Positions 1 to 40,616 of a stretch of 40,616 nucleotides of DNA are shown here, piece after piece. The notes below the pieces were generated by a model. It saw only the letters and a list, made by a program, of their open reading frames with translations, did not search any database and was not told the origin of the DNA. The position numbers were made by a program, and so were the translations under genes. Position 1 is the first letter of the stretch. Each line of letters opens with the position of its first letter. The DNA is from Pseudomonadales bacterium (GTDB lineage: Bacteria > Pseudomonadota > Gammaproteobacteria > Pseudomonadales > Azotimanducaceae), in NCBI GenBank assembly GCA_028281005.1, contig JANQKS010000104.1, forward strand, positions 1 to 40,616, given 5' to 3'.

Positions 1-95
1 ATTGCTCGTCGCAATATCCGGATATTACTCCTCACGCTTCCTTGCCAGCCCAAAGCTGGCGAACTCTGATCCTAAGTTTTCAAGTGGTTTGAGCA

Positions 96-698
96 CTAGT
101 GCGGTTGCGTCGAGTTTGGCAACTCAATCCCTAACGCTTGCAACTGTTTGCCCGCCACCGGATCTCGATTGCGCACCCAGCGCTCATACAGAGCTAAGAC
201 ATCGTCCGCGCTGAGCTGCTCCGCCCGAGAACAGGCGTTCGCCACCATCTCCAGCAGGTGTCCGAACATACAAGCCAGCTCTGCATATATGTGCCGGTTG
301 CCACGGGCGTTATCAGCCAGGTAGTCGTAAGCGCCGCCGCCCATGCCGATGAAATAGTCACGTCCGATGCCGCGTTTTAGATAGCGCTCCGGAAACAGCG
401 CGCCGATGAATAAGGCCATGTCACCCAGTTGTTGCAGCAGTAAACAACGTTCCGAATCCGTCCGCGCCTCACGTGCGTCACCGTATAACAGCGCCAGCGG
501 GCGGAGAGTCAGAGCATCGTTGTCGAACGCAAAGAAGGCATCGCTGCGACCGAAGCGGTCGAGCAGGTTACCCAGATACCAACAGGTGTCTTCCTGTGGC
601 GGTGGATCGATCTGTTTGGCATAAGTACTCAGTTGATCCTTGAAGTACAGCGCTAAAGAAGGCTCGCCCCGGGGCGGTTCTTGCGTATGCCATTGCAT
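96..698 (-). CDS. Conserved hypothetical protein
   Basis: Encodes 200 residues. The ATG is preceded by GGAG at a normal distance, and the gene ends in TAG. No signal peptide or membrane segment is visible. The protein is mostly helical, with stretches such as YLGNLLDRF near residue 45 and LGDMALFIGALFPE near residue 95, followed by a glycine-rich IGMGGGAYDYL. This pattern resembles uncharacterised soluble proteins of about 200 residues found in pseudomonads and other gammaproteobacteria, but I cannot name a function. It stands alone, with a long intergenic region upstream. The call as a real gene rests on length, RBS, composition and recalled family resemblance. Confidence 0.75.
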   Translation of the reverse strand: MQWHTQEPPRGEPSLALYFKDQLSTYAKQIDPPPQEDTCWYLGNLLDRFGRSDAFFAFDNDALTLRPLALLYGDAREARTDSERCLLLQQLGDMALFIGALFPERYLKRGIGRDYFIGMGGGAYDYLADNARGNRHIYAELACMFGHLLEMVANACSRAEQLSADDVLALYERWVRNRDPVAGKQLQALGIELPNSTQPH

Positions 699-860
699 AA
701 AGATCTCCGTGCACGTGCGTTCTATTTATATCTCAAATTCACAAAGATTGCGTACGGTGTAGGCGTAGATCACTGGGAAAAATTCAGAGAATCATCAGGC
801 CGGTAGAACCATTCCGGATCTGTGCCCACTGTTGCGCCACACATGCGCCACACACAACGA

Positions 861-913
861 GGACACCTATCAAGAGTATTTTTCGGATCATAGATGTGTC
901 CGCTCTTTTTTCC
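861..913 (+). terminator. Terminator-like hairpin
   Basis: Arms 861-870 (GGACACCTAT) and 890-901 pair with a two-base bulge and are followed by GCTCTTTTTT. The long loop of about 19 bases weakens the call. No plus-strand gene precedes it, so it may end an unrecognised short transcript or be fortuitous. Confidence 0.3.
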
Positions 914-968
914 ACCGACTCCTACTTTGTATCGGCCATAGTCTCCACTAATTGAGCACTAGCGCTCT

Positions 969-1011
969 GTACCAAGTTGTGCGTGACCCAGCCTGGTGCA
1001 CAACTCGGTAC
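969..1011. repeat. 14-bp inverted repeat, possible upstream activator site
   Basis: Arms 969-982 and 998-1011 are complementary with one mismatch, separated by 15 bases. No T-run follows, so it is a poor terminator. It lies about 215-270 bases upstream of the sigma-54 promoter, a distance at which bacterial enhancer-binding proteins can bind. That role is inference only. Confidence 0.35.
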
Positions 1012-1212
1012 CACACGTCGATTTGTGTTTCATTGTGGCGCACGGTTGCTGTTATGCGTCGGGTCAAGCGAGCCACAAGCCCGTGGGAGGCCGCGGCTTG
1101 AGCTGCTTCAGCCCACCTCAATGCGGGTCTTTGGCTGTGTATCTACAGTCTTTTCTAGTTAAGCCGCGCTTTTCCTATGGTTTTTTCGAGGTTATTCCAC
1201 TTTGTGCGCAAG

Positions 1213-1230
1213 TTGGCACGGCGCTTGCTA
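1213..1230 (+). promoter_or_regulatory. Sigma-54 promoter
   Basis: TTGGCACGGCGCTTGCTA matches the RpoN consensus TGGCACG-N4-TTGCW at every informative position, with the -24 GG at 1215-1216 and the -12 GC at 1227-1228. The predicted start is near 1240, giving a leader of about 90 bases before the acyltransferase ATG. Such promoters need an ATP-dependent enhancer-binding activator. Confidence 0.75.
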
Positions 1231-1329
1231 AACAGATAGCGAGTTTAGTTATCGAGAGAAGCTACTTAGGTAGTTAGCAGGCAGAGCAAGGAACACTCAC
1301 TTTAAGCAAAGAATGACATAGGACCTCAA

Positions 1330-2166
1330 ATGACTACTTCAGCCGCAAACAAACCTGTACTCGATCGTGTCAGCGACATGGCATTACACAGAATGCCTGC
1401 GCAGAAACTGCGTGAACCGCGGGCAAAGAAAGTCCCGCAGCTGTATGAAGAAGATGCGCGCAGATATGCCGGACCACATCGCTGGCAAACTCAGGGTTGG
1501 GCGAAGCTGGTACGTCGTGCTTGGCGCTACCGGGCCTACACGCGCTGGTTCGAACAAGCCTGCGAACACGTTGATGTGCATGGCTTGGAGCACTTGGCAG
1601 ACATTGAGGGACCGTGTGTGTTCATTGCCAATCATGCCAGCCACTTAGACACCCTGGTGGTAGATGAGATTCTGCCGCAAAACGTACGTGAGAATTTGTT
1701 TTTTGGCGCCGCGCAAGACCGCTGGTTCATCAAAGGTAAAAAGAAGCTGGTGACAAAACCTTGGTATCAATCACTTGCGCTGGGCAACTTTCCCATCATG
1801 CGCGGGGGCGGGGCGAAAGCGCTGGAGTATGCAAGCTGGCTGCTGGGTAAACGGAAACACGTTTTCCTGTTTCCCGAAGGCACCCGCGCAACCGCCGATC
1901 ATTTAGGCGAGTTTAAACACGGCGCTACTCTGCTGGCGATGGAACATGGTGTACCCGTGGTGCCCATCTACCTAGCAGGCTTACGTGACCTGCGCCCGAA
2001 GGGCACCCGCGAAGTAAAACGCGGCAGGGTCCAAGTGGAAATTTTGCCGCCGGTGACGTTTGCGCCGGGTAGCGATGTGGCAGCCGCCACCGAGTGTTTG
2101 CACCGGCGGATGAGTCGTGTGCATGCGAAATATGTAAAAGCAGAGGATTTTCGAAGGGCCGCATGA
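1330..2166 (+). CDS. PlsC-like 1-acyl-glycerol-phosphate acyltransferase family protein
   Basis: A 278-residue member of the LPLAT/PlsC family, which moves acyl chains onto glycerol-phosphate or related lipid acceptors at the inner membrane. The catalytic H-x4-D box is NHASHLD (residues 101-107) and the acceptor-binding FPEGTR lies at 181-186. A basic N-terminal extension of about 80 residues precedes the catalytic domain. There is no obvious transmembrane helix, so attachment is probably peripheral. An AGGAC site lies before the ATG. The gene stands alone between a sigma-54 promoter and a strong terminator, so its expression probably depends on a specific signal. The acyl donor and acceptor cannot be read from the sequence. 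Confidence 0.88.
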   Translation: MTTSAANKPVLDRVSDMALHRMPAQKLREPRAKKVPQLYEEDARRYAGPHRWQTQGWAKLVRRAWRYRAYTRWFEQACEHVDVHGLEHLADIEGPCVFIANHASHLDTLVVDEILPQNVRENLFFGAAQDRWFIKGKKKLVTKPWYQSLALGNFPIMRGGGAKALEYASWLLGKRKHVFLFPEGTRATADHLGEFKHGATLLAMEHGVPVVPIYLAGLRDLRPKGTREVKRGRVQVEILPPVTFAPGSDVAAATECLHRRMSRVHAKYVKAEDFRRAA

Positions 2167-2264
2167 CATCCGCCTGACAACGGGTGTTATCTCCAATTGT
2201 TCCTCTCTCCAACCCGGCCGATCCCTCCTCTCCAGGAAAGGCCACTGCGGAACCTTCGAGAATG

Positions 2265-2302
2265 CGTGGCGCTCCCTTACGGGGGCGCCACGTTCTTTTT
2301 TT
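2265..2302 (+). terminator. Rho-independent terminator after the acyltransferase gene
   Basis: Twelve-base arms 2265-2276 and 2281-2292 pair with one G-T wobble around a TTAC loop, followed by TTCTTTTTTT. This is a strong intrinsic terminator. Confidence 0.9.
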
Positions 2303-2365
2303 GCGTCGTGTCTTTGGATCGTGTTTTTCGGTCGTGCGTGGGGCGGCTTGAGAAGGCAACCCCTC

Positions 2366-3523
2366 TTAGAGCGTGCGGCTGATCAACTCTTTCATGATCT
2401 CGTTGGTGCCGCCGTAAATTTTCTGCACCCGCGCATCGCGATACATGCGTGAAATTTCATACTCATCCATGTAACCGGCACCGCCGTGCAGTTGCAGGCA
2501 CTCGTCGATGATCTCGTTTTGCTTCTGCGTACACCAATACTTGGCCATGGAGGCGGTGGACGCATCCAATTCGCCGGCCACGTGTTTGATCAGACATTGA
2601 TCGACAAAGGTGCGGGCGATTAGGGCTTCGGTTTTACATTCCGCGAGCTTAAATTTGCTGTTTTGAAAATCCAGCACGCGCTGGCCAAACGCTTGGCGTT
2701 GTTTCACAAAATCCAGGGTTAAGGCGATCGCCCGTTCCATTTCCACCACCGCCGCCTGGGCGATGTTGAGGCGCTCCTGGGGCAGCTGCTGCATCAGTTG
2801 GATGAAACCCTGGCCTTCGGTCTCACCCAAGCGATTGGTTTGCGGCACACGACAATCTTCAAAAAACATCTCTGAAGTATCCGCCGCGGTTTGTCCAAGT
2901 TTTTTCAGATTGCGGCCGCGCTTGAAGCCGGAATTCTCAGTTTCCACCACAATTAAGCTGATGCCTTTGGCGCCCTGGCTTGGATCGGTTTTAGCCACCA
3001 CAATCACCAGGCCGCAGTTTTGCCCATTGGTGATGTAGGTCTTGGAGCCGTTAATGACGTAATCGTCGCCGTCTTTGCTGGCGGTGGTTTTGACACTTTG
3101 CAAATCAGAACCTGTGTCCGGCTCGGTCATGGCGATGGCGCCGACCATTTCGCCGCTGGCCATTTTTGGCAGCCACTGCTGTTTCTGTGCTTCGCTGCCG
3201 TAGTTGAGGATGTAAGGGGCAACAATCTGGCTGTGGACTTGGTTACCCCAGGCGGCCACGCCGGCACGCACTTGTTCTTCGGCGACCACGGTTTCATGCA
3301 GGTACGAGCCGCCGGAGCCGCCGTATTCGACCGGCATTTCGGCACACAGCAGACCCGCTTCACCGGCTTTGCGCCACGCATCAAGCGGCACTTTACCGGC
3401 CGCTAACCAGTCTTCGTAGTGGGGACTAAATTCGGTTTGAAAAAACTTAGCGGCTGCGTCTTGCAGGATGCGCAGTTCTTCATTCAGCCAAGGGGATTCG
3501 TAGTTCTCAAAAATTTTGGTCAT
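2366..3523 (-). CDS. Acyl-CoA dehydrogenase, long-chain type
   Basis: Encodes 385 residues of the FAD acyl-CoA dehydrogenase family, which introduces the 2,3-double bond in acyl-CoA and passes electrons to ETF. Signature AMTEPDTGSD lies at about 131-140, and the C-terminal LHGGAGYMDEY and IYGGTNEIMKELI stretches are typical. The usual MCAD base position in Y-E-G-T is glycine here, as in mammalian long-chain and isovaleryl enzymes; the base is then expected in LPQERLNIA, Glu250. AGGAG precedes the ATG. The stop-to-start gap from the upstream SMP-30 gene is 24 bases, so the two are probably cotranscribed. Chain-length preference is inferred from the motif only. Confidence 0.93.
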   Translation of the reverse strand: MTKIFENYESPWLNEELRILQDAAAKFFQTEFSPHYEDWLAAGKVPLDAWRKAGEAGLLCAEMPVEYGGSGGSYLHETVVAEEQVRAGVAAWGNQVHSQIVAPYILNYGSEAQKQQWLPKMASGEMVGAIAMTEPDTGSDLQSVKTTASKDGDDYVINGSKTYITNGQNCGLVIVVAKTDPSQGAKGISLIVVETENSGFKRGRNLKKLGQTAADTSEMFFEDCRVPQTNRLGETEGQGFIQLMQQLPQERLNIAQAAVVEMERAIALTLDFVKQRQAFGQRVLDFQNSKFKLAECKTEALIARTFVDQCLIKHVAGELDASTASMAKYWCTQKQNEIIDECLQLHGGAGYMDEYEISRMYRDARVQKIYGGTNEIMKELISRTL

Positions 3524-3547
3524 ATTTGCTGCTCCTAACCGCCGGCT

Positions 3548-4384
3548 TTACGGCCATCCAGCTGCCGGGTAGGGTGCAGGGTGAACCTCCACGCGGGCGT
3601 CCCGGTTGGTGCGACATTGTTTGGGGTCGGAGCTGGATGACGTTAAGACGTACAACTGATCGCCGCCAATCATACAGGCAAAGGCGCCGCGGTCCAGATT
3701 GATGCGGTGGGTAATTTCACCGCCCTCAACTTGGCGCAGGCATTCATTACTTGTGGGTGACGCAGACCAAATGCCGCCGTCACTGTCGAGGCAGATGCCA
3801 TCGGGGACCGCCCCCTGAGGCAACTCCGCCCAAGTGCGTTTATTCGACAGGCTGCCGTCTGGTGCAACGTCATAAGCCGTCAAGCGGCCGCCAAAGGACT
3901 CACCGACAATGAGCGTGTTGCCGTCCGGGGTGATCACCGTGCCGTTAGGGAACATCACATCGTTGTCTTCAACCGTGGCTGAGCCGTCCACATCCACGCG
4001 AATGAGTTCCGCTGGTTTTGGTGCCGCGCCTTGGTGTAAATCGAAACCAAAGTTGCCGACATAAGCACGGCCCTCGCCGTCGACCACCATGTCATTGCAG
4101 TACCAGCTGGCCAGTTGGCTGAGGTCTGCATGTAAATGCAGTTGTTCGCCGTCAAACCGCAGCAGGTGCCGTTTGCGCATGCTGACGATGAGAAGCTCGC
4201 CATTGGGTAGCCAACCTAAACCGGACGGTTCGTCGTCGCTCAAGGTGACCACGGTAGTGGCGCTGCCGTCGAGCTGTACTCTTAGCACTTTCTGATCGTG
4301 CATGTCGGACAGCCATAACGCGCCTTCGTGCCAGCGTGGGCCCTCGCCGAAACACAACCCATCTATGAGGATTTGTTCTGCCAT
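3548..4384 (-). CDS. SMP-30/gluconolactonase family protein
   Basis: A 278-residue six-bladed beta-propeller of the SMP-30/gluconolaconase/LRE family, metal-dependent lactone hydrolases. The metal-site glutamate is in FGEGPRW (Glu14), with further ligands expected in CNDMVVDGEG and VPDGICLDSDGG; propeller repeats such as ITPDGNTLIVGES are visible. A GGAGGG site precedes the ATG. It is the first gene of a two-gene unit with the acyl-CoA dehydrogenase. Family members act on sugar lactones, but many in acyl-CoA contexts have unknown substrates, so the substrate is left open. Confidence 0.9.
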   Translation of the reverse strand: MAEQILIDGLCFGEGPRWHEGALWLSDMHDQKVLRVQLDGSATTVVTLSDDEPSGLGWLPNGELLIVSMRKRHLLRFDGEQLHLHADLSQLASWYCNDMVVDGEGRAYVGNFGFDLHQGAAPKPAELIRVDVDGSATVEDNDVMFPNGTVITPDGNTLIVGESFGGRLTAYDVAPDGSLSNKRTWAELPQGAVPDGICLDSDGGIWSASPTSNECLRQVEGGEITHRINLDRGAFACMIGGDQLYVLTSSSSDPKQCRTNRDARVEVHPAPYPAAGWP

Positions 4385-5026
4385 GTGTCTCCCTCCATAA
4401 ACCTCTACTTTGCAGGTAGCCTAGATTAGCAGGCAGCCGTCTGCAGAATAAGCGCCTGCTAGAAGAAGTCCGGGTGCCGAATAACTTCCAGATCCCCGGA
4501 TAAGTACTTGGGGGTGGGGGTTTGAGCGGCCCAAGTAGTTTCGAGTGTTGAAAATCAGCCTGCCTGTGGGGTGGCAAGTGAGTACCGGCGCTGTTTTTGC
4601 CCGCCACGGGTGGGTCGGCGGGTGTTTCCGGTTTAACAGGGGCAGACGATCCTGCCGTGTATGGCATCAGTAGCGTGATGACTGGGTGTTAGCTATTCCA
4701 GTTGCAACGCCGCATGCACCAACCAATCGAGCCGGTAGTTGTTCTTGGCAAAGTCCAACCGCCAACGCCAGTCAGTTGAGCATCGGTGAAATCTATCTCG
4801 ACCTTTGGGGGATGAAGGATTATCTTTGTCATGGGCGCACTTGTGAGGTGTGGGTTTCGTCACCTGGCATTTTGCCATTTCACCAAGCAATCTGCGCCTT
4901 TTTCATTTCCCCACAAACAACATTAACGCCCTTAACCGGGAATCAAGGGAATAACTCGCACCGAGCCCACGGTTACGGTTTAATGCGCACCTGGAGTTAC
5001 CCACAACTGCGCATAGGAGATACGTA
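4385..5026. other. Intergenic region without a recognisable gene
   Basis: These 642 bases hold no open frame with coding character. A minus-strand frame ending near 4693 finishes in a protein-like tail (RLDFAKNNYRLDWLVHAAL), which could be the end of a decayed gene, but nothing upstream of it looks coding. The promoters of the leftward SMP-30 unit and the rightward lipoprotein gene must lie here; I see no clear boxes. Confidence 0.5.
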
Positions 5027-5386
5027 ATGAATCTGAGCAAAACTCTGATGACCTTAATGTTGGCTGCTGGTGTTTTGGGTTTGGCTGCCTGTGGTCAATC
5101 TGGTGACAGCGCGCCAAGCAGTGCACCGAGTGCACCGGAATCGGCTGCCGAAACGGCGGGTGACGCCATGAGTGACGCCCAAGACATGGTGGAAAACGTT
5201 ATTGATGAAGCCCAAGAACAGGGCGAAGCGATGATGGATGAAGTCACCGAGCAAGGCGAAGCATTGGCTGAGGAGGCGAAAGAAAAAGGCGCTGAGCTGA
5301 TGGAAGACGCCCAACAAGCTGCGGAAGATGCTATGGAAAAGGGTTCTGAGGAACTCGGCTCCGCGCTCGATAGCCTGCAACAGTAG
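5027..5386 (+). CDS. Small helical lipoprotein
   Basis: A 119-residue predicted lipoprotein. The signal peptide ends in the lipobox L-A-A-C with Cys22, so the mature protein is about 98 residues and lipid-anchored. After a Ser/Ala/Pro-rich linker (about 25-40) the rest is one highly charged amphipathic helix with an imperfect period of about 11 residues (EQGEAMMDEVTEQGEALAEE, then EKGAELMEDA), resembling LEA-like or apolipoprotein-like helices. Position +2 after the cysteine is glycine, so there is no Asp retention signal and an outer-membrane location is likely. AGGAG precedes the ATG. Function is unknown; an envelope or stress role is a guess. Confidence 0.82.
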   Translation: MNLSKTLMTLMLAAGVLGLAACGQSGDSAPSSAPSAPESAAETAGDAMSDAQDMVENVIDEAQEQGEAMMDEVTEQGEALAEEAKEKGAELMEDAQQAAEDAMEKGSEELGSALDSLQQ

Positions 5387-5418
5387 GCATGACTTGAGCC
5401 GAGAGCTGCGGCTCAGTG

Positions 5419-5443
5419 TTGGCGTCAGAAACGCCTGACGCCA
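5419..5443. terminator. Stem-loop between convergent genes
   Basis: A perfect 10-base stem (5419-5428 with 5434-5443, loop of 5) lies between the convergent lipoprotein and glutathione peroxidase genes. A smaller hairpin (5396-5401 with 5409-5414) precedes it. There is no clear T-run, so it may act by stabilising RNA ends or only weakly as a terminator. Confidence 0.5.
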
Positions 5444-5479
5444 ATACTTCACCGCACACTGTTACTTCACATACCGCTA

Positions 5480-5959
5480 TTACAATAGGCTAGGCAAACG
5501 TTCCGCAATGTCTTCCGGGGTGGTTTGCGGACCAATCCTCTCTATCACCTGACCGTCTTTCCCGACTAAAAATTTGGTGAAGTTCCACGGGATGTCTTCG
5601 TTACCGTCTTCACCCGGTGCTGCGGCGCGCAGCATTTTGTACAGTTCACAGGCACCGTCGCCGTTCACTTCAATTTTGGCGAACATCGGAAAGTTCACGT
5701 CAAATTTGCTCAGTGCAAACTCTAAGATTTCTTCGCTGGTGCCTGGCTCCTGTGCACCAAACTGGTTGCATGGAAAGGCTAAGACGGTAAAGCCATCGGC
5801 TTGATGTTGTTCTTGCAGAGTACGCAACCCGGCGTACTGGGGGGTGAGGCCTCAGCGGCTGGCGACGTTTACCACCAGACACAGAGTGTCTTTGTAGATG
5901 CTGAAATCGACCGCTTCACCGGTGATGGCATCCATCGTCAAATCATGAAATTGGGTCAT
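5480..5959 (-). CDS. Selenocysteine-containing glutathione peroxidase
   Basis: A complete 159-residue glutathione peroxidase if the in-frame TGA at 5852-5854 is read as selenocysteine 36. The start ATG at 5959 has an AAAGGAC site. Residues 29-42 read VVNVASR-Sec-GLTPQY, the family's active-site motif with Sec in the catalytic position. The other tetrad residues are present: Gln70 in CNQFGAQE, Trp125 and Asn126 in PWNFTKFLV. The enzyme reduces hydroperoxides, with glutathione or thioredoxin as likely reductant. Translation is unbroken on both sides of the TGA, and the family motif is otherwise intact, so a simple nonsense mutation is unlikely. An automatic annotation would give only the 115-residue C-terminal part from a TTG at 5827. 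Confidence 0.88.
5819..5838 (-). promoter_or_regulatory. Candidate bacterial SECIS hairpin
   Basis: Counting the T of the TGA as base 1, bases 17-23 (AGTACGC) pair perfectly with bases 30-36 (GCGTACT) around the loop CGGGTT. Position just downstream of the UGA and a G/U-containing apical loop are what SelB-binding bacterial SECIS elements show. The hairpin lies inside the coding region, as in other bacterial selenoprotein genes. Confidence 0.7.
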
Positions 5960-6121
5960 GGTATGTCCTTTAAATGGTGCATGCATATAACATGGGTTAG
6001 GCGTCGCGAATTGTGTGCTCATATGCACAGCGCGATGCAGTGCGCATGGTAGCGTGCCCGCCGGGATATGGGTACTATCCCCGCCCCTGGGGAGAATTAC
6101 TTACTTGAAAGGAGAATAACT

Positions 6122-7306
6122 ATGCGCGATGTAGTCATCGTAGACAGCGTGCGCACCGGCCTGGCCAAAGCGTTCCGCGGTAGTTTTAACTTAACTCGCT
6201 CTGACGACATGCTGGCGCATTGTATTGATGCTCTGCTCGATCGGAACGATAAAATTTCGCCGGACGAAGTAGAAGACGTCGTGGTCGGCGCTGCCAGCCA
6301 CGCAGGCGAACAAGATGGTAACTTGGCACGACTGGCGGTGATTTTATCGAAACTGCCGGTCACCACCGCAGGTGTGACCATCAACCGCTTTTGTTCTTCC
6401 GGTTTACAGTCTATTGCCATCGCCGCGAACCAGATTGCCTCCGGTCAGACCGATGTCGCCATCGCCGGTGGTGTGGATTCCATTTCCATGCGCAATCGAC
6501 AGAAGCCCGGCAAGTCTGAGCAGAACGCACGTTTGTTGGAAGAAAAGCCAGACATCTTCATGGCCATGGGCAACACCGCAGAAGTGGTCGCACGCCGTTA
6601 TCAGGTAACGCGTGAGATGCAAGATGAGTACGCCTTGCAAAGCCAACAGCGTTATGCGGCTGCGGTTGAATCCGGCAAAGTGGCTGAAGAAATTGTGCCG
6701 ATGCAAGCCACCATGCTGAAAGTCGACAAAGAAACCGGCGAAGAAAGCCACGTCGAAGTTACCGTCGACAAAGATGAGTGCAACCGCCCGCAAACCACGC
6801 TGGAAGGTTTGGCAGGCTTACCCCCCGCTTTTGAAGAAGACGGCAGTGTAACGGCAGGCAACGCATCTCAGTTGTCGGATGGTGCTTCCATGACCATGTT
6901 GATGAGTGCGGAACGCGCCGCGCAGCTGGGTGTTGAGCCGTTAGGTATCTACCGCGGCTTCACCGTAGCAGGCTGTGAACCGGACGAAATGGGTATTGGC
7001 CCGGTGTTTGCGATTCCGCGTCTGCTGAAAAACGCGGGCTTGAGCCAAGATGACATCGACTTGTGGGAACTGAATGAAGCTTTTGCTTCCCAGTGCTTGT
7101 ACTGTCGTGATGCCTTGGATTTGCCCAATGAGCGCTACAACGTGCTCGGCGGCAGCATTTCGATTGGTCACCCCTTCGGTATGACCGGCTCACGCCAAAC
7201 CGGCTTGGTATTGCGTGAATTGCGGCGTCGCAACGCTAAATATGGTGTGGTCACCATGTGTATTGGCGGCGGTCAGGGTGCAGCCGGATTGTTTGAATCT
7301 GCTTAA
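6122..7306 (+). CDS. Acetyl-CoA acyltransferase (thiolase)
   Basis: A 394-residue thiolase that cleaves 3-ketoacyl-CoA to acetyl-CoA and shortened acyl-CoA in beta-oxidation. The nucleophile Cys91 is in NRFCSSGLQ; the second-site His is in [10 protein letters not shown] and the second Cys in [10 protein letters not shown]. The ATG at 6122 is chosen over upstream in-frame starts because GGAG lies just before it and the family begins with this [12 protein letters not shown]-like stretch. It is monocistronic, divergent from the selenoprotein gene and closed by a strong terminator. It could serve fatty-acid degradation together with the dehydrogenase at 2366, but they are not in one operon. Confidence 0.95.
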
Positions 7307-7358
7307 GGCACACTAGGCGCCTGATGAAGTGATTTGGCTCATGCCAACGTTCATCCTC

Positions 7359-7400
7359 AACAGCCACAGATGTCGCACATCTGTGGCTGTTTCGTTTCTG
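7359..7400 (+). terminator. Rho-independent terminator after the thiolase gene
   Basis: A perfect 15-bp stem (7359-7373 with 7377-7391) around the loop CGC, followed by a T-rich stretch. Confidence 0.88.
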
Positions 7401-7698
7401 CGGGGAGGTGCAAGCGAAGGGAAGCAGTGGAAAGCGTAACAAAGCTTAAGAAAGCGCTGAAACAAATTGTTACCGATAAGAAATCGGCATGTAACAGCCC
7501 CCCTCGACAATGCGCCCCAGGTAAATTTATCCGTAGTTTCAATCTTCTAAATTCTCGGTAGTATTAGCGGTTGAAGGCAAAATTGTGCCCGTTCCACAGG
7601 CCGAAATTTAGCCAAATGGCCATTACAGAGCCATGCGTTGAGCGCCGGAACGGTTTGTTGATCACCTCAAGCTAGTCAAACCAGTCTAGTCAGGTGAG

Positions 7699-7726
7699 CC
7701 AGACAATTTAGACCAGACAATTTAGA
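7699..7726. repeat. Perfect 14-bp tandem duplication
   Basis: CCAGACAATTTAGA occurs twice in direct succession immediately before the AAAGG site of the gene at 7738. A related CCAGTCTAGT lies just upstream (7681-7690). It may be a simple duplication or a doubled operator. Confidence 0.8.
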
Positions 7727-7737
7727 AAGGGTCGTGA

Positions 7738-8328
7738 GTGAGTCTGAGCAGTCGAGCTAATTATCTGCATGTCATCGCTGCCGGTATGGTCGCCGGATGG
7801 GCGAGTTGTGCAACTTTGGTTTGGGCAGACCCCCAAACTGTAACGGCCGCTTCTTCTCCCGCCTCTTCCACCTCTCCCGCAATCGCTGTTACCGCGACCG
7901 CAGTGGTGACCGGCGATCTGTCGCAAAAAACCGATACTGAACTGACCGAGCTCACCGCCCAGTGGGCCAAGCTCAGCCCCAGCGAAAGGCGGGAGCTGTT
8001 GGCTGAAGTGCGTGGGCGTATGGCGGCTAATCGCGAAGCGCGGGCGGAAGCGCGGGCCAAGGTTGGCGTGCATGTGCAGCGTCGCTATGGCCGCGTGGTG
8101 CGCAAATCGGACGGCTCCGTGGTGGTGCAAACCAGAGTCGTACGCGTACGACCACGCGTCGACGCACCCACTTCTGCTGCCTCGGGTCGCGTTACCTTTG
8201 GTATTGGTTTTGAACAGCGCAGCAAGTCCAGGCAAGCAACCCCAGGTCAACTTGGGTCAGACCCTGTCGTAAACCCGGCGCCCGCCGTGACCGTGAGCCA
8301 GCAGCCCACCGTCGACCCCACTGAGTAA
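7738..8328 (+). CDS. Secreted protein of unknown function, first gene of the ompR-envZ operon
   Basis: Encodes 196 residues with a GTG start behind AAAGGG. A signal peptide (about residues 1-31, ending TLVWA before DPQ) is followed by a Ser/Ala/Thr-rich linker. The central part, WAKLSPSERRELLAEVRGRMAAN (about 80-101, shown in part) and the following arginine-rich helix, recalls the 'W..LSP.ER..L' pattern of DUF3106-like periplasmic proteins. The tail is rich in Val, Arg and Pro. The gap to ompR is 14 bases, so it is probably cotranscribed. A periplasmic accessory of the EnvZ-like sensor is a reasonable inference from position, with no direct evidence. Confidence 0.75.
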   Translation: MSLSSRANYLHVIAAGMVAGWASCATLVWADPQTVTAASSPASSTSPAIAVTATAVVTGDLSQKTDTELTELTAQWAKLSPSERRELLAEVRGRMAANREARAEARAKVGVHVQRRYGRVVRKSDGSVVVQTRVVRVRPRVDAPTSAASGRVTFGIGFEQRSKSRQATPGQLGSDPVVNPAPAVTVSQQPTVDPTE

Positions 8329-8342
8329 GGCCCGAGCCGGGC

Positions 8343-9056
8343 ATGGATGTTGAAAACGCCAACCTGCTGGTGGTCGACGACGACCCGGAGCTTAGGGAAC
8401 TCACTCAGGCCTATCTTGAGCAGCAAGGTTTTAAAGTGGCCTGCGTGGAATCCGGCGAGGCCATGGACGCTTACCTGGCCGAGCGAAGTGCAGACCTCAT
8501 CATCCTCGACTTGATGCTACCCGGCGAGCATGGCTTGTCGATTGCCCAGCGGCTAAAAAAGCACTCCAGCATCCCCATCATCATCGTCTCAGCCCAGGGT
8601 GAAGATGTTGACCGTATTGTCGGCCTGGAAGTGGGCGCGGACGACTATCTGGCCAAACCCTTTAACCCACGGGAATTGTTGGCGCGCGTAAGAGCGGTAT
8701 TGCGCAGAGCGCAGCCTGCTGCTGCAAGTGCACCCACGCCTGCGGCGGCGGTGGAATTTGGCGAGTTTGCGCTTGACCCACATGCACACCGCCTGTCCAA
8801 AAGCGGCGAGACCGTACCGCTCACCTCAGGCGAGTTTGATCTGTTGTCGATTCTGGTCAGCCACCCCAACAAAGTGTTGGACAGAGATCGTATATTGGAC
8901 CTGTTGACCGGTGCCGAGCGTTCACCCTTTGACCGCTCCATCGATGTGCGTGTGACCCGCTTGCGTGCCAAGATCGAACCAGACCCGGCGAATCCGGTCT
9001 ATATCCGCACCATCTGGGGCAAAGGCTACATGTTCTGCCCTGCGGGAAATGGCTGA
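8343..9056 (+). CDS. ompR: OmpR-family response regulator
   Basis: A 237-residue response regulator. The receiver domain (1-120) has the acidic pair Asp12/Asp13, phospho-acceptor Asp56 in LIILDLMLPGEHG, switch Ser83 and Lys105. After an Ala/Pro linker, the C-terminal winged helix contains SGEFDLLSILVSHP and a stretch RSIDVRVTRLRAKIE ending in IRTIWGKGYMF, which is very close to OmpR itself. It would bind DNA upstream of envelope and osmotic-response genes. The envZ-like kinase start overlaps its end by 8 bases, so the two are translationally coupled. Confidence 0.92.
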   Translation: MDVENANLLVVDDDPELRELTQAYLEQQGFKVACVESGEAMDAYLAERSADLIILDLMLPGEHGLSIAQRLKKHSSIPIIIVSAQGEDVDRIVGLEVGADDYLAKPFNPRELLARVRAVLRRAQPAAASAPTPAAAVEFGEFALDPHAHRLSKSGETVPLTSGEFDLLSILVSHPNKVLDRDRILDLLTGAERSPFDRSIDVRVTRLRAKIEPDPANPVYIRTIWGKGYMFCPAGNG

Positions 9057-10332
9057 AGTTTCACTGCCGCGCCGGCCGGCGACGCTGCTGGCCCGCACCA
9101 ACCTGATTCTTTCCGTTGGCGCGTTGTTGATTGTGGTCATCGCCACGGTGGCCATGTACGCCTTTGTGATAGATCCCATTAGCGAACAATCCGCCGACGA
9201 TGAGGCGGCGTTGCTGGTGCTCACAGCACAGACCTGGGTGGAGCTGCCGCCGGAGGCGCGCCCCTACTTTGAGTTGGAGATGGCGGAGAGCCACGACCTC
9301 ATCATTAGTGAAGCCCGCCAGAATCTCCCCGAGCTGGAAACGTATCCACAGTATTTTGACCTCTTGAGCGAACAGCTGGGGCAGCGCCTAGGCGGGCCGG
9401 TGCCGTTGCTGGCCGGTGATGATCTGCTGTGGGTAGATGTACCCATGGGCGGCTTCGAGCTGCAGATTGGATTTTCCGCGCAACGCCGCGAAACTCAACC
9501 GTTATATGTGGCCATGGTTATTGTTGGTTTGGGTGCCGCCATCGTGTTTTTTACCTCGCTATTTATTGTGCAGCGTATTGCCCGCCCGTTGGTAAAGGTG
9601 GCGGAGCAGGCCGAACACTTTCGTGGCGCCAGTGAAATTGAACCCTTGCCGGAGACCGGTCCTGAAGAGCTTGCTTCGCTGGCGCGCAACTTCAATACCA
9701 TGGCACAGGAGATTGCGTCGCTGTTAAGTAATCGCACGACCTTACTGGCCGGGATCTCGCATGATTTGCGTACCCCCCTGACCCGCATGCGCCTGGCCTT
9801 GGCGTTGCTGCCAGACAGTGTGGACCCTCAGCTCATCCTGCGCTTTGAGCGCAACCTTGAGTCTATGGATGAACTCATCGGTGATGCCCTACGTTTTGCC
9901 CGCGGCACCTCTGAAGTACCTCAGCAGGTTGAGGTATGTCCGTTCGTGCAGGAAGTGCTCAACAGCTACGAACAGGGTGTCCGGTTTGCGCCCAGTGTGG
10001 CTGATCAGTATCACGCTTTAATTGCCCCCAGCGCGTTCCGGCGGGTGCTGATGAATTTGGTCGACAACGGCTTACGCCATGGGGGGGAAGTGGTGGTGCA
10101 TCTGCAACCCGGCTGTCTCGAAGTGACGGACAACGGTCCGGGCATACCCGAAGAATATCGCGAGCAAGTGTTCCAACCGTTTTTTCGTATCGACAGCTCG
10201 CGCAGCAGCAGCACCGGCGGCAGCGGTTTGGGCCTCGCCATCGTTCAACAGTTGTGTCAGGCCCATGGGTGGCAAATTGCCATTGATGACGCATCCCCAG
10301 GTGGTACCCGGGTTACGCTGCGCTTCGCCTGA
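9049..10332 (+). CDS. envZ: EnvZ-like sensor histidine kinase
   Basis: A 427-residue inner-membrane histidine kinase. ATG 9049 is chosen: it overlaps the ompR end by 8 bases and begins just before the first membrane helix. Helices lie at about 17-41 and 153-174, enclosing a periplasmic domain of about 110 residues. A HAMP segment (about 175-227) leads to the H-box LAGISHDLRTPLTRMRL with His238. The N-box LMNLVDNGLRHG (Asn340), DNGPGIP and GSGLGLAIV ATP-binding boxes are intact. It phosphorylates and probably dephosphorylates the OmpR partner. The signal is unknown. Confidence 0.93.
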   Translation: MAEVSLPRRPATLLARTNLILSVGALLIVVIATVAMYAFVIDPISEQSADDEAALLVLTAQTWVELPPEARPYFELEMAESHDLIISEARQNLPELETYPQYFDLLSEQLGQRLGGPVPLLAGDDLLWVDVPMGGFELQIGFSAQRRETQPLYVAMVIVGLGAAIVFFTSLFIVQRIARPLVKVAEQAEHFRGASEIEPLPETGPEELASLARNFNTMAQEIASLLSNRTTLLAGISHDLRTPLTRMRLALALLPDSVDPQLILRFERNLESMDELIGDALRFARGTSEVPQQVEVCPFVQEVLNSYEQGVRFAPSVADQYHALIAPSAFRRVLMNLVDNGLRHGGEVVVHLQPGCLEVTDNGPGIPEEYREQVFQPFFRIDSSRSSSTGGSGLGLAIVQQLCQAHGWQIAIDDASPGGTRVTLRFA

Positions 10333-10459
10333 GTGAATATTGGCGAGTCCTGAGTGAGTAGAGCGGGTATGGAAACGCTCTTGAAGCCAACTTGAAACAA
10401 AATGTCACAAAACACCGGGGCGCAGAAATTGTCTTGTAACTTTATGGCTGCATAGTAGG

Positions 10460-10603
10460 CAACATCACCGCAAGGTGGTGTCTATCCCCTTATGGCCAGG
10501 GTCCCAACTTACCCAAGGCCAACGGCCGAGGATGGGCTCAACTGAGTTCTCCGAAGGCCATTCAAAACCGCCAGCTTCCTCTCCAGGCTGGCGGTTTTAT
10601 TTT
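10460..10603 (+). ncRNA. Candidate small RNA
   Basis: Promoter-like boxes TTGTCT and CATAGT (16-base spacing, about 10430-10455) precede a region with clear internal pairing: TGGCC-GGGT with ACCC-GGCCA (about 10493-10523), then a CTCA/GAGT mini-hairpin, ending in a strong terminator at 10564-10603. No coding frame is present. It matches no RNA family I can name. It might equally be a long 3' untranslated tail of the envZ transcript. Confidence 0.3.
10564..10603 (+). terminator. Rho-independent terminator
   Basis: Perfect 12-bp arms 10564-10575 and 10587-10598 (AAAACCGCCAGC and its complement) followed by ATTTTG. The A-rich left flank means it could also work for leftward transcription from the mscS-type gene. 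Confidence 0.85.
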
Positions 10604-10617
10604 GACCAGCGGTTATG

Positions 10618-10648
10618 TCCGGCAAGCTTGAGATGCAAGCTTGCCGGA
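10618..10648. terminator. Perfect 13-bp stem-loop downstream of the mscS-type gene
   Basis: Arms 10618-10630 and 10636-10648 pair perfectly around the loop AGATG, 25 bases beyond the channel gene's stop. There is no T-run on either strand, so RNA-end stabilisation or Rho-assisted termination is more likely than classical termination. Confidence 0.5.
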
Positions 10649-10672
10649 TCGTGCCGGATTGATAGACCGCGT

Positions 10673-11542
10673 TTAGCTGGCCTGGTGCAAATGCACATCC
10701 GTTTGCGGGTACGGAATGGAAACGTTTTCCGCATCAAACGTGGCTTTCACTTTCTCGATGGTGTCGAAGTGCACCCCCCAGTAGTCGGCGGCGTTGGCCC
10801 ATACGCGGCAGGTGAAGTCCACCGAGCTGTCGTTTAGGTTGCCCACTTTCACGAAGGGTTCCGGGTCGCTGAAGACGCGCTCGTCCTGGCTGAAGATATC
10901 CAGCAACAGGCCTCGTGCTTTTTCGATGTCGTCGTCGTAGCCGATGCCAAAGACAAAGTCGACGCGGCGAGTTTCTTCCGCGGAGAAGTTAGTGATGATG
11001 CCGTTGGAGATGGCGCCATTCGGCACGATGATGACCTTGTTGTCCGGCGTCTTCAAAATAGTGTTGAAGATTTGGATGGCATCCACGGTACCCGCAACGC
11101 CTTGCGCGTCGACAAAATCACCGACTTTGTAGGGGCGAAACATCAGCACCAACACACCGCCGGCGAAGTTCGCCAGGCTGCCCTGCAAGGCCAAACCCAC
11201 AGCCAAACCGGCGGCACCCAAGACGGCGATGAAGGAGGTGGTTTCAATGCCGACCATGGAGGCGACGGAGATGAACAACAGCGCTTTCAGCACAATTGAT
11301 GCAAGGTTGCGTAAGAAGCGGGCCAAGGTTGCGTCGGTGTTGCTGACCTCCATACCTTTGGCCATTACATTGGTGACCCGCTTGATGATCCACAGGCCAA
11401 TAATCAGGACCAGGATGGCCAGGATCAGCTTCGGTCCGTATTGCATGGCCATTTCAACTGCTGTGTCGACGTAGCCTTGCATGCGGTCGACGGACAGCTC
11501 TTCTGGAATGGCGGCAGTGATTTCTGCTGGAATAGCTTCCAT
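10673..11542 (-). CDS. MscS-type small-conductance mechanosensitive channel
   Basis: A 289-residue MscS-family channel, close in size to E. coli MscS (286). Three membrane helices are visible: about 37-58, 90-110 and the pore helix 118-145 (IAVLGAAGLAVGLALQGSLA), with the glycine/alanine packing typical of TM3. The beta domain begins at FRPYKVGDFVDAQGVAGTV and the alpha/beta C-terminal domain completes the cage. It releases solutes when membrane tension rises on osmotic downshock. GGAG precedes the ATG. It lies next to the ompR-envZ unit, in the opposite orientation, a plausible but unproven osmotic grouping. Confidence 0.95.
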   Translation of the reverse strand: MEAIPAEITAAIPEELSVDRMQGYVDTAVEMAMQYGPKLILAILVLIIGLWIIKRVTNVMAKGMEVSNTDATLARFLRNLASIVLKALLFISVASMVGIETTSFIAVLGAAGLAVGLALQGSLANFAGGVLVLMFRPYKVGDFVDAQGVAGTVDAIQIFNTILKTPDNKVIIVPNGAISNGIITNFSAEETRRVDFVFGIGYDDDIEKARGLLLDIFSQDERVFSDPEPFVKVGNLNDSSVDFTCRVWANAADYWGVHFDTIEKVKATFDAENVSIPYPQTDVHLHQAS

Positions 11543-11921
11543 GATGAAACTCCCTTTTGAGTCATTCGAGCTAACCTGCCGTGATTAGATTCCCCAGGCT
11601 GGCGGCTCGTATTGTTATTAAGTTGAGCAGGCAATCGTTAACGGTCTTTTGTCCATTGCACAACGCAGGGCGTTGAACTGGGGAGCACAAAATCGTCTTC
11701 GCTGGCTTAAGCGCATTGCCTTCCGGGCGAATTGTCCCATGTTTGTTTTTCTCGGTATACAGGTGTTACCCGGCGGCCAACACTGCGATAATTGCCGGAG
11801 GCGTGCCCTCTTAGGGCGGGCCGGGGTCACAGCTGATGGCTAACTAGCGATCAGACAATCAAATACACAAATCACAAGTTTCAGAGAAAAAAGTACAACA
11901 CAGATGATGAAAGGAATTTCC
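11543..11921. other. Divergent intergenic region
   Basis: This 379-base region separates the divergent mscS-type and ompA-type genes and must hold both promoters. I see no decisive promoter boxes. A small hairpin GCCCT-CTT-AGGGC lies near 11805-11817. Confidence 0.5.
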
Positions 11922-13139
11922 ATGCGGCAATTGATGAACAGTTTGCTCGCCTTTGCGCTGGCCGGTTTCGGTATGACAGCGCTGGCGCAGGATCAGAACA
12001 TGCCCAGCAAAGGTCAGTTTTATGTCTCACCCGGCGCGGTGGTCTACTCCGGTCCGTCAGATGACGACATCGGCTACGACGATCACGATACCAGTGTTGG
12101 CCTCATCCTAGGCTACGGCTTGACCGACCATTGGTCCGTGGAAGTGTTGGGCAGCAAGTTAGACGCACGTTACGACAACGATTTTGGTGAAGGTGAAGAC
12201 GACGTTGAGTTGCTGTGGCTGGACCTGATGTACAAGCTGTCCTCGGATGGCGACTGGCAGCCCTTTGTCCTGTTTGGCGGCGGGCGTTCCGAATACGAAT
12301 TTGAAGACCAGCAGCCGGACGTCGACGACACTCAGTTCAATTTAGGTGTGGGTATGTTTCGTCAAATACACAACAACATCGCCCTGCGGGTGGACGTTCG
12401 CGGTGTAACCAGCGAAGAGGGCGGCGGCGTTGAGCCGTTTGCGTTTGTCGGCTTAACCGGCTTTTTGGGTGCGGGCAGCACACCGCTGCCGCCGGCGGAT
12501 GCAGATGGTGACGGTGTCCCCAATGACATGGACAAATGCCCAACCACACCAGCGGGCCGCACCGTGGACGCAGATGGCTGTCAGCTAGACGGCGACGGTG
12601 ACGGTGTGGTGGATGCGGATGATCAATGTCCAGGCTCACCCGCGGGTGTTGCGGTGGATCGCCGTGGTTGTCCTTTAGACAGTGATGGCGACGGCGTGCC
12701 CGATGTCCAGGATGAATGCCCGGACAGTGAGCGCGGCGCCAGGGTTGACGCCAAGGGTTGCTACATTGAGCTCGAAGAAGAAGTCACCATCGACATGAAC
12801 ATCGAGTTTGACACCGACAGGGCCGAGATCCGCGACGACCACATACCGGAATTGAACCGCGCGGTGAACTTCCTGCGTCAATACCCCACTACCAACGCGG
12901 TGATTGAGGGGCATACAGACAGTGATGGTTCCGCGGCATACAACCAAGGTTTGTCCGAGCGCCGCGCCAAAGCGGTCTATGAATACCTCATTAATGAAGC
13001 GGGTATTGCAGCAGAACGCCTGACCTGGGCCGGTTTTGGTGAGTCTCAGCCGATTGCGGGTAACGACACCGATGCGGGTAAACAACGCAACCGCCGCGTC
13101 ACGGCGGTCGTATCGGGAACTCACAAGGTGCGGCAATAG
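11922..13139 (+). CDS. OmpA/OprF-like outer-membrane protein with thrombospondin type-3 repeats
   Basis: A 405-residue outer-membrane protein. ATG 11922 is preferred over the ATG pair at 11904 because AAGGA lies 7 bases before it and the signal peptide starts there; cleavage is after ALA (residue 22). An eight-stranded barrel of about 165 residues follows. Next come three calcium-binding TSP3 repeats of the type DxDGDGVPNDMDKCP with paired cysteines (about 193-285). The C-terminal OmpA domain (about 290-400) has the peptidoglycan-binding EGHTDSDGSAAYNQGLSERR with the key Asp and Arg. It ties the outer membrane to the cell wall and may form a slow porin. Confidence 0.95.
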   Translation: MRQLMNSLLAFALAGFGMTALAQDQNMPSKGQFYVSPGAVVYSGPSDDDIGYDDHDTSVGLILGYGLTDHWSVEVLGSKLDARYDNDFGEGEDDVELLWLDLMYKLSSDGDWQPFVLFGGGRSEYEFEDQQPDVDDTQFNLGVGMFRQIHNNIALRVDVRGVTSEEGGGVEPFAFVGLTGFLGAGSTPLPPADADGDGVPNDMDKCPTTPAGRTVDADGCQLDGDGDGVVDADDQCPGSPAGVAVDRRGCPLDSDGDGVPDVQDECPDSERGARVDAKGCYIELEEEVTIDMNIEFDTDRAEIRDDHIPELNRAVNFLRQYPTTNAVIEGHTDSDGSAAYNQGLSERRAKAVYEYLINEAGIAAERLTWAGFGESQPIAGNDTDAGKQRNRRVTAVVSGTHKVRQ

Positions 13140-13184
13140 CCTCGTTTGGGTAGTAACAGAAGTAGGAAATAGACAGAGGGTACC

Positions 13185-13829
13185 ATGCGCGTCTTGTTAT
13201 TGATGGTGACCATTGGATTGTTGTCGGCTTGTGAAAGCGCCTATTACGGGGTGCAGGAACAATTCGGCAACCTTAAAAACGACATTCTGGTGGACCGCGT
13301 AAAAGACGCCATGGACGCCCAAGAAGACGCCAAGGAAGAGTTTCAAGACGCCTTGGCGCAGTTCGAAGCAGTTGTGGGAGTGCCCGAGTCCGAGCTGAAG
13401 TCTGTCTACAATCGCCTCAACGATGCGTTCGAAGACGCCGAAGATAAAGCCTCGGCGGTGAGCAGCCGTATCGAAAGCGTAGAAGACGTGGCTGCAGATC
13501 TTTTTGATGAATGGGAAGAGGAACTACAGGAAATTTCCAACGCTTCCCTACGCGGTAAAAGTAACGCTCAGCTGCAAGCTTCTAAGCGCAACTATGCGGG
13601 TTTAATCAAAGCGATGAAACGCGCCGAATCGCGCATGCAACCGGTATTGACGTCATTTAATGACCACGTGCTGTTCTTAAAACACAACCTCAACGCCCAG
13701 GCGATTGCTGCCCTACGAGGTGACTTGAGTGGTATTGAAAGTGATGTGGGTCGGCTCATTGCGGAGATGGAAAAATCCATTGCTGAGGCACAGAGCTTTA
13801 TCCAGACCATGGAAGGGGGCTCGGCTTAG
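13185..13829 (+). CDS. DUF2959 family lipoprotein
   Basis: A 214-residue lipoprotein of the DUF2959 family, known mainly from marine gammaproteobacteria and without established function. The signal peptide ends in the lipobox L-S-A-C with Cys16. The start of the mature protein, AYYGVQEQFGNLKNDILVDRV (abridged), is the family signature, followed by long charged helices likely to form a coiled coil. It starts 45 bases after the ompA-type gene and 40 bases before the next, so the three may be one transcription unit. An envelope role is likely from location only. Confidence 0.88.
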   Translation: MRVLLLMVTIGLLSACESAYYGVQEQFGNLKNDILVDRVKDAMDAQEDAKEEFQDALAQFEAVVGVPESELKSVYNRLNDAFEDAEDKASAVSSRIESVEDVAADLFDEWEEELQEISNASLRGKSNAQLQASKRNYAGLIKAMKRAESRMQPVLTSFNDHVLFLKHNLNAQAIAALRGDLSGIESDVGRLIAEMEKSIAEAQSFIQTMEGGSA

Positions 13830-13869
13830 GCCCCTGCATGTGTTGGCTACGGTGATATAGGAGACGGTG

Positions 13870-14613
13870 ATGAAAGCCATCGGATGGATTGTGGGTATCT
13901 TGGTGCTCGCGCTCATTGGGGTGGGCGTATTTGTGGCGCTCAATTCCGGCAATATCGTAAAAAGCGCTATTGAAGAGTTTGGGCCCCAATACCTGGGTGT
14001 GGATGTGGGTGTCAGCGAAGTGAATCTGGAGCTCACTGAAGGTTCGGCCCAGGTGAAAGGATTGCGCATGGGGAACCCCCAGGGTTTTTCCGGGCCAGAC
14101 ATGATGTCCTTAGACGAAATCAAAGTGGTGCTCGACACCAGCCAGATCAGCGAAACCTTGGTGGTCATGAAGGAAGTGGTCATCGACGGCGCCGCGGTCA
14201 CCGCGATTGCTAAGGGTAAACGCACCAATTTCCAGCAGTTGATGGATAATTTGGGGGTCTCCAGCAGCTCCGAATCGACCACGGCAGAGGAAACCGGTGG
14301 TGCCGAGACCAAGTTCATCATTGATCGTTTTAATTTCACCAACGCCACCGCGTCTCTAAATTCAGACATCGTCGGTGAGCTGGCGCTGAACCTGCCGGAC
14401 ATCCAGCTGCGGGATGTTGGCCGTAAAAGTAACGGCGCCACCGCGGCGGAAGTAGCGGAACAAATTCTCAAGCCTATTTCTGCGGCCATCTCAAAAGAGG
14501 CGGTGAATCAGGGATTGGATATTGAGGGGGTGAAGGCGAATGTGCGGGAGAAGATTGAGGAGAAGATTGGATCGGGACTAAGGGGTCTGACTGATCGGCT
14601 CAAGCGGGAATAG
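13870..14613 (+). CDS. AsmA-like membrane-anchored protein
   Basis: A 247-residue protein with one N-terminal helix (about 5-26, IGWIVGILVLALIGVGVFV) and a periplasmic domain rich in short beta segments such as VGVSEVNLELTEGSAQVKG and FSGPDMMSLDEIKVVLD. This layout resembles the AsmA/DUF748 N-terminal region, a family linked to phospholipid movement and outer-membrane assembly. ATG 13870 is chosen over the adjacent GTG because AGGAG lies 6 bases upstream. It is much shorter than full AsmA proteins, so it may be a single-module relative. The C-terminus is a basic/acidic helix. Confidence 0.75.
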   Translation: MKAIGWIVGILVLALIGVGVFVALNSGNIVKSAIEEFGPQYLGVDVGVSEVNLELTEGSAQVKGLRMGNPQGFSGPDMMSLDEIKVVLDTSQISETLVVMKEVVIDGAAVTAIAKGKRTNFQQLMDNLGVSSSSESTTAEETGGAETKFIIDRFNFTNATASLNSDIVGELALNLPDIQLRDVGRKSNGATAAEVAEQILKPISAAISKEAVNQGLDIEGVKANVREKIEEKIGSGLRGLTDRLKRE

Positions 14614-14634
14614 ACTGCTAAAGCAGCTCGAATC

Positions 14635-14746
14635 GGCCAGATATGGGGATAAGATTTACAGGACCGCTGTGAATACATCCTTGTACGCTGGCGCTGCGCC
14701 GTCCATGGCGCAGAGCCTCCTGTAAATCTTATCCCCATATCTGGCC
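14635..14746 (-). repeat. Inverted-repeat element, copy 1, with conserved 54-nt core
   Basis: Arms 14635-14663 and 14718-14746 form a perfect 29-bp stem around a 54-base core. On the minus strand the core folds into two hairpins: CTGCGCC-ATGGAC-GGCGCAG and TAC-AAGGAT-GTA. The second includes GTACAAGGATGT (14686 down to 14675), which equals the CsrA high-affinity consensus RUACARGGAUGU. The same core occurs in copy 2 in opposite orientation. It may be a mobile intergenic element, a structured RNA or both. As a plus-strand hairpin it may also end the transcript of the gene before it. Confidence 0.85.
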
Positions 14747-14807
14747 TTTCAACTTCAGTACAATTCCCGTCTTCAGCGCGACTTAGATCAACCAACCAAG
14801 AGTCATC

Positions 14808-15584
14808 ATGCAATTAGAGAATGTCCTCTACGAAGTTCAGGGTCCGTTGGCGCTGATTACCATCAATCGTGCGGATAAGCACAATGCCATCAGTCTGGCG
14901 ACGTTGGACGACCTGCATACGGCGGTGGATGCGGCCGCGGAGGATGATGCGGTGCGTGTTTTGGCCATTACCGGGGCGGGCGGTAAGTCGTTTGCGTCGG
15001 GGTCTGATTTGTCTGAAGTCCTGCACCGCGACTTTAAGAAGGCGTTGGAGCCGATAGTGCAAGGTTTGGCGGATAAGCTGGAGCGCACACCAAAACCCAC
15101 CATCGCGGCGATAGACGGCATCTGTATGGGTGGTGGTTTGGAAGTGGCGCTTGGCTGTGACCTGCGTGTGGCGACGCCGAAGTCGAGGTTTGCGACGCCG
15201 GAAGGCAAGCTGGGTATCATTCCCGGCGGCGGCGCCTGCGCGCGCCTGCCGCGCATCGTGGGCCGCGGCTGGGGCATGGAGATGATGCTGATGGGTGAAC
15301 CCATCGATGCCGAACGTGCGTTGCAGATAGGTCTGGTCACCCGGCTGGTGGAATCAGAGGAACTGATCCCCGAAGTACGCCGCATGGCCGACCACCTGGC
15401 CCAATTTGCACCGTTTGTCCCCCGCACCATGAAAGCCATGGTGCACTTTGGTATGGAGGCCAGCATGGCGGGCGCGCTCATGTTCGAGAAATACGCCCAA
15501 GGCGCGCTTGTGCAGACCGAAGACAAAGTTGAAGGGATTACCGCCTTTCTGGACAAACGTAAGCCGGAATTTAAAGGTAAGTAG
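14808..15584 (+). CDS. Enoyl-CoA hydratase/isomerase family protein
   Basis: A 258-residue crotonase-fold protein, adding water to 2-enoyl-CoA in beta-oxidation or acting in a related reaction. Oxyanion-hole segments are ASGSDL (63-68) and GICMGGGLEVALGCD; both catalytic glutamates of hydratases are present, Glu112 in GGGLE and Glu132 in FATPE. The family-length N- and C-termini are complete. An upstream AAGAG site is weak. It is flanked by the two copies of the inverted-repeat element and so may be transcribed alone. The native substrate cannot be deduced. Confidence 0.93.
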   Translation: MQLENVLYEVQGPLALITINRADKHNAISLATLDDLHTAVDAAAEDDAVRVLAITGAGGKSFASGSDLSEVLHRDFKKALEPIVQGLADKLERTPKPTIAAIDGICMGGGLEVALGCDLRVATPKSRFATPEGKLGIIPGGGACARLPRIVGRGWGMEMMLMGEPIDAERALQIGLVTRLVESEELIPEVRRMADHLAQFAPFVPRTMKAMVHFGMEASMAGALMFEKYAQGALVQTEDKVEGITAFLDKRKPEFKGK

Positions 15585-15899
15585 TCGGCATTCCAGCTGT
15601 CTCCATAGCGGGTGCAATTCAATAACCGTTGAATCACAGTAGAATCTAGGCCGACGTAGCGGGTGCCGTTTTCAGGAGGCTCTGCGCCATGGAAGGCGCA
15701 GCGCCAGCGCCCATGGATGGGTTCACAGCGGTCCTGAAAACGGCACCCGCGAAAGTCGGCCGGCCTCGCGCTGTAGAAACAACAAACTTGCTGATCAGTA
15801 ATCCGTGATTCGACGCGCCAATTCCCTCTGGCGTTGCCCCCCCAGAAATTAGATACTCCCCGGTCCTTGAGACACACGACAACAACACAGGGGAGGCTT
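15585..15899. other. Intergenic region with inverted-repeat element
   Basis: These 315 bases hold copy 2 of the inverted-repeat element (15649-15761) and the leader of the MaoC pair. No gene is seen. Confidence 0.6.
15649..15761 (+). repeat. Inverted-repeat element, copy 2, with conserved 54-nt core
   Basis: A 19-bp perfect inner stem (15659-15677 with 15732-15750) is extended by an internal loop and a further 7 bp (15649-15655 with 15755-15761). The 54-base core (15678-15731) matches copy 1 except at eight positions. Several changes preserve pairing: TAC/GTA in copy 1 becomes CCC/GGG here. GGA sits in both hairpin loops (ATGGAA near 15689, ATGGAT at 15713-15718). The outer stem sequence is unrelated to that of copy 1 apart from the CAGGA next to the core. 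Confidence 0.85.
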
Positions 15900-16400
15900 A
15901 TGGCCGTTGATAAATTCCCGATTGAAGCGAGCCACATCATGATGTTTGCCCGCTCCGTCGGCGACGATAACCAAATCTACTTCGATGAAGACTACGCGCA
16001 GGGTACCGAACCCGGCAGCATCATTGCGCCGCCGACGTTTGCCCAATCCAGCGCTCAATTTGACCCCGATTACTTCCTGCGTCCGAAAGTGGGCGAGCCG
16101 TGGTTTGGCTCCGGCAAGGAACCCACCGGCATTAAGCGGGATTCCTCCGGTGGTGGAGGCGGTGGCGGCGGCGGCGGTGGTTTGCACGCCGAACAGCACT
16201 TTGAATATCACCGTCACATCAAACCCGGCGACGTACTCACCGCCACGGTGAAACCCGGTGAAACCTGGGAAAAAGAAGGCAAACGGTCCGGTAAGCTGGT
16301 GTTTTCCGAAACCGTCACCGAGTACCGCGACCAGAATGGTGAGCTGGTCATCACTGCACGCGGCGTTGGGGTTCGTACCGAACGCCCGGTGGATCAATAG
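15900..16400 (+). CDS. MaoC-like N-terminal-type dehydratase/hydratase subunit with poly-glycine
   Basis: A 166-residue hot-dog protein of the MaoC N-terminal dehydratase type (FAS1_DH_region), usually the partner half of a two-subunit (R)-hydratase or dehydratase. Core stretches are FARSVGDDNQIYFDEDYA (near 16-33), IIAPPTF and LHAEQHFEYHRHIKPGDVL (abridged). A run of eleven glycines lies at 84-94, encoded by mixed GGN codons; similar runs occur in this family, so it is not a sequencing artefact. ATG 15900 follows GGGGAGG. The catalytic MaoC gene begins 9 bases after its stop, so a heterodimer is likely. Confidence 0.88.
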   Translation: MAVDKFPIEASHIMMFARSVGDDNQIYFDEDYAQGTEPGSIIAPPTFAQSSAQFDPDYFLRPKVGEPWFGSGKEPTGIKRDSSGGGGGGGGGGGLHAEQHFEYHRHIKPGDVLTATVKPGETWEKEGKRSGKLVFSETVTEYRDQNGELVITARGVGVRTERPVDQ

Positions 16401-16409
16401 GAGGGCGGC

Positions 16410-16817
16410 ATGGCGTTAAAAGCAGCAGATCTAAACGTAGGCGACACCTACACCGAGTGTTTGGTGGAAGACTTGAAGCGCACCCAAATTGTGCAGTATG
16501 CAGGCGCTTCCGGTGATTATAACCCTCTGCACACCGACGAAATTTTCACCGTCGAGGTGGCGAAGTATCCATCGGTATTTGCCCACGGCATGTTAACCAT
16601 GGGGATGACCGGCCGCATGTTGACCAACTATGTGGGCGACGGCCGTCTCACCAAATATGGTGTGCGTTTCACCAGCCAGGTGTGGCCGGGCGATACGCTC
16701 AACTCCACCGCAACGGTGGAAAGTGTGGATGACGGCTTGGTTGACCTGAAAGTTGAAACCACCAATCAAGATGGGTCGGTGGTACTGTCGGGTTACGCGC
16801 AAGCCCGCGTCGATTGA
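16410..16817 (+). CDS. MaoC family hydratase/dehydratase, catalytic subunit
   Basis: A 135-residue single hot-dog domain. The hydratase motif YAGASGDYNPLHTDE carries catalytic Asp36 and His41, followed by FAHGMLTMGMTGRML. A GGAGGG site precedes the ATG. Together with the preceding gene it probably forms an (R)-specific enoyl-CoA hydratase or 3-hydroxyacyl dehydratase, comparable in layout to two-gene systems for steroid or branched-chain acyl-CoA. The substrate is unknown. It is convergent with the aryl-polyene ketosynthase gene. Confidence 0.92.
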   Translation: MALKAADLNVGDTYTECLVEDLKRTQIVQYAGASGDYNPLHTDEIFTVEVAKYPSVFAHGMLTMGMTGRMLTNYVGDGRLTKYGVRFTSQVWPGDTLNSTATVESVDDGLVDLKVETTNQDGSVVLSGYAQARVD

Positions 16818-16830
16818 CAGACCCGAACCA

Positions 16831-16860
16831 GCGCGGCGCTTTCAACTGAGAGCGCTGCGC
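16831..16860. terminator. Stem-loop between convergent genes
   Basis: GC-rich imperfect arms (about 16831-16842 and 16849-16860) form a stem between the MaoC gene and the end of pigment operon 1. The T-rich tail is weak, so the call is moderate. Confidence 0.45.
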
Positions 16861-16875
16861 CTCTCTCTGGTCTCT

Positions 16876-18108
16876 CTAGGGCGGTGGCGCAAAAATCAGC
16901 GACGTATTGATGCCGCCAAACGCAAAATTGTTACTCATGACGTAGTCGGCGTGTAGCTCGCGGCCGCGCCCGGTAATGTGATCGACCCCTTCACATTGTG
17001 GGTCGACGTCTTGCAGATTCAACGTCGGCGCAAACCAACCGTCTCGCATCATCATGATGCTCGCCCAGGCCTCCAACCCACCACAGGCGCCTAAGGTATG
17101 CCCGAAGTGGCCTTTCAGAGAGCTGAACAGCACATTTGGCAAGTGTGCTCGGGTGGCTTCTACTTCCGAAACATCGCCACTGTCGGTCGCCGTACCGTGC
17201 GCGTTCACATAACCGATGTCGGCGGCTTTTAAGCCAGAGTTGTCGAGGGCAAGCGCAATACACTCGGCTTGGGTGCTGCAATTGGGTTGAGTGATGTGGA
17301 CACCATCCGCGTTGGTGGCAAAGCCGCATACCTCCGCCAGCACCTTCGCACCCCGCGCTTGTGCATGGCTCAAGGACTCCAATATCAGAGTGCTTGCACC
17401 TTCACCGAGCACCAGACCATCACGCTGCTGATCAAATGGGCGTGGCGTGCTGGTGGGCTCATCGTTACACGTACTGGTGGCGTATAAGGCGTCAAATACC
17501 GCGGAATGCGCCACCGTCAATTCATCCGCTCCGCCGGCCACCATGACGTCCTGATAGCCATGCTGGATGGTTTCAAAAGCAAAGCCGATGGCTTGGCTGG
17601 AGGCGGTGCAGGCGGAACTGGTGGTCAGCACACGCCCGGTGATGCCGAAGTGCACGCCAATATTGACTGCGGCGGTGTGGCTCATGCCGCGCAGATAGCT
17701 GGTGGCTTTGAGATTGCGTGCGTTTGCCTGTTCCAGGGTGCTGACAAACTCCAGCAACGCATCCGGGCTGCCGGTGGCAGAGCCATAAGCCACGCCGGCA
17801 CGTCCGCTTTGCAGCGTGGCGTTGCCGAGAAGCCCTGCATCTTGCAGAGCAAGTTCAGTGGCGCGCACGCCGAGTTGCGCAACGCGGCCCATGCTGCGTA
17901 AGTCTTTGCGCGTGTAGTGCGTGGGCATGGAAAACGCCACAGGCGCGCCGAGGTGGCATTGTAAGCCGCCGACATTTTGCCAGGCGGGCATCGCTTTAAC
18001 CGCGCTGGTACCGCTGTGTAATGCGGCTTTGACGCTGGCCCAATCTTCCCCCAGTGCCGTTACGTTGCCGGCGCCGGTGACCACCACGCGTTGCTGAGGT
18101 GATGTCAC
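16876..18108 (-). CDS. 3-oxoacyl-ACP synthase II-like ketosynthase (ApeR-type), aryl polyene
   Basis: A 410-residue FabF-type condensing enzyme. The triad is Cys167 in TSSACTASS, His304 in NAHGTATDSGD and His337 in GHFGHTLGACGG, with Lys332. It starts with GTG that shares a base with the TAG of the ketoreductase gene, so translation is coupled. It is the last gene of a nine-gene leftward operon and corresponds by position and type to ApeR of the E. coli aryl-polyene cluster. It is expected to do chain extension from malonyl-ACP, while the other ketosynthase pair at 22731 builds the main polyene. A housekeeping FabF role is less likely in this context. Confidence 0.92.
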   Translation of the reverse strand: MTSPQQRVVVTGAGNVTALGEDWASVKAALHSGTSAVKAMPAWQNVGGLQCHLGAPVAFSMPTHYTRKDLRSMGRVAQLGVRATELALQDAGLLGNATLQSGRAGVAYGSATGSPDALLEFVSTLEQANARNLKATSYLRGMSHTAAVNIGVHFGITGRVLTTSSACTASSQAIGFAFETIQHGYQDVMVAGGADELTVAHSAVFDALYATSTCNDEPTSTPRPFDQQRDGLVLGEGASTLILESLSHAQARGAKVLAEVCGFATNADGVHITQPNCSTQAECIALALDNSGLKAADIGYVNAHGTATDSGDVSEVEATRAHLPNVLFSSLKGHFGHTLGACGGLEAWASIMMMRDGWFAPTLNLQDVDPQCEGVDHITGRGRELHADYVMSNNFAFGGINTSLIFAPPP

Positions 18109-18860
18109 TAGCCCGCCAAGCCGCCGTCAACAGCAATCACCTGACGGGTGATGTAAGCCGCTTTATCAGAACATAAGAATGCCACCAAGGCGGCCACTTC
18201 TGTAGCCTGTCCGGTGCGGCGCAGGGGAATCATGTCACGCACCATATCTTGAGGCAGATCTTCGGTCATGTCGGTATCAATGAGCCCGGGTGCAACTGCG
18301 TTCACCGTAATATTGCGTTTTGCCAGCTCCAGGGCGAGTGATTTAGCAGCACCTATCAATCCAGCCTTGGTGGCAGCATAGTTGGTTTGGCCGCGATTGC
18401 CGATGAGGCCGGACACCGAAGACAACACCACAATACGTCCCGGTTGGCGGCGCCGGATCATCGGCATGATCGCCGGTTTCAACACGTTGTAGAAGCCATC
18501 GAGGTTGGTGTGGACAACACTGTCCCAGTCTTCATCGGTCATCATCGGCAAAGCCTGGTCGCGGCTGATGCCGGCGTTTAACACCACGCCGTAGTAGGCG
18601 CCGTGTTGCTCAATATCCTCCTGTAACGCCGCGCTACACGCGCTGCGGTCGCCGACGTCAAACCCGATGCTGCGGCCGTGGCCGCCAAGCGCCTGGATTT
18701 CTTCGACACAAGCCTCGGCAAGGTCCTGGCGTTGACCGTAGTGGACCACCACCTCGTAGCCCTGGCTTGCCAGCTCCAGGGCAATGGCGCGGCCAATGCC
18801 GCGGCTGGCCCCGGTCACCAAAATCGCACGTTGTTGTTGGGATGCTTCGGTTGAACTCAT
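18108..18860 (-). CDS. 3-oxoacyl-ACP reductase (ApeQ/FabG-type), aryl polyene
   Basis: A 250-residue short-chain dehydrogenase of the FabG type. NADPH-binding TGASRGIG is at 17-24, NAG at 95-97, and catalytic Ser148, Tyr161 and Lys165 in NYAATKAG. Start 18860 is chosen because its ATG overlaps the stop of the dehydratase gene as ATGA. It reduces the 3-keto group of the growing aryl-polyenoyl-ACP before dehydration. There is no enoyl reductase in the cluster, which is what keeps the double bonds. Confidence 0.93.
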   Translation of the reverse strand: MSSTEASQQQRAILVTGASRGIGRAIALELASQGYEVVVHYGQRQDLAEACVEEIQALGGHGRSIGFDVGDRSACSAALQEDIEQHGAYYGVVLNAGISRDQALPMMTDEDWDSVVHTNLDGFYNVLKPAIMPMIRRRQPGRIVVLSSVSGLIGNRGQTNYAATKAGLIGAAKSLALELAKRNITVNAVAPGLIDTDMTEDLPQDMVRDMIPLRRTGQATEVAALVAFLCSDKAAYITRQVIAVDGGLAG

Positions 18861-19330
18861 ATATACACAGCCAAACTGGCGTCCGCGACGGCCTGGTCTG
18901 CGCACAAGGCGGTCAGGCGGGTGGGGTCTGCAGAGGTTAAGTTGGCGGTATCCAATACTGCGATAACAGCGCCAAACTTTACCAAAGCCGAGCGGGATGC
19001 GTCAGTTGGCAACGGCGACTGCAACTGGGCGTGGATGAGCAGCTCAGCATCCACCGCAAAGGCCGCCACTTGACTGGAGAATTGGCGGCAGCTGATCAAC
19101 ATACCTTGCCGCGGCGCAGCTTTGTCCCCCGCCTGGAGCGAAAAAAACGCGGCTGCGGTTTGCGCCATGAGTTCCAAGCCGAAACAGGTACGCAAGCCAT
19201 CGGCGGTGGCAAACGGCAATTTGGCCACTGCCGTGGTGGCCCACAGCTGATTTATGTCATAAGCCACCACTTGCTCAATCAATCGCATCGGCGGCTGGTG
19301 CGGTATAAGGTCCGCGGCAGGATAGGTCAC
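18857..19330 (-). CDS. ApeP-type 3-hydroxyacyl-ACP dehydratase, aryl polyene
   Basis: A 157-residue hot-dog protein. The start of the domain, LIPHQPPMRLIE with His11, and GLELMAQTAAAF match the ApeP-type dehydratases found in aryl-polyene loci. It starts with GTG overlapping the thioesterase stop as GTGA, and ends overlapping the ketoreductase start as ATGA. In the studied E. coli system ApeP works in a complex with ApeI, whose counterpart here is at 20545. It removes water from the 3-hydroxyacyl-ACP to give the new double bond. Confidence 0.85.
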   Translation of the reverse strand: MTYPAADLIPHQPPMRLIEQVVAYDINQLWATTAVAKLPFATADGLRTCFGLELMAQTAAAFFSLQAGDKAAPRQGMLISCRQFSSQVAAFAVDAELLIHAQLQSPLPTDASRSALVKFGAVIAVLDTANLTSADPTRLTALCADQAVADASLAVYI

Positions 19331-19803
19331 GGTGTTTGTTCCAGTAGCGTTTGGATAAGTTGCTGGACCGTTTCGGGCACGCCAATAATGAGCGACTCAT
19401 CCGTTGCGGCCACCGGGACCTGCACCGTGTAGGCTTCATTGACTCTTTGTGCCTGGGTGTTGGTGATTTCATAGTAAATGCGCAGGCGGAACTCCCACTC
19501 CACCAGTTGTGCAGTGACCGTTACTGTCTCTCCGAAGGGGATACTGCGTAGATAGCGCACGCGGGTATCGACGATGGGCCATATCTGGCCCATGGCGGCC
19601 ATCTCGCGGTAGCCGAAATTGAATTTGTCCAGCAGCGCAATCCGCGCGCTGTCGTAGTAGCGAAAATAGTTCCCGTGCCAGGCTAAACCGGTGGGATCCG
19701 CGTCCTGGAACGGTACGCTGATGTTGACGCTGCTGCGCAATGCAGCGTGGTCGGGCCATTGTTTGCGCCATAGCCGGCTGCGGCGGGTATTGTTGCTGGC
19801 CAT
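19327..19803 (-). CDS. 4HBT-type thioesterase (ApeK-like), aryl polyene
   Basis: A 158-residue acyl-CoA/ACP thioesterase of the 4-hydroxybenzoyl-CoA thioesterase type. The signature region QDADPTGLAWHGNYFRYYDSAR (abridged here in meaning: D34-A-D36 followed by H43, N45 and Y46) is intact. Start 19803 is chosen because its ATG overlaps the glycosyltransferase stop as TAATG; upstream in-frame codons read through that gene. It may release the finished polyene or clear stalled chains from the ACP. Confidence 0.88.
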   Translation of the reverse strand: MASNNTRRSRLWRKQWPDHAALRSSVNISVPFQDADPTGLAWHGNYFRYYDSARIALLDKFNFGYREMAAMGQIWPIVDTRVRYLRSIPFGETVTVTAQLVEWEFRLRIYYEITNTQAQRVNEAYTVQVPVAATDESLIIGVPETVQQLIQTLLEQTP

Positions 19804-20552
19804 TAGTGTTCCGGCCGACTGACACGGCGCCACAGCGTGCGCGCCATGCGCCATAATCCACCCAGAATGAGCAAGGTGTGCATTGCCACCAAACGTGCGT
19901 TATCGGCTACCAAATTGAAATGTGACTCTCCATCTTCGGGGTAAACCACGGCGGTGTCCATGCTTTGTACGTCCAAACCCGCCCAGCAAGCGCGCACCAG
20001 TATCTCGACGTCAAACTCCATGCGCGTGCGGTAACCAATGGCTTCACACAGGGGCAGCACACTGGCCAGCGGATACACGCGCAAGCCGCACATGGCGTCT
20101 CGTACCTGGCGTGAGGCAGTGACAAACTGCACCAGATAGTTGGTTAACATGCGCCCATACAGACGCGCCGCGGGTATGTCTTCACCAAACACCGGGCGCC
20201 CGCTGAACAAGCTGGCCGGCATCTGTTGGGAGCGGCGTTGCAGCTGGGGAATGTCAGCCGGATCGTGCTGTCCATCCGCATCCAGCGAGATGACGTGGCT
20301 GTAGCCGCGTTCTGCCGCGTTGCGCAGGCCGCTGATCATCGCCGCGCCTTTGCCGCCGTTTTGCTCACGTTGAATCAGGTGTACGGAGTTGTATTGCGCA
20401 ACCACGGTATGCAGTTTCGTGCAGATGTCATGCCCGCTGGCGTCGTCTACCACTAACACCTCAAGACCGGTATCGACTAGCCTTGGTAACAAGGTGCTCA
20501 ACGGATCAAGGTGCCGGTAATGCGGCACAACAATACAATACACGTTAGCCAC
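19803..20552 (-). CDS. Family 2 glycosyltransferase (ApeJ-like), aryl polyene
   Basis: About 249 residues of the GT-A family 2 fold. Nucleotide-binding VLVVDDASG (near 32-40) and the metal-binding SLDADGQHD (near 89-97) are present, the latter typical of dolichol-phosphate-mannose-synthase-like enzymes. The likely start is a GTG at 20552, overlapping the dehydratase gene by 8 bases; a GTG at 20543 is an alternative. A C-terminal hydrophobic stretch (ARLVAMHTLLILGGLWRMA) may contact the membrane. It probably decorates the pigment or its lipid anchor. Donor and acceptor are unknown. Confidence 0.85.
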   Translation of the reverse strand: MANVYCIVVPHYRHLDPLSTLLPRLVDTGLEVLVVDDASGHDICTKLHTVVAQYNSVHLIQREQNGGKGAAMISGLRNAAERGYSHVISLDADGQHDPADIPQLQRRSQQMPASLFSGRPVFGEDIPAARLYGRMLTNYLVQFVTASRQVRDAMCGLRVYPLASVLPLCEAIGYRTRMEFDVEILVRACWAGLDVQSMDTAVVYPEDGESHFNLVADNARLVAMHTLLILGGLWRMARTLWRRVSRPEH

Positions 20553-21024
20553 GGTACTGCAGTTTTCCCTTGGTGCAGACGTGCTCTGGGAGGTGGTAGT
20601 CGAAAGCAACGCTGGTGCCCTCGCGGGTGAGGTTTAGCTTCAACCAGTTGCCTGGGCTAATGGGGTGCAGAAACTTGATCTGTGACATCCTCGCAAATCC
20701 GGTAGGGGGGGTCGCTTCGAAGGCGTCTGCCGCGGCGGTGATGGCCCAGTCTATTTGCAGCACGCCCGGTAGAATGGGGTTGTTGGGGAAGTGACCGTCG
20801 AACACCGGCATGTCGGGGGCTACCCACAACAGCCCGGAGAAAGACTGCGGATCCCCACTGCGGTGTACCCACCATGGCTGATTCGGTGATAAGCCGTGAG
20901 GAGATTTGCGGGTCCGTGTCACCGGCAATACTCCGTCACGCCCTATGGACTGCCCCCGCCAGCTTTGCGCCTGCTCGGCAAATAGAATTTCGCTCTGCGC
21001 TTCGGTGATTTCGACAAGCGCCAT
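20545..21024 (-). CDS. ApeI-type 3-hydroxyacyl-ACP dehydratase, aryl polyene
   Basis: A 159-residue hot-dog protein. FDGHFPNNPILPGVLQIDWA carries the FabZ-like active-site His78 and the conserved proline-glycine stretch. The first 50 residues are an extra region not found in FabZ. It is the partner type of the dehydratase at 18857; in E. coli the pair form one active complex. It lies between the membrane-protein and glycosyltransferase genes, as in the E. coli order G-I-J apart from the ligase, which has moved to operon 2. Confidence 0.87.
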   Translation of the reverse strand: MALVEITEAQSEILFAEQAQSWRGQSIGRDGVLPVTRTRKSPHGLSPNQPWWVHRSGDPQSFSGLLWVAPDMPVFDGHFPNNPILPGVLQIDWAITAAADAFEATPPTGFARMSQIKFLHPISPGNWLKLNLTREGTSVAFDYHLPEHVCTKGKLQYRG

Positions 21025-21030
21025 CTTTAG

Positions 21031-21579
21031 TTAAGCCCGATGTCGTTTGCGATATAGCAGCCGCACGGGGTATTCCACCGCAAACATCAAGCCGATCAAT
21101 AAATAGCTGATTAAACCGTTATACCAAGCCCACACACTGGTGGAGGCGAGTAACGCCGTGTAGGCAGCGATGCCGGCGTTGATGACAAAAAATCCAGTCC
21201 ACACCATGGTCAGTCGACGGGTATAAGGTACCGCCGGGCCGTCGACTTGTAATCCGACCAGTTGTGAAATTCGTTCAATTACGGAAGGCGGGTATAGCAG
21301 CGTATAGATGCAGAATATTGCCGCGCCCAAATTGATCAGTGTCGGATACAGCTTGAGCACAGTCAGCTGCGTGTCGAACAAGGCTAGCGCGCAAAACAGT
21401 CCTAAACCAACCAGCGCAGCGATGAGCACGGCGCGAGACTCCAGTTTTATGAACGCCAGCCGCAGCCCCGCGAGGACCGCAAAGATAAGCACTAGATAGC
21501 CAGGGGCCAGATTGTCGAGCAACAAAAACACCACAAAGGGGTAACACGCCAAAGCGACGGCCAGGAGTGATCGGGTCAC
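21031..21579 (-). CDS. Integral membrane protein, COG4648/ApeG-like, aryl polyene
   Basis: A 182-residue protein with about six membrane helices (for example 4-20, 27-43, 50-66, 77-95, 122-141 and 147-168) and a basic C-terminus LLYRKRHRA. The layout and neighbours match the COG4648 membrane proteins of aryl-polyene loci, whose role in export or assembly is not settled. The start is GTG, 10 bases after the ACP stop. No catalytic motif is visible. Confidence 0.83.
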   Translation of the reverse strand: MTRSLLAVALACYPFVVFLLLDNLAPGYLVLIFAVLAGLRLAFIKLESRAVLIAALVGLGLFCALALFDTQLTVLKLYPTLINLGAAIFCIYTLLYPPSVIERISQLVGLQVDGPAVPYTRRLTMVWTGFFVINAGIAAYTALLASTSVWAWYNGLISYLLIGLMFAVEYPVRLLYRKRHRA

Positions 21580-21589
21580 GTGGGCGGGT

Positions 21590-21817
21590 CTAATGGGATT
21601 CCACGAGGGTCACGACATCACCAACTGTGCGGACTTCCTTCAAGTCTTCCGCCGGTAACTCTTTGCCGGTGAGTTCACGCAAACGAGAGAGGATGTCGAT
21701 GGCGTCGATGCTGTCGATGTCGAGGTCGTCCATGAGTTGCGCCTCGAGCGTGATGAGTTCGGGTTCTATCTCAAACTCGGCGGCCAACACGGTACGCAAT
21801 TGGTCTAATGTATTCAT
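21590..21817 (-). CDS. Acyl carrier protein, aryl polyene operon 1
   Basis: A 75-residue acyl carrier protein. The phosphopantetheine attachment site is Ser36 in DLDIDSIDAIDIL. The rest is acidic and helical, as in FabC/AcpP. It carries either the aryl starter or the growing polyene. No phosphopantetheinyl transferase gene is in the window, so activation must come from elsewhere. A second ACP lies at 31502, matching the two-ACP (ApeE/ApeF) arrangement of E. coli. Confidence 0.93.
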   Translation of the reverse strand: MNTLDQLRTVLAAEFEIEPELITLEAQLMDDLDIDSIDAIDILSRLRELTGKELPAEDLKEVRTVGDVVTLVESH

Positions 21818-21835
21818 GCGCTAATTTTCGGCCGG

Positions 21836-22657
21836 TTACAGCTTCGGTGCAACAGCGCGGCCTTGCAGGCGATCGTGGAAAAACTGCTGCAATTCGGCGG
21901 TGATGCGGCGGCGCGCCAGGCGCGCGTCTTGTGCCACTACCGGCTGCACACTGGGCGCAAATTCAATGCACCATTGAATCTTCTGTTTTGGAAACTCGTG
22001 CCAGGCGCGGGTTTTGCTCAAGTAGCTGCCGTTTTTGTGGATCACGATGGGATAAACGGTCGCACCACTGCGCACCAACAACTCCGCGGCACCCAGGCGG
22101 AACTGTGGCAAGGCTTGCGGGAGTGTGCGGGTTGCTTCGGGGAATACCAGCAGCGTCTCGCCGTTCAGCAAACGGGTGCTGCCTTCTTCTAGAAGATGCT
22201 CCGGATCGCCGTTGGATACATAGTTGAGTTCCGCAACCAGAAATCGAATTAACCGGGAGCGTTGTAGGTCCGCCTTTAACACGCAACAAATGTGTGGTTG
22301 CGTGGCCAAGATCCACAGCACATCTACCAAGCTAGGATGATTGGCCACAATCAACCCCGGGCCGAGGTGTTGAGTGTGCTTAAACTCCACGCTGATGAGG
22401 CCCAGGGTTTGGTGGTAGTTGAGATAAATGCGGCACAGTCGGCTGATAACACCGCGCAGTTGCACAACACGCTTGGCGGGCTTGAGCTCACGCCAGCGCA
22501 ACCAAATAGCGCTAGCCATGAGCGCGCCGCAGCCCAGTGCAAATACGACGTATCCCAAGGCGCAACCCAGTGCCAAATAGGCTCGATACGGGGCTGAAGC
22601 CGGGGTGTCATTTAGCGCTAGGCAACCCATAACTTGATCGGTAGTCTTGCCACTCAT
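21836..22657 (-). CDS. LPLAT acyltransferase (ApeD-like), aryl polyene
   Basis: A 273-residue membrane-bound acyltransferase. One helix lies at about 27-53; the catalytic box NHPSLVD is at 106-112, and LVFPEATRTLP replaces the usual FPEGTR with an alanine. It opens the nine-gene leftward operon and begins 74 bases from the divergent ketosynthase gene. It may esterify the aryl polyene to a glycerolipid or build the lipid acceptor. Ribosome-binding signal before the ATG is weak. Confidence 0.87.
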   Translation of the reverse strand: MSGKTTDQVMGCLALNDTPASAPYRAYLALGCALGYVVFALGCGALMASAIWLRWRELKPAKRVVQLRGVISRLCRIYLNYHQTLGLISVEFKHTQHLGPGLIVANHPSLVDVLWILATQPHICCVLKADLQRSRLIRFLVAELNYVSNGDPEHLLEEGSTRLLNGETLLVFPEATRTLPQALPQFRLGAAELLVRSGATVYPIVIHKNGSYLSKTRAWHEFPKQKIQWCIEFAPSVQPVVAQDARLARRRITAELQQFFHDRLQGRAVAPKL

Positions 22658-22730
22658 AAGCGAACTGGCTTAATAAACAACAATCTCAAAACAATAGCTG
22701 GTTAATCAACACAGGAGTCTGACAGCACAG
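22658..22730. promoter_or_regulatory. Divergent promoter region of the pigment cluster
   Basis: Only 73 bases separate the oppositely oriented acyltransferase and ketosynthase genes, so both promoters are in or overlap this A/T-rich stretch (TAATAAACAACAAT and GGTTAATCAACA). A perfect 16-bp palindrome at 22732-22747 follows at once. Confidence 0.55.
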
Positions 22731-23882
22731 GTGGTTTACGTAAACCAACTCACTCTGACCTCTGCTCTGGGAGCCGGGCTGGATCAAATGCGCGCGTCGT
22801 TGCAGGCCGATCATTCAGGCTTGAGTGCTGCTGAATGGCCACACTGTGATGTGCCTTGTTATGTGGGGGCGGTGAACTTGCCGGTTGAGATCAGCGTGTC
22901 GGCGCAACGCCTCAGCCGCAACAACCGGCTGGTCGAGTATGCCCTGCAGCAAGACAATTTTGCCGCGCACGTGGCGGCTGCAGTATCGCGATATGGCGCT
23001 CCACGGGTGGGCATCGTTATGGGTACCAGCACGTCGAGCATCGATCGTACGGAACAAGCCTATCGCGAGATGGGTCAAGAGGAACACTTTGCCGAGGAGT
23101 TTATTCAGCCGCGCACTCACAACCCCCACGCGCCAGGAGATTTTCTCGCCGAGCGGCTGGGCATCACGGGCCCCTGTATTACGGTGAGCGCCGCCTGTGC
23201 ATCGAGTGCCAAGGTGTTTGCCGTGGCCGAGCGTTGGTTGCAGCAAAATCTGGTGGATGCCGTGGTGGTTGGCGGCGCAGATACGTTATGTCTGTCTGTG
23301 ATTTATGGCTTCCATTCTCTGCAATTGGTGTCGGACGAACCCTGCCGGCCTTTTTCTCCACAGCGCAAAGGCATCAGTCTGGGTGAAGCGGCGGGTTTTG
23401 CGTTGCTCTCCAACGAACCGGCCGAGCTTGCCGTGCTGGGTGTGGGAGAGAGCTGTGACGCCTACCATATGTCCAGCGCCCACCCGGAAGGTCTCGGTGC
23501 GGAGCTGTCCATGCAACGTGCGTTGGCGGCGTCGGATATCGGCATGCAAGACGTGGATTATGTCAATCTGCACGGGACCGGCACGCGTGCCAACGATGAA
23601 ACCGAGGGTAAGGTCTGTGCGCGCATGGCGTCCGCACATACGGTATTTAGCGCCACCAAAGGTTGGACCGGCCATACCCTGGGTGCAGCGGGTATCGTCG
23701 AAGCGGTGCTGTCGATGAACGCCATTTTGACCGACCTAGTGCCCGGCACCATGCACACGTCTTGTGCGGAACCGGGGTTACCGATCCTGTTGGAGTCGGT
23801 TGAGCGGCGCGTGAACACCGTATTGTCTAACTCGTTTGGTTTTGGCGGCAATAACTGCTCCGTGGTGTTTGCGCGGGCATGA
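22731..23882 (+). CDS. Beta-ketoacyl synthase (ApeO-type), aryl polyene
   Basis: A 383-residue condensing enzyme. Catalytic Cys156 is in VSAACASSAK, the first His in NLHGTGTRANDE, and the second in KGWTGHTLGAAG. The start is GTG with AGGAG 13 bases upstream, somewhat far; a perfect 16-bp palindrome covers this start. The next gene encodes a chain-length-factor-like partner, as in the ApeO-ApeC heterodimer. It should condense malonyl units onto the aryl starter. Confidence 0.9.
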   Translation: MVYVNQLTLTSALGAGLDQMRASLQADHSGLSAAEWPHCDVPCYVGAVNLPVEISVSAQRLSRNNRLVEYALQQDNFAAHVAAAVSRYGAPRVGIVMGTSTSSIDRTEQAYREMGQEEHFAEEFIQPRTHNPHAPGDFLAERLGITGPCITVSAACASSAKVFAVAERWLQQNLVDAVVVGGADTLCLSVIYGFHSLQLVSDEPCRPFSPQRKGISLGEAAGFALLSNEPAELAVLGVGESCDAYHMSSAHPEGLGAELSMQRALAASDIGMQDVDYVNLHGTGTRANDETEGKVCARMASAHTVFSATKGWTGHTLGAAGIVEAVLSMNAILTDLVPGTMHTSCAEPGLPILLESVERRVNTVLSNSFGFGGNNCSVVFARA

Positions 23883-23934
23883 AGGCAAAAAAGCAATGAC
23901 GGCAAAGACAGCAAAGACGGCAATGAAGGCCAAT
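23881..23934 (+). repeat. Imperfect 9-bp tandem array across a start codon
   Basis: Six 9-base units of consensus A-C-G-G-C-A-A-A/T-G run from the end of the ketosynthase gene into the next gene. ATG occurs in unit 2 (23896) and in unit 5 (23923), so the array holds both candidate starts. It encodes the repetitive N-terminus MTAKTAKTAMKA. Confidence 0.65.
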
Positions 23935-24801
23935 GTCATCGGCTTAGGCATTTGGGGCCGCGGCATGACAAGCTATGCTGATTTGCAGCGTGTGCTAGAA
24001 CTGGGTGGTCTACCCGCGGACGCGGAGTTTTTAGCGCCGAAACCTGAAGCCATACCGGCGCGGGAACGTCGGCGCGCCGGGCTCATGATCAACCTGGCGG
24101 TGAGCGTTGCGCACCAAGCGTGTGAGCATGCGGGTGTGGACAAAGCGAGTATCCCTTCGGTATTTGTATCGAGCATGGGGGATACGGACATCACCGACTA
24201 CATGTGCCGCAAGCTAACCCAACCTGAGAAGCTGCTGTCGCCCACCAAGTTTCACAACTCGGTACATAACGCACCCTCCGGCTATTGGACCATCAGCGCG
24301 GAAAACCGCGCCCCCAGCACCTTTGTTGGCGGCGACCAATACAGTTTTGGCGCCGGCTTGTTAGAAGCGGTTAGCCAGGTGCAAGCAAGCAATACACCGG
24401 TGTTACTAGTGGCCTATGACATTGCCAATCAGGCACCTTTTGCCGACGTCACACCCATCGGTGAAAGCTTTGCGGCCGCGTTGGTGCTGGCGCCGCCAGA
24501 TGCGCCTGGTGTTGGCAGCGAGTTGTCGGTGAGTGTGCAGCTGCAACCCTTAAGTATTGCCCAGTTGCAAGCTCAAGGGCGCGCCTATAGCAAAGTGTCA
24601 GCACCGGGGTTGGATGAGCTGGCAGCACAAAACCCCATGGCCGGTGGATTGGCGCTGCTGGAACAATTGGTCAACCTACAGCAGACTCAAACGAAAAGCG
24701 CTGAATTGGTGCTGCCGGCTGCGTCCCAGCTGGCGTTGGTGCTCGACCTGCAAGCGGTACAGCGCAATGCAAGTAACCCACAAACGGCACAAGTAAACTA
24801 A
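23896..24801 (+). CDS. Chain-length-factor-like ketosynthase homologue (ApeC-type)
   Basis: About 301 residues of the beta-ketoacyl synthase-like N-terminal type (PF13723-like). The stretch SPTKFHNSVHNAPSGYWTI is typical, and no active-site cysteine is present in the place where condensing enzymes have it. It therefore acts as a non-catalytic partner of the preceding ketosynthase and probably sets polyene length. The start is uncertain: ATG 23896 or ATG 23923, both inside a 9-bp repeat array. The gap to the ketosynthase stop is 13 bases. Confidence 0.82.
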   Translation: MTAKTAKTAMKANVIGLGIWGRGMTSYADLQRVLELGGLPADAEFLAPKPEAIPARERRRAGLMINLAVSVAHQACEHAGVDKASIPSVFVSSMGDTDITDYMCRKLTQPEKLLSPTKFHNSVHNAPSGYWTISAENRAPSTFVGGDQYSFGAGLLEAVSQVQASNTPVLLVAYDIANQAPFADVTPIGESFAAALVLAPPDAPGVGSELSVSVQLQPLSIAQLQAQGRAYSKVSAPGLDELAAQNPMAGGLALLEQLVNLQQTQTKSAELVLPAASQLALVLDLQAVQRNASNPQTAQVN

Positions 24802-24828
24802 CGCGGATTCAGGCGGGTTAAGGCGGTT

Positions 24829-26412
24829 ATGGAAGCGACAGCAACACCCGCAACGCGAGCGGACCAAGTGGATGTCTGTATTCTCGGTGCGGGTATGGCT
24901 GGGTTGACCTTGGCTCGTCAACTTCTGCGTCGAGACCCCAGTTTAAGTATCATCCTACTTGAACACCGACAATTCCCGATGCCTCAAGCGGCACACAAGG
25001 TGGGTGAATCCACGGTTGAAATTGCCGCCCACTATCTGGCGGAGCAGCTCGACCTAAAAGCGCATCTACGCGCGGAGCATTTACCCAAATTTGGTTTACG
25101 CTTGTTTTTGCGCGGTGACGATCCGATAGCCAAAGATCTGGCGCACTATGACGAACTCGGTGTCAGCGAAGTTTTACCCATCCCTACCTTCCAGATTGAC
25201 CGTGGCCGGTTAGAGAATCATTTGGCCACCGAAGTCGTTGGGCAGGGCGCTGAAGTGCGTCATGGGGCTACCGTACGCAAAGTGGACATAGACCCTGGTC
25301 GGCATCAGGTGCACGTGCGTTGCGCAGATCAGCAGAGCACCATACAGGCCCGTTATCTGGTGGATGCCAGCGGCCGGCGCGGCTGGTTGCGCAACCAGTG
25401 TCAATTGGCGCGTAAAGCCCGGCATGCGAATCACGCGGTTTGGTTTCGCACCGATGCTAACTTTGAGCTAGATGCCTGGAGTGACAATGCTGAGTGGCAA
25501 GGCCGCTGTTGCGGCACCGCGCGGCGCTTGAGTACCAACCACTTCACCGGTCCGGGTTATTGGTTGTGGCTTATACCGTTGGCGTCGGATTGCACCAGTG
25601 TTGGGCTGGTCTTTGATCCGGCCATGGTGCCTACCTCTGAGGTGAATCAGCACGACAAGCTGCTGCGATGGCTAAGCCGAGAACACCCGTTGGTAGCGGC
25701 GCAGTTAGTTGGGCATCCGCCCATGGATTTCCATGTGTTGAAGGACTACGCCGTCGGTTGTAAACAAGTGTTTTCCGATCAAAGCTGGATGCTCAGCGGA
25801 GACGCCGGCGTATTTGCGGATCCATTTTATTCTCCGGGCGCAGACTTCATCGCCTTTGCCAACGGTTACATCACCGAACTCATCACCGGCAATGGTGAAG
25901 CCGAGCGTTGGCAGCAGTTTCAGCGCTACTATTTGAGCTTTTTCAGCAACACGCTGTCGCTCTATCGCGGTCAGTACGGGGGCTTTGGCGACCGCAACCT
26001 CATGGTGATGAAAACGCTTTGGGACTACACCTATTATTGGGGACCGTTGTCTCAGCTGTTCTTTAGCGGCCGCTACTTGGATACCGATTTTATGGAAGCT
26101 CAGCAGCCGGCGTTGCTCGAAGCGGCCACCCTAAACTCGGGTATGCAGTCAAAATTTCGTACTTTGGCCACTCGACAACAGCGTGTCGGTGGCCAAGGCC
26201 GATTTTTCAACCACCACAAAATCCCCTTGTTCCACCGCATGAAACAAGCATTGCTGTGCGGCGCTTCGGAAGAGGCGGGCACCCAGCTATGTGATGCCGT
26301 GGAGACATTGCGGTTTTTATCGGCAGATTTACAAACCCTGCTGCAACAGTTAGACGAGGGTGCAGACATGCCGCCGCTCGAAGAGATAGGTCAGTGGTCG
26401 GTGTTTGCGTAG
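24829..26412 (+). CDS. FAD-dependent halogenase-like enzyme 1, aryl polyene
   Basis: A 527-residue flavoprotein of the tryptophan-halogenase-like family. FAD-binding GAGMAG is at 20-25, HKVGES at 56-61, the halogenase motif W-x-W-x-I-P at 245-250 (WLWLIP), and Lys87 in LPKFGLRLFL sits where the catalytic lysine of these enzymes is expected. The long C-terminal region (about 350-527) is helical. It may place bromine or chlorine on the aryl ring; members of this subgroup also include oxidases without halogenation. No flavin reductase gene is nearby. Its 3' end overlaps the convergent exporter gene by 22 bases. Confidence 0.8.
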   Translation: MEATATPATRADQVDVCILGAGMAGLTLARQLLRRDPSLSIILLEHRQFPMPQAAHKVGESTVEIAAHYLAEQLDLKAHLRAEHLPKFGLRLFLRGDDPIAKDLAHYDELGVSEVLPIPTFQIDRGRLENHLATEVVGQGAEVRHGATVRKVDIDPGRHQVHVRCADQQSTIQARYLVDASGRRGWLRNQCQLARKARHANHAVWFRTDANFELDAWSDNAEWQGRCCGTARRLSTNHFTGPGYWLWLIPLASDCTSVGLVFDPAMVPTSEVNQHDKLLRWLSREHPLVAAQLVGHPPMDFHVLKDYAVGCKQVFSDQSWMLSGDAGVFADPFYSPGADFIAFANGYITELITGNGEAERWQQFQRYYLSFFSNTLSLYRGQYGGFGDRNLMVMKTLWDYTYYWGPLSQLFFSGRYLDTDFMEAQQPALLEAATLNSGMQSKFRTLATRQQRVGGQGRFFNHHKIPLFHRMKQALLCGASEEAGTQLCDAVETLRFLSADLQTLLQQLDEGADMPPLEEIGQWSVFA

Positions 26413-28601
26413 CGTCCCCAGCGCGCCAACAAGTATGCCGTTGCCACGCCGATAGAGACCGTGGTGCCAATACCGTGTAGCACGGGAATGCTCGACAGTG
26501 ACAGTATGCCAAACACGATGAGGCTGGACAGCGCACACAGCATCACCGCGCTGGCGGTGGCCTGATTTTCACCGGCGTGGCGCTCACGTGCATAGAACAA
26601 TGCATAGTCGAGGCCCAAACCTGCCACCAGGGTTAGCGCCATGAGATCAAACAGCGACAAACCGCCTTGCCAGAGCGTGCTACCCGCGGCGGCACAAGCG
26701 ACCGCCGCCGTGGTATTGGCCAACAACCAGATGACGCGGCGCGCAGCCATTTGGGAGCTCAAGCCGATGCCAATCAGCACCCCAGCGATGGCCAGCACAC
26801 CAAGCAAATTGCCGCGGTAGTTGGCCACCATTTGCTCGGAAGTGTGTTTTAAATCCACCAACTCTGCCGCTGGAATCTGCGCAGACAGTTCGGTCACGGC
26901 CGCAGGGTCCAACAGTCCGTGTAGGAAAATGAGGCTCACCCAGGCGTGTCCATCTTCAAACAGTAGCGTGTCTACAACGCTGCCAAGTTGAGGATCGTTG
27001 CGTAGCTCTTCTAGTTCCAGCAAATCAGGCGCGTCGCTTTGACTTAACAAAGCTTGTTCGAAAGACTTAAAGGCGGCGGGATTCAGCAAAGAGTTGCTTA
27101 ACGCAGCCGCAAAATGCTCAAGCCCGTTGGTTTGCAAATGTGCCTGGCGACTTTGTTGGGTGCGCAAGCTGGGTAGGATTTGGCTGATGCTCTGTACGCC
27201 GCTCAGCACGCCGCTTTCGAGTAGGGGAGTGAGTGCCAACAGTGTCTGCTCTGTCGCCTCCAGAGCTGCTTGCTGGCTGTCTGCGTGTACGCTCAGCAGG
27301 TAGCGAATATCCGCAACGCCGAGGTCGCGGCGCAAGGCGGCATCACGCTGCAGCAGTTGTGGGTCCACCGGGGTTAAACTCGCCAGGTTGTCGTTAAAGA
27401 TGGGATTGGACGCTAACAAGGCGACGGCAACCGCTAACACCGTAAGGGGTGGCCAAAAGCGCAGCGTTTGTGTGTGTGTGGTAGCTTCCTTCGGCGGTGC
27501 AGAGCTTTGCCAGGTGGGTGTGATCCAGGCTGCCACCAACACCGCCACCACAATCCCGGTAAAGGCAAATACGCCTAACTGCTGCAATCCCGGCGTGCCG
27601 CTGAAAATGAAGGCGCCGTAGGCCAGCAAGGTGGAGGCGATCCCCAACCTGAGCACCTTCCAAATGGTGCGCCGCTCCGACACATTGCCTGGCTCGGCAT
27701 GGGTATAAAGATGCAGCGGGTAATCAATCGCCACACCCATCAACGTGAAGCCAAACGCTAAGGTGATGCCGTGTACTTCACTAAACACCAGCGTCAGGGT
27801 CAGTAGACCCGCCACACCCCCGGCGGCCAGCGGCAAAGCCACGCCGAGCACCCGGTACGCGGAGCGGAAGCGATAGATCATCAGCAGCAACAGTGCGACG
27901 CCGGCGAGCAGGCTGAACAAAGTCGCTTCGTTGCGTACATCGTCCTGTAAATCCACCGCATAAACCGGGCTGCCGAGTAACGCGGCCCCTGGGTAGGGTG
28001 CGAGGATTGATCGAATGTGCCCAATCAACTCGGTCTGTTGGTTTAATTCATATCCGGGGAGCGCAGTTTCCACCAACAGATAGTGGCGATCATCGCGGTT
28101 GAAATTGGGCATCTGTGCGCCTGCGGCAAAACGGCTAATGGCGCTGATGCTCAACAACGCGGGATCCGCTGCGATGAGCGCCAGGGTGTCGTCGTCCGCG
28201 GCAAACATGAGGTCGTCTGTACGTTGTTCCAGAACCGTTTGCCAGCCTTCCGGGCTATTTGGCAGGTCCCCCAGCACCCAGCGGTGCTGCCAAACCACCG
28301 CGGGGATTGCGCTGGGATTTAGGGTTTGCTCCTCAGGCAAAACCCGTCGGATATGCGAGTGGGAACGCAGCGTCGCCGCAAGCTCGGCCACTTGCTCGTT
28401 GCCCACGCCAGGAATCTCAACAAAGATCAGCTGCGCACCGGGCCCTTGGCCCAGGCGTTGAGTCAAGAGCGTTTGAGCAGCGGTAGTCGGCGGCGGTAGA
28501 AATGCGGCAAGGTCGTAACTCATGTTTAGACGTAAACCTGCTGCCACACCGACGAAGCAGGTCAGCACCGCCACCAGGAAGGTGCGCTGGGCTGTGCTCA
28601 T
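26391..28601 (-). CDS. MMPL/RND-type exporter (ApeM-like), aryl polyene
   Basis: A 736-residue inner-membrane transporter of the MMPL/RND superfamily with two halves of six helices. One helix starts each half (about 7-25 and near 360-378), each followed by a periplasmic loop of about 150 residues and a block of five helices; the stretch GFTLMGVAIDYPLH and the second-half LVAGLGLDYALFYARE carry the aspartates expected in the proton path. The ATG overlaps the stop of the LolA-like gene as TGATG. It likely lifts the lipid-linked pigment from the inner membrane toward the outer membrane. Confidence 0.9.
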   Translation of the reverse strand: MSTAQRTFLVAVLTCFVGVAAGLRLNMSYDLAAFLPPPTTAAQTLLTQRLGQGPGAQLIFVEIPGVGNEQVAELAATLRSHSHIRRVLPEEQTLNPSAIPAVVWQHRWVLGDLPNSPEGWQTVLEQRTDDLMFAADDDTLALIAADPALLSISAISRFAAGAQMPNFNRDDRHYLLVETALPGYELNQQTELIGHIRSILAPYPGAALLGSPVYAVDLQDDVRNEATLFSLLAGVALLLLMIYRFRSAYRVLGVALPLAAGGVAGLLTLTLVFSEVHGITLAFGFTLMGVAIDYPLHLYTHAEPGNVSERRTIWKVLRLGIASTLLAYGAFIFSGTPGLQQLGVFAFTGIVVAVLVAAWITPTWQSSAPPKEATTHTQTLRFWPPLTVLAVAVALLASNPIFNDNLASLTPVDPQLLQRDAALRRDLGVADIRYLLSVHADSQQAALEATEQTLLALTPLLESGVLSGVQSISQILPSLRTQQSRQAHLQTNGLEHFAAALSNSLLNPAAFKSFEQALLSQSDAPDLLELEELRNDPQLGSVVDTLLFEDGHAWVSLIFLHGLLDPAAVTELSAQIPAAELVDLKHTSEQMVANYRGNLLGVLAIAGVLIGIGLSSQMAARRVIWLLANTTAAVACAAAGSTLWQGGLSLFDLMALTLVAGLGLDYALFYARERHAGENQATASAVMLCALSSLIVFGILSLSSIPVLHGIGTTVSIGVATAYLLARWGRYANTDH

Positions 28602-29287
28602 CAGGCTTCGGCGCTAACCGGCTGGATGGTTTGCAAACGCACTTCTAAGTAGTGGCTGTATCCGCCTTTACCGTCGTCGCGCTCAGAACGAAACCGCGTT
28701 AACTGCCGGTCTTCACCATGAAACCTAAGGCGTGAGATCTGTTGTTTTAGCGCCGGGCTTAGGGGCACCAGTTGCACCTCCCACCGGTCGCTGTTGCGCA
28801 GCGCGGACACTTCAAAGTGCGCAAACAGAACATCCTGATCGCTCTCTAGCAAAGCTTCCAAAGCCAACAGCACCAGGTGGCTGGCGCGGCTTGGATCCAG
28901 CTGCATACGCCGTGTTACCGAACGTTCACCTGGGGTGTGTCTGTTGCGCACCTGGCGTGTCAGCGATACCGCACCGTCATGTAGCACCCGTCGTTCGGCG
29001 CGAGGATGGGTGACTTGCATCACCAGGCCTTGGGTTGCGGATTTGAGCATGACCCCGGATTGGGTGCTGACACGCTTAAACAAGGGGTTCAACTGAGATT
29101 GCTCGAAGGCCACTTCAACTTCATCGGGGAAAGACAGAGAACCCACCAGCTCTCGAACTTGCGCTTCAGACAGCGGCGATGATGGGTCACTGACAGCGGC
29201 GTTTGTTATCCCCAGGCTGCTGAGCACAACAACGCAAAGCCATTTAAGCGGCAGTACCTTAACTGGCATCCATTTAAATGCGCTCAA
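28601..29287 (-). CDS. LolA-like outer-membrane lipid/lipoprotein carrier (ApeL-like)
   Basis: About 228 residues with an N-terminal signal peptide (cut near NAA-VSDPSS) and a LolA-type beta-rich body, including GSLSFPDEVEVAFEQSQLNPLF and MQVTHPRAERRVLHDG (both abridged). Such periplasmic carriers accompany MMPL exporters in aryl-polyene loci and probably move the lipid-linked product to the outer membrane. The start is either a TTG at 29287, overlapping the acyltransferase stop as TTGA, or an ATG at 29269. Confidence 0.82.
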   Translation of the reverse strand: MSAFKWMPVKVLPLKWLCVVVLSSLGITNAAVSDPSSPLSEAQVRELVGSLSFPDEVEVAFEQSQLNPLFKRVSTQSGVMLKSATQGLVMQVTHPRAERRVLHDGAVSLTRQVRNRHTPGERSVTRRMQLDPSRASHLVLLALEALLESDQDVLFAHFEVSALRNSDRWEVQLVPLSPALKQQISRLRFHGEDRQLTRFRSERDDGKGGYSHYLEVRLQTIQPVSAEA

Positions 29288-30198
29288 CGTTGTCCCCAGA
29301 AATCAAAGAAGTTGAACCAGCCATAGGGTGAAGCACGTACGTGTTTTTCCAGGCGCGCCACGTAATCTGCCACCAGCTCGCTGATAGCCGCCTCACGATT
29401 GCGGCGAGGTAGCTCCGTGCGCATGCTGATCACTTCGCAATGTACCTCGTAGCCTTTGGCTGTCAGCCGGCAAAACGCACCGATGATGGGTGCGTGAAAC
29501 ACGTTGGCGATGATGTAAGGTCCGCTGGGAAAAAGCGCGGGACTGTTTAGGAAGCTTTGCGCAACGGTCCGGTCTCCGTGGCGGTGGCGATCGGCCAAAA
29601 AACCCACCCAGTCACCGCCGCGTAAAGCATCACCGATACTCAGACCCAAGGCGACGGAGTCTTGCCCCGCGTCGATGATGAGCGCGGCAAGCTGCGGTTC
29701 TACTTCCGCCATGATCTGCATGAAACGTTCGTTTAGCGCGCGGTCCAGCACAATGCGCAGCTGAATGCCGCCAACTTCGGGTCCTAACACCCGCGCCGCT
29801 TCGAACGAACCGAAATGTGCCGCCAGGAAAATGCCGGGCCGCCCCTCGTCCAACAGCGTATACAGTTTGGGGTCGATGACAAACTCCACCGGGATGCGGT
29901 GGGTCTGGTTGGCCAGGAAATAGAAGCGGTCGGCGGTCACTTTGGCAAACTGATGGAAGTGTCGAATCACTTCCGTCAGCTTGGCCGGGCGTTCGAATAC
30001 ACGTCCAAGGTAGGCGTAGGACGCCTCACGCTCGGGCCTGCGAACCGCCACGAAATAGACGCATACCGGCCATAACAGGGCGTGTAGAAAACCACGCCCC
30101 AGGTGTTGCGCCACCCACAGCAGGAAACGCAAACCACTATTGCTGCCGGCTTCCGGTCGTTGTTGCCACTGGGTTGTCTGATCGGACATGCGGTTCAC
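29284..30198 (-). CDS. LpxL/HtrB-like acyltransferase, aryl polyene
   Basis: A 304-residue member of the lauroyl/myristoyl acyltransferase family. The catalytic box AAHFGSFE (His128 and Glu133, H-x4-E) is present, with an N-terminal hydrophobic segment (about 38-51) anchoring it to the inner membrane. In aryl-polyene clusters such enzymes are thought to acylate the pigment head or its lipid acceptor. The start is a GTG overlapping the ligase stop as GTGA; ATG 30189 is an alternative. Confidence 0.86.
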   Translation of the reverse strand: MNRMSDQTTQWQQRPEAGSNSGLRFLLWVAQHLGRGFLHALLWPVCVYFVAVRRPEREASYAYLGRVFERPAKLTEVIRHFHQFAKVTADRFYFLANQTHRIPVEFVIDPKLYTLLDEGRPGIFLAAHFGSFEAARVLGPEVGGIQLRIVLDRALNERFMQIMAEVEPQLAALIIDAGQDSVALGLSIGDALRGGDWVGFLADRHRHGDRTVAQSFLNSPALFPSGPYIIANVFHAPIIGAFCRLTAKGYEVHCEVISMRTELPRRNREAAISELVADYVARLEKHVRASPYGWFNFFDFWGQR

Positions 30199-31505
30199 GC
30201 GCTGTGTATTAGCTCGCTGAGTTCTGCATGTTTAAGTTTACTGGTATTGTCGCGCGGCAGATGTGCTACAAAACGAATGGGCCGCGGTAAAAAAGCAGTG
30301 TCAATTTGCTGCGCCAAGGCTTTGCGTAACGTGCTGCTGTCGAGCTCTGGGGCCACGACCAAGGCGGCAAGACGCCCGGTGGCGTCGATGCCATATTGGC
30401 TGGGATCATACACTACGCCGTCGTCTACGCCATCCACGGCCAGCAGGATGTTGTTCAGGTGGGCCAAAGATTCACGCTTGCCGCCGATTTTAATGATGTC
30501 GGTATGTCGCCCTTCAAGTTCGTACAAATCAGGCGCGGTTTGGCTGAAGTGATCAGCCAAGGTGACCGCGGCGGGTAGCGCTGCATGATTGACGGTGAGT
30601 GAGCTCCCCTCAATACACAACTCAAAACAATCGAAAAAACGCCACGCGGTCTTGCGACTTGGATACCGAAAAGCCAGCGATCCCACTTCGCTGCAACCAT
30701 AGATTTCGAAGAGCTGGGCATCGAACATGGACTCAATCTGTTGGGTCAGGGTGTCGTCGAGTGGCGCGGTGGCCGACATTACCGTGTCCACATTTGCGGG
30801 TGGCTGGGTGAGTTTGCGCAGCGCGCGCAAGTGTACCGGCGTGGAAATCAGCACACTGCTGTGCTGAAACTCCGTCAATGCGGTAGCGACGTCCTGGGGA
30901 TAAAAATCCGCGCCGCAGTGTAAGGTCAGTGGTGCGATGGTGGGCAACAACATGGCCCACTCCAATCCGTACATGTGCCAGGACGGCACCGTTGCTACCA
31001 GGCCGCGGGATTGCTCCGCAGGGCCAGGTAAATAACGCTGATGCACCCTGCGCCACGTATCCAACATGCGCCAACTTTTACTGTGCACCTGGGGTTCCCC
31101 GGTGCTGCCGGACGTGAACACCAGTGCCGCGGTGTGCGCGCCTGGGCATGAGGCGCTGGACGCTTCGCCGTTTGCGCCGGCCTCGATGTCGATACAGGCG
31201 TCAATCCCGGCACCTGGTTGATCGCTGATGACAACGCAGTCCGGGTATCGTTGTTTTAGTGCTTGGCTGGCCTGTGCTTCGCGGCGCGCGGGCAGCAGGT
31301 TAGTTTGTTGGCGCAGCAGAGCAGCAAAAAAACTGACCGTAAAGGTATAGCGGTCCTGGCACAGATTCGTGACATAGCTGGCGTTCGGTAGGATTTGAGC
31401 GACGCAGGCGATGTCGGCGCAAAACCGAGCCACGCGAATGTCACGACCGCCAACTCGGGTGATGACCTCGTCAGCCGCCCGCGCGACCAGCGGTATGCTA
31501 CTCAT
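30195..31505 (-). CDS. Aryl/acyl adenylate-forming ligase (ApeH/XanA2-like)
   Basis: A 436-residue ANL-family enzyme. ATP-binding TSGSTGEP lies at 131-138, FEIYGCSEVGS near 266-276, the hinge GRHTDIIKIGGK near 331-342, and a C-terminal catalytic lysine in NTSKLKH near 422. Relatives activate hydroxybenzoate with ATP and load it onto an ACP. The ACP gene directly precedes it (ATGA overlap), and the chorismatase at 33291 can supply hydroxybenzoate, so this assignment is well supported by context. Confidence 0.88.
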   Translation of the reverse strand: MSSIPLVARAADEVITRVGGRDIRVARFCADIACVAQILPNASYVTNLCQDRYTFTVSFFAALLRQQTNLLPARREAQASQALKQRYPDCVVISDQPGAGIDACIDIEAGANGEASSASCPGAHTAALVFTSGSTGEPQVHSKSWRMLDTWRRVHQRYLPGPAEQSRGLVATVPSWHMYGLEWAMLLPTIAPLTLHCGADFYPQDVATALTEFQHSSVLISTPVHLRALRKLTQPPANVDTVMSATAPLDDTLTQQIESMFDAQLFEIYGCSEVGSLAFRYPSRKTAWRFFDCFELCIEGSSLTVNHAALPAAVTLADHFSQTAPDLYELEGRHTDIIKIGGKRESLAHLNNILLAVDGVDDGVVYDPSQYGIDATGRLAALVVAPELDSSTLRKALAQQIDTAFLPRPIRFVAHLPRDNTSKLKHAELSELIHSA

Positions 31506-31786
31506 GACGCCGTTTGGCGTGCTTGAGTCTCCTGTGTGACGTGAGCGGTAAGGTTTGCCAAGGTGGCAAAAATTTCTTTGGTGGCTTCGTCTTCCGCGGA
31601 AATATGCACGTCATATTGCTCGGCGATGGCCACCGCAATTTCCAGCGCGTCGATGGAATCTAAGCCCAGACCGGTGTCATCAAACATGATGGCCGCAGGT
31701 TCGATTTCTTCTGCCGCAACATCGTCGATGTTGAGGATATCGATGATGAGTTTGGCCATTTCATGTTGTTCTGGAGTTTGTGCCAT
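31502..31786 (-). CDS. Acyl carrier protein, aryl polyene operon 2
   Basis: A 94-residue ACP with attachment Ser44 in LGLDSIDALE and acidic helices. ATG 31786 is preferred over an upstream TTG. It starts the five-gene leftward operon and overlaps the ligase start, so it is the likely recipient of the activated aryl starter. It is longer than the operon 1 ACP by a Thr/Gln-rich C-terminal tail. Confidence 0.92.
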   Translation of the reverse strand: MAQTPEQHEMAKLIIDILNIDDVAAEEIEPAAIMFDDTGLGLDSIDALEIAVAIAEQYDVHISAEDEATKEIFATLANLTAHVTQETQARQTAS

Positions 31787-31896
31787 ATCGCTTGGGCCGT
31801 GCAAAATCAGCGGTTATTGTCATGGATGGCCATTTCCTTTTCAATGTGCGAGCGGGAGACGGGGAGGCACCGAGTCTCGCAAAACGTAGGGTGTAT

Positions 31897-31959
31897 GGCG
31901 TTAGTGACGGCAGTGGCGTAAGTGAGGTAAGTGAGGTAAGTGGCGTAAGTGAAGTATGC
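31897..31959 (+). repeat. Imperfect 9-bp tandem array across a start codon
   Basis: Seven 9-base units, of which four (31915-31950) are GGCGTAAGT, GAGGTAAGT, GAGGTAAGT, GGCGTAAGT; the last degenerate unit holds the ATG (31956) of the second halogenase-like gene. The units contain the only Shine-Dalgarno-like bases (GAGGT) before this start. It is too short, and without spacers, to be a CRISPR array. Confidence 0.85.
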
Positions 31960-33257
31960 ATAGTGTGGATGTTCTTGTTGTCGGTGGTGGTCCGGCGGGC
32001 AGCACCGTCGGCACGTTGCTGGCCCAGCGCGGCTGGCGGGTGACCTTGTTGGAGAAAGATCAGCACCCACGCTTCCACATTGGTGAGTCTCTGTTGCCCG
32101 GCAACTTACCTATATTCGAAAAATTGGGTGTGCTGGAACAAGTGCGCGCGCTTGGCGTTTACAAACCCGGCGCTGATTTCACCGCGCCTGACGGCAAAGT
32201 AATGGCGTTTCCTTTTGCACGCGCCTTGGGGGATACGCCAGCCCACGCATTCCAAGTGCGCCGCTCGGAATTTGATCAGCTGCTGTTCGACAATTGCGTC
32301 AAACAGGGTGTGGACGCGCGGCAGCAGCACCAGGTGTTGGATGTTCGCCGTGTAGGCAACGGGCACGAAGTGGATTACTTCGATGCGGAAGGCCGGCAGC
32401 ACAGAGTGTTTGCCAAGCTGGTGATCGACTGCAGCGGGCGGGATTGTCTACTGGCCCGTAAACAGGGGTGGCAAATGCGCGATGCGCACCACGCCAGTGC
32501 CGCGGTATTTGGACACTTCACCCAGGTGGCGCGCCGCGAGGGAGACTTGGCCGGTAACATCAGTGTGTATTGGTTTGAGCAAGGTTGGATCTGGATGATC
32601 CCCCTGCGCGATGATGTGATGAGCGTGGGTGCGGTGTGTTGGCCCAGCCTGCTAAAAAGCCGCAACGGTGATCTGGAAAATTTTCTGCGCAGCGTTTTGG
32701 CGACAGTACCCGATGCCGGTGAACGTATGCGGCAAGCGGTGTCGGTGAGTCCAGTTAGCGCCACGGGTAACTACTCCTATGCATCCACCCGGCTCTACGA
32801 TGACGGGGTATTGCTGGTTGGTGATGCGTTCACCTTCATCGATCCGGTGTTTTCCAGTGGCGTCTATCTGGCCATGAATGGCGCGGTACACAGCGTGGCG
32901 CCGGCTGAAGCTTGGTTACGGGGTGACATGGCCGCCTATCGACGCGCGTGCCGGCGCTACCAACAGGCGGTGACGCGCAAAATCAGCGCGTTCTCTTGGT
33001 TTATATACCGCTTCACCACACCCGCAATGCGGGATCTACTGGGCAATCCACGCAACGATTGGCAGGTGGAGCAAGCGGTCATCTCCATGTTGGCCGGGGA
33101 TGGTGACGGCAGCGCCGATATCCGCAAACGTCTGCGCATATTCAAAGCGATTTACTTGGGTTATCGCTGCAAGCGTCTAAGCGAATCCTGGCGCGCCTGG
33201 TGGGCACGCCGGCGCAACCAACGCGTGGCCTTTACTGACGAAACCATTATGTCCTGA
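31956..33257 (+). CDS. FAD-dependent halogenase-like enzyme 2, aryl polyene
   Basis: A 433-residue flavoprotein. GGGPAGS at 10-16 binds FAD; HPRFHIGESLLP (37-48) is characteristic of phenol/pyrrole halogenases; Lys70 in VYKPGADF aligns with their catalytic lysine; W-x-W-x-I-P is at 211-216 (WIWMIP); and VGDAFTFIDPVFSSG closes the FAD site. It is about 100 residues shorter than enzyme 1 and belongs to a different branch. Xanthomonadins are brominated, so ring bromination is the leading guess. An in-frame TGA at 31950 fixes the upstream limit of the start. Confidence 0.83.
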   Translation: MHSVDVLVVGGGPAGSTVGTLLAQRGWRVTLLEKDQHPRFHIGESLLPGNLPIFEKLGVLEQVRALGVYKPGADFTAPDGKVMAFPFARALGDTPAHAFQVRRSEFDQLLFDNCVKQGVDARQQHQVLDVRRVGNGHEVDYFDAEGRQHRVFAKLVIDCSGRDCLLARKQGWQMRDAHHASAAVFGHFTQVARREGDLAGNISVYWFEQGWIWMIPLRDDVMSVGAVCWPSLLKSRNGDLENFLRSVLATVPDAGERMRQAVSVSPVSATGNYSYASTRLYDDGVLLVGDAFTFIDPVFSSGVYLAMNGAVHSVAPAEAWLRGDMAAYRRACRRYQQAVTRKISAFSWFIYRFTTPAMRDLLGNPRNDWQVEQAVISMLAGDGDGSADIRKRLRIFKAIYLGYRCKRLSESWRAWWARRRNQRVAFTDETIMS

Positions 33258-33290
33258 CATCCATAATTATTGGATTGAAGGACCATCCTT

Positions 33291-34217
33291 ATGCAACTGC
33301 GTTTTAGTTTTCAACAGAACCAATCGGCGGTGTACAACTCAGTAGAAGACGGAGACCCTGTCCTGTGCTTAGCCACAACCAATCCGCTGCTCGCGGGCAG
33401 CGGACAGGAGTGCTGGCAGCTGCCCGGTAACGGTCAGTTTGTAGAAATGGATGGGATGTGGCTGTTGCGCAGTGACGAGTACGTATGCGGCGCAGCTACC
33501 GCCACGGTGAACGATGGCAATCTTGAGCAAGCCGCACGTGAGCTATATGACGCCATGCTGTTGCACAGCGCTGGGTATCGTGTGCATCGCTTTTGGAACT
33601 TTGTACCGCGCATCAACCAAGCGGTAGGTGAGCTTGATCGCTATATGTGTTTCTGTGCCGGGCGTGCGCAAGCCTTTGCCACCCACGAGCATACGTATGC
33701 GGACATCGAGTTACCGCCGGCATCCGCGGTAGGCACTGGTGGTGATCAATTGTGCGTGGCGTTTGTTGCCGGTAAAAGTGACATGGTGCCGGTAGAAAAT
33801 CCGTTGCAGGTACCGGCGTATCGTTACCCGCCGCGATATGGCCCACGTCCGCCAAGTTTTGCCCGCGCCGGCGTGGTGAGCGACGGTGACGCCCTGTTTA
33901 TATCGGGCACCGCCAGCATTCGTGCCAGCGAGTCTTTGTACCCCGCTGATTTTATGAAGCAACTGGAAACCGCGATTGAAAATCTCCAAGCGGTGAGCAC
34001 AGCGGCACAGCCCGCAGATTGGCTGGCACCGGGTGCGGCCTACCAGCGCACCGTGCGCGTGTATGTTAAGCAGCCACAAGACTGGCAGCGCCACGGAAGC
34101 GGACTAGATCAACATTTGCTAAAACACGCGGCACAATTTAACGTGATTCAGGCGGATATTTGCCGCTCGGAACTGCTGGTCGAGATAGAAGCCTGGGCCA
34201 CGCGATCATTCTGTTGA
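33291..34217 (+). CDS. xanB2: Chorismatase (XanB2/Hyg5/FkbO family), hydroxybenzoate-forming
   Basis: A 308-residue chorismatase. The family's hallmark stretches are all present: RFWNFVPRIN (100-109), ASAVGTGG (144-151), NPLQVPAYRYP followed by PRYGPRPPSFARA (170-193), and FISGTASI (203-210). The enzymes hydrolyse chorismate to pyruvate plus either 3-hydroxybenzoate (Hyg5, XanB2) or a dihydrodiol (FkbO). Next to an aryl-AMP ligase and ACP, the 3-hydroxybenzoate-forming type is expected. GAAGGA precedes the ATG. E. coli aryl-polyene clusters use 4-hydroxybenzoate and carry no such gene, so this points to a xanthomonadin-like product. Confidence 0.9.
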   Translation: MQLRFSFQQNQSAVYNSVEDGDPVLCLATTNPLLAGSGQECWQLPGNGQFVEMDGMWLLRSDEYVCGAATATVNDGNLEQAARELYDAMLLHSAGYRVHRFWNFVPRINQAVGELDRYMCFCAGRAQAFATHEHTYADIELPPASAVGTGGDQLCVAFVAGKSDMVPVENPLQVPAYRYPPRYGPRPPSFARAGVVSDGDALFISGTASIRASESLYPADFMKQLETAIENLQAVSTAAQPADWLAPGAAYQRTVRVYVKQPQDWQRHGSGLDQHLLKHAAQFNVIQADICRSELLVEIEAWATRSFC

Positions 34218-34244
34218 AACCTGTTGAAACAAGGAGTGTCCTAC

Positions 34245-34643
34245 ATGGCATCAAGACGCACGTTGATGGCTGCATGGATGGGGGCGTTCTGCACCGCATT
34301 GTTATTTAGCGGTGCAGCTTATGCTGCAAAGATGGTAGAGAACGTCGAAGGGTCGCCGATTCCCGGCGGGTTGAGTGACGCGCAGATTGTTAAAGTGATA
34401 CAAGAAGGCGGCGCAACACGCGGTTGGATAGTGAAAAAGGTCGAGGCCGGCCATCTTGAGGCCACCATCTATGTACGCTCACATATGGGGAAGGTAGACA
34501 TCATGTACGACGCCGCAGCATATGCGATTCGTTACAACAGCAGCGAAAACCTTGGCTACAAAAACGGCAAGATTCACCGCAACTACAACAAATGGGTGAA
34601 CAACCTGAACATGGACATCCAGCGGGCGCTTGCCATGCTCTAG
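34245..34643 (+). CDS. Secreted conserved protein of unknown function, pigment cluster
   Basis: A 132-residue protein. ATG 34245 is chosen for the AGGAG 9 bases upstream. A signal peptide (about 1-27, ending AAYA) is followed by a compact domain with GGATRGWIVKK, VDIMYDAAAYAIRYNSSENLGY and IHRNYNKWVNNLN. I recall this RGW...NL.Y...IHRNYN.WV pattern from uncharacterised gammaproteobacterial envelope proteins; no function is known to me. It follows the chorismatase gene by 27 bases, so it may help in handling or anchoring the pigment. Confidence 0.8.
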   Translation: MASRRTLMAAWMGAFCTALLFSGAAYAAKMVENVEGSPIPGGLSDAQIVKVIQEGGATRGWIVKKVEAGHLEATIYVRSHMGKVDIMYDAAAYAIRYNSSENLGYKNGKIHRNYNKWVNNLNMDIQRALAML

Positions 34644-34683
34644 GCGCTGTAGCGTTGTGCGCTGCTGAGGCTTGTCCCCGCGG

Positions 34684-36360
34684 TTACCCGGATACCAACA
34701 GTTTCCACTCGTGGGAGCCCAACACCTTTTCACTGCTGACAAACAGCAGGCGCACCTGGTATTCGCCGGGTTCCAGTGTTTTTAAACCTTGGATGCGTTG
34801 CTTGGATCTAAAAGTGCCCGGCGTGCGCATTTCATTGACCACGGTTTGTTCGCGGATGAGCTCGCCGTCGCGATACACCTCAACCACCTCGCTGATTTCC
34901 CAATTACGGCTGGCGTCCCGCGGTACGCTGAGGCGGAACGCGCCGTTGTAGCCGGCGTCCCGCGAGAAACGTCCGGTACCCTGTTTTTCGTGCACGGATA
35001 CTTTCACCACCGCTACCTTCACTTGTGATTTGGCTGCCGCGGGCGGCTTGCCGGGTGGCGGTGTGCTGCGGCTTGGCGTCGCAACTACGGGGTTGGAGGC
35101 AGCCGGAGCGCTGGTGGGAGGTGCCGTTGTTACCGAACTCGACGCAGGCGACGCCGGTGTCGCGGCCAGTGCTGAACTGCTGCCTGCCGGGGGCGGGGGT
35201 GTACCGCTTGCTGAAGTGGCTTGGTCTTGGCTGCTAGTCACCAACCTATTGCTGTTGTTAACTTCGGTGGTTGTAATGGTGCTGTCGGTAGCCGCAGGCA
35301 GTGTGGCGGCCATGTTTGGTGTCTGCTCGACAGGGTTATCTGAACCGGCGACGGTGCTCGCTGATCCCGTTGTCTCGCCGCCGCGCCCCAACAGTAGGAT
35401 AACCGCGACGATCACAGCGGCAGCACCGCCCAACAGCGGCAGCTTATATTGCTCAAAAAACGAAGGTGTGGACGCAGCAGTATCGTTGGTGACGGTATCC
35501 GGCGGCAATGTGGGTGGCGGCACAATGGCGGTGCGTGCCGCGGTGTTATTCTCGGCGGCGTCTAACGCGTCGGCAAATTCTTCAGCGGTCTGGAATCTCT
35601 CTGCTGTGTCTTTCGCCAACGCCCGCTCTACGGTGTTTTGTAGCGCTTGCGGCACATCGTTTTTGGCAAGCTCTGATAATGGACGCGGGACTTCTTCGAG
35701 GTGGGCGCGCATCAGCTCAAAGTCGCTGTTGGCGGTGTAAGGTAATTTGCCGCTGAGCATTTCGTACAACACTACGCCGATGGCGTAGATGTCAGTGCGT
35801 TGGTCGATGTCGCGTCCCAATACCTGCTCGGGCGACATGTACGCCGGTGTCCCCACCGCGCTGCCGACCCGGGTCAGACGCGTCCCGCCAATCAGATGTG
35901 CGATCCCAAAATCTAACACCTTGACGGTGTCTTCCTGGTCGAGCATGAGATTGCCGGGTTTGATGTCGCGGTGGACAATCTTATGCCGATGGGCATAACC
36001 AAGGCCCTGCAGCGCATCTTTGACCAAATTGACCGCTTGTTGGTGCGGGATGGAACCTTGATTGGTGATCATTTCACCAAAGGGTTTGCCGTCGATGTAT
36101 TCCATCACCAGGTAGAGGCGATCACCCTCGGCAAAAAAGCGATAGACAGTGGCGATGTTGAGGTGCGACAGCTTGGCCAAGGTTCGCGCCTCGGCGCGAA
36201 AGCGTTTGGTGGCTTCTTCAAGTTCCGTCAGCTCCGGCCGCACACATTTGATGGCCACGTCCCGTTCTAGCTCCAGATCGATGGCCTTGTACACCTCGCC
36301 CATGCCGCCGCTGGCGATGCGCTCAACAATTTTGTACTGGTCAACGATGGTACCGATCAT
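34684..36360 (-). CDS. Hanks-type serine/threonine protein kinase, membrane-anchored
   Basis: A 558-residue kinase. The kinase domain (about 9-265) is complete: glycine loop ASGGMGEVY, Lys38, catalytic HRDIKPGN with Asp132, DFG at 150-152 and the activation segment GTPAYMSPEQ. A single helix (about 306-325) leads to a long Ser/Thr/Ala/Pro-rich linker and a beta-rich extracytoplasmic domain of about 110 residues. That domain has no PASTA or WD repeats and may sense an envelope signal. It starts 20 bases after the YCII gene and could be part of that unit. Confidence 0.93.
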   Translation of the reverse strand: MIGTIVDQYKIVERIASGGMGEVYKAIDLELERDVAIKCVRPELTELEEATKRFRAEARTLAKLSHLNIATVYRFFAEGDRLYLVMEYIDGKPFGEMITNQGSIPHQQAVNLVKDALQGLGYAHRHKIVHRDIKPGNLMLDQEDTVKVLDFGIAHLIGGTRLTRVGSAVGTPAYMSPEQVLGRDIDQRTDIYAIGVVLYEMLSGKLPYTANSDFELMRAHLEEVPRPLSELAKNDVPQALQNTVERALAKDTAERFQTAEEFADALDAAENNTAARTAIVPPPTLPPDTVTNDTAASTPSFFEQYKLPLLGGAAAVIVAVILLLGRGGETTGSASTVAGSDNPVEQTPNMAATLPAATDSTITTTEVNNSNRLVTSSQDQATSASGTPPPPAGSSSALAATPASPASSSVTTAPPTSAPAASNPVVATPSRSTPPPGKPPAAAKSQVKVAVVKVSVHEKQGTGRFSRDAGYNGAFRLSVPRDASRNWEISEVVEVYRDGELIREQTVVNEMRTPGTFRSKQRIQGLKTLEPGEYQVRLLFVSSEKVLGSHEWKLLVSG

Positions 36361-36380
36361 GGCGCGTTACACCTATTGTC

Positions 36381-36656
36381 CTAGCCGGGGATCACTTGTC
36401 TAAACGGGCGGATGCTGACATTGGCAAATAAACCGGCACTGCCGTAGGGGTCACCGGCAGCAAACGCGTCAGCGGCGGTGCGGTCTGCCGCCTCCAGAAC
36501 AATGATAGACCCCACCATGGTGGTTTCGTCATCCGCCAACATCGGCCCGGCGTAGCGCACGTCGAAGTCTTGCAGGTACGCCAGATGATCGTTGCGCACC
36601 GATTTACGCAGCGCTTCGCTGTCAGGTTTGTCTTCGCAAATCAGCACATACAACAT
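36381..36656 (-). CDS. YCII-related protein
   Basis: A 91-residue YCII-family protein (dimeric alpha-beta barrel). RNDHLAYL carries the conserved His, and AFAAGDPYGSAGLF is the family signature with the Asp-Pro-Tyr. Family members are small enzymes or regulators of mostly unknown substrate. It lies 13 bases after the esterase gene. Confidence 0.9.
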   Translation of the reverse strand: MLYVLICEDKPDSEALRKSVRNDHLAYLQDFDVRYAGPMLADDETTMVGSIIVLEAADRTAADAFAAGDPYGSAGLFANVSIRPFRQVIPG

Positions 36657-36669
36657 AACCGTCTCGCGG

Positions 36670-37596
36670 TTAGTTTAGGTGTTGCCGGATGGCTCTGATG
36701 GTAGCCTCCAGACCCGCCTTGGAACACTCGAACAAAGGTGCGGTGGCCATGAAGTCGTGCACTAAGCCGTCATAACGCACCACCGTAGCTTCTGTCCCCG
36801 CCGCATCCAACGCGTCGCCGTAGGCTTCACCCTCATCTCGCAAAGGGTCAAACTCGGCGGTCACAATGAGTGCGGGTGGCAACTTGCTTAAGTCAGTCGC
36901 GCGTATGGGCGAGGCGTACGCCTCTTCGCGCTGGCTCGCGTTCGGACAGTAAGTATCCCAAAACCACTGCATGGTTTTTGTTTCCAAAATGTAGCCTTCG
37001 CCGTTTTCCACATAGGAGGCGCGGGTGAGGTCGCAATCGGTGACCGGGTAAAGGAGGCATTGGAAATTGATCTTCGGCCCCCCCTGGTCACGCGCTTTAA
37101 GGCTCACCACCGCAGACAGATTACCGCCGGCGCTTTCGCCGATTACACCGAGTTTACCGTTGCCGTTGAGTGCAGCCATGTTGTCCGCAGCCCACTGGGT
37201 GGCCTCAAAGGCATCAATAACGGCGGCCGGATAAGGATCTTCAGGCGCCATTCGATAATCGACGGACACCACCACCACTGAAGCCAGGGTCGCCATCTGC
37301 CGGCATACCGCATCGGCGGTATCCAAGTCGCCAATCACCCAACCGCCACCGTGAAAATTCATCAAGATGCCGAACGGTCCGTCACCTTCAGGGGTGTAGA
37401 TGCGTAGTGGGATGTCTCCCAAGCTGCCGCTAATGGTGCGGTCTTCGCTCTGGTGCACGGGCAACTCAGGAATCACCGGGCGCATAACGCGGTACAGTTC
37501 CCTCCCCTGTTCCGGGGTCATTTCGTAAATTGGCGGTGCGGGCTCTTGCTCGGCCATTTGCTCAAACATAGCGGCATATTCAGCGGCGAGTGGCAT
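36670..37596 (-). CDS. Alpha/beta hydrolase, hormone-sensitive-lipase-like esterase
   Basis: A 308-residue esterase of bacterial family IV. Oxyanion motif HGGGW is at 82-86, nucleophile Ser155 in GESAGG, Asp250 in EFDPLRDEG and His280 in LVHDF. It is cytoplasmic, without signal peptide, and hydrolyses short to medium acyl esters. It opens a leftward unit with the YCII gene and possibly the kinase. The natural substrate is unknown. Confidence 0.93.
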   Translation of the reverse strand: MPLAAEYAAMFEQMAEQEPAPPIYEMTPEQGRELYRVMRPVIPELPVHQSEDRTISGSLGDIPLRIYTPEGDGPFGILMNFHGGGWVIGDLDTADAVCRQMATLASVVVVSVDYRMAPEDPYPAAVIDAFEATQWAADNMAALNGNGKLGVIGESAGGNLSAVVSLKARDQGGPKINFQCLLYPVTDCDLTRASYVENGEGYILETKTMQWFWDTYCPNASQREEAYASPIRATDLSKLPPALIVTAEFDPLRDEGEAYGDALDAAGTEATVVRYDGLVHDFMATAPLFECSKAGLEATIRAIRQHLN

Positions 37597-37692
37597 GGTT
37601 CCCCCTTTTTTTGATCACAGCTGCTACTTTTTCTTGGAATGCAGCTAAACTACGCGGCCTGAATCATACTACTTGAATTACGGAGTAAACCA

Positions 37693-38283
37693 ATGACTTC
37701 ATTGGATGGCGAACAAGAGATAGCCGACGTAGCCAAAACCTTTAATCCGCTTGAGTCCATGCTGCTGAAGCACCGCACGCTGACCTTGTTCGGCGAGGTG
37801 AATCAAGATGTTTCGCGGCGCTTGGCAGAGCGCTTATTGGCGCTGGCATTTGAGTCCGACGATCCGATCACACTGTATATCAGTTCACCGGGTGGGCACG
37901 TGGAATCCGGCGACAGCATCTTTGACATTATTCGTTACATCAAACCCGTTGTGCGTACGGTGGGTACCGGTTGGGTGGGCAGTATTGCCACCCACATATA
38001 TCTCGCGCCAGAGCGAGAACACCGCTTCTGTTTGCCAAATACGCGCTTCCTGATCCACCAGCCCGCCGGCGGGTTCGGTGGCGATGCTTCGGACATCGAG
38101 ATACACGCGCGGGAAATTGTCAAAACCAGGGAACGCATCAACGGCATCATTGCCCAGCAAACCGGGCAGCCGCTGGAACGAGTCACCGAAGACACCGACC
38201 GTGACTATTGGATGAGCGCCGAAGAATCCGTGGATTACGGTCTGGTCGGCAAGATCATCAACAGCATCAACGAAGTCGCTTAA
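37693..38283 (+). CDS. ClpP-like serine protease paralogue
   Basis: A 196-residue ClpP-family protein. The catalytic residues are Ser97 in GWVGSIATH, His122 in FLIHQP and Asp171 in DRDYWM; the spacing equals that of mature E. coli ClpP. The usual sequence around the serine (G-x-A-A-S-M-G) is replaced by GWVGSIA, so it is a diverged paralogue rather than the standard ClpP, and no clpX or other ATPase gene is adjacent. GGAG precedes the ATG. It may form mixed rings or work with a different unfoldase. Confidence 0.9.
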   Translation: MTSLDGEQEIADVAKTFNPLESMLLKHRTLTLFGEVNQDVSRRLAERLLALAFESDDPITLYISSPGGHVESGDSIFDIIRYIKPVVRTVGTGWVGSIATHIYLAPEREHRFCLPNTRFLIHQPAGGFGGDASDIEIHAREIVKTRERINGIIAQQTGQPLERVTEDTDRDYWMSAEESVDYGLVGKIINSINEVA

Positions 38284-38289
38284 GCGTCT

Positions 38290-38961
38290 ATGTCCTTACC
38301 GGTAGGAGAATCCAGCGTTGTGCTGGAGTCGCCTGCCGGGGCGCTGGATGCGCTCCTCCAAGTCCCCCCCGACCCATCTGCTCAGTGTGTGTTAGCCCAC
38401 GGGGCAGGTGCGGGGATGCAGCATGCGACGATGCAGGCGATAGCCGCCGCCTTTGCCGAGGCCGGGGTGTCGACGTTGCGTTTCAATTTCCCTTACTTGA
38501 TGGCGGGCAAGCGACGCGTCGACAGCAAAGCGGTTGCGGTGGATAGCATCGCGGCTGCCGCGGCACATTTACAGGCAGCCTCTGATTTACCTTTGTTGCT
38601 CGCGGGCCACAGCTTTGGTGGGCGCGTGGCTTCCCATGCCATGGCCGAACATGTGGTCGCCGCAGAGGGTCTGATCTGCCTGAGTTTTCCCCTGCACCCG
38701 CCGAAAAGGCCAGGCACCGAGCGGGCGGCGCACCTGCCGGACATCACCCAGCCCGTGCTGTTTCTCAGCGGCACACGCGACAACCTGGCGCATGCTGAGT
38801 TGTTGACTGAAGTGGTAGCCGAGATGAGCGAAGCTCAGATCCACTGGCTGGAGACGGCCAATCACTCCTACACCATACTGAAACGAACCCGTAGCAACCC
38901 AAAAACAGTGTTTGAGGAGATGACTGAGGAGGTACACCGCTTCCTCGCTGCCATACGCTGA
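38290..38961 (+). CDS. KANL3/Tex30-like alpha/beta hydrolase
   Basis: A 223-residue alpha/beta hydrolase. VLAHGAGAGMQH gives the oxyanion region, Ser108 in AGHSFGGR the nucleophile, Asp164 in GTRDN and His192 in ANHSY the rest of the triad. The family has no firm function. It follows the ClpP-like gene by 6 bases and is probably cotranscribed with it, but no link in function is evident. Confidence 0.88.
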   Translation: MSLPVGESSVVLESPAGALDALLQVPPDPSAQCVLAHGAGAGMQHATMQAIAAAFAEAGVSTLRFNFPYLMAGKRRVDSKAVAVDSIAAAAAHLQAASDLPLLLAGHSFGGRVASHAMAEHVVAAEGLICLSFPLHPPKRPGTERAAHLPDITQPVLFLSGTRDNLAHAELLTEVVAEMSEAQIHWLETANHSYTILKRTRSNPKTVFEEMTEEVHRFLAAIR

Positions 38962-39258
38962 CCGTTTATGTTGACGAATCGGACTCCAATACCGTGCATA
39001 TATACAGTTATCGGGTGCCACGTGCGGGTATAGATATATCCCACAGATATTAACACTAAATCGGGATTTGACTCGCCAATGCGGGTTTAGATCGACGTGT
39101 GCGCCAGCTTGTTTTGTTCGAAATGTAGCACCCGAAGCTCCTCGGAACCCAGCAACGAAACCTGGATTTGTGCGGTGCACGAGGCTGGACCCGGCCAAGA
39201 AGAGACAGATGCCATTCTAGCGAATACGGACCCACGCTCTTACCTTTACCCATAAACG
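38962..39258. other. Intergenic region, nothing recognised
   Basis: These 297 bases lie between convergent genes. I see no strong terminator and no gene. Base composition becomes more A/T-rich from here to the window end. Confidence 0.4.
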
Positions 39259-40616
39259 TCATAAAGATGGTTTGCGGGACTGGGCGTTTTTGGCTTCTTC
39301 GGCTGCGATTTTATCTGCTTCTCGCGCCGTAAATTCAATGGTGTCTAAATTCCGCGAAACGATGAGAGGTAGATCGAACATCACAGCGCTATAGGCTGTT
39401 GCATATTCAGGCCTGCTCGGGTGAGCTGTTATTTTGTATTCCAATATCGCTCCGCAATTAGACCGCACTCCAGCGTATTTCCAATTCGAAACATAACCGA
39501 CTTCCATCGCGATTTGTGTTCCTGTGCCCGTGTCTGCTTGACTCATGTTAATCCCACCGCAACGCTTTACCGCATCAGCACTGTTTAGGGGGCTGCCTCC
39601 GCGATCGGTGCTCCATGACAAGGTCGTTTCGAGTAGATTGCGGGCACCTGATGGTCCCTGACCACTGTTGAAACTAGGTGCACCGTACTTCTCGATTAGA
39701 GCATCGACCATGTTCTGCCAAGGGATCGGTTCTGGCAGAAACTCGTACCGACCCACCGTAGCGACTTTGCCCTCGTGAGGTGGACCATATCCATGCACGC
39801 TAATCGTTGTGTAGCCAGGCATGGATTGTTTTTTTGCAAGTATGAAGGCGGGAAACATCCACCCACGCAATCGAGAGTCGAGATATACACCCGTATCTTG
39901 CTCACTAATTGTGAAGCGTATATCTGGCTTCTGCTCAGCAAGTGTACGAGTTGCCTCTTCCAACGACATATCCAAACGTACACCAAGAATATCTCGCTGA
40001 GGATCTATACTTTGTGTAACTCGGATCGCTCTTGCTGGGGTATTGGTTTTCGAGGTGGCTTTTGGTGGCACGGCACTCGTCGTGGGGTGTGACGTCGACG
40101 CTACAGGGCGAGTTGTCGGATGTGTAGTATCAGCGGCAATTGCCAACCCCGAAATGACATATGGACGACCCTGAGGTCCAGCACCACGGACGGTGATGCG
40201 AATCGTACCATCATCTGCCGCAGTGATTGTTCGGGCGTACTCAGCCAGTGGTGCCTGGCTATTTCCAATTTTATTATTTACAGCTAGCTGGCCGTCACCC
40301 GCTGATTGCACGAATTCGATTCGGGCTTCGCCGTCAAATCTGACTCGTTGTTCCATACTAGCGCCGCTTCGCAATCCGAATAGCCAAATGGCGTAAGCCG
40401 CTCTTGGCTCCAGTCCTACCAACTGCGCAACAAAGGTCCCGTTGAATTGGTAATGGTTCCCATCCAAACCAGAAAGGTCATGTTCAAAGCGCGGGATGGT
40501 TTCTGGATTCGGTTCAACGCCAAATGGTGTTCCGCCACTTTGAAAATGCAAGCGAACGTTCGTTGCATGTCCCTTGGTGTTCTTGAGTTCGGTGCCGTTT
40601 GAGGCAGCATTCCAGC
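39259..40616 (-). CDS. Secreted-type protein of unknown function, 5' end outside the window
   Basis: The reading frame is open to the window edge (at least 452 residues), so the N-terminus is missing; starting at a TTG near 40551 would be wrong. The N-terminal visible part (about 160 residues) looks like a beta-sandwich: WNAASNGTELKNTKG, AYAIWLFGLRSG, FDGEARIEFVQ, ITVRGAGPQGRPYVISGLAI. A Thr/Pro-rich linker follows, then a domain of about 250 residues with the start DILGVRLDMSLEEATRTL, a pattern seen in periplasmic proteins. Its composition is more A/T-rich than the rest of the window. Function unknown. Confidence 0.75.
   Translation of the reverse strand, partial: WNAASNGTELKNTKGHATNVRLHFQSGGTPFGVEPNPETIPRFEHDLSGLDGNHYQFNGTFVAQLVGLEPRAAYAIWLFGLRSGASMEQRVRFDGEARIEFVQSAGDGQLAVNNKIGNSQAPLAEYARTITAADDGTIRITVRGAGPQGRPYVISGLAIAADTTHPTTRPVASTSHPTTSAVPPKATSKTNTPARAIRVTQSIDPQRDILGVRLDMSLEEATRTLAEQKPDIRFTISEQDTGVYLDSRLRGWMFPAFILAKKQSMPGYTTISVHGYGPPHEGKVATVGRYEFLPEPIPWQNMVDALIEKYGAPSFNSGQGPSGARNLLETTLSWSTDRGGSPLNSADAVKRCGGINMSQADTGTGTQIAMEVGYVSNWKYAGVRSNCGAILEYKITAHPSRPEYATAYSAVMFDLPLIVSRNLDTIEFTAREADKIAAEEAKNAQSRKPSL

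Follow-up and report, generated by a model that had tools for sequence, protein, structure and literature searches.

Within a glutathione peroxidase (GPx) gene of a Pseudomonadales bacterium lies an in-frame TGA, which raises the question of whether the codon ends a broken gene or is read as selenocysteine (Sec). The window, i.e. the whole stretch of DNA that was analyzed, comprises 40,616 nucleotides (GCA_028281005.1, contig JANQKS010000104.1). On its minus strand, the GPx frame runs through 35 codons, the TGA at 5854-5852, 123 further codons and a TAA at 5482-5480, the TGA being codon 36 of 159. The standard code splits this locus into two open frames of 35 and 115 aa. The following features were assigned:

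5480 to 5959, minus strand: predicted selenocysteine glutathione peroxidase gene, ATG 5959-5957 to TAA 5482-5480, 159 residues, putative Sec36.
5966 to 5971, minus strand: Shine-Dalgarno-like AAAGGA, six bases upstream of the ATG, read directly in the sequence.
5852 to 5854, minus strand: in-frame TGA, a predicted selenocysteine codon occupying the catalytic position in VVNVASR-U-GLTPQY.
5819 to 5838, minus strand: bacterial SECIS hairpin AGTACGC-CGGGTT-GCGTACT, 7 bp with a 6-nt loop; conservation and covariation significant, energy not.
5826 to 5831, minus strand: SECIS apical loop CGGGTT, G at loop position 2, fitting the model in the available passages of PMC13188914.

The initial annotation had claimed that read-through of the TGA joins a 35-residue N-terminus, preceded by a good ribosome binding site, to the downstream frame and gives a 159-residue GPx with the active site VVNVASR-U-GLTPQY. 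The coordinates, the N-terminus and the ribosome binding site were all recovered as it described them. The read-through protein matched Pfam GSHPx (PF00255) over residues 4-111 (E 8.4e-38, 128.7 bits, cut-off 27), and this match covers both sides of the TGA. Two NCBIfam equivalog models also matched, each below its own cut-off, and thus no named GPx subfamily was assigned. The catalytic tetrad of the GPx family consists of Sec or Cys, Gln, Trp and Asn, and the window protein contains U36, Q70, W125 and N126. The last three are at the positions claimed earlier; Gln70 was counted by eye in FPCNQFGAQEP and, by analogy with GPX4, is presumably the tetrad Gln. The active-site pattern with TGA occurred once in the window and in none of 100 dinucleotide shuffles. 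Searches of the window with Rfam and ARAGORN gave no match and no tRNA, respectively. Adjoining the GPx gene, positions 5027-5386 encode a small predicted lipoprotein in which Ala, Glu and Met are abundant; its apolipoprotein-like match is weak and does not reach the cut-off.

An open reading frame from the TTG at 5827 does exist, and the locus could be read as encoding two separate peptides, the downstream one of 115 aa starting at this TTG. However, that start would fall inside the hairpin, and the product would have neither the catalytic residue nor the first strands of the family match that spans the TGA. In comparisons with the four nearest relatives, pN (0.13-0.24) was lower than pS (0.54-0.84) on either side of the TGA, which also argues against two peptides; we give this reading practically no chance. 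General reassignment of TGA in the source genome is unlikely because TGA is an ordinary stop in the window, terminating 8 of the 16 picked ORFs, and the same ORFs contain 91 TGG codons.

The Sec machinery was then considered, the initial annotation having proposed that the gene is a selenoprotein. All of selA, selB, selC (tRNA-Sec) and selD, which it had named, were found in the source genome (5.1 Mb, 135 contigs, 98.7% complete). SelA scored 537 bits to TIGR00474 (cut-off 268), and its gene lies directly before selB (451 bits, cut-off 242), whose product retains the C-terminal winged-helix domain. The tRNA-Sec, with anticodon UCA, scored 71.7 bits (gathering 47) and selD 277 bits (cut-off 125). 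The available text of PMC1273633 names selB together with selC as the signature of Sec decoding. In the selD of this genome (L170:9056-11407), a pyridine-nucleotide-disulphide oxidoreductase domain is fused in front of the SelD part, and a similar N-terminal SelD extension is mentioned for cyanobacteria (PMC1273633). A DUF222-HNH endonuclease gene lies on the opposite strand between selB and tRNA-Sec (L001:3354-4619); in some relatives, e.g. G025, the distance from selB to tRNA-Sec is less than 100 bases.

The split into frames of 35 and 115 aa, and the TGC found at the same position in one relative of the same genus, would agree with the TGA being a nonsense mutation or a sequencing error in a dying pseudogene. 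A search of 58 genomes with the GPx protein gave a match in 52. Among the 37 genomes classed by the search tool as same-genus, including the source genome itself, 30 carried the TGA (one of these genes, in G020, is a fragment), one had Cys (G036), five gave no match and one gave only a distant non-TGA match. Neither of the two results that the initial annotation had listed as speaking against Sec was obtained: selB and selC are present, and close relatives are not all of the Cys type. A TGA match was also present in 1 of the 21 other genomes of the order (G039). Conservation of UGA at a redox position in orthologues, which is a criterion for selenoproteins, was therefore observed. The same TGA recurs in many other lineages, pN is well below pS downstream of it, and the hairpin is conserved. 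The conservation of the TGA already refutes a pseudogene or an error, to which we assign next to no probability.

The distribution of selB was compared with that of the TGA gene, in counts whose genomes are not independent samples. A selB above the cut-off was found in 26/31 TGA-GPx genomes and 5/27 others (p 8e-7), and at completeness of at least 90% in 21/22 Sec-GPx genomes versus 4/22 others (p 2e-7). Within the genus, the corresponding values were 25/30 versus 2/7 (p 0.009) and, at 90% completeness, 20/21 versus 2/4 (p 0.06). For tRNA-Sec, the association within the genus was not significant (21/30 versus 3/7, p 0.21); one tRNA-Sec tally used stricter filters than this count. Fifty further Sec-GPx genomes were hand-chosen from at least 120 stretches matching the pattern, and selB above the cut-off was present in 46 of them and in 2 of 14 control genomes; the four without it were G062, G075, G104 and G105. 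Five of the 31 TGA-GPx genomes had no selB above the cut-off, one of them (G009) though 96% complete (520 contigs).

The strongest local evidence for Sec is the SECIS hairpin, which was absent from the initial annotation. Counted from the TGA, the hairpin starts 13 nt downstream and the loop starts 20 nt downstream. The bacterial SECIS model in the available passages of a 2026 review has a loop of 3-9 nt, a stem of 4-16 bp, a G in the first two loop positions, a distance of 16-37 nt from the UGA and an MFE of at most -7.5 kcal/mol (PMC13188914). The window hairpin fits this model, with a 6-nt loop, 7 bp, G at position 2, a distance of 20 nt and -9.1 kcal/mol. Folding energy itself was rejected as evidence, being ordinary in comparison with both dinucleotide shuffles (140 of 200 fold as well, z +0.6, not significant) and synonymous recodings (56% of 20,000 fold as well). 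Among the 20,000 recodings, 79 again contained the exact 7-bp stem.

Conservation and covariation were more informative than energy. Codons +5 to +10 after U, the six core codons, did not vary at all among the 28 same-genus Sec genes, whereas each of the 48 other conserved degenerate codons did (mean top-codon share 0.60). This set consists of 30 orthologues minus L027 (another family) and L046 (Cys), with the G012 gene and the G020 fragment left out. All 7 stem pairs were kept in 26 of the 28 genes and 6 pairs in the other 2. For covariation, 149 loci were reduced to 130 distinct stretches (L038 was dropped for an N, the rest were duplicates), 111 of which carry one of two main loops. Stem pairs 2-7 of these 111 were standard pairs in 99.7% of cells, a value that leans towards the hairpin because the genes were selected on the letters of their loops and the window gene served to define the stem. 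Two-sided, compensatory stem changes were found in 10 of the 111 sequences versus 0-2 in six controls in which the 3′ side was shifted by 1-3, the counts being of sequences and not of events. The remaining 19 genes have other loops, and in several of them a hairpin in a different register can be made out by eye.

The five TGA-GPx genomes without selB above the cut-off, together with the ordinary hairpin energy, would also suit a decoding of the TGA that needs neither SelB nor selenium, through a generic near-cognate suppressor or as Trp or Cys. Against this, TGA is a working stop in half of the picked window ORFs, and the source genome holds the full Sec machinery. The hairpin, moreover, is conserved only with the TGA and has decayed in the Cys orthologue, and seven other genes of this genome have a TGA at a redox position. 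Such suppression is very improbable. The proposal that the TGA encodes Sec is supported by the sel genes, by the conservation of the TGA and by a hairpin that is both conserved and covarying, and we put at roughly 0.96 the probability that the window gene encodes a single-copy, monomeric-type GPx with a catalytic selenocysteine.

The computed results are the reading frame, the sel genes and the conservation of both the TGA and the covarying hairpin; we infer Sec insertion, its efficiency, the substrate and the reductant as follows. The ribosome would translate 35 codons and then meet the UGA. SelB carrying Sec-tRNA(UCA), bound to the downstream hairpin, would insert selenocysteine instead of allowing termination, and the ribosome would then finish the 159-residue enzyme. 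The selenol would reduce hydroperoxides and be recycled by thiols, probably glutathione.

The Cys orthologue of the same genus was analyzed separately. The GPx gene of G036 (L046, G036:C57) has TGC in place of TGA; 4 of the 7 stem pairs are kept and the loop letters CGGGTT remain. Both selB and tRNA-Sec are still present in this genome. A quick, unrooted protein tree of 92 rows placed the G036 gene on a long branch (0.99) within the main clade of Sec genes, with SH-aLRT values of 92 and 94 (not starred). This position suggests a Sec-to-Cys change, accompanied by a decaying SECIS.

Two forms of the loop were found among the 130 distinct Sec-GPx genes, AGGTCT in 81 and CGGGTT in 30. They differ in three linked synonymous codons, GCA/ACA-GGT-CTG versus GCC-GGG-TTG (codons 7-9 after Sec, window 5833-5825). 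Codons 8-9 of the 115 distinct genes encoding Gly-Leu were GGT-CTG in 84, GGG-TTG in 30 and mixed in 1, and this single mixed-loop gene has a different stem. The loop form switched at least 4 times on the protein tree. A tentative explanation, which we hold to be possible but rather doubtful, is that SelB reads the loop bases and intermediates fail, so that a loop would have to change all at once, by recombination or through a brief Cys stage, and the two forms would be alternative recognition signals for Sec insertion. No description of the two forms was found in the available passages of PMC1088965, PMC2398784, PMC1794560, PMC1273633 and PMC13188914. An organism-wide loop dialect read by SelB was also considered and was weakened by the seven other TGA genes of the source genome, which have different candidate loops. 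A TGA before the GPx loop core occurs at 10 places in the source genome, 9 of them with only 2-3 stem pairs.

The pattern scan for Sec-GPx returned at least 120 stretches, and the taxonomic spread is a lower bound: among the matches listed were Gammaproteobacteria, Alphaproteobacteria, Myxococcota/Deltaproteobacteria, Acidimicrobiia, Planctomycetota, Brachyspira and Bacillota. The window-type loop was also present in the K189A clade (L139, L162), in marine gamma proteobacterium HTCC2089 (L164) and in Pseudomonadales or Gammaproteobacteria records. Among cultured bacteria, Ilumatobacter nonamiensis YM16-303 carries a TGA-GPx that belongs to the main clade (L077). One clade unites GPx genes of Gammaproteobacteria, Alphaproteobacteria, Actinomycetota and Myxococcota (support 94, not starred), and this sharing by four lineages suggests lateral spread of Sec-GPx. 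A plasmid search for GPx gave 184 matching records, all below 60% identity.

Bacterial Sec-GPx has been known since 2005-2006, and the window gene is a further example. According to the available passages of these sources, five Sec-GPx sequences were reported from the Sargasso Sea metagenome (PMC1088965), the GOS ocean survey counted 40 Sec versus 3,287 Cys GPx homologues (PMC2398784), Treponema denticola Gpx is a bacterial Sec-GPx (PMC1794560), and the 2026 review has a Sec-GPx row (PMC13188914). The GOS counts agree with the initial annotation, which had called Sec uncommon in bacterial members of the family. As far as their descriptions go, the Sargasso and GOS sequences and the Treponema denticola enzyme resemble the window gene in having catalytic Sec and a SECIS just after the UGA (PMC1088965, PMC2398784, PMC1794560). 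By the same descriptions, the former are short reads and the latter belongs to a spirochaete, whereas the window gene is in a whole genome with sel genes.

The source genome was further searched for other TGA-containing genes. Seven of its 21 AhpC/TSA matches hold exactly one in-frame TGA (contigs C112, C91, C55, C66, C70, C28 and C110; loci L260-L266), in every case at a redox position (TSG-U, U-PYC, U-PAC, U-PFC and three U-GC). With C substituted for U, all seven matched AhpC-TSA over the cut-off. Each has a candidate hairpin with the loop 20-21 nt after the TGA, picked as the best of many; three of these hairpins are weak alone (-3.4 to -3.7 kcal/mol). TxxU, UxxC and UGC types are listed in the part of the GOS table that was available (PMC2398784). 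A Sec formate dehydrogenase was rejected as the reason for the sel genes, as the 12 Fdh-alpha match rows included none above the cut-off and none with an internal stop. The 11 AhpD-like match rows likewise included none with an internal stop. With its seven TGA-containing AhpC/TSA genes, the genome appears to be selenoprotein-rich. Since seven AhpC/TSA genes carry a TGA and the Fdh-family matches carry none, Sec would be used for peroxide and thiol chemistry and not for formate dehydrogenase, the Sec trait being apparently FDH-independent. The selenoprotein-rich groups in the available passages of the 2006 survey do not name this part of the phylum (PMC1794560).

The type of the enzyme and its probable reductant were assessed by comparison with known GPx. 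The best PDB match was the plant Cys enzyme GPX5 (2p5q, E 3.4e-42). GPX4-type (phospholipid hydroperoxide) GPx, the native catalytic residue of which is Sec, matched the window protein end to end (2obi, E 2.2e-35), and GPX1 matched more weakly (2f8a, E 3e-20). Unlike GPX4, the window gene has a bacterial SECIS inside its coding region. Cys-type bacterial GPx belong to the same Pfam family, but in each of the 17 that were read from other families of the order, the active-site Cys is accompanied by a second Cys in an F-C motif, which is presumably the place of the resolving Cys. At this place the window protein has the stretch F-A-L-S-K-F with no Cys, and the second Cys is absent also from the G036 Cys orthologue and most Sec-GPx. 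This absence is not general to Sec-GPx, because, among 140 distinct Sec proteins, 12 from Planctomycetota and Bacillota do have the F-C Cys (3 of the 140 are without the NQF landmark, and the 12 were counted by eye from 16 flagged). As the window protein has no resolving Cys and the source genome contains gshB (407 bits), glutathione, as opposed to thioredoxin, is probably the reductant.

Standard annotation would give a truncated 115-residue GPx or two fragments at this locus, although the gene most probably encodes a complete selenoenzyme. With its two loop forms and its one Sec-to-Cys change accompanied by hairpin decay, the orthologue set provides a natural test set for SECIS rules. Less expected were the two loop forms themselves and a selenoprotein-rich, apparently FDH-independent gammaproteobacterial genome. 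In this uncultured marine-type gammaproteobacterium, Sec would serve the chemistry of peroxides and thiols.
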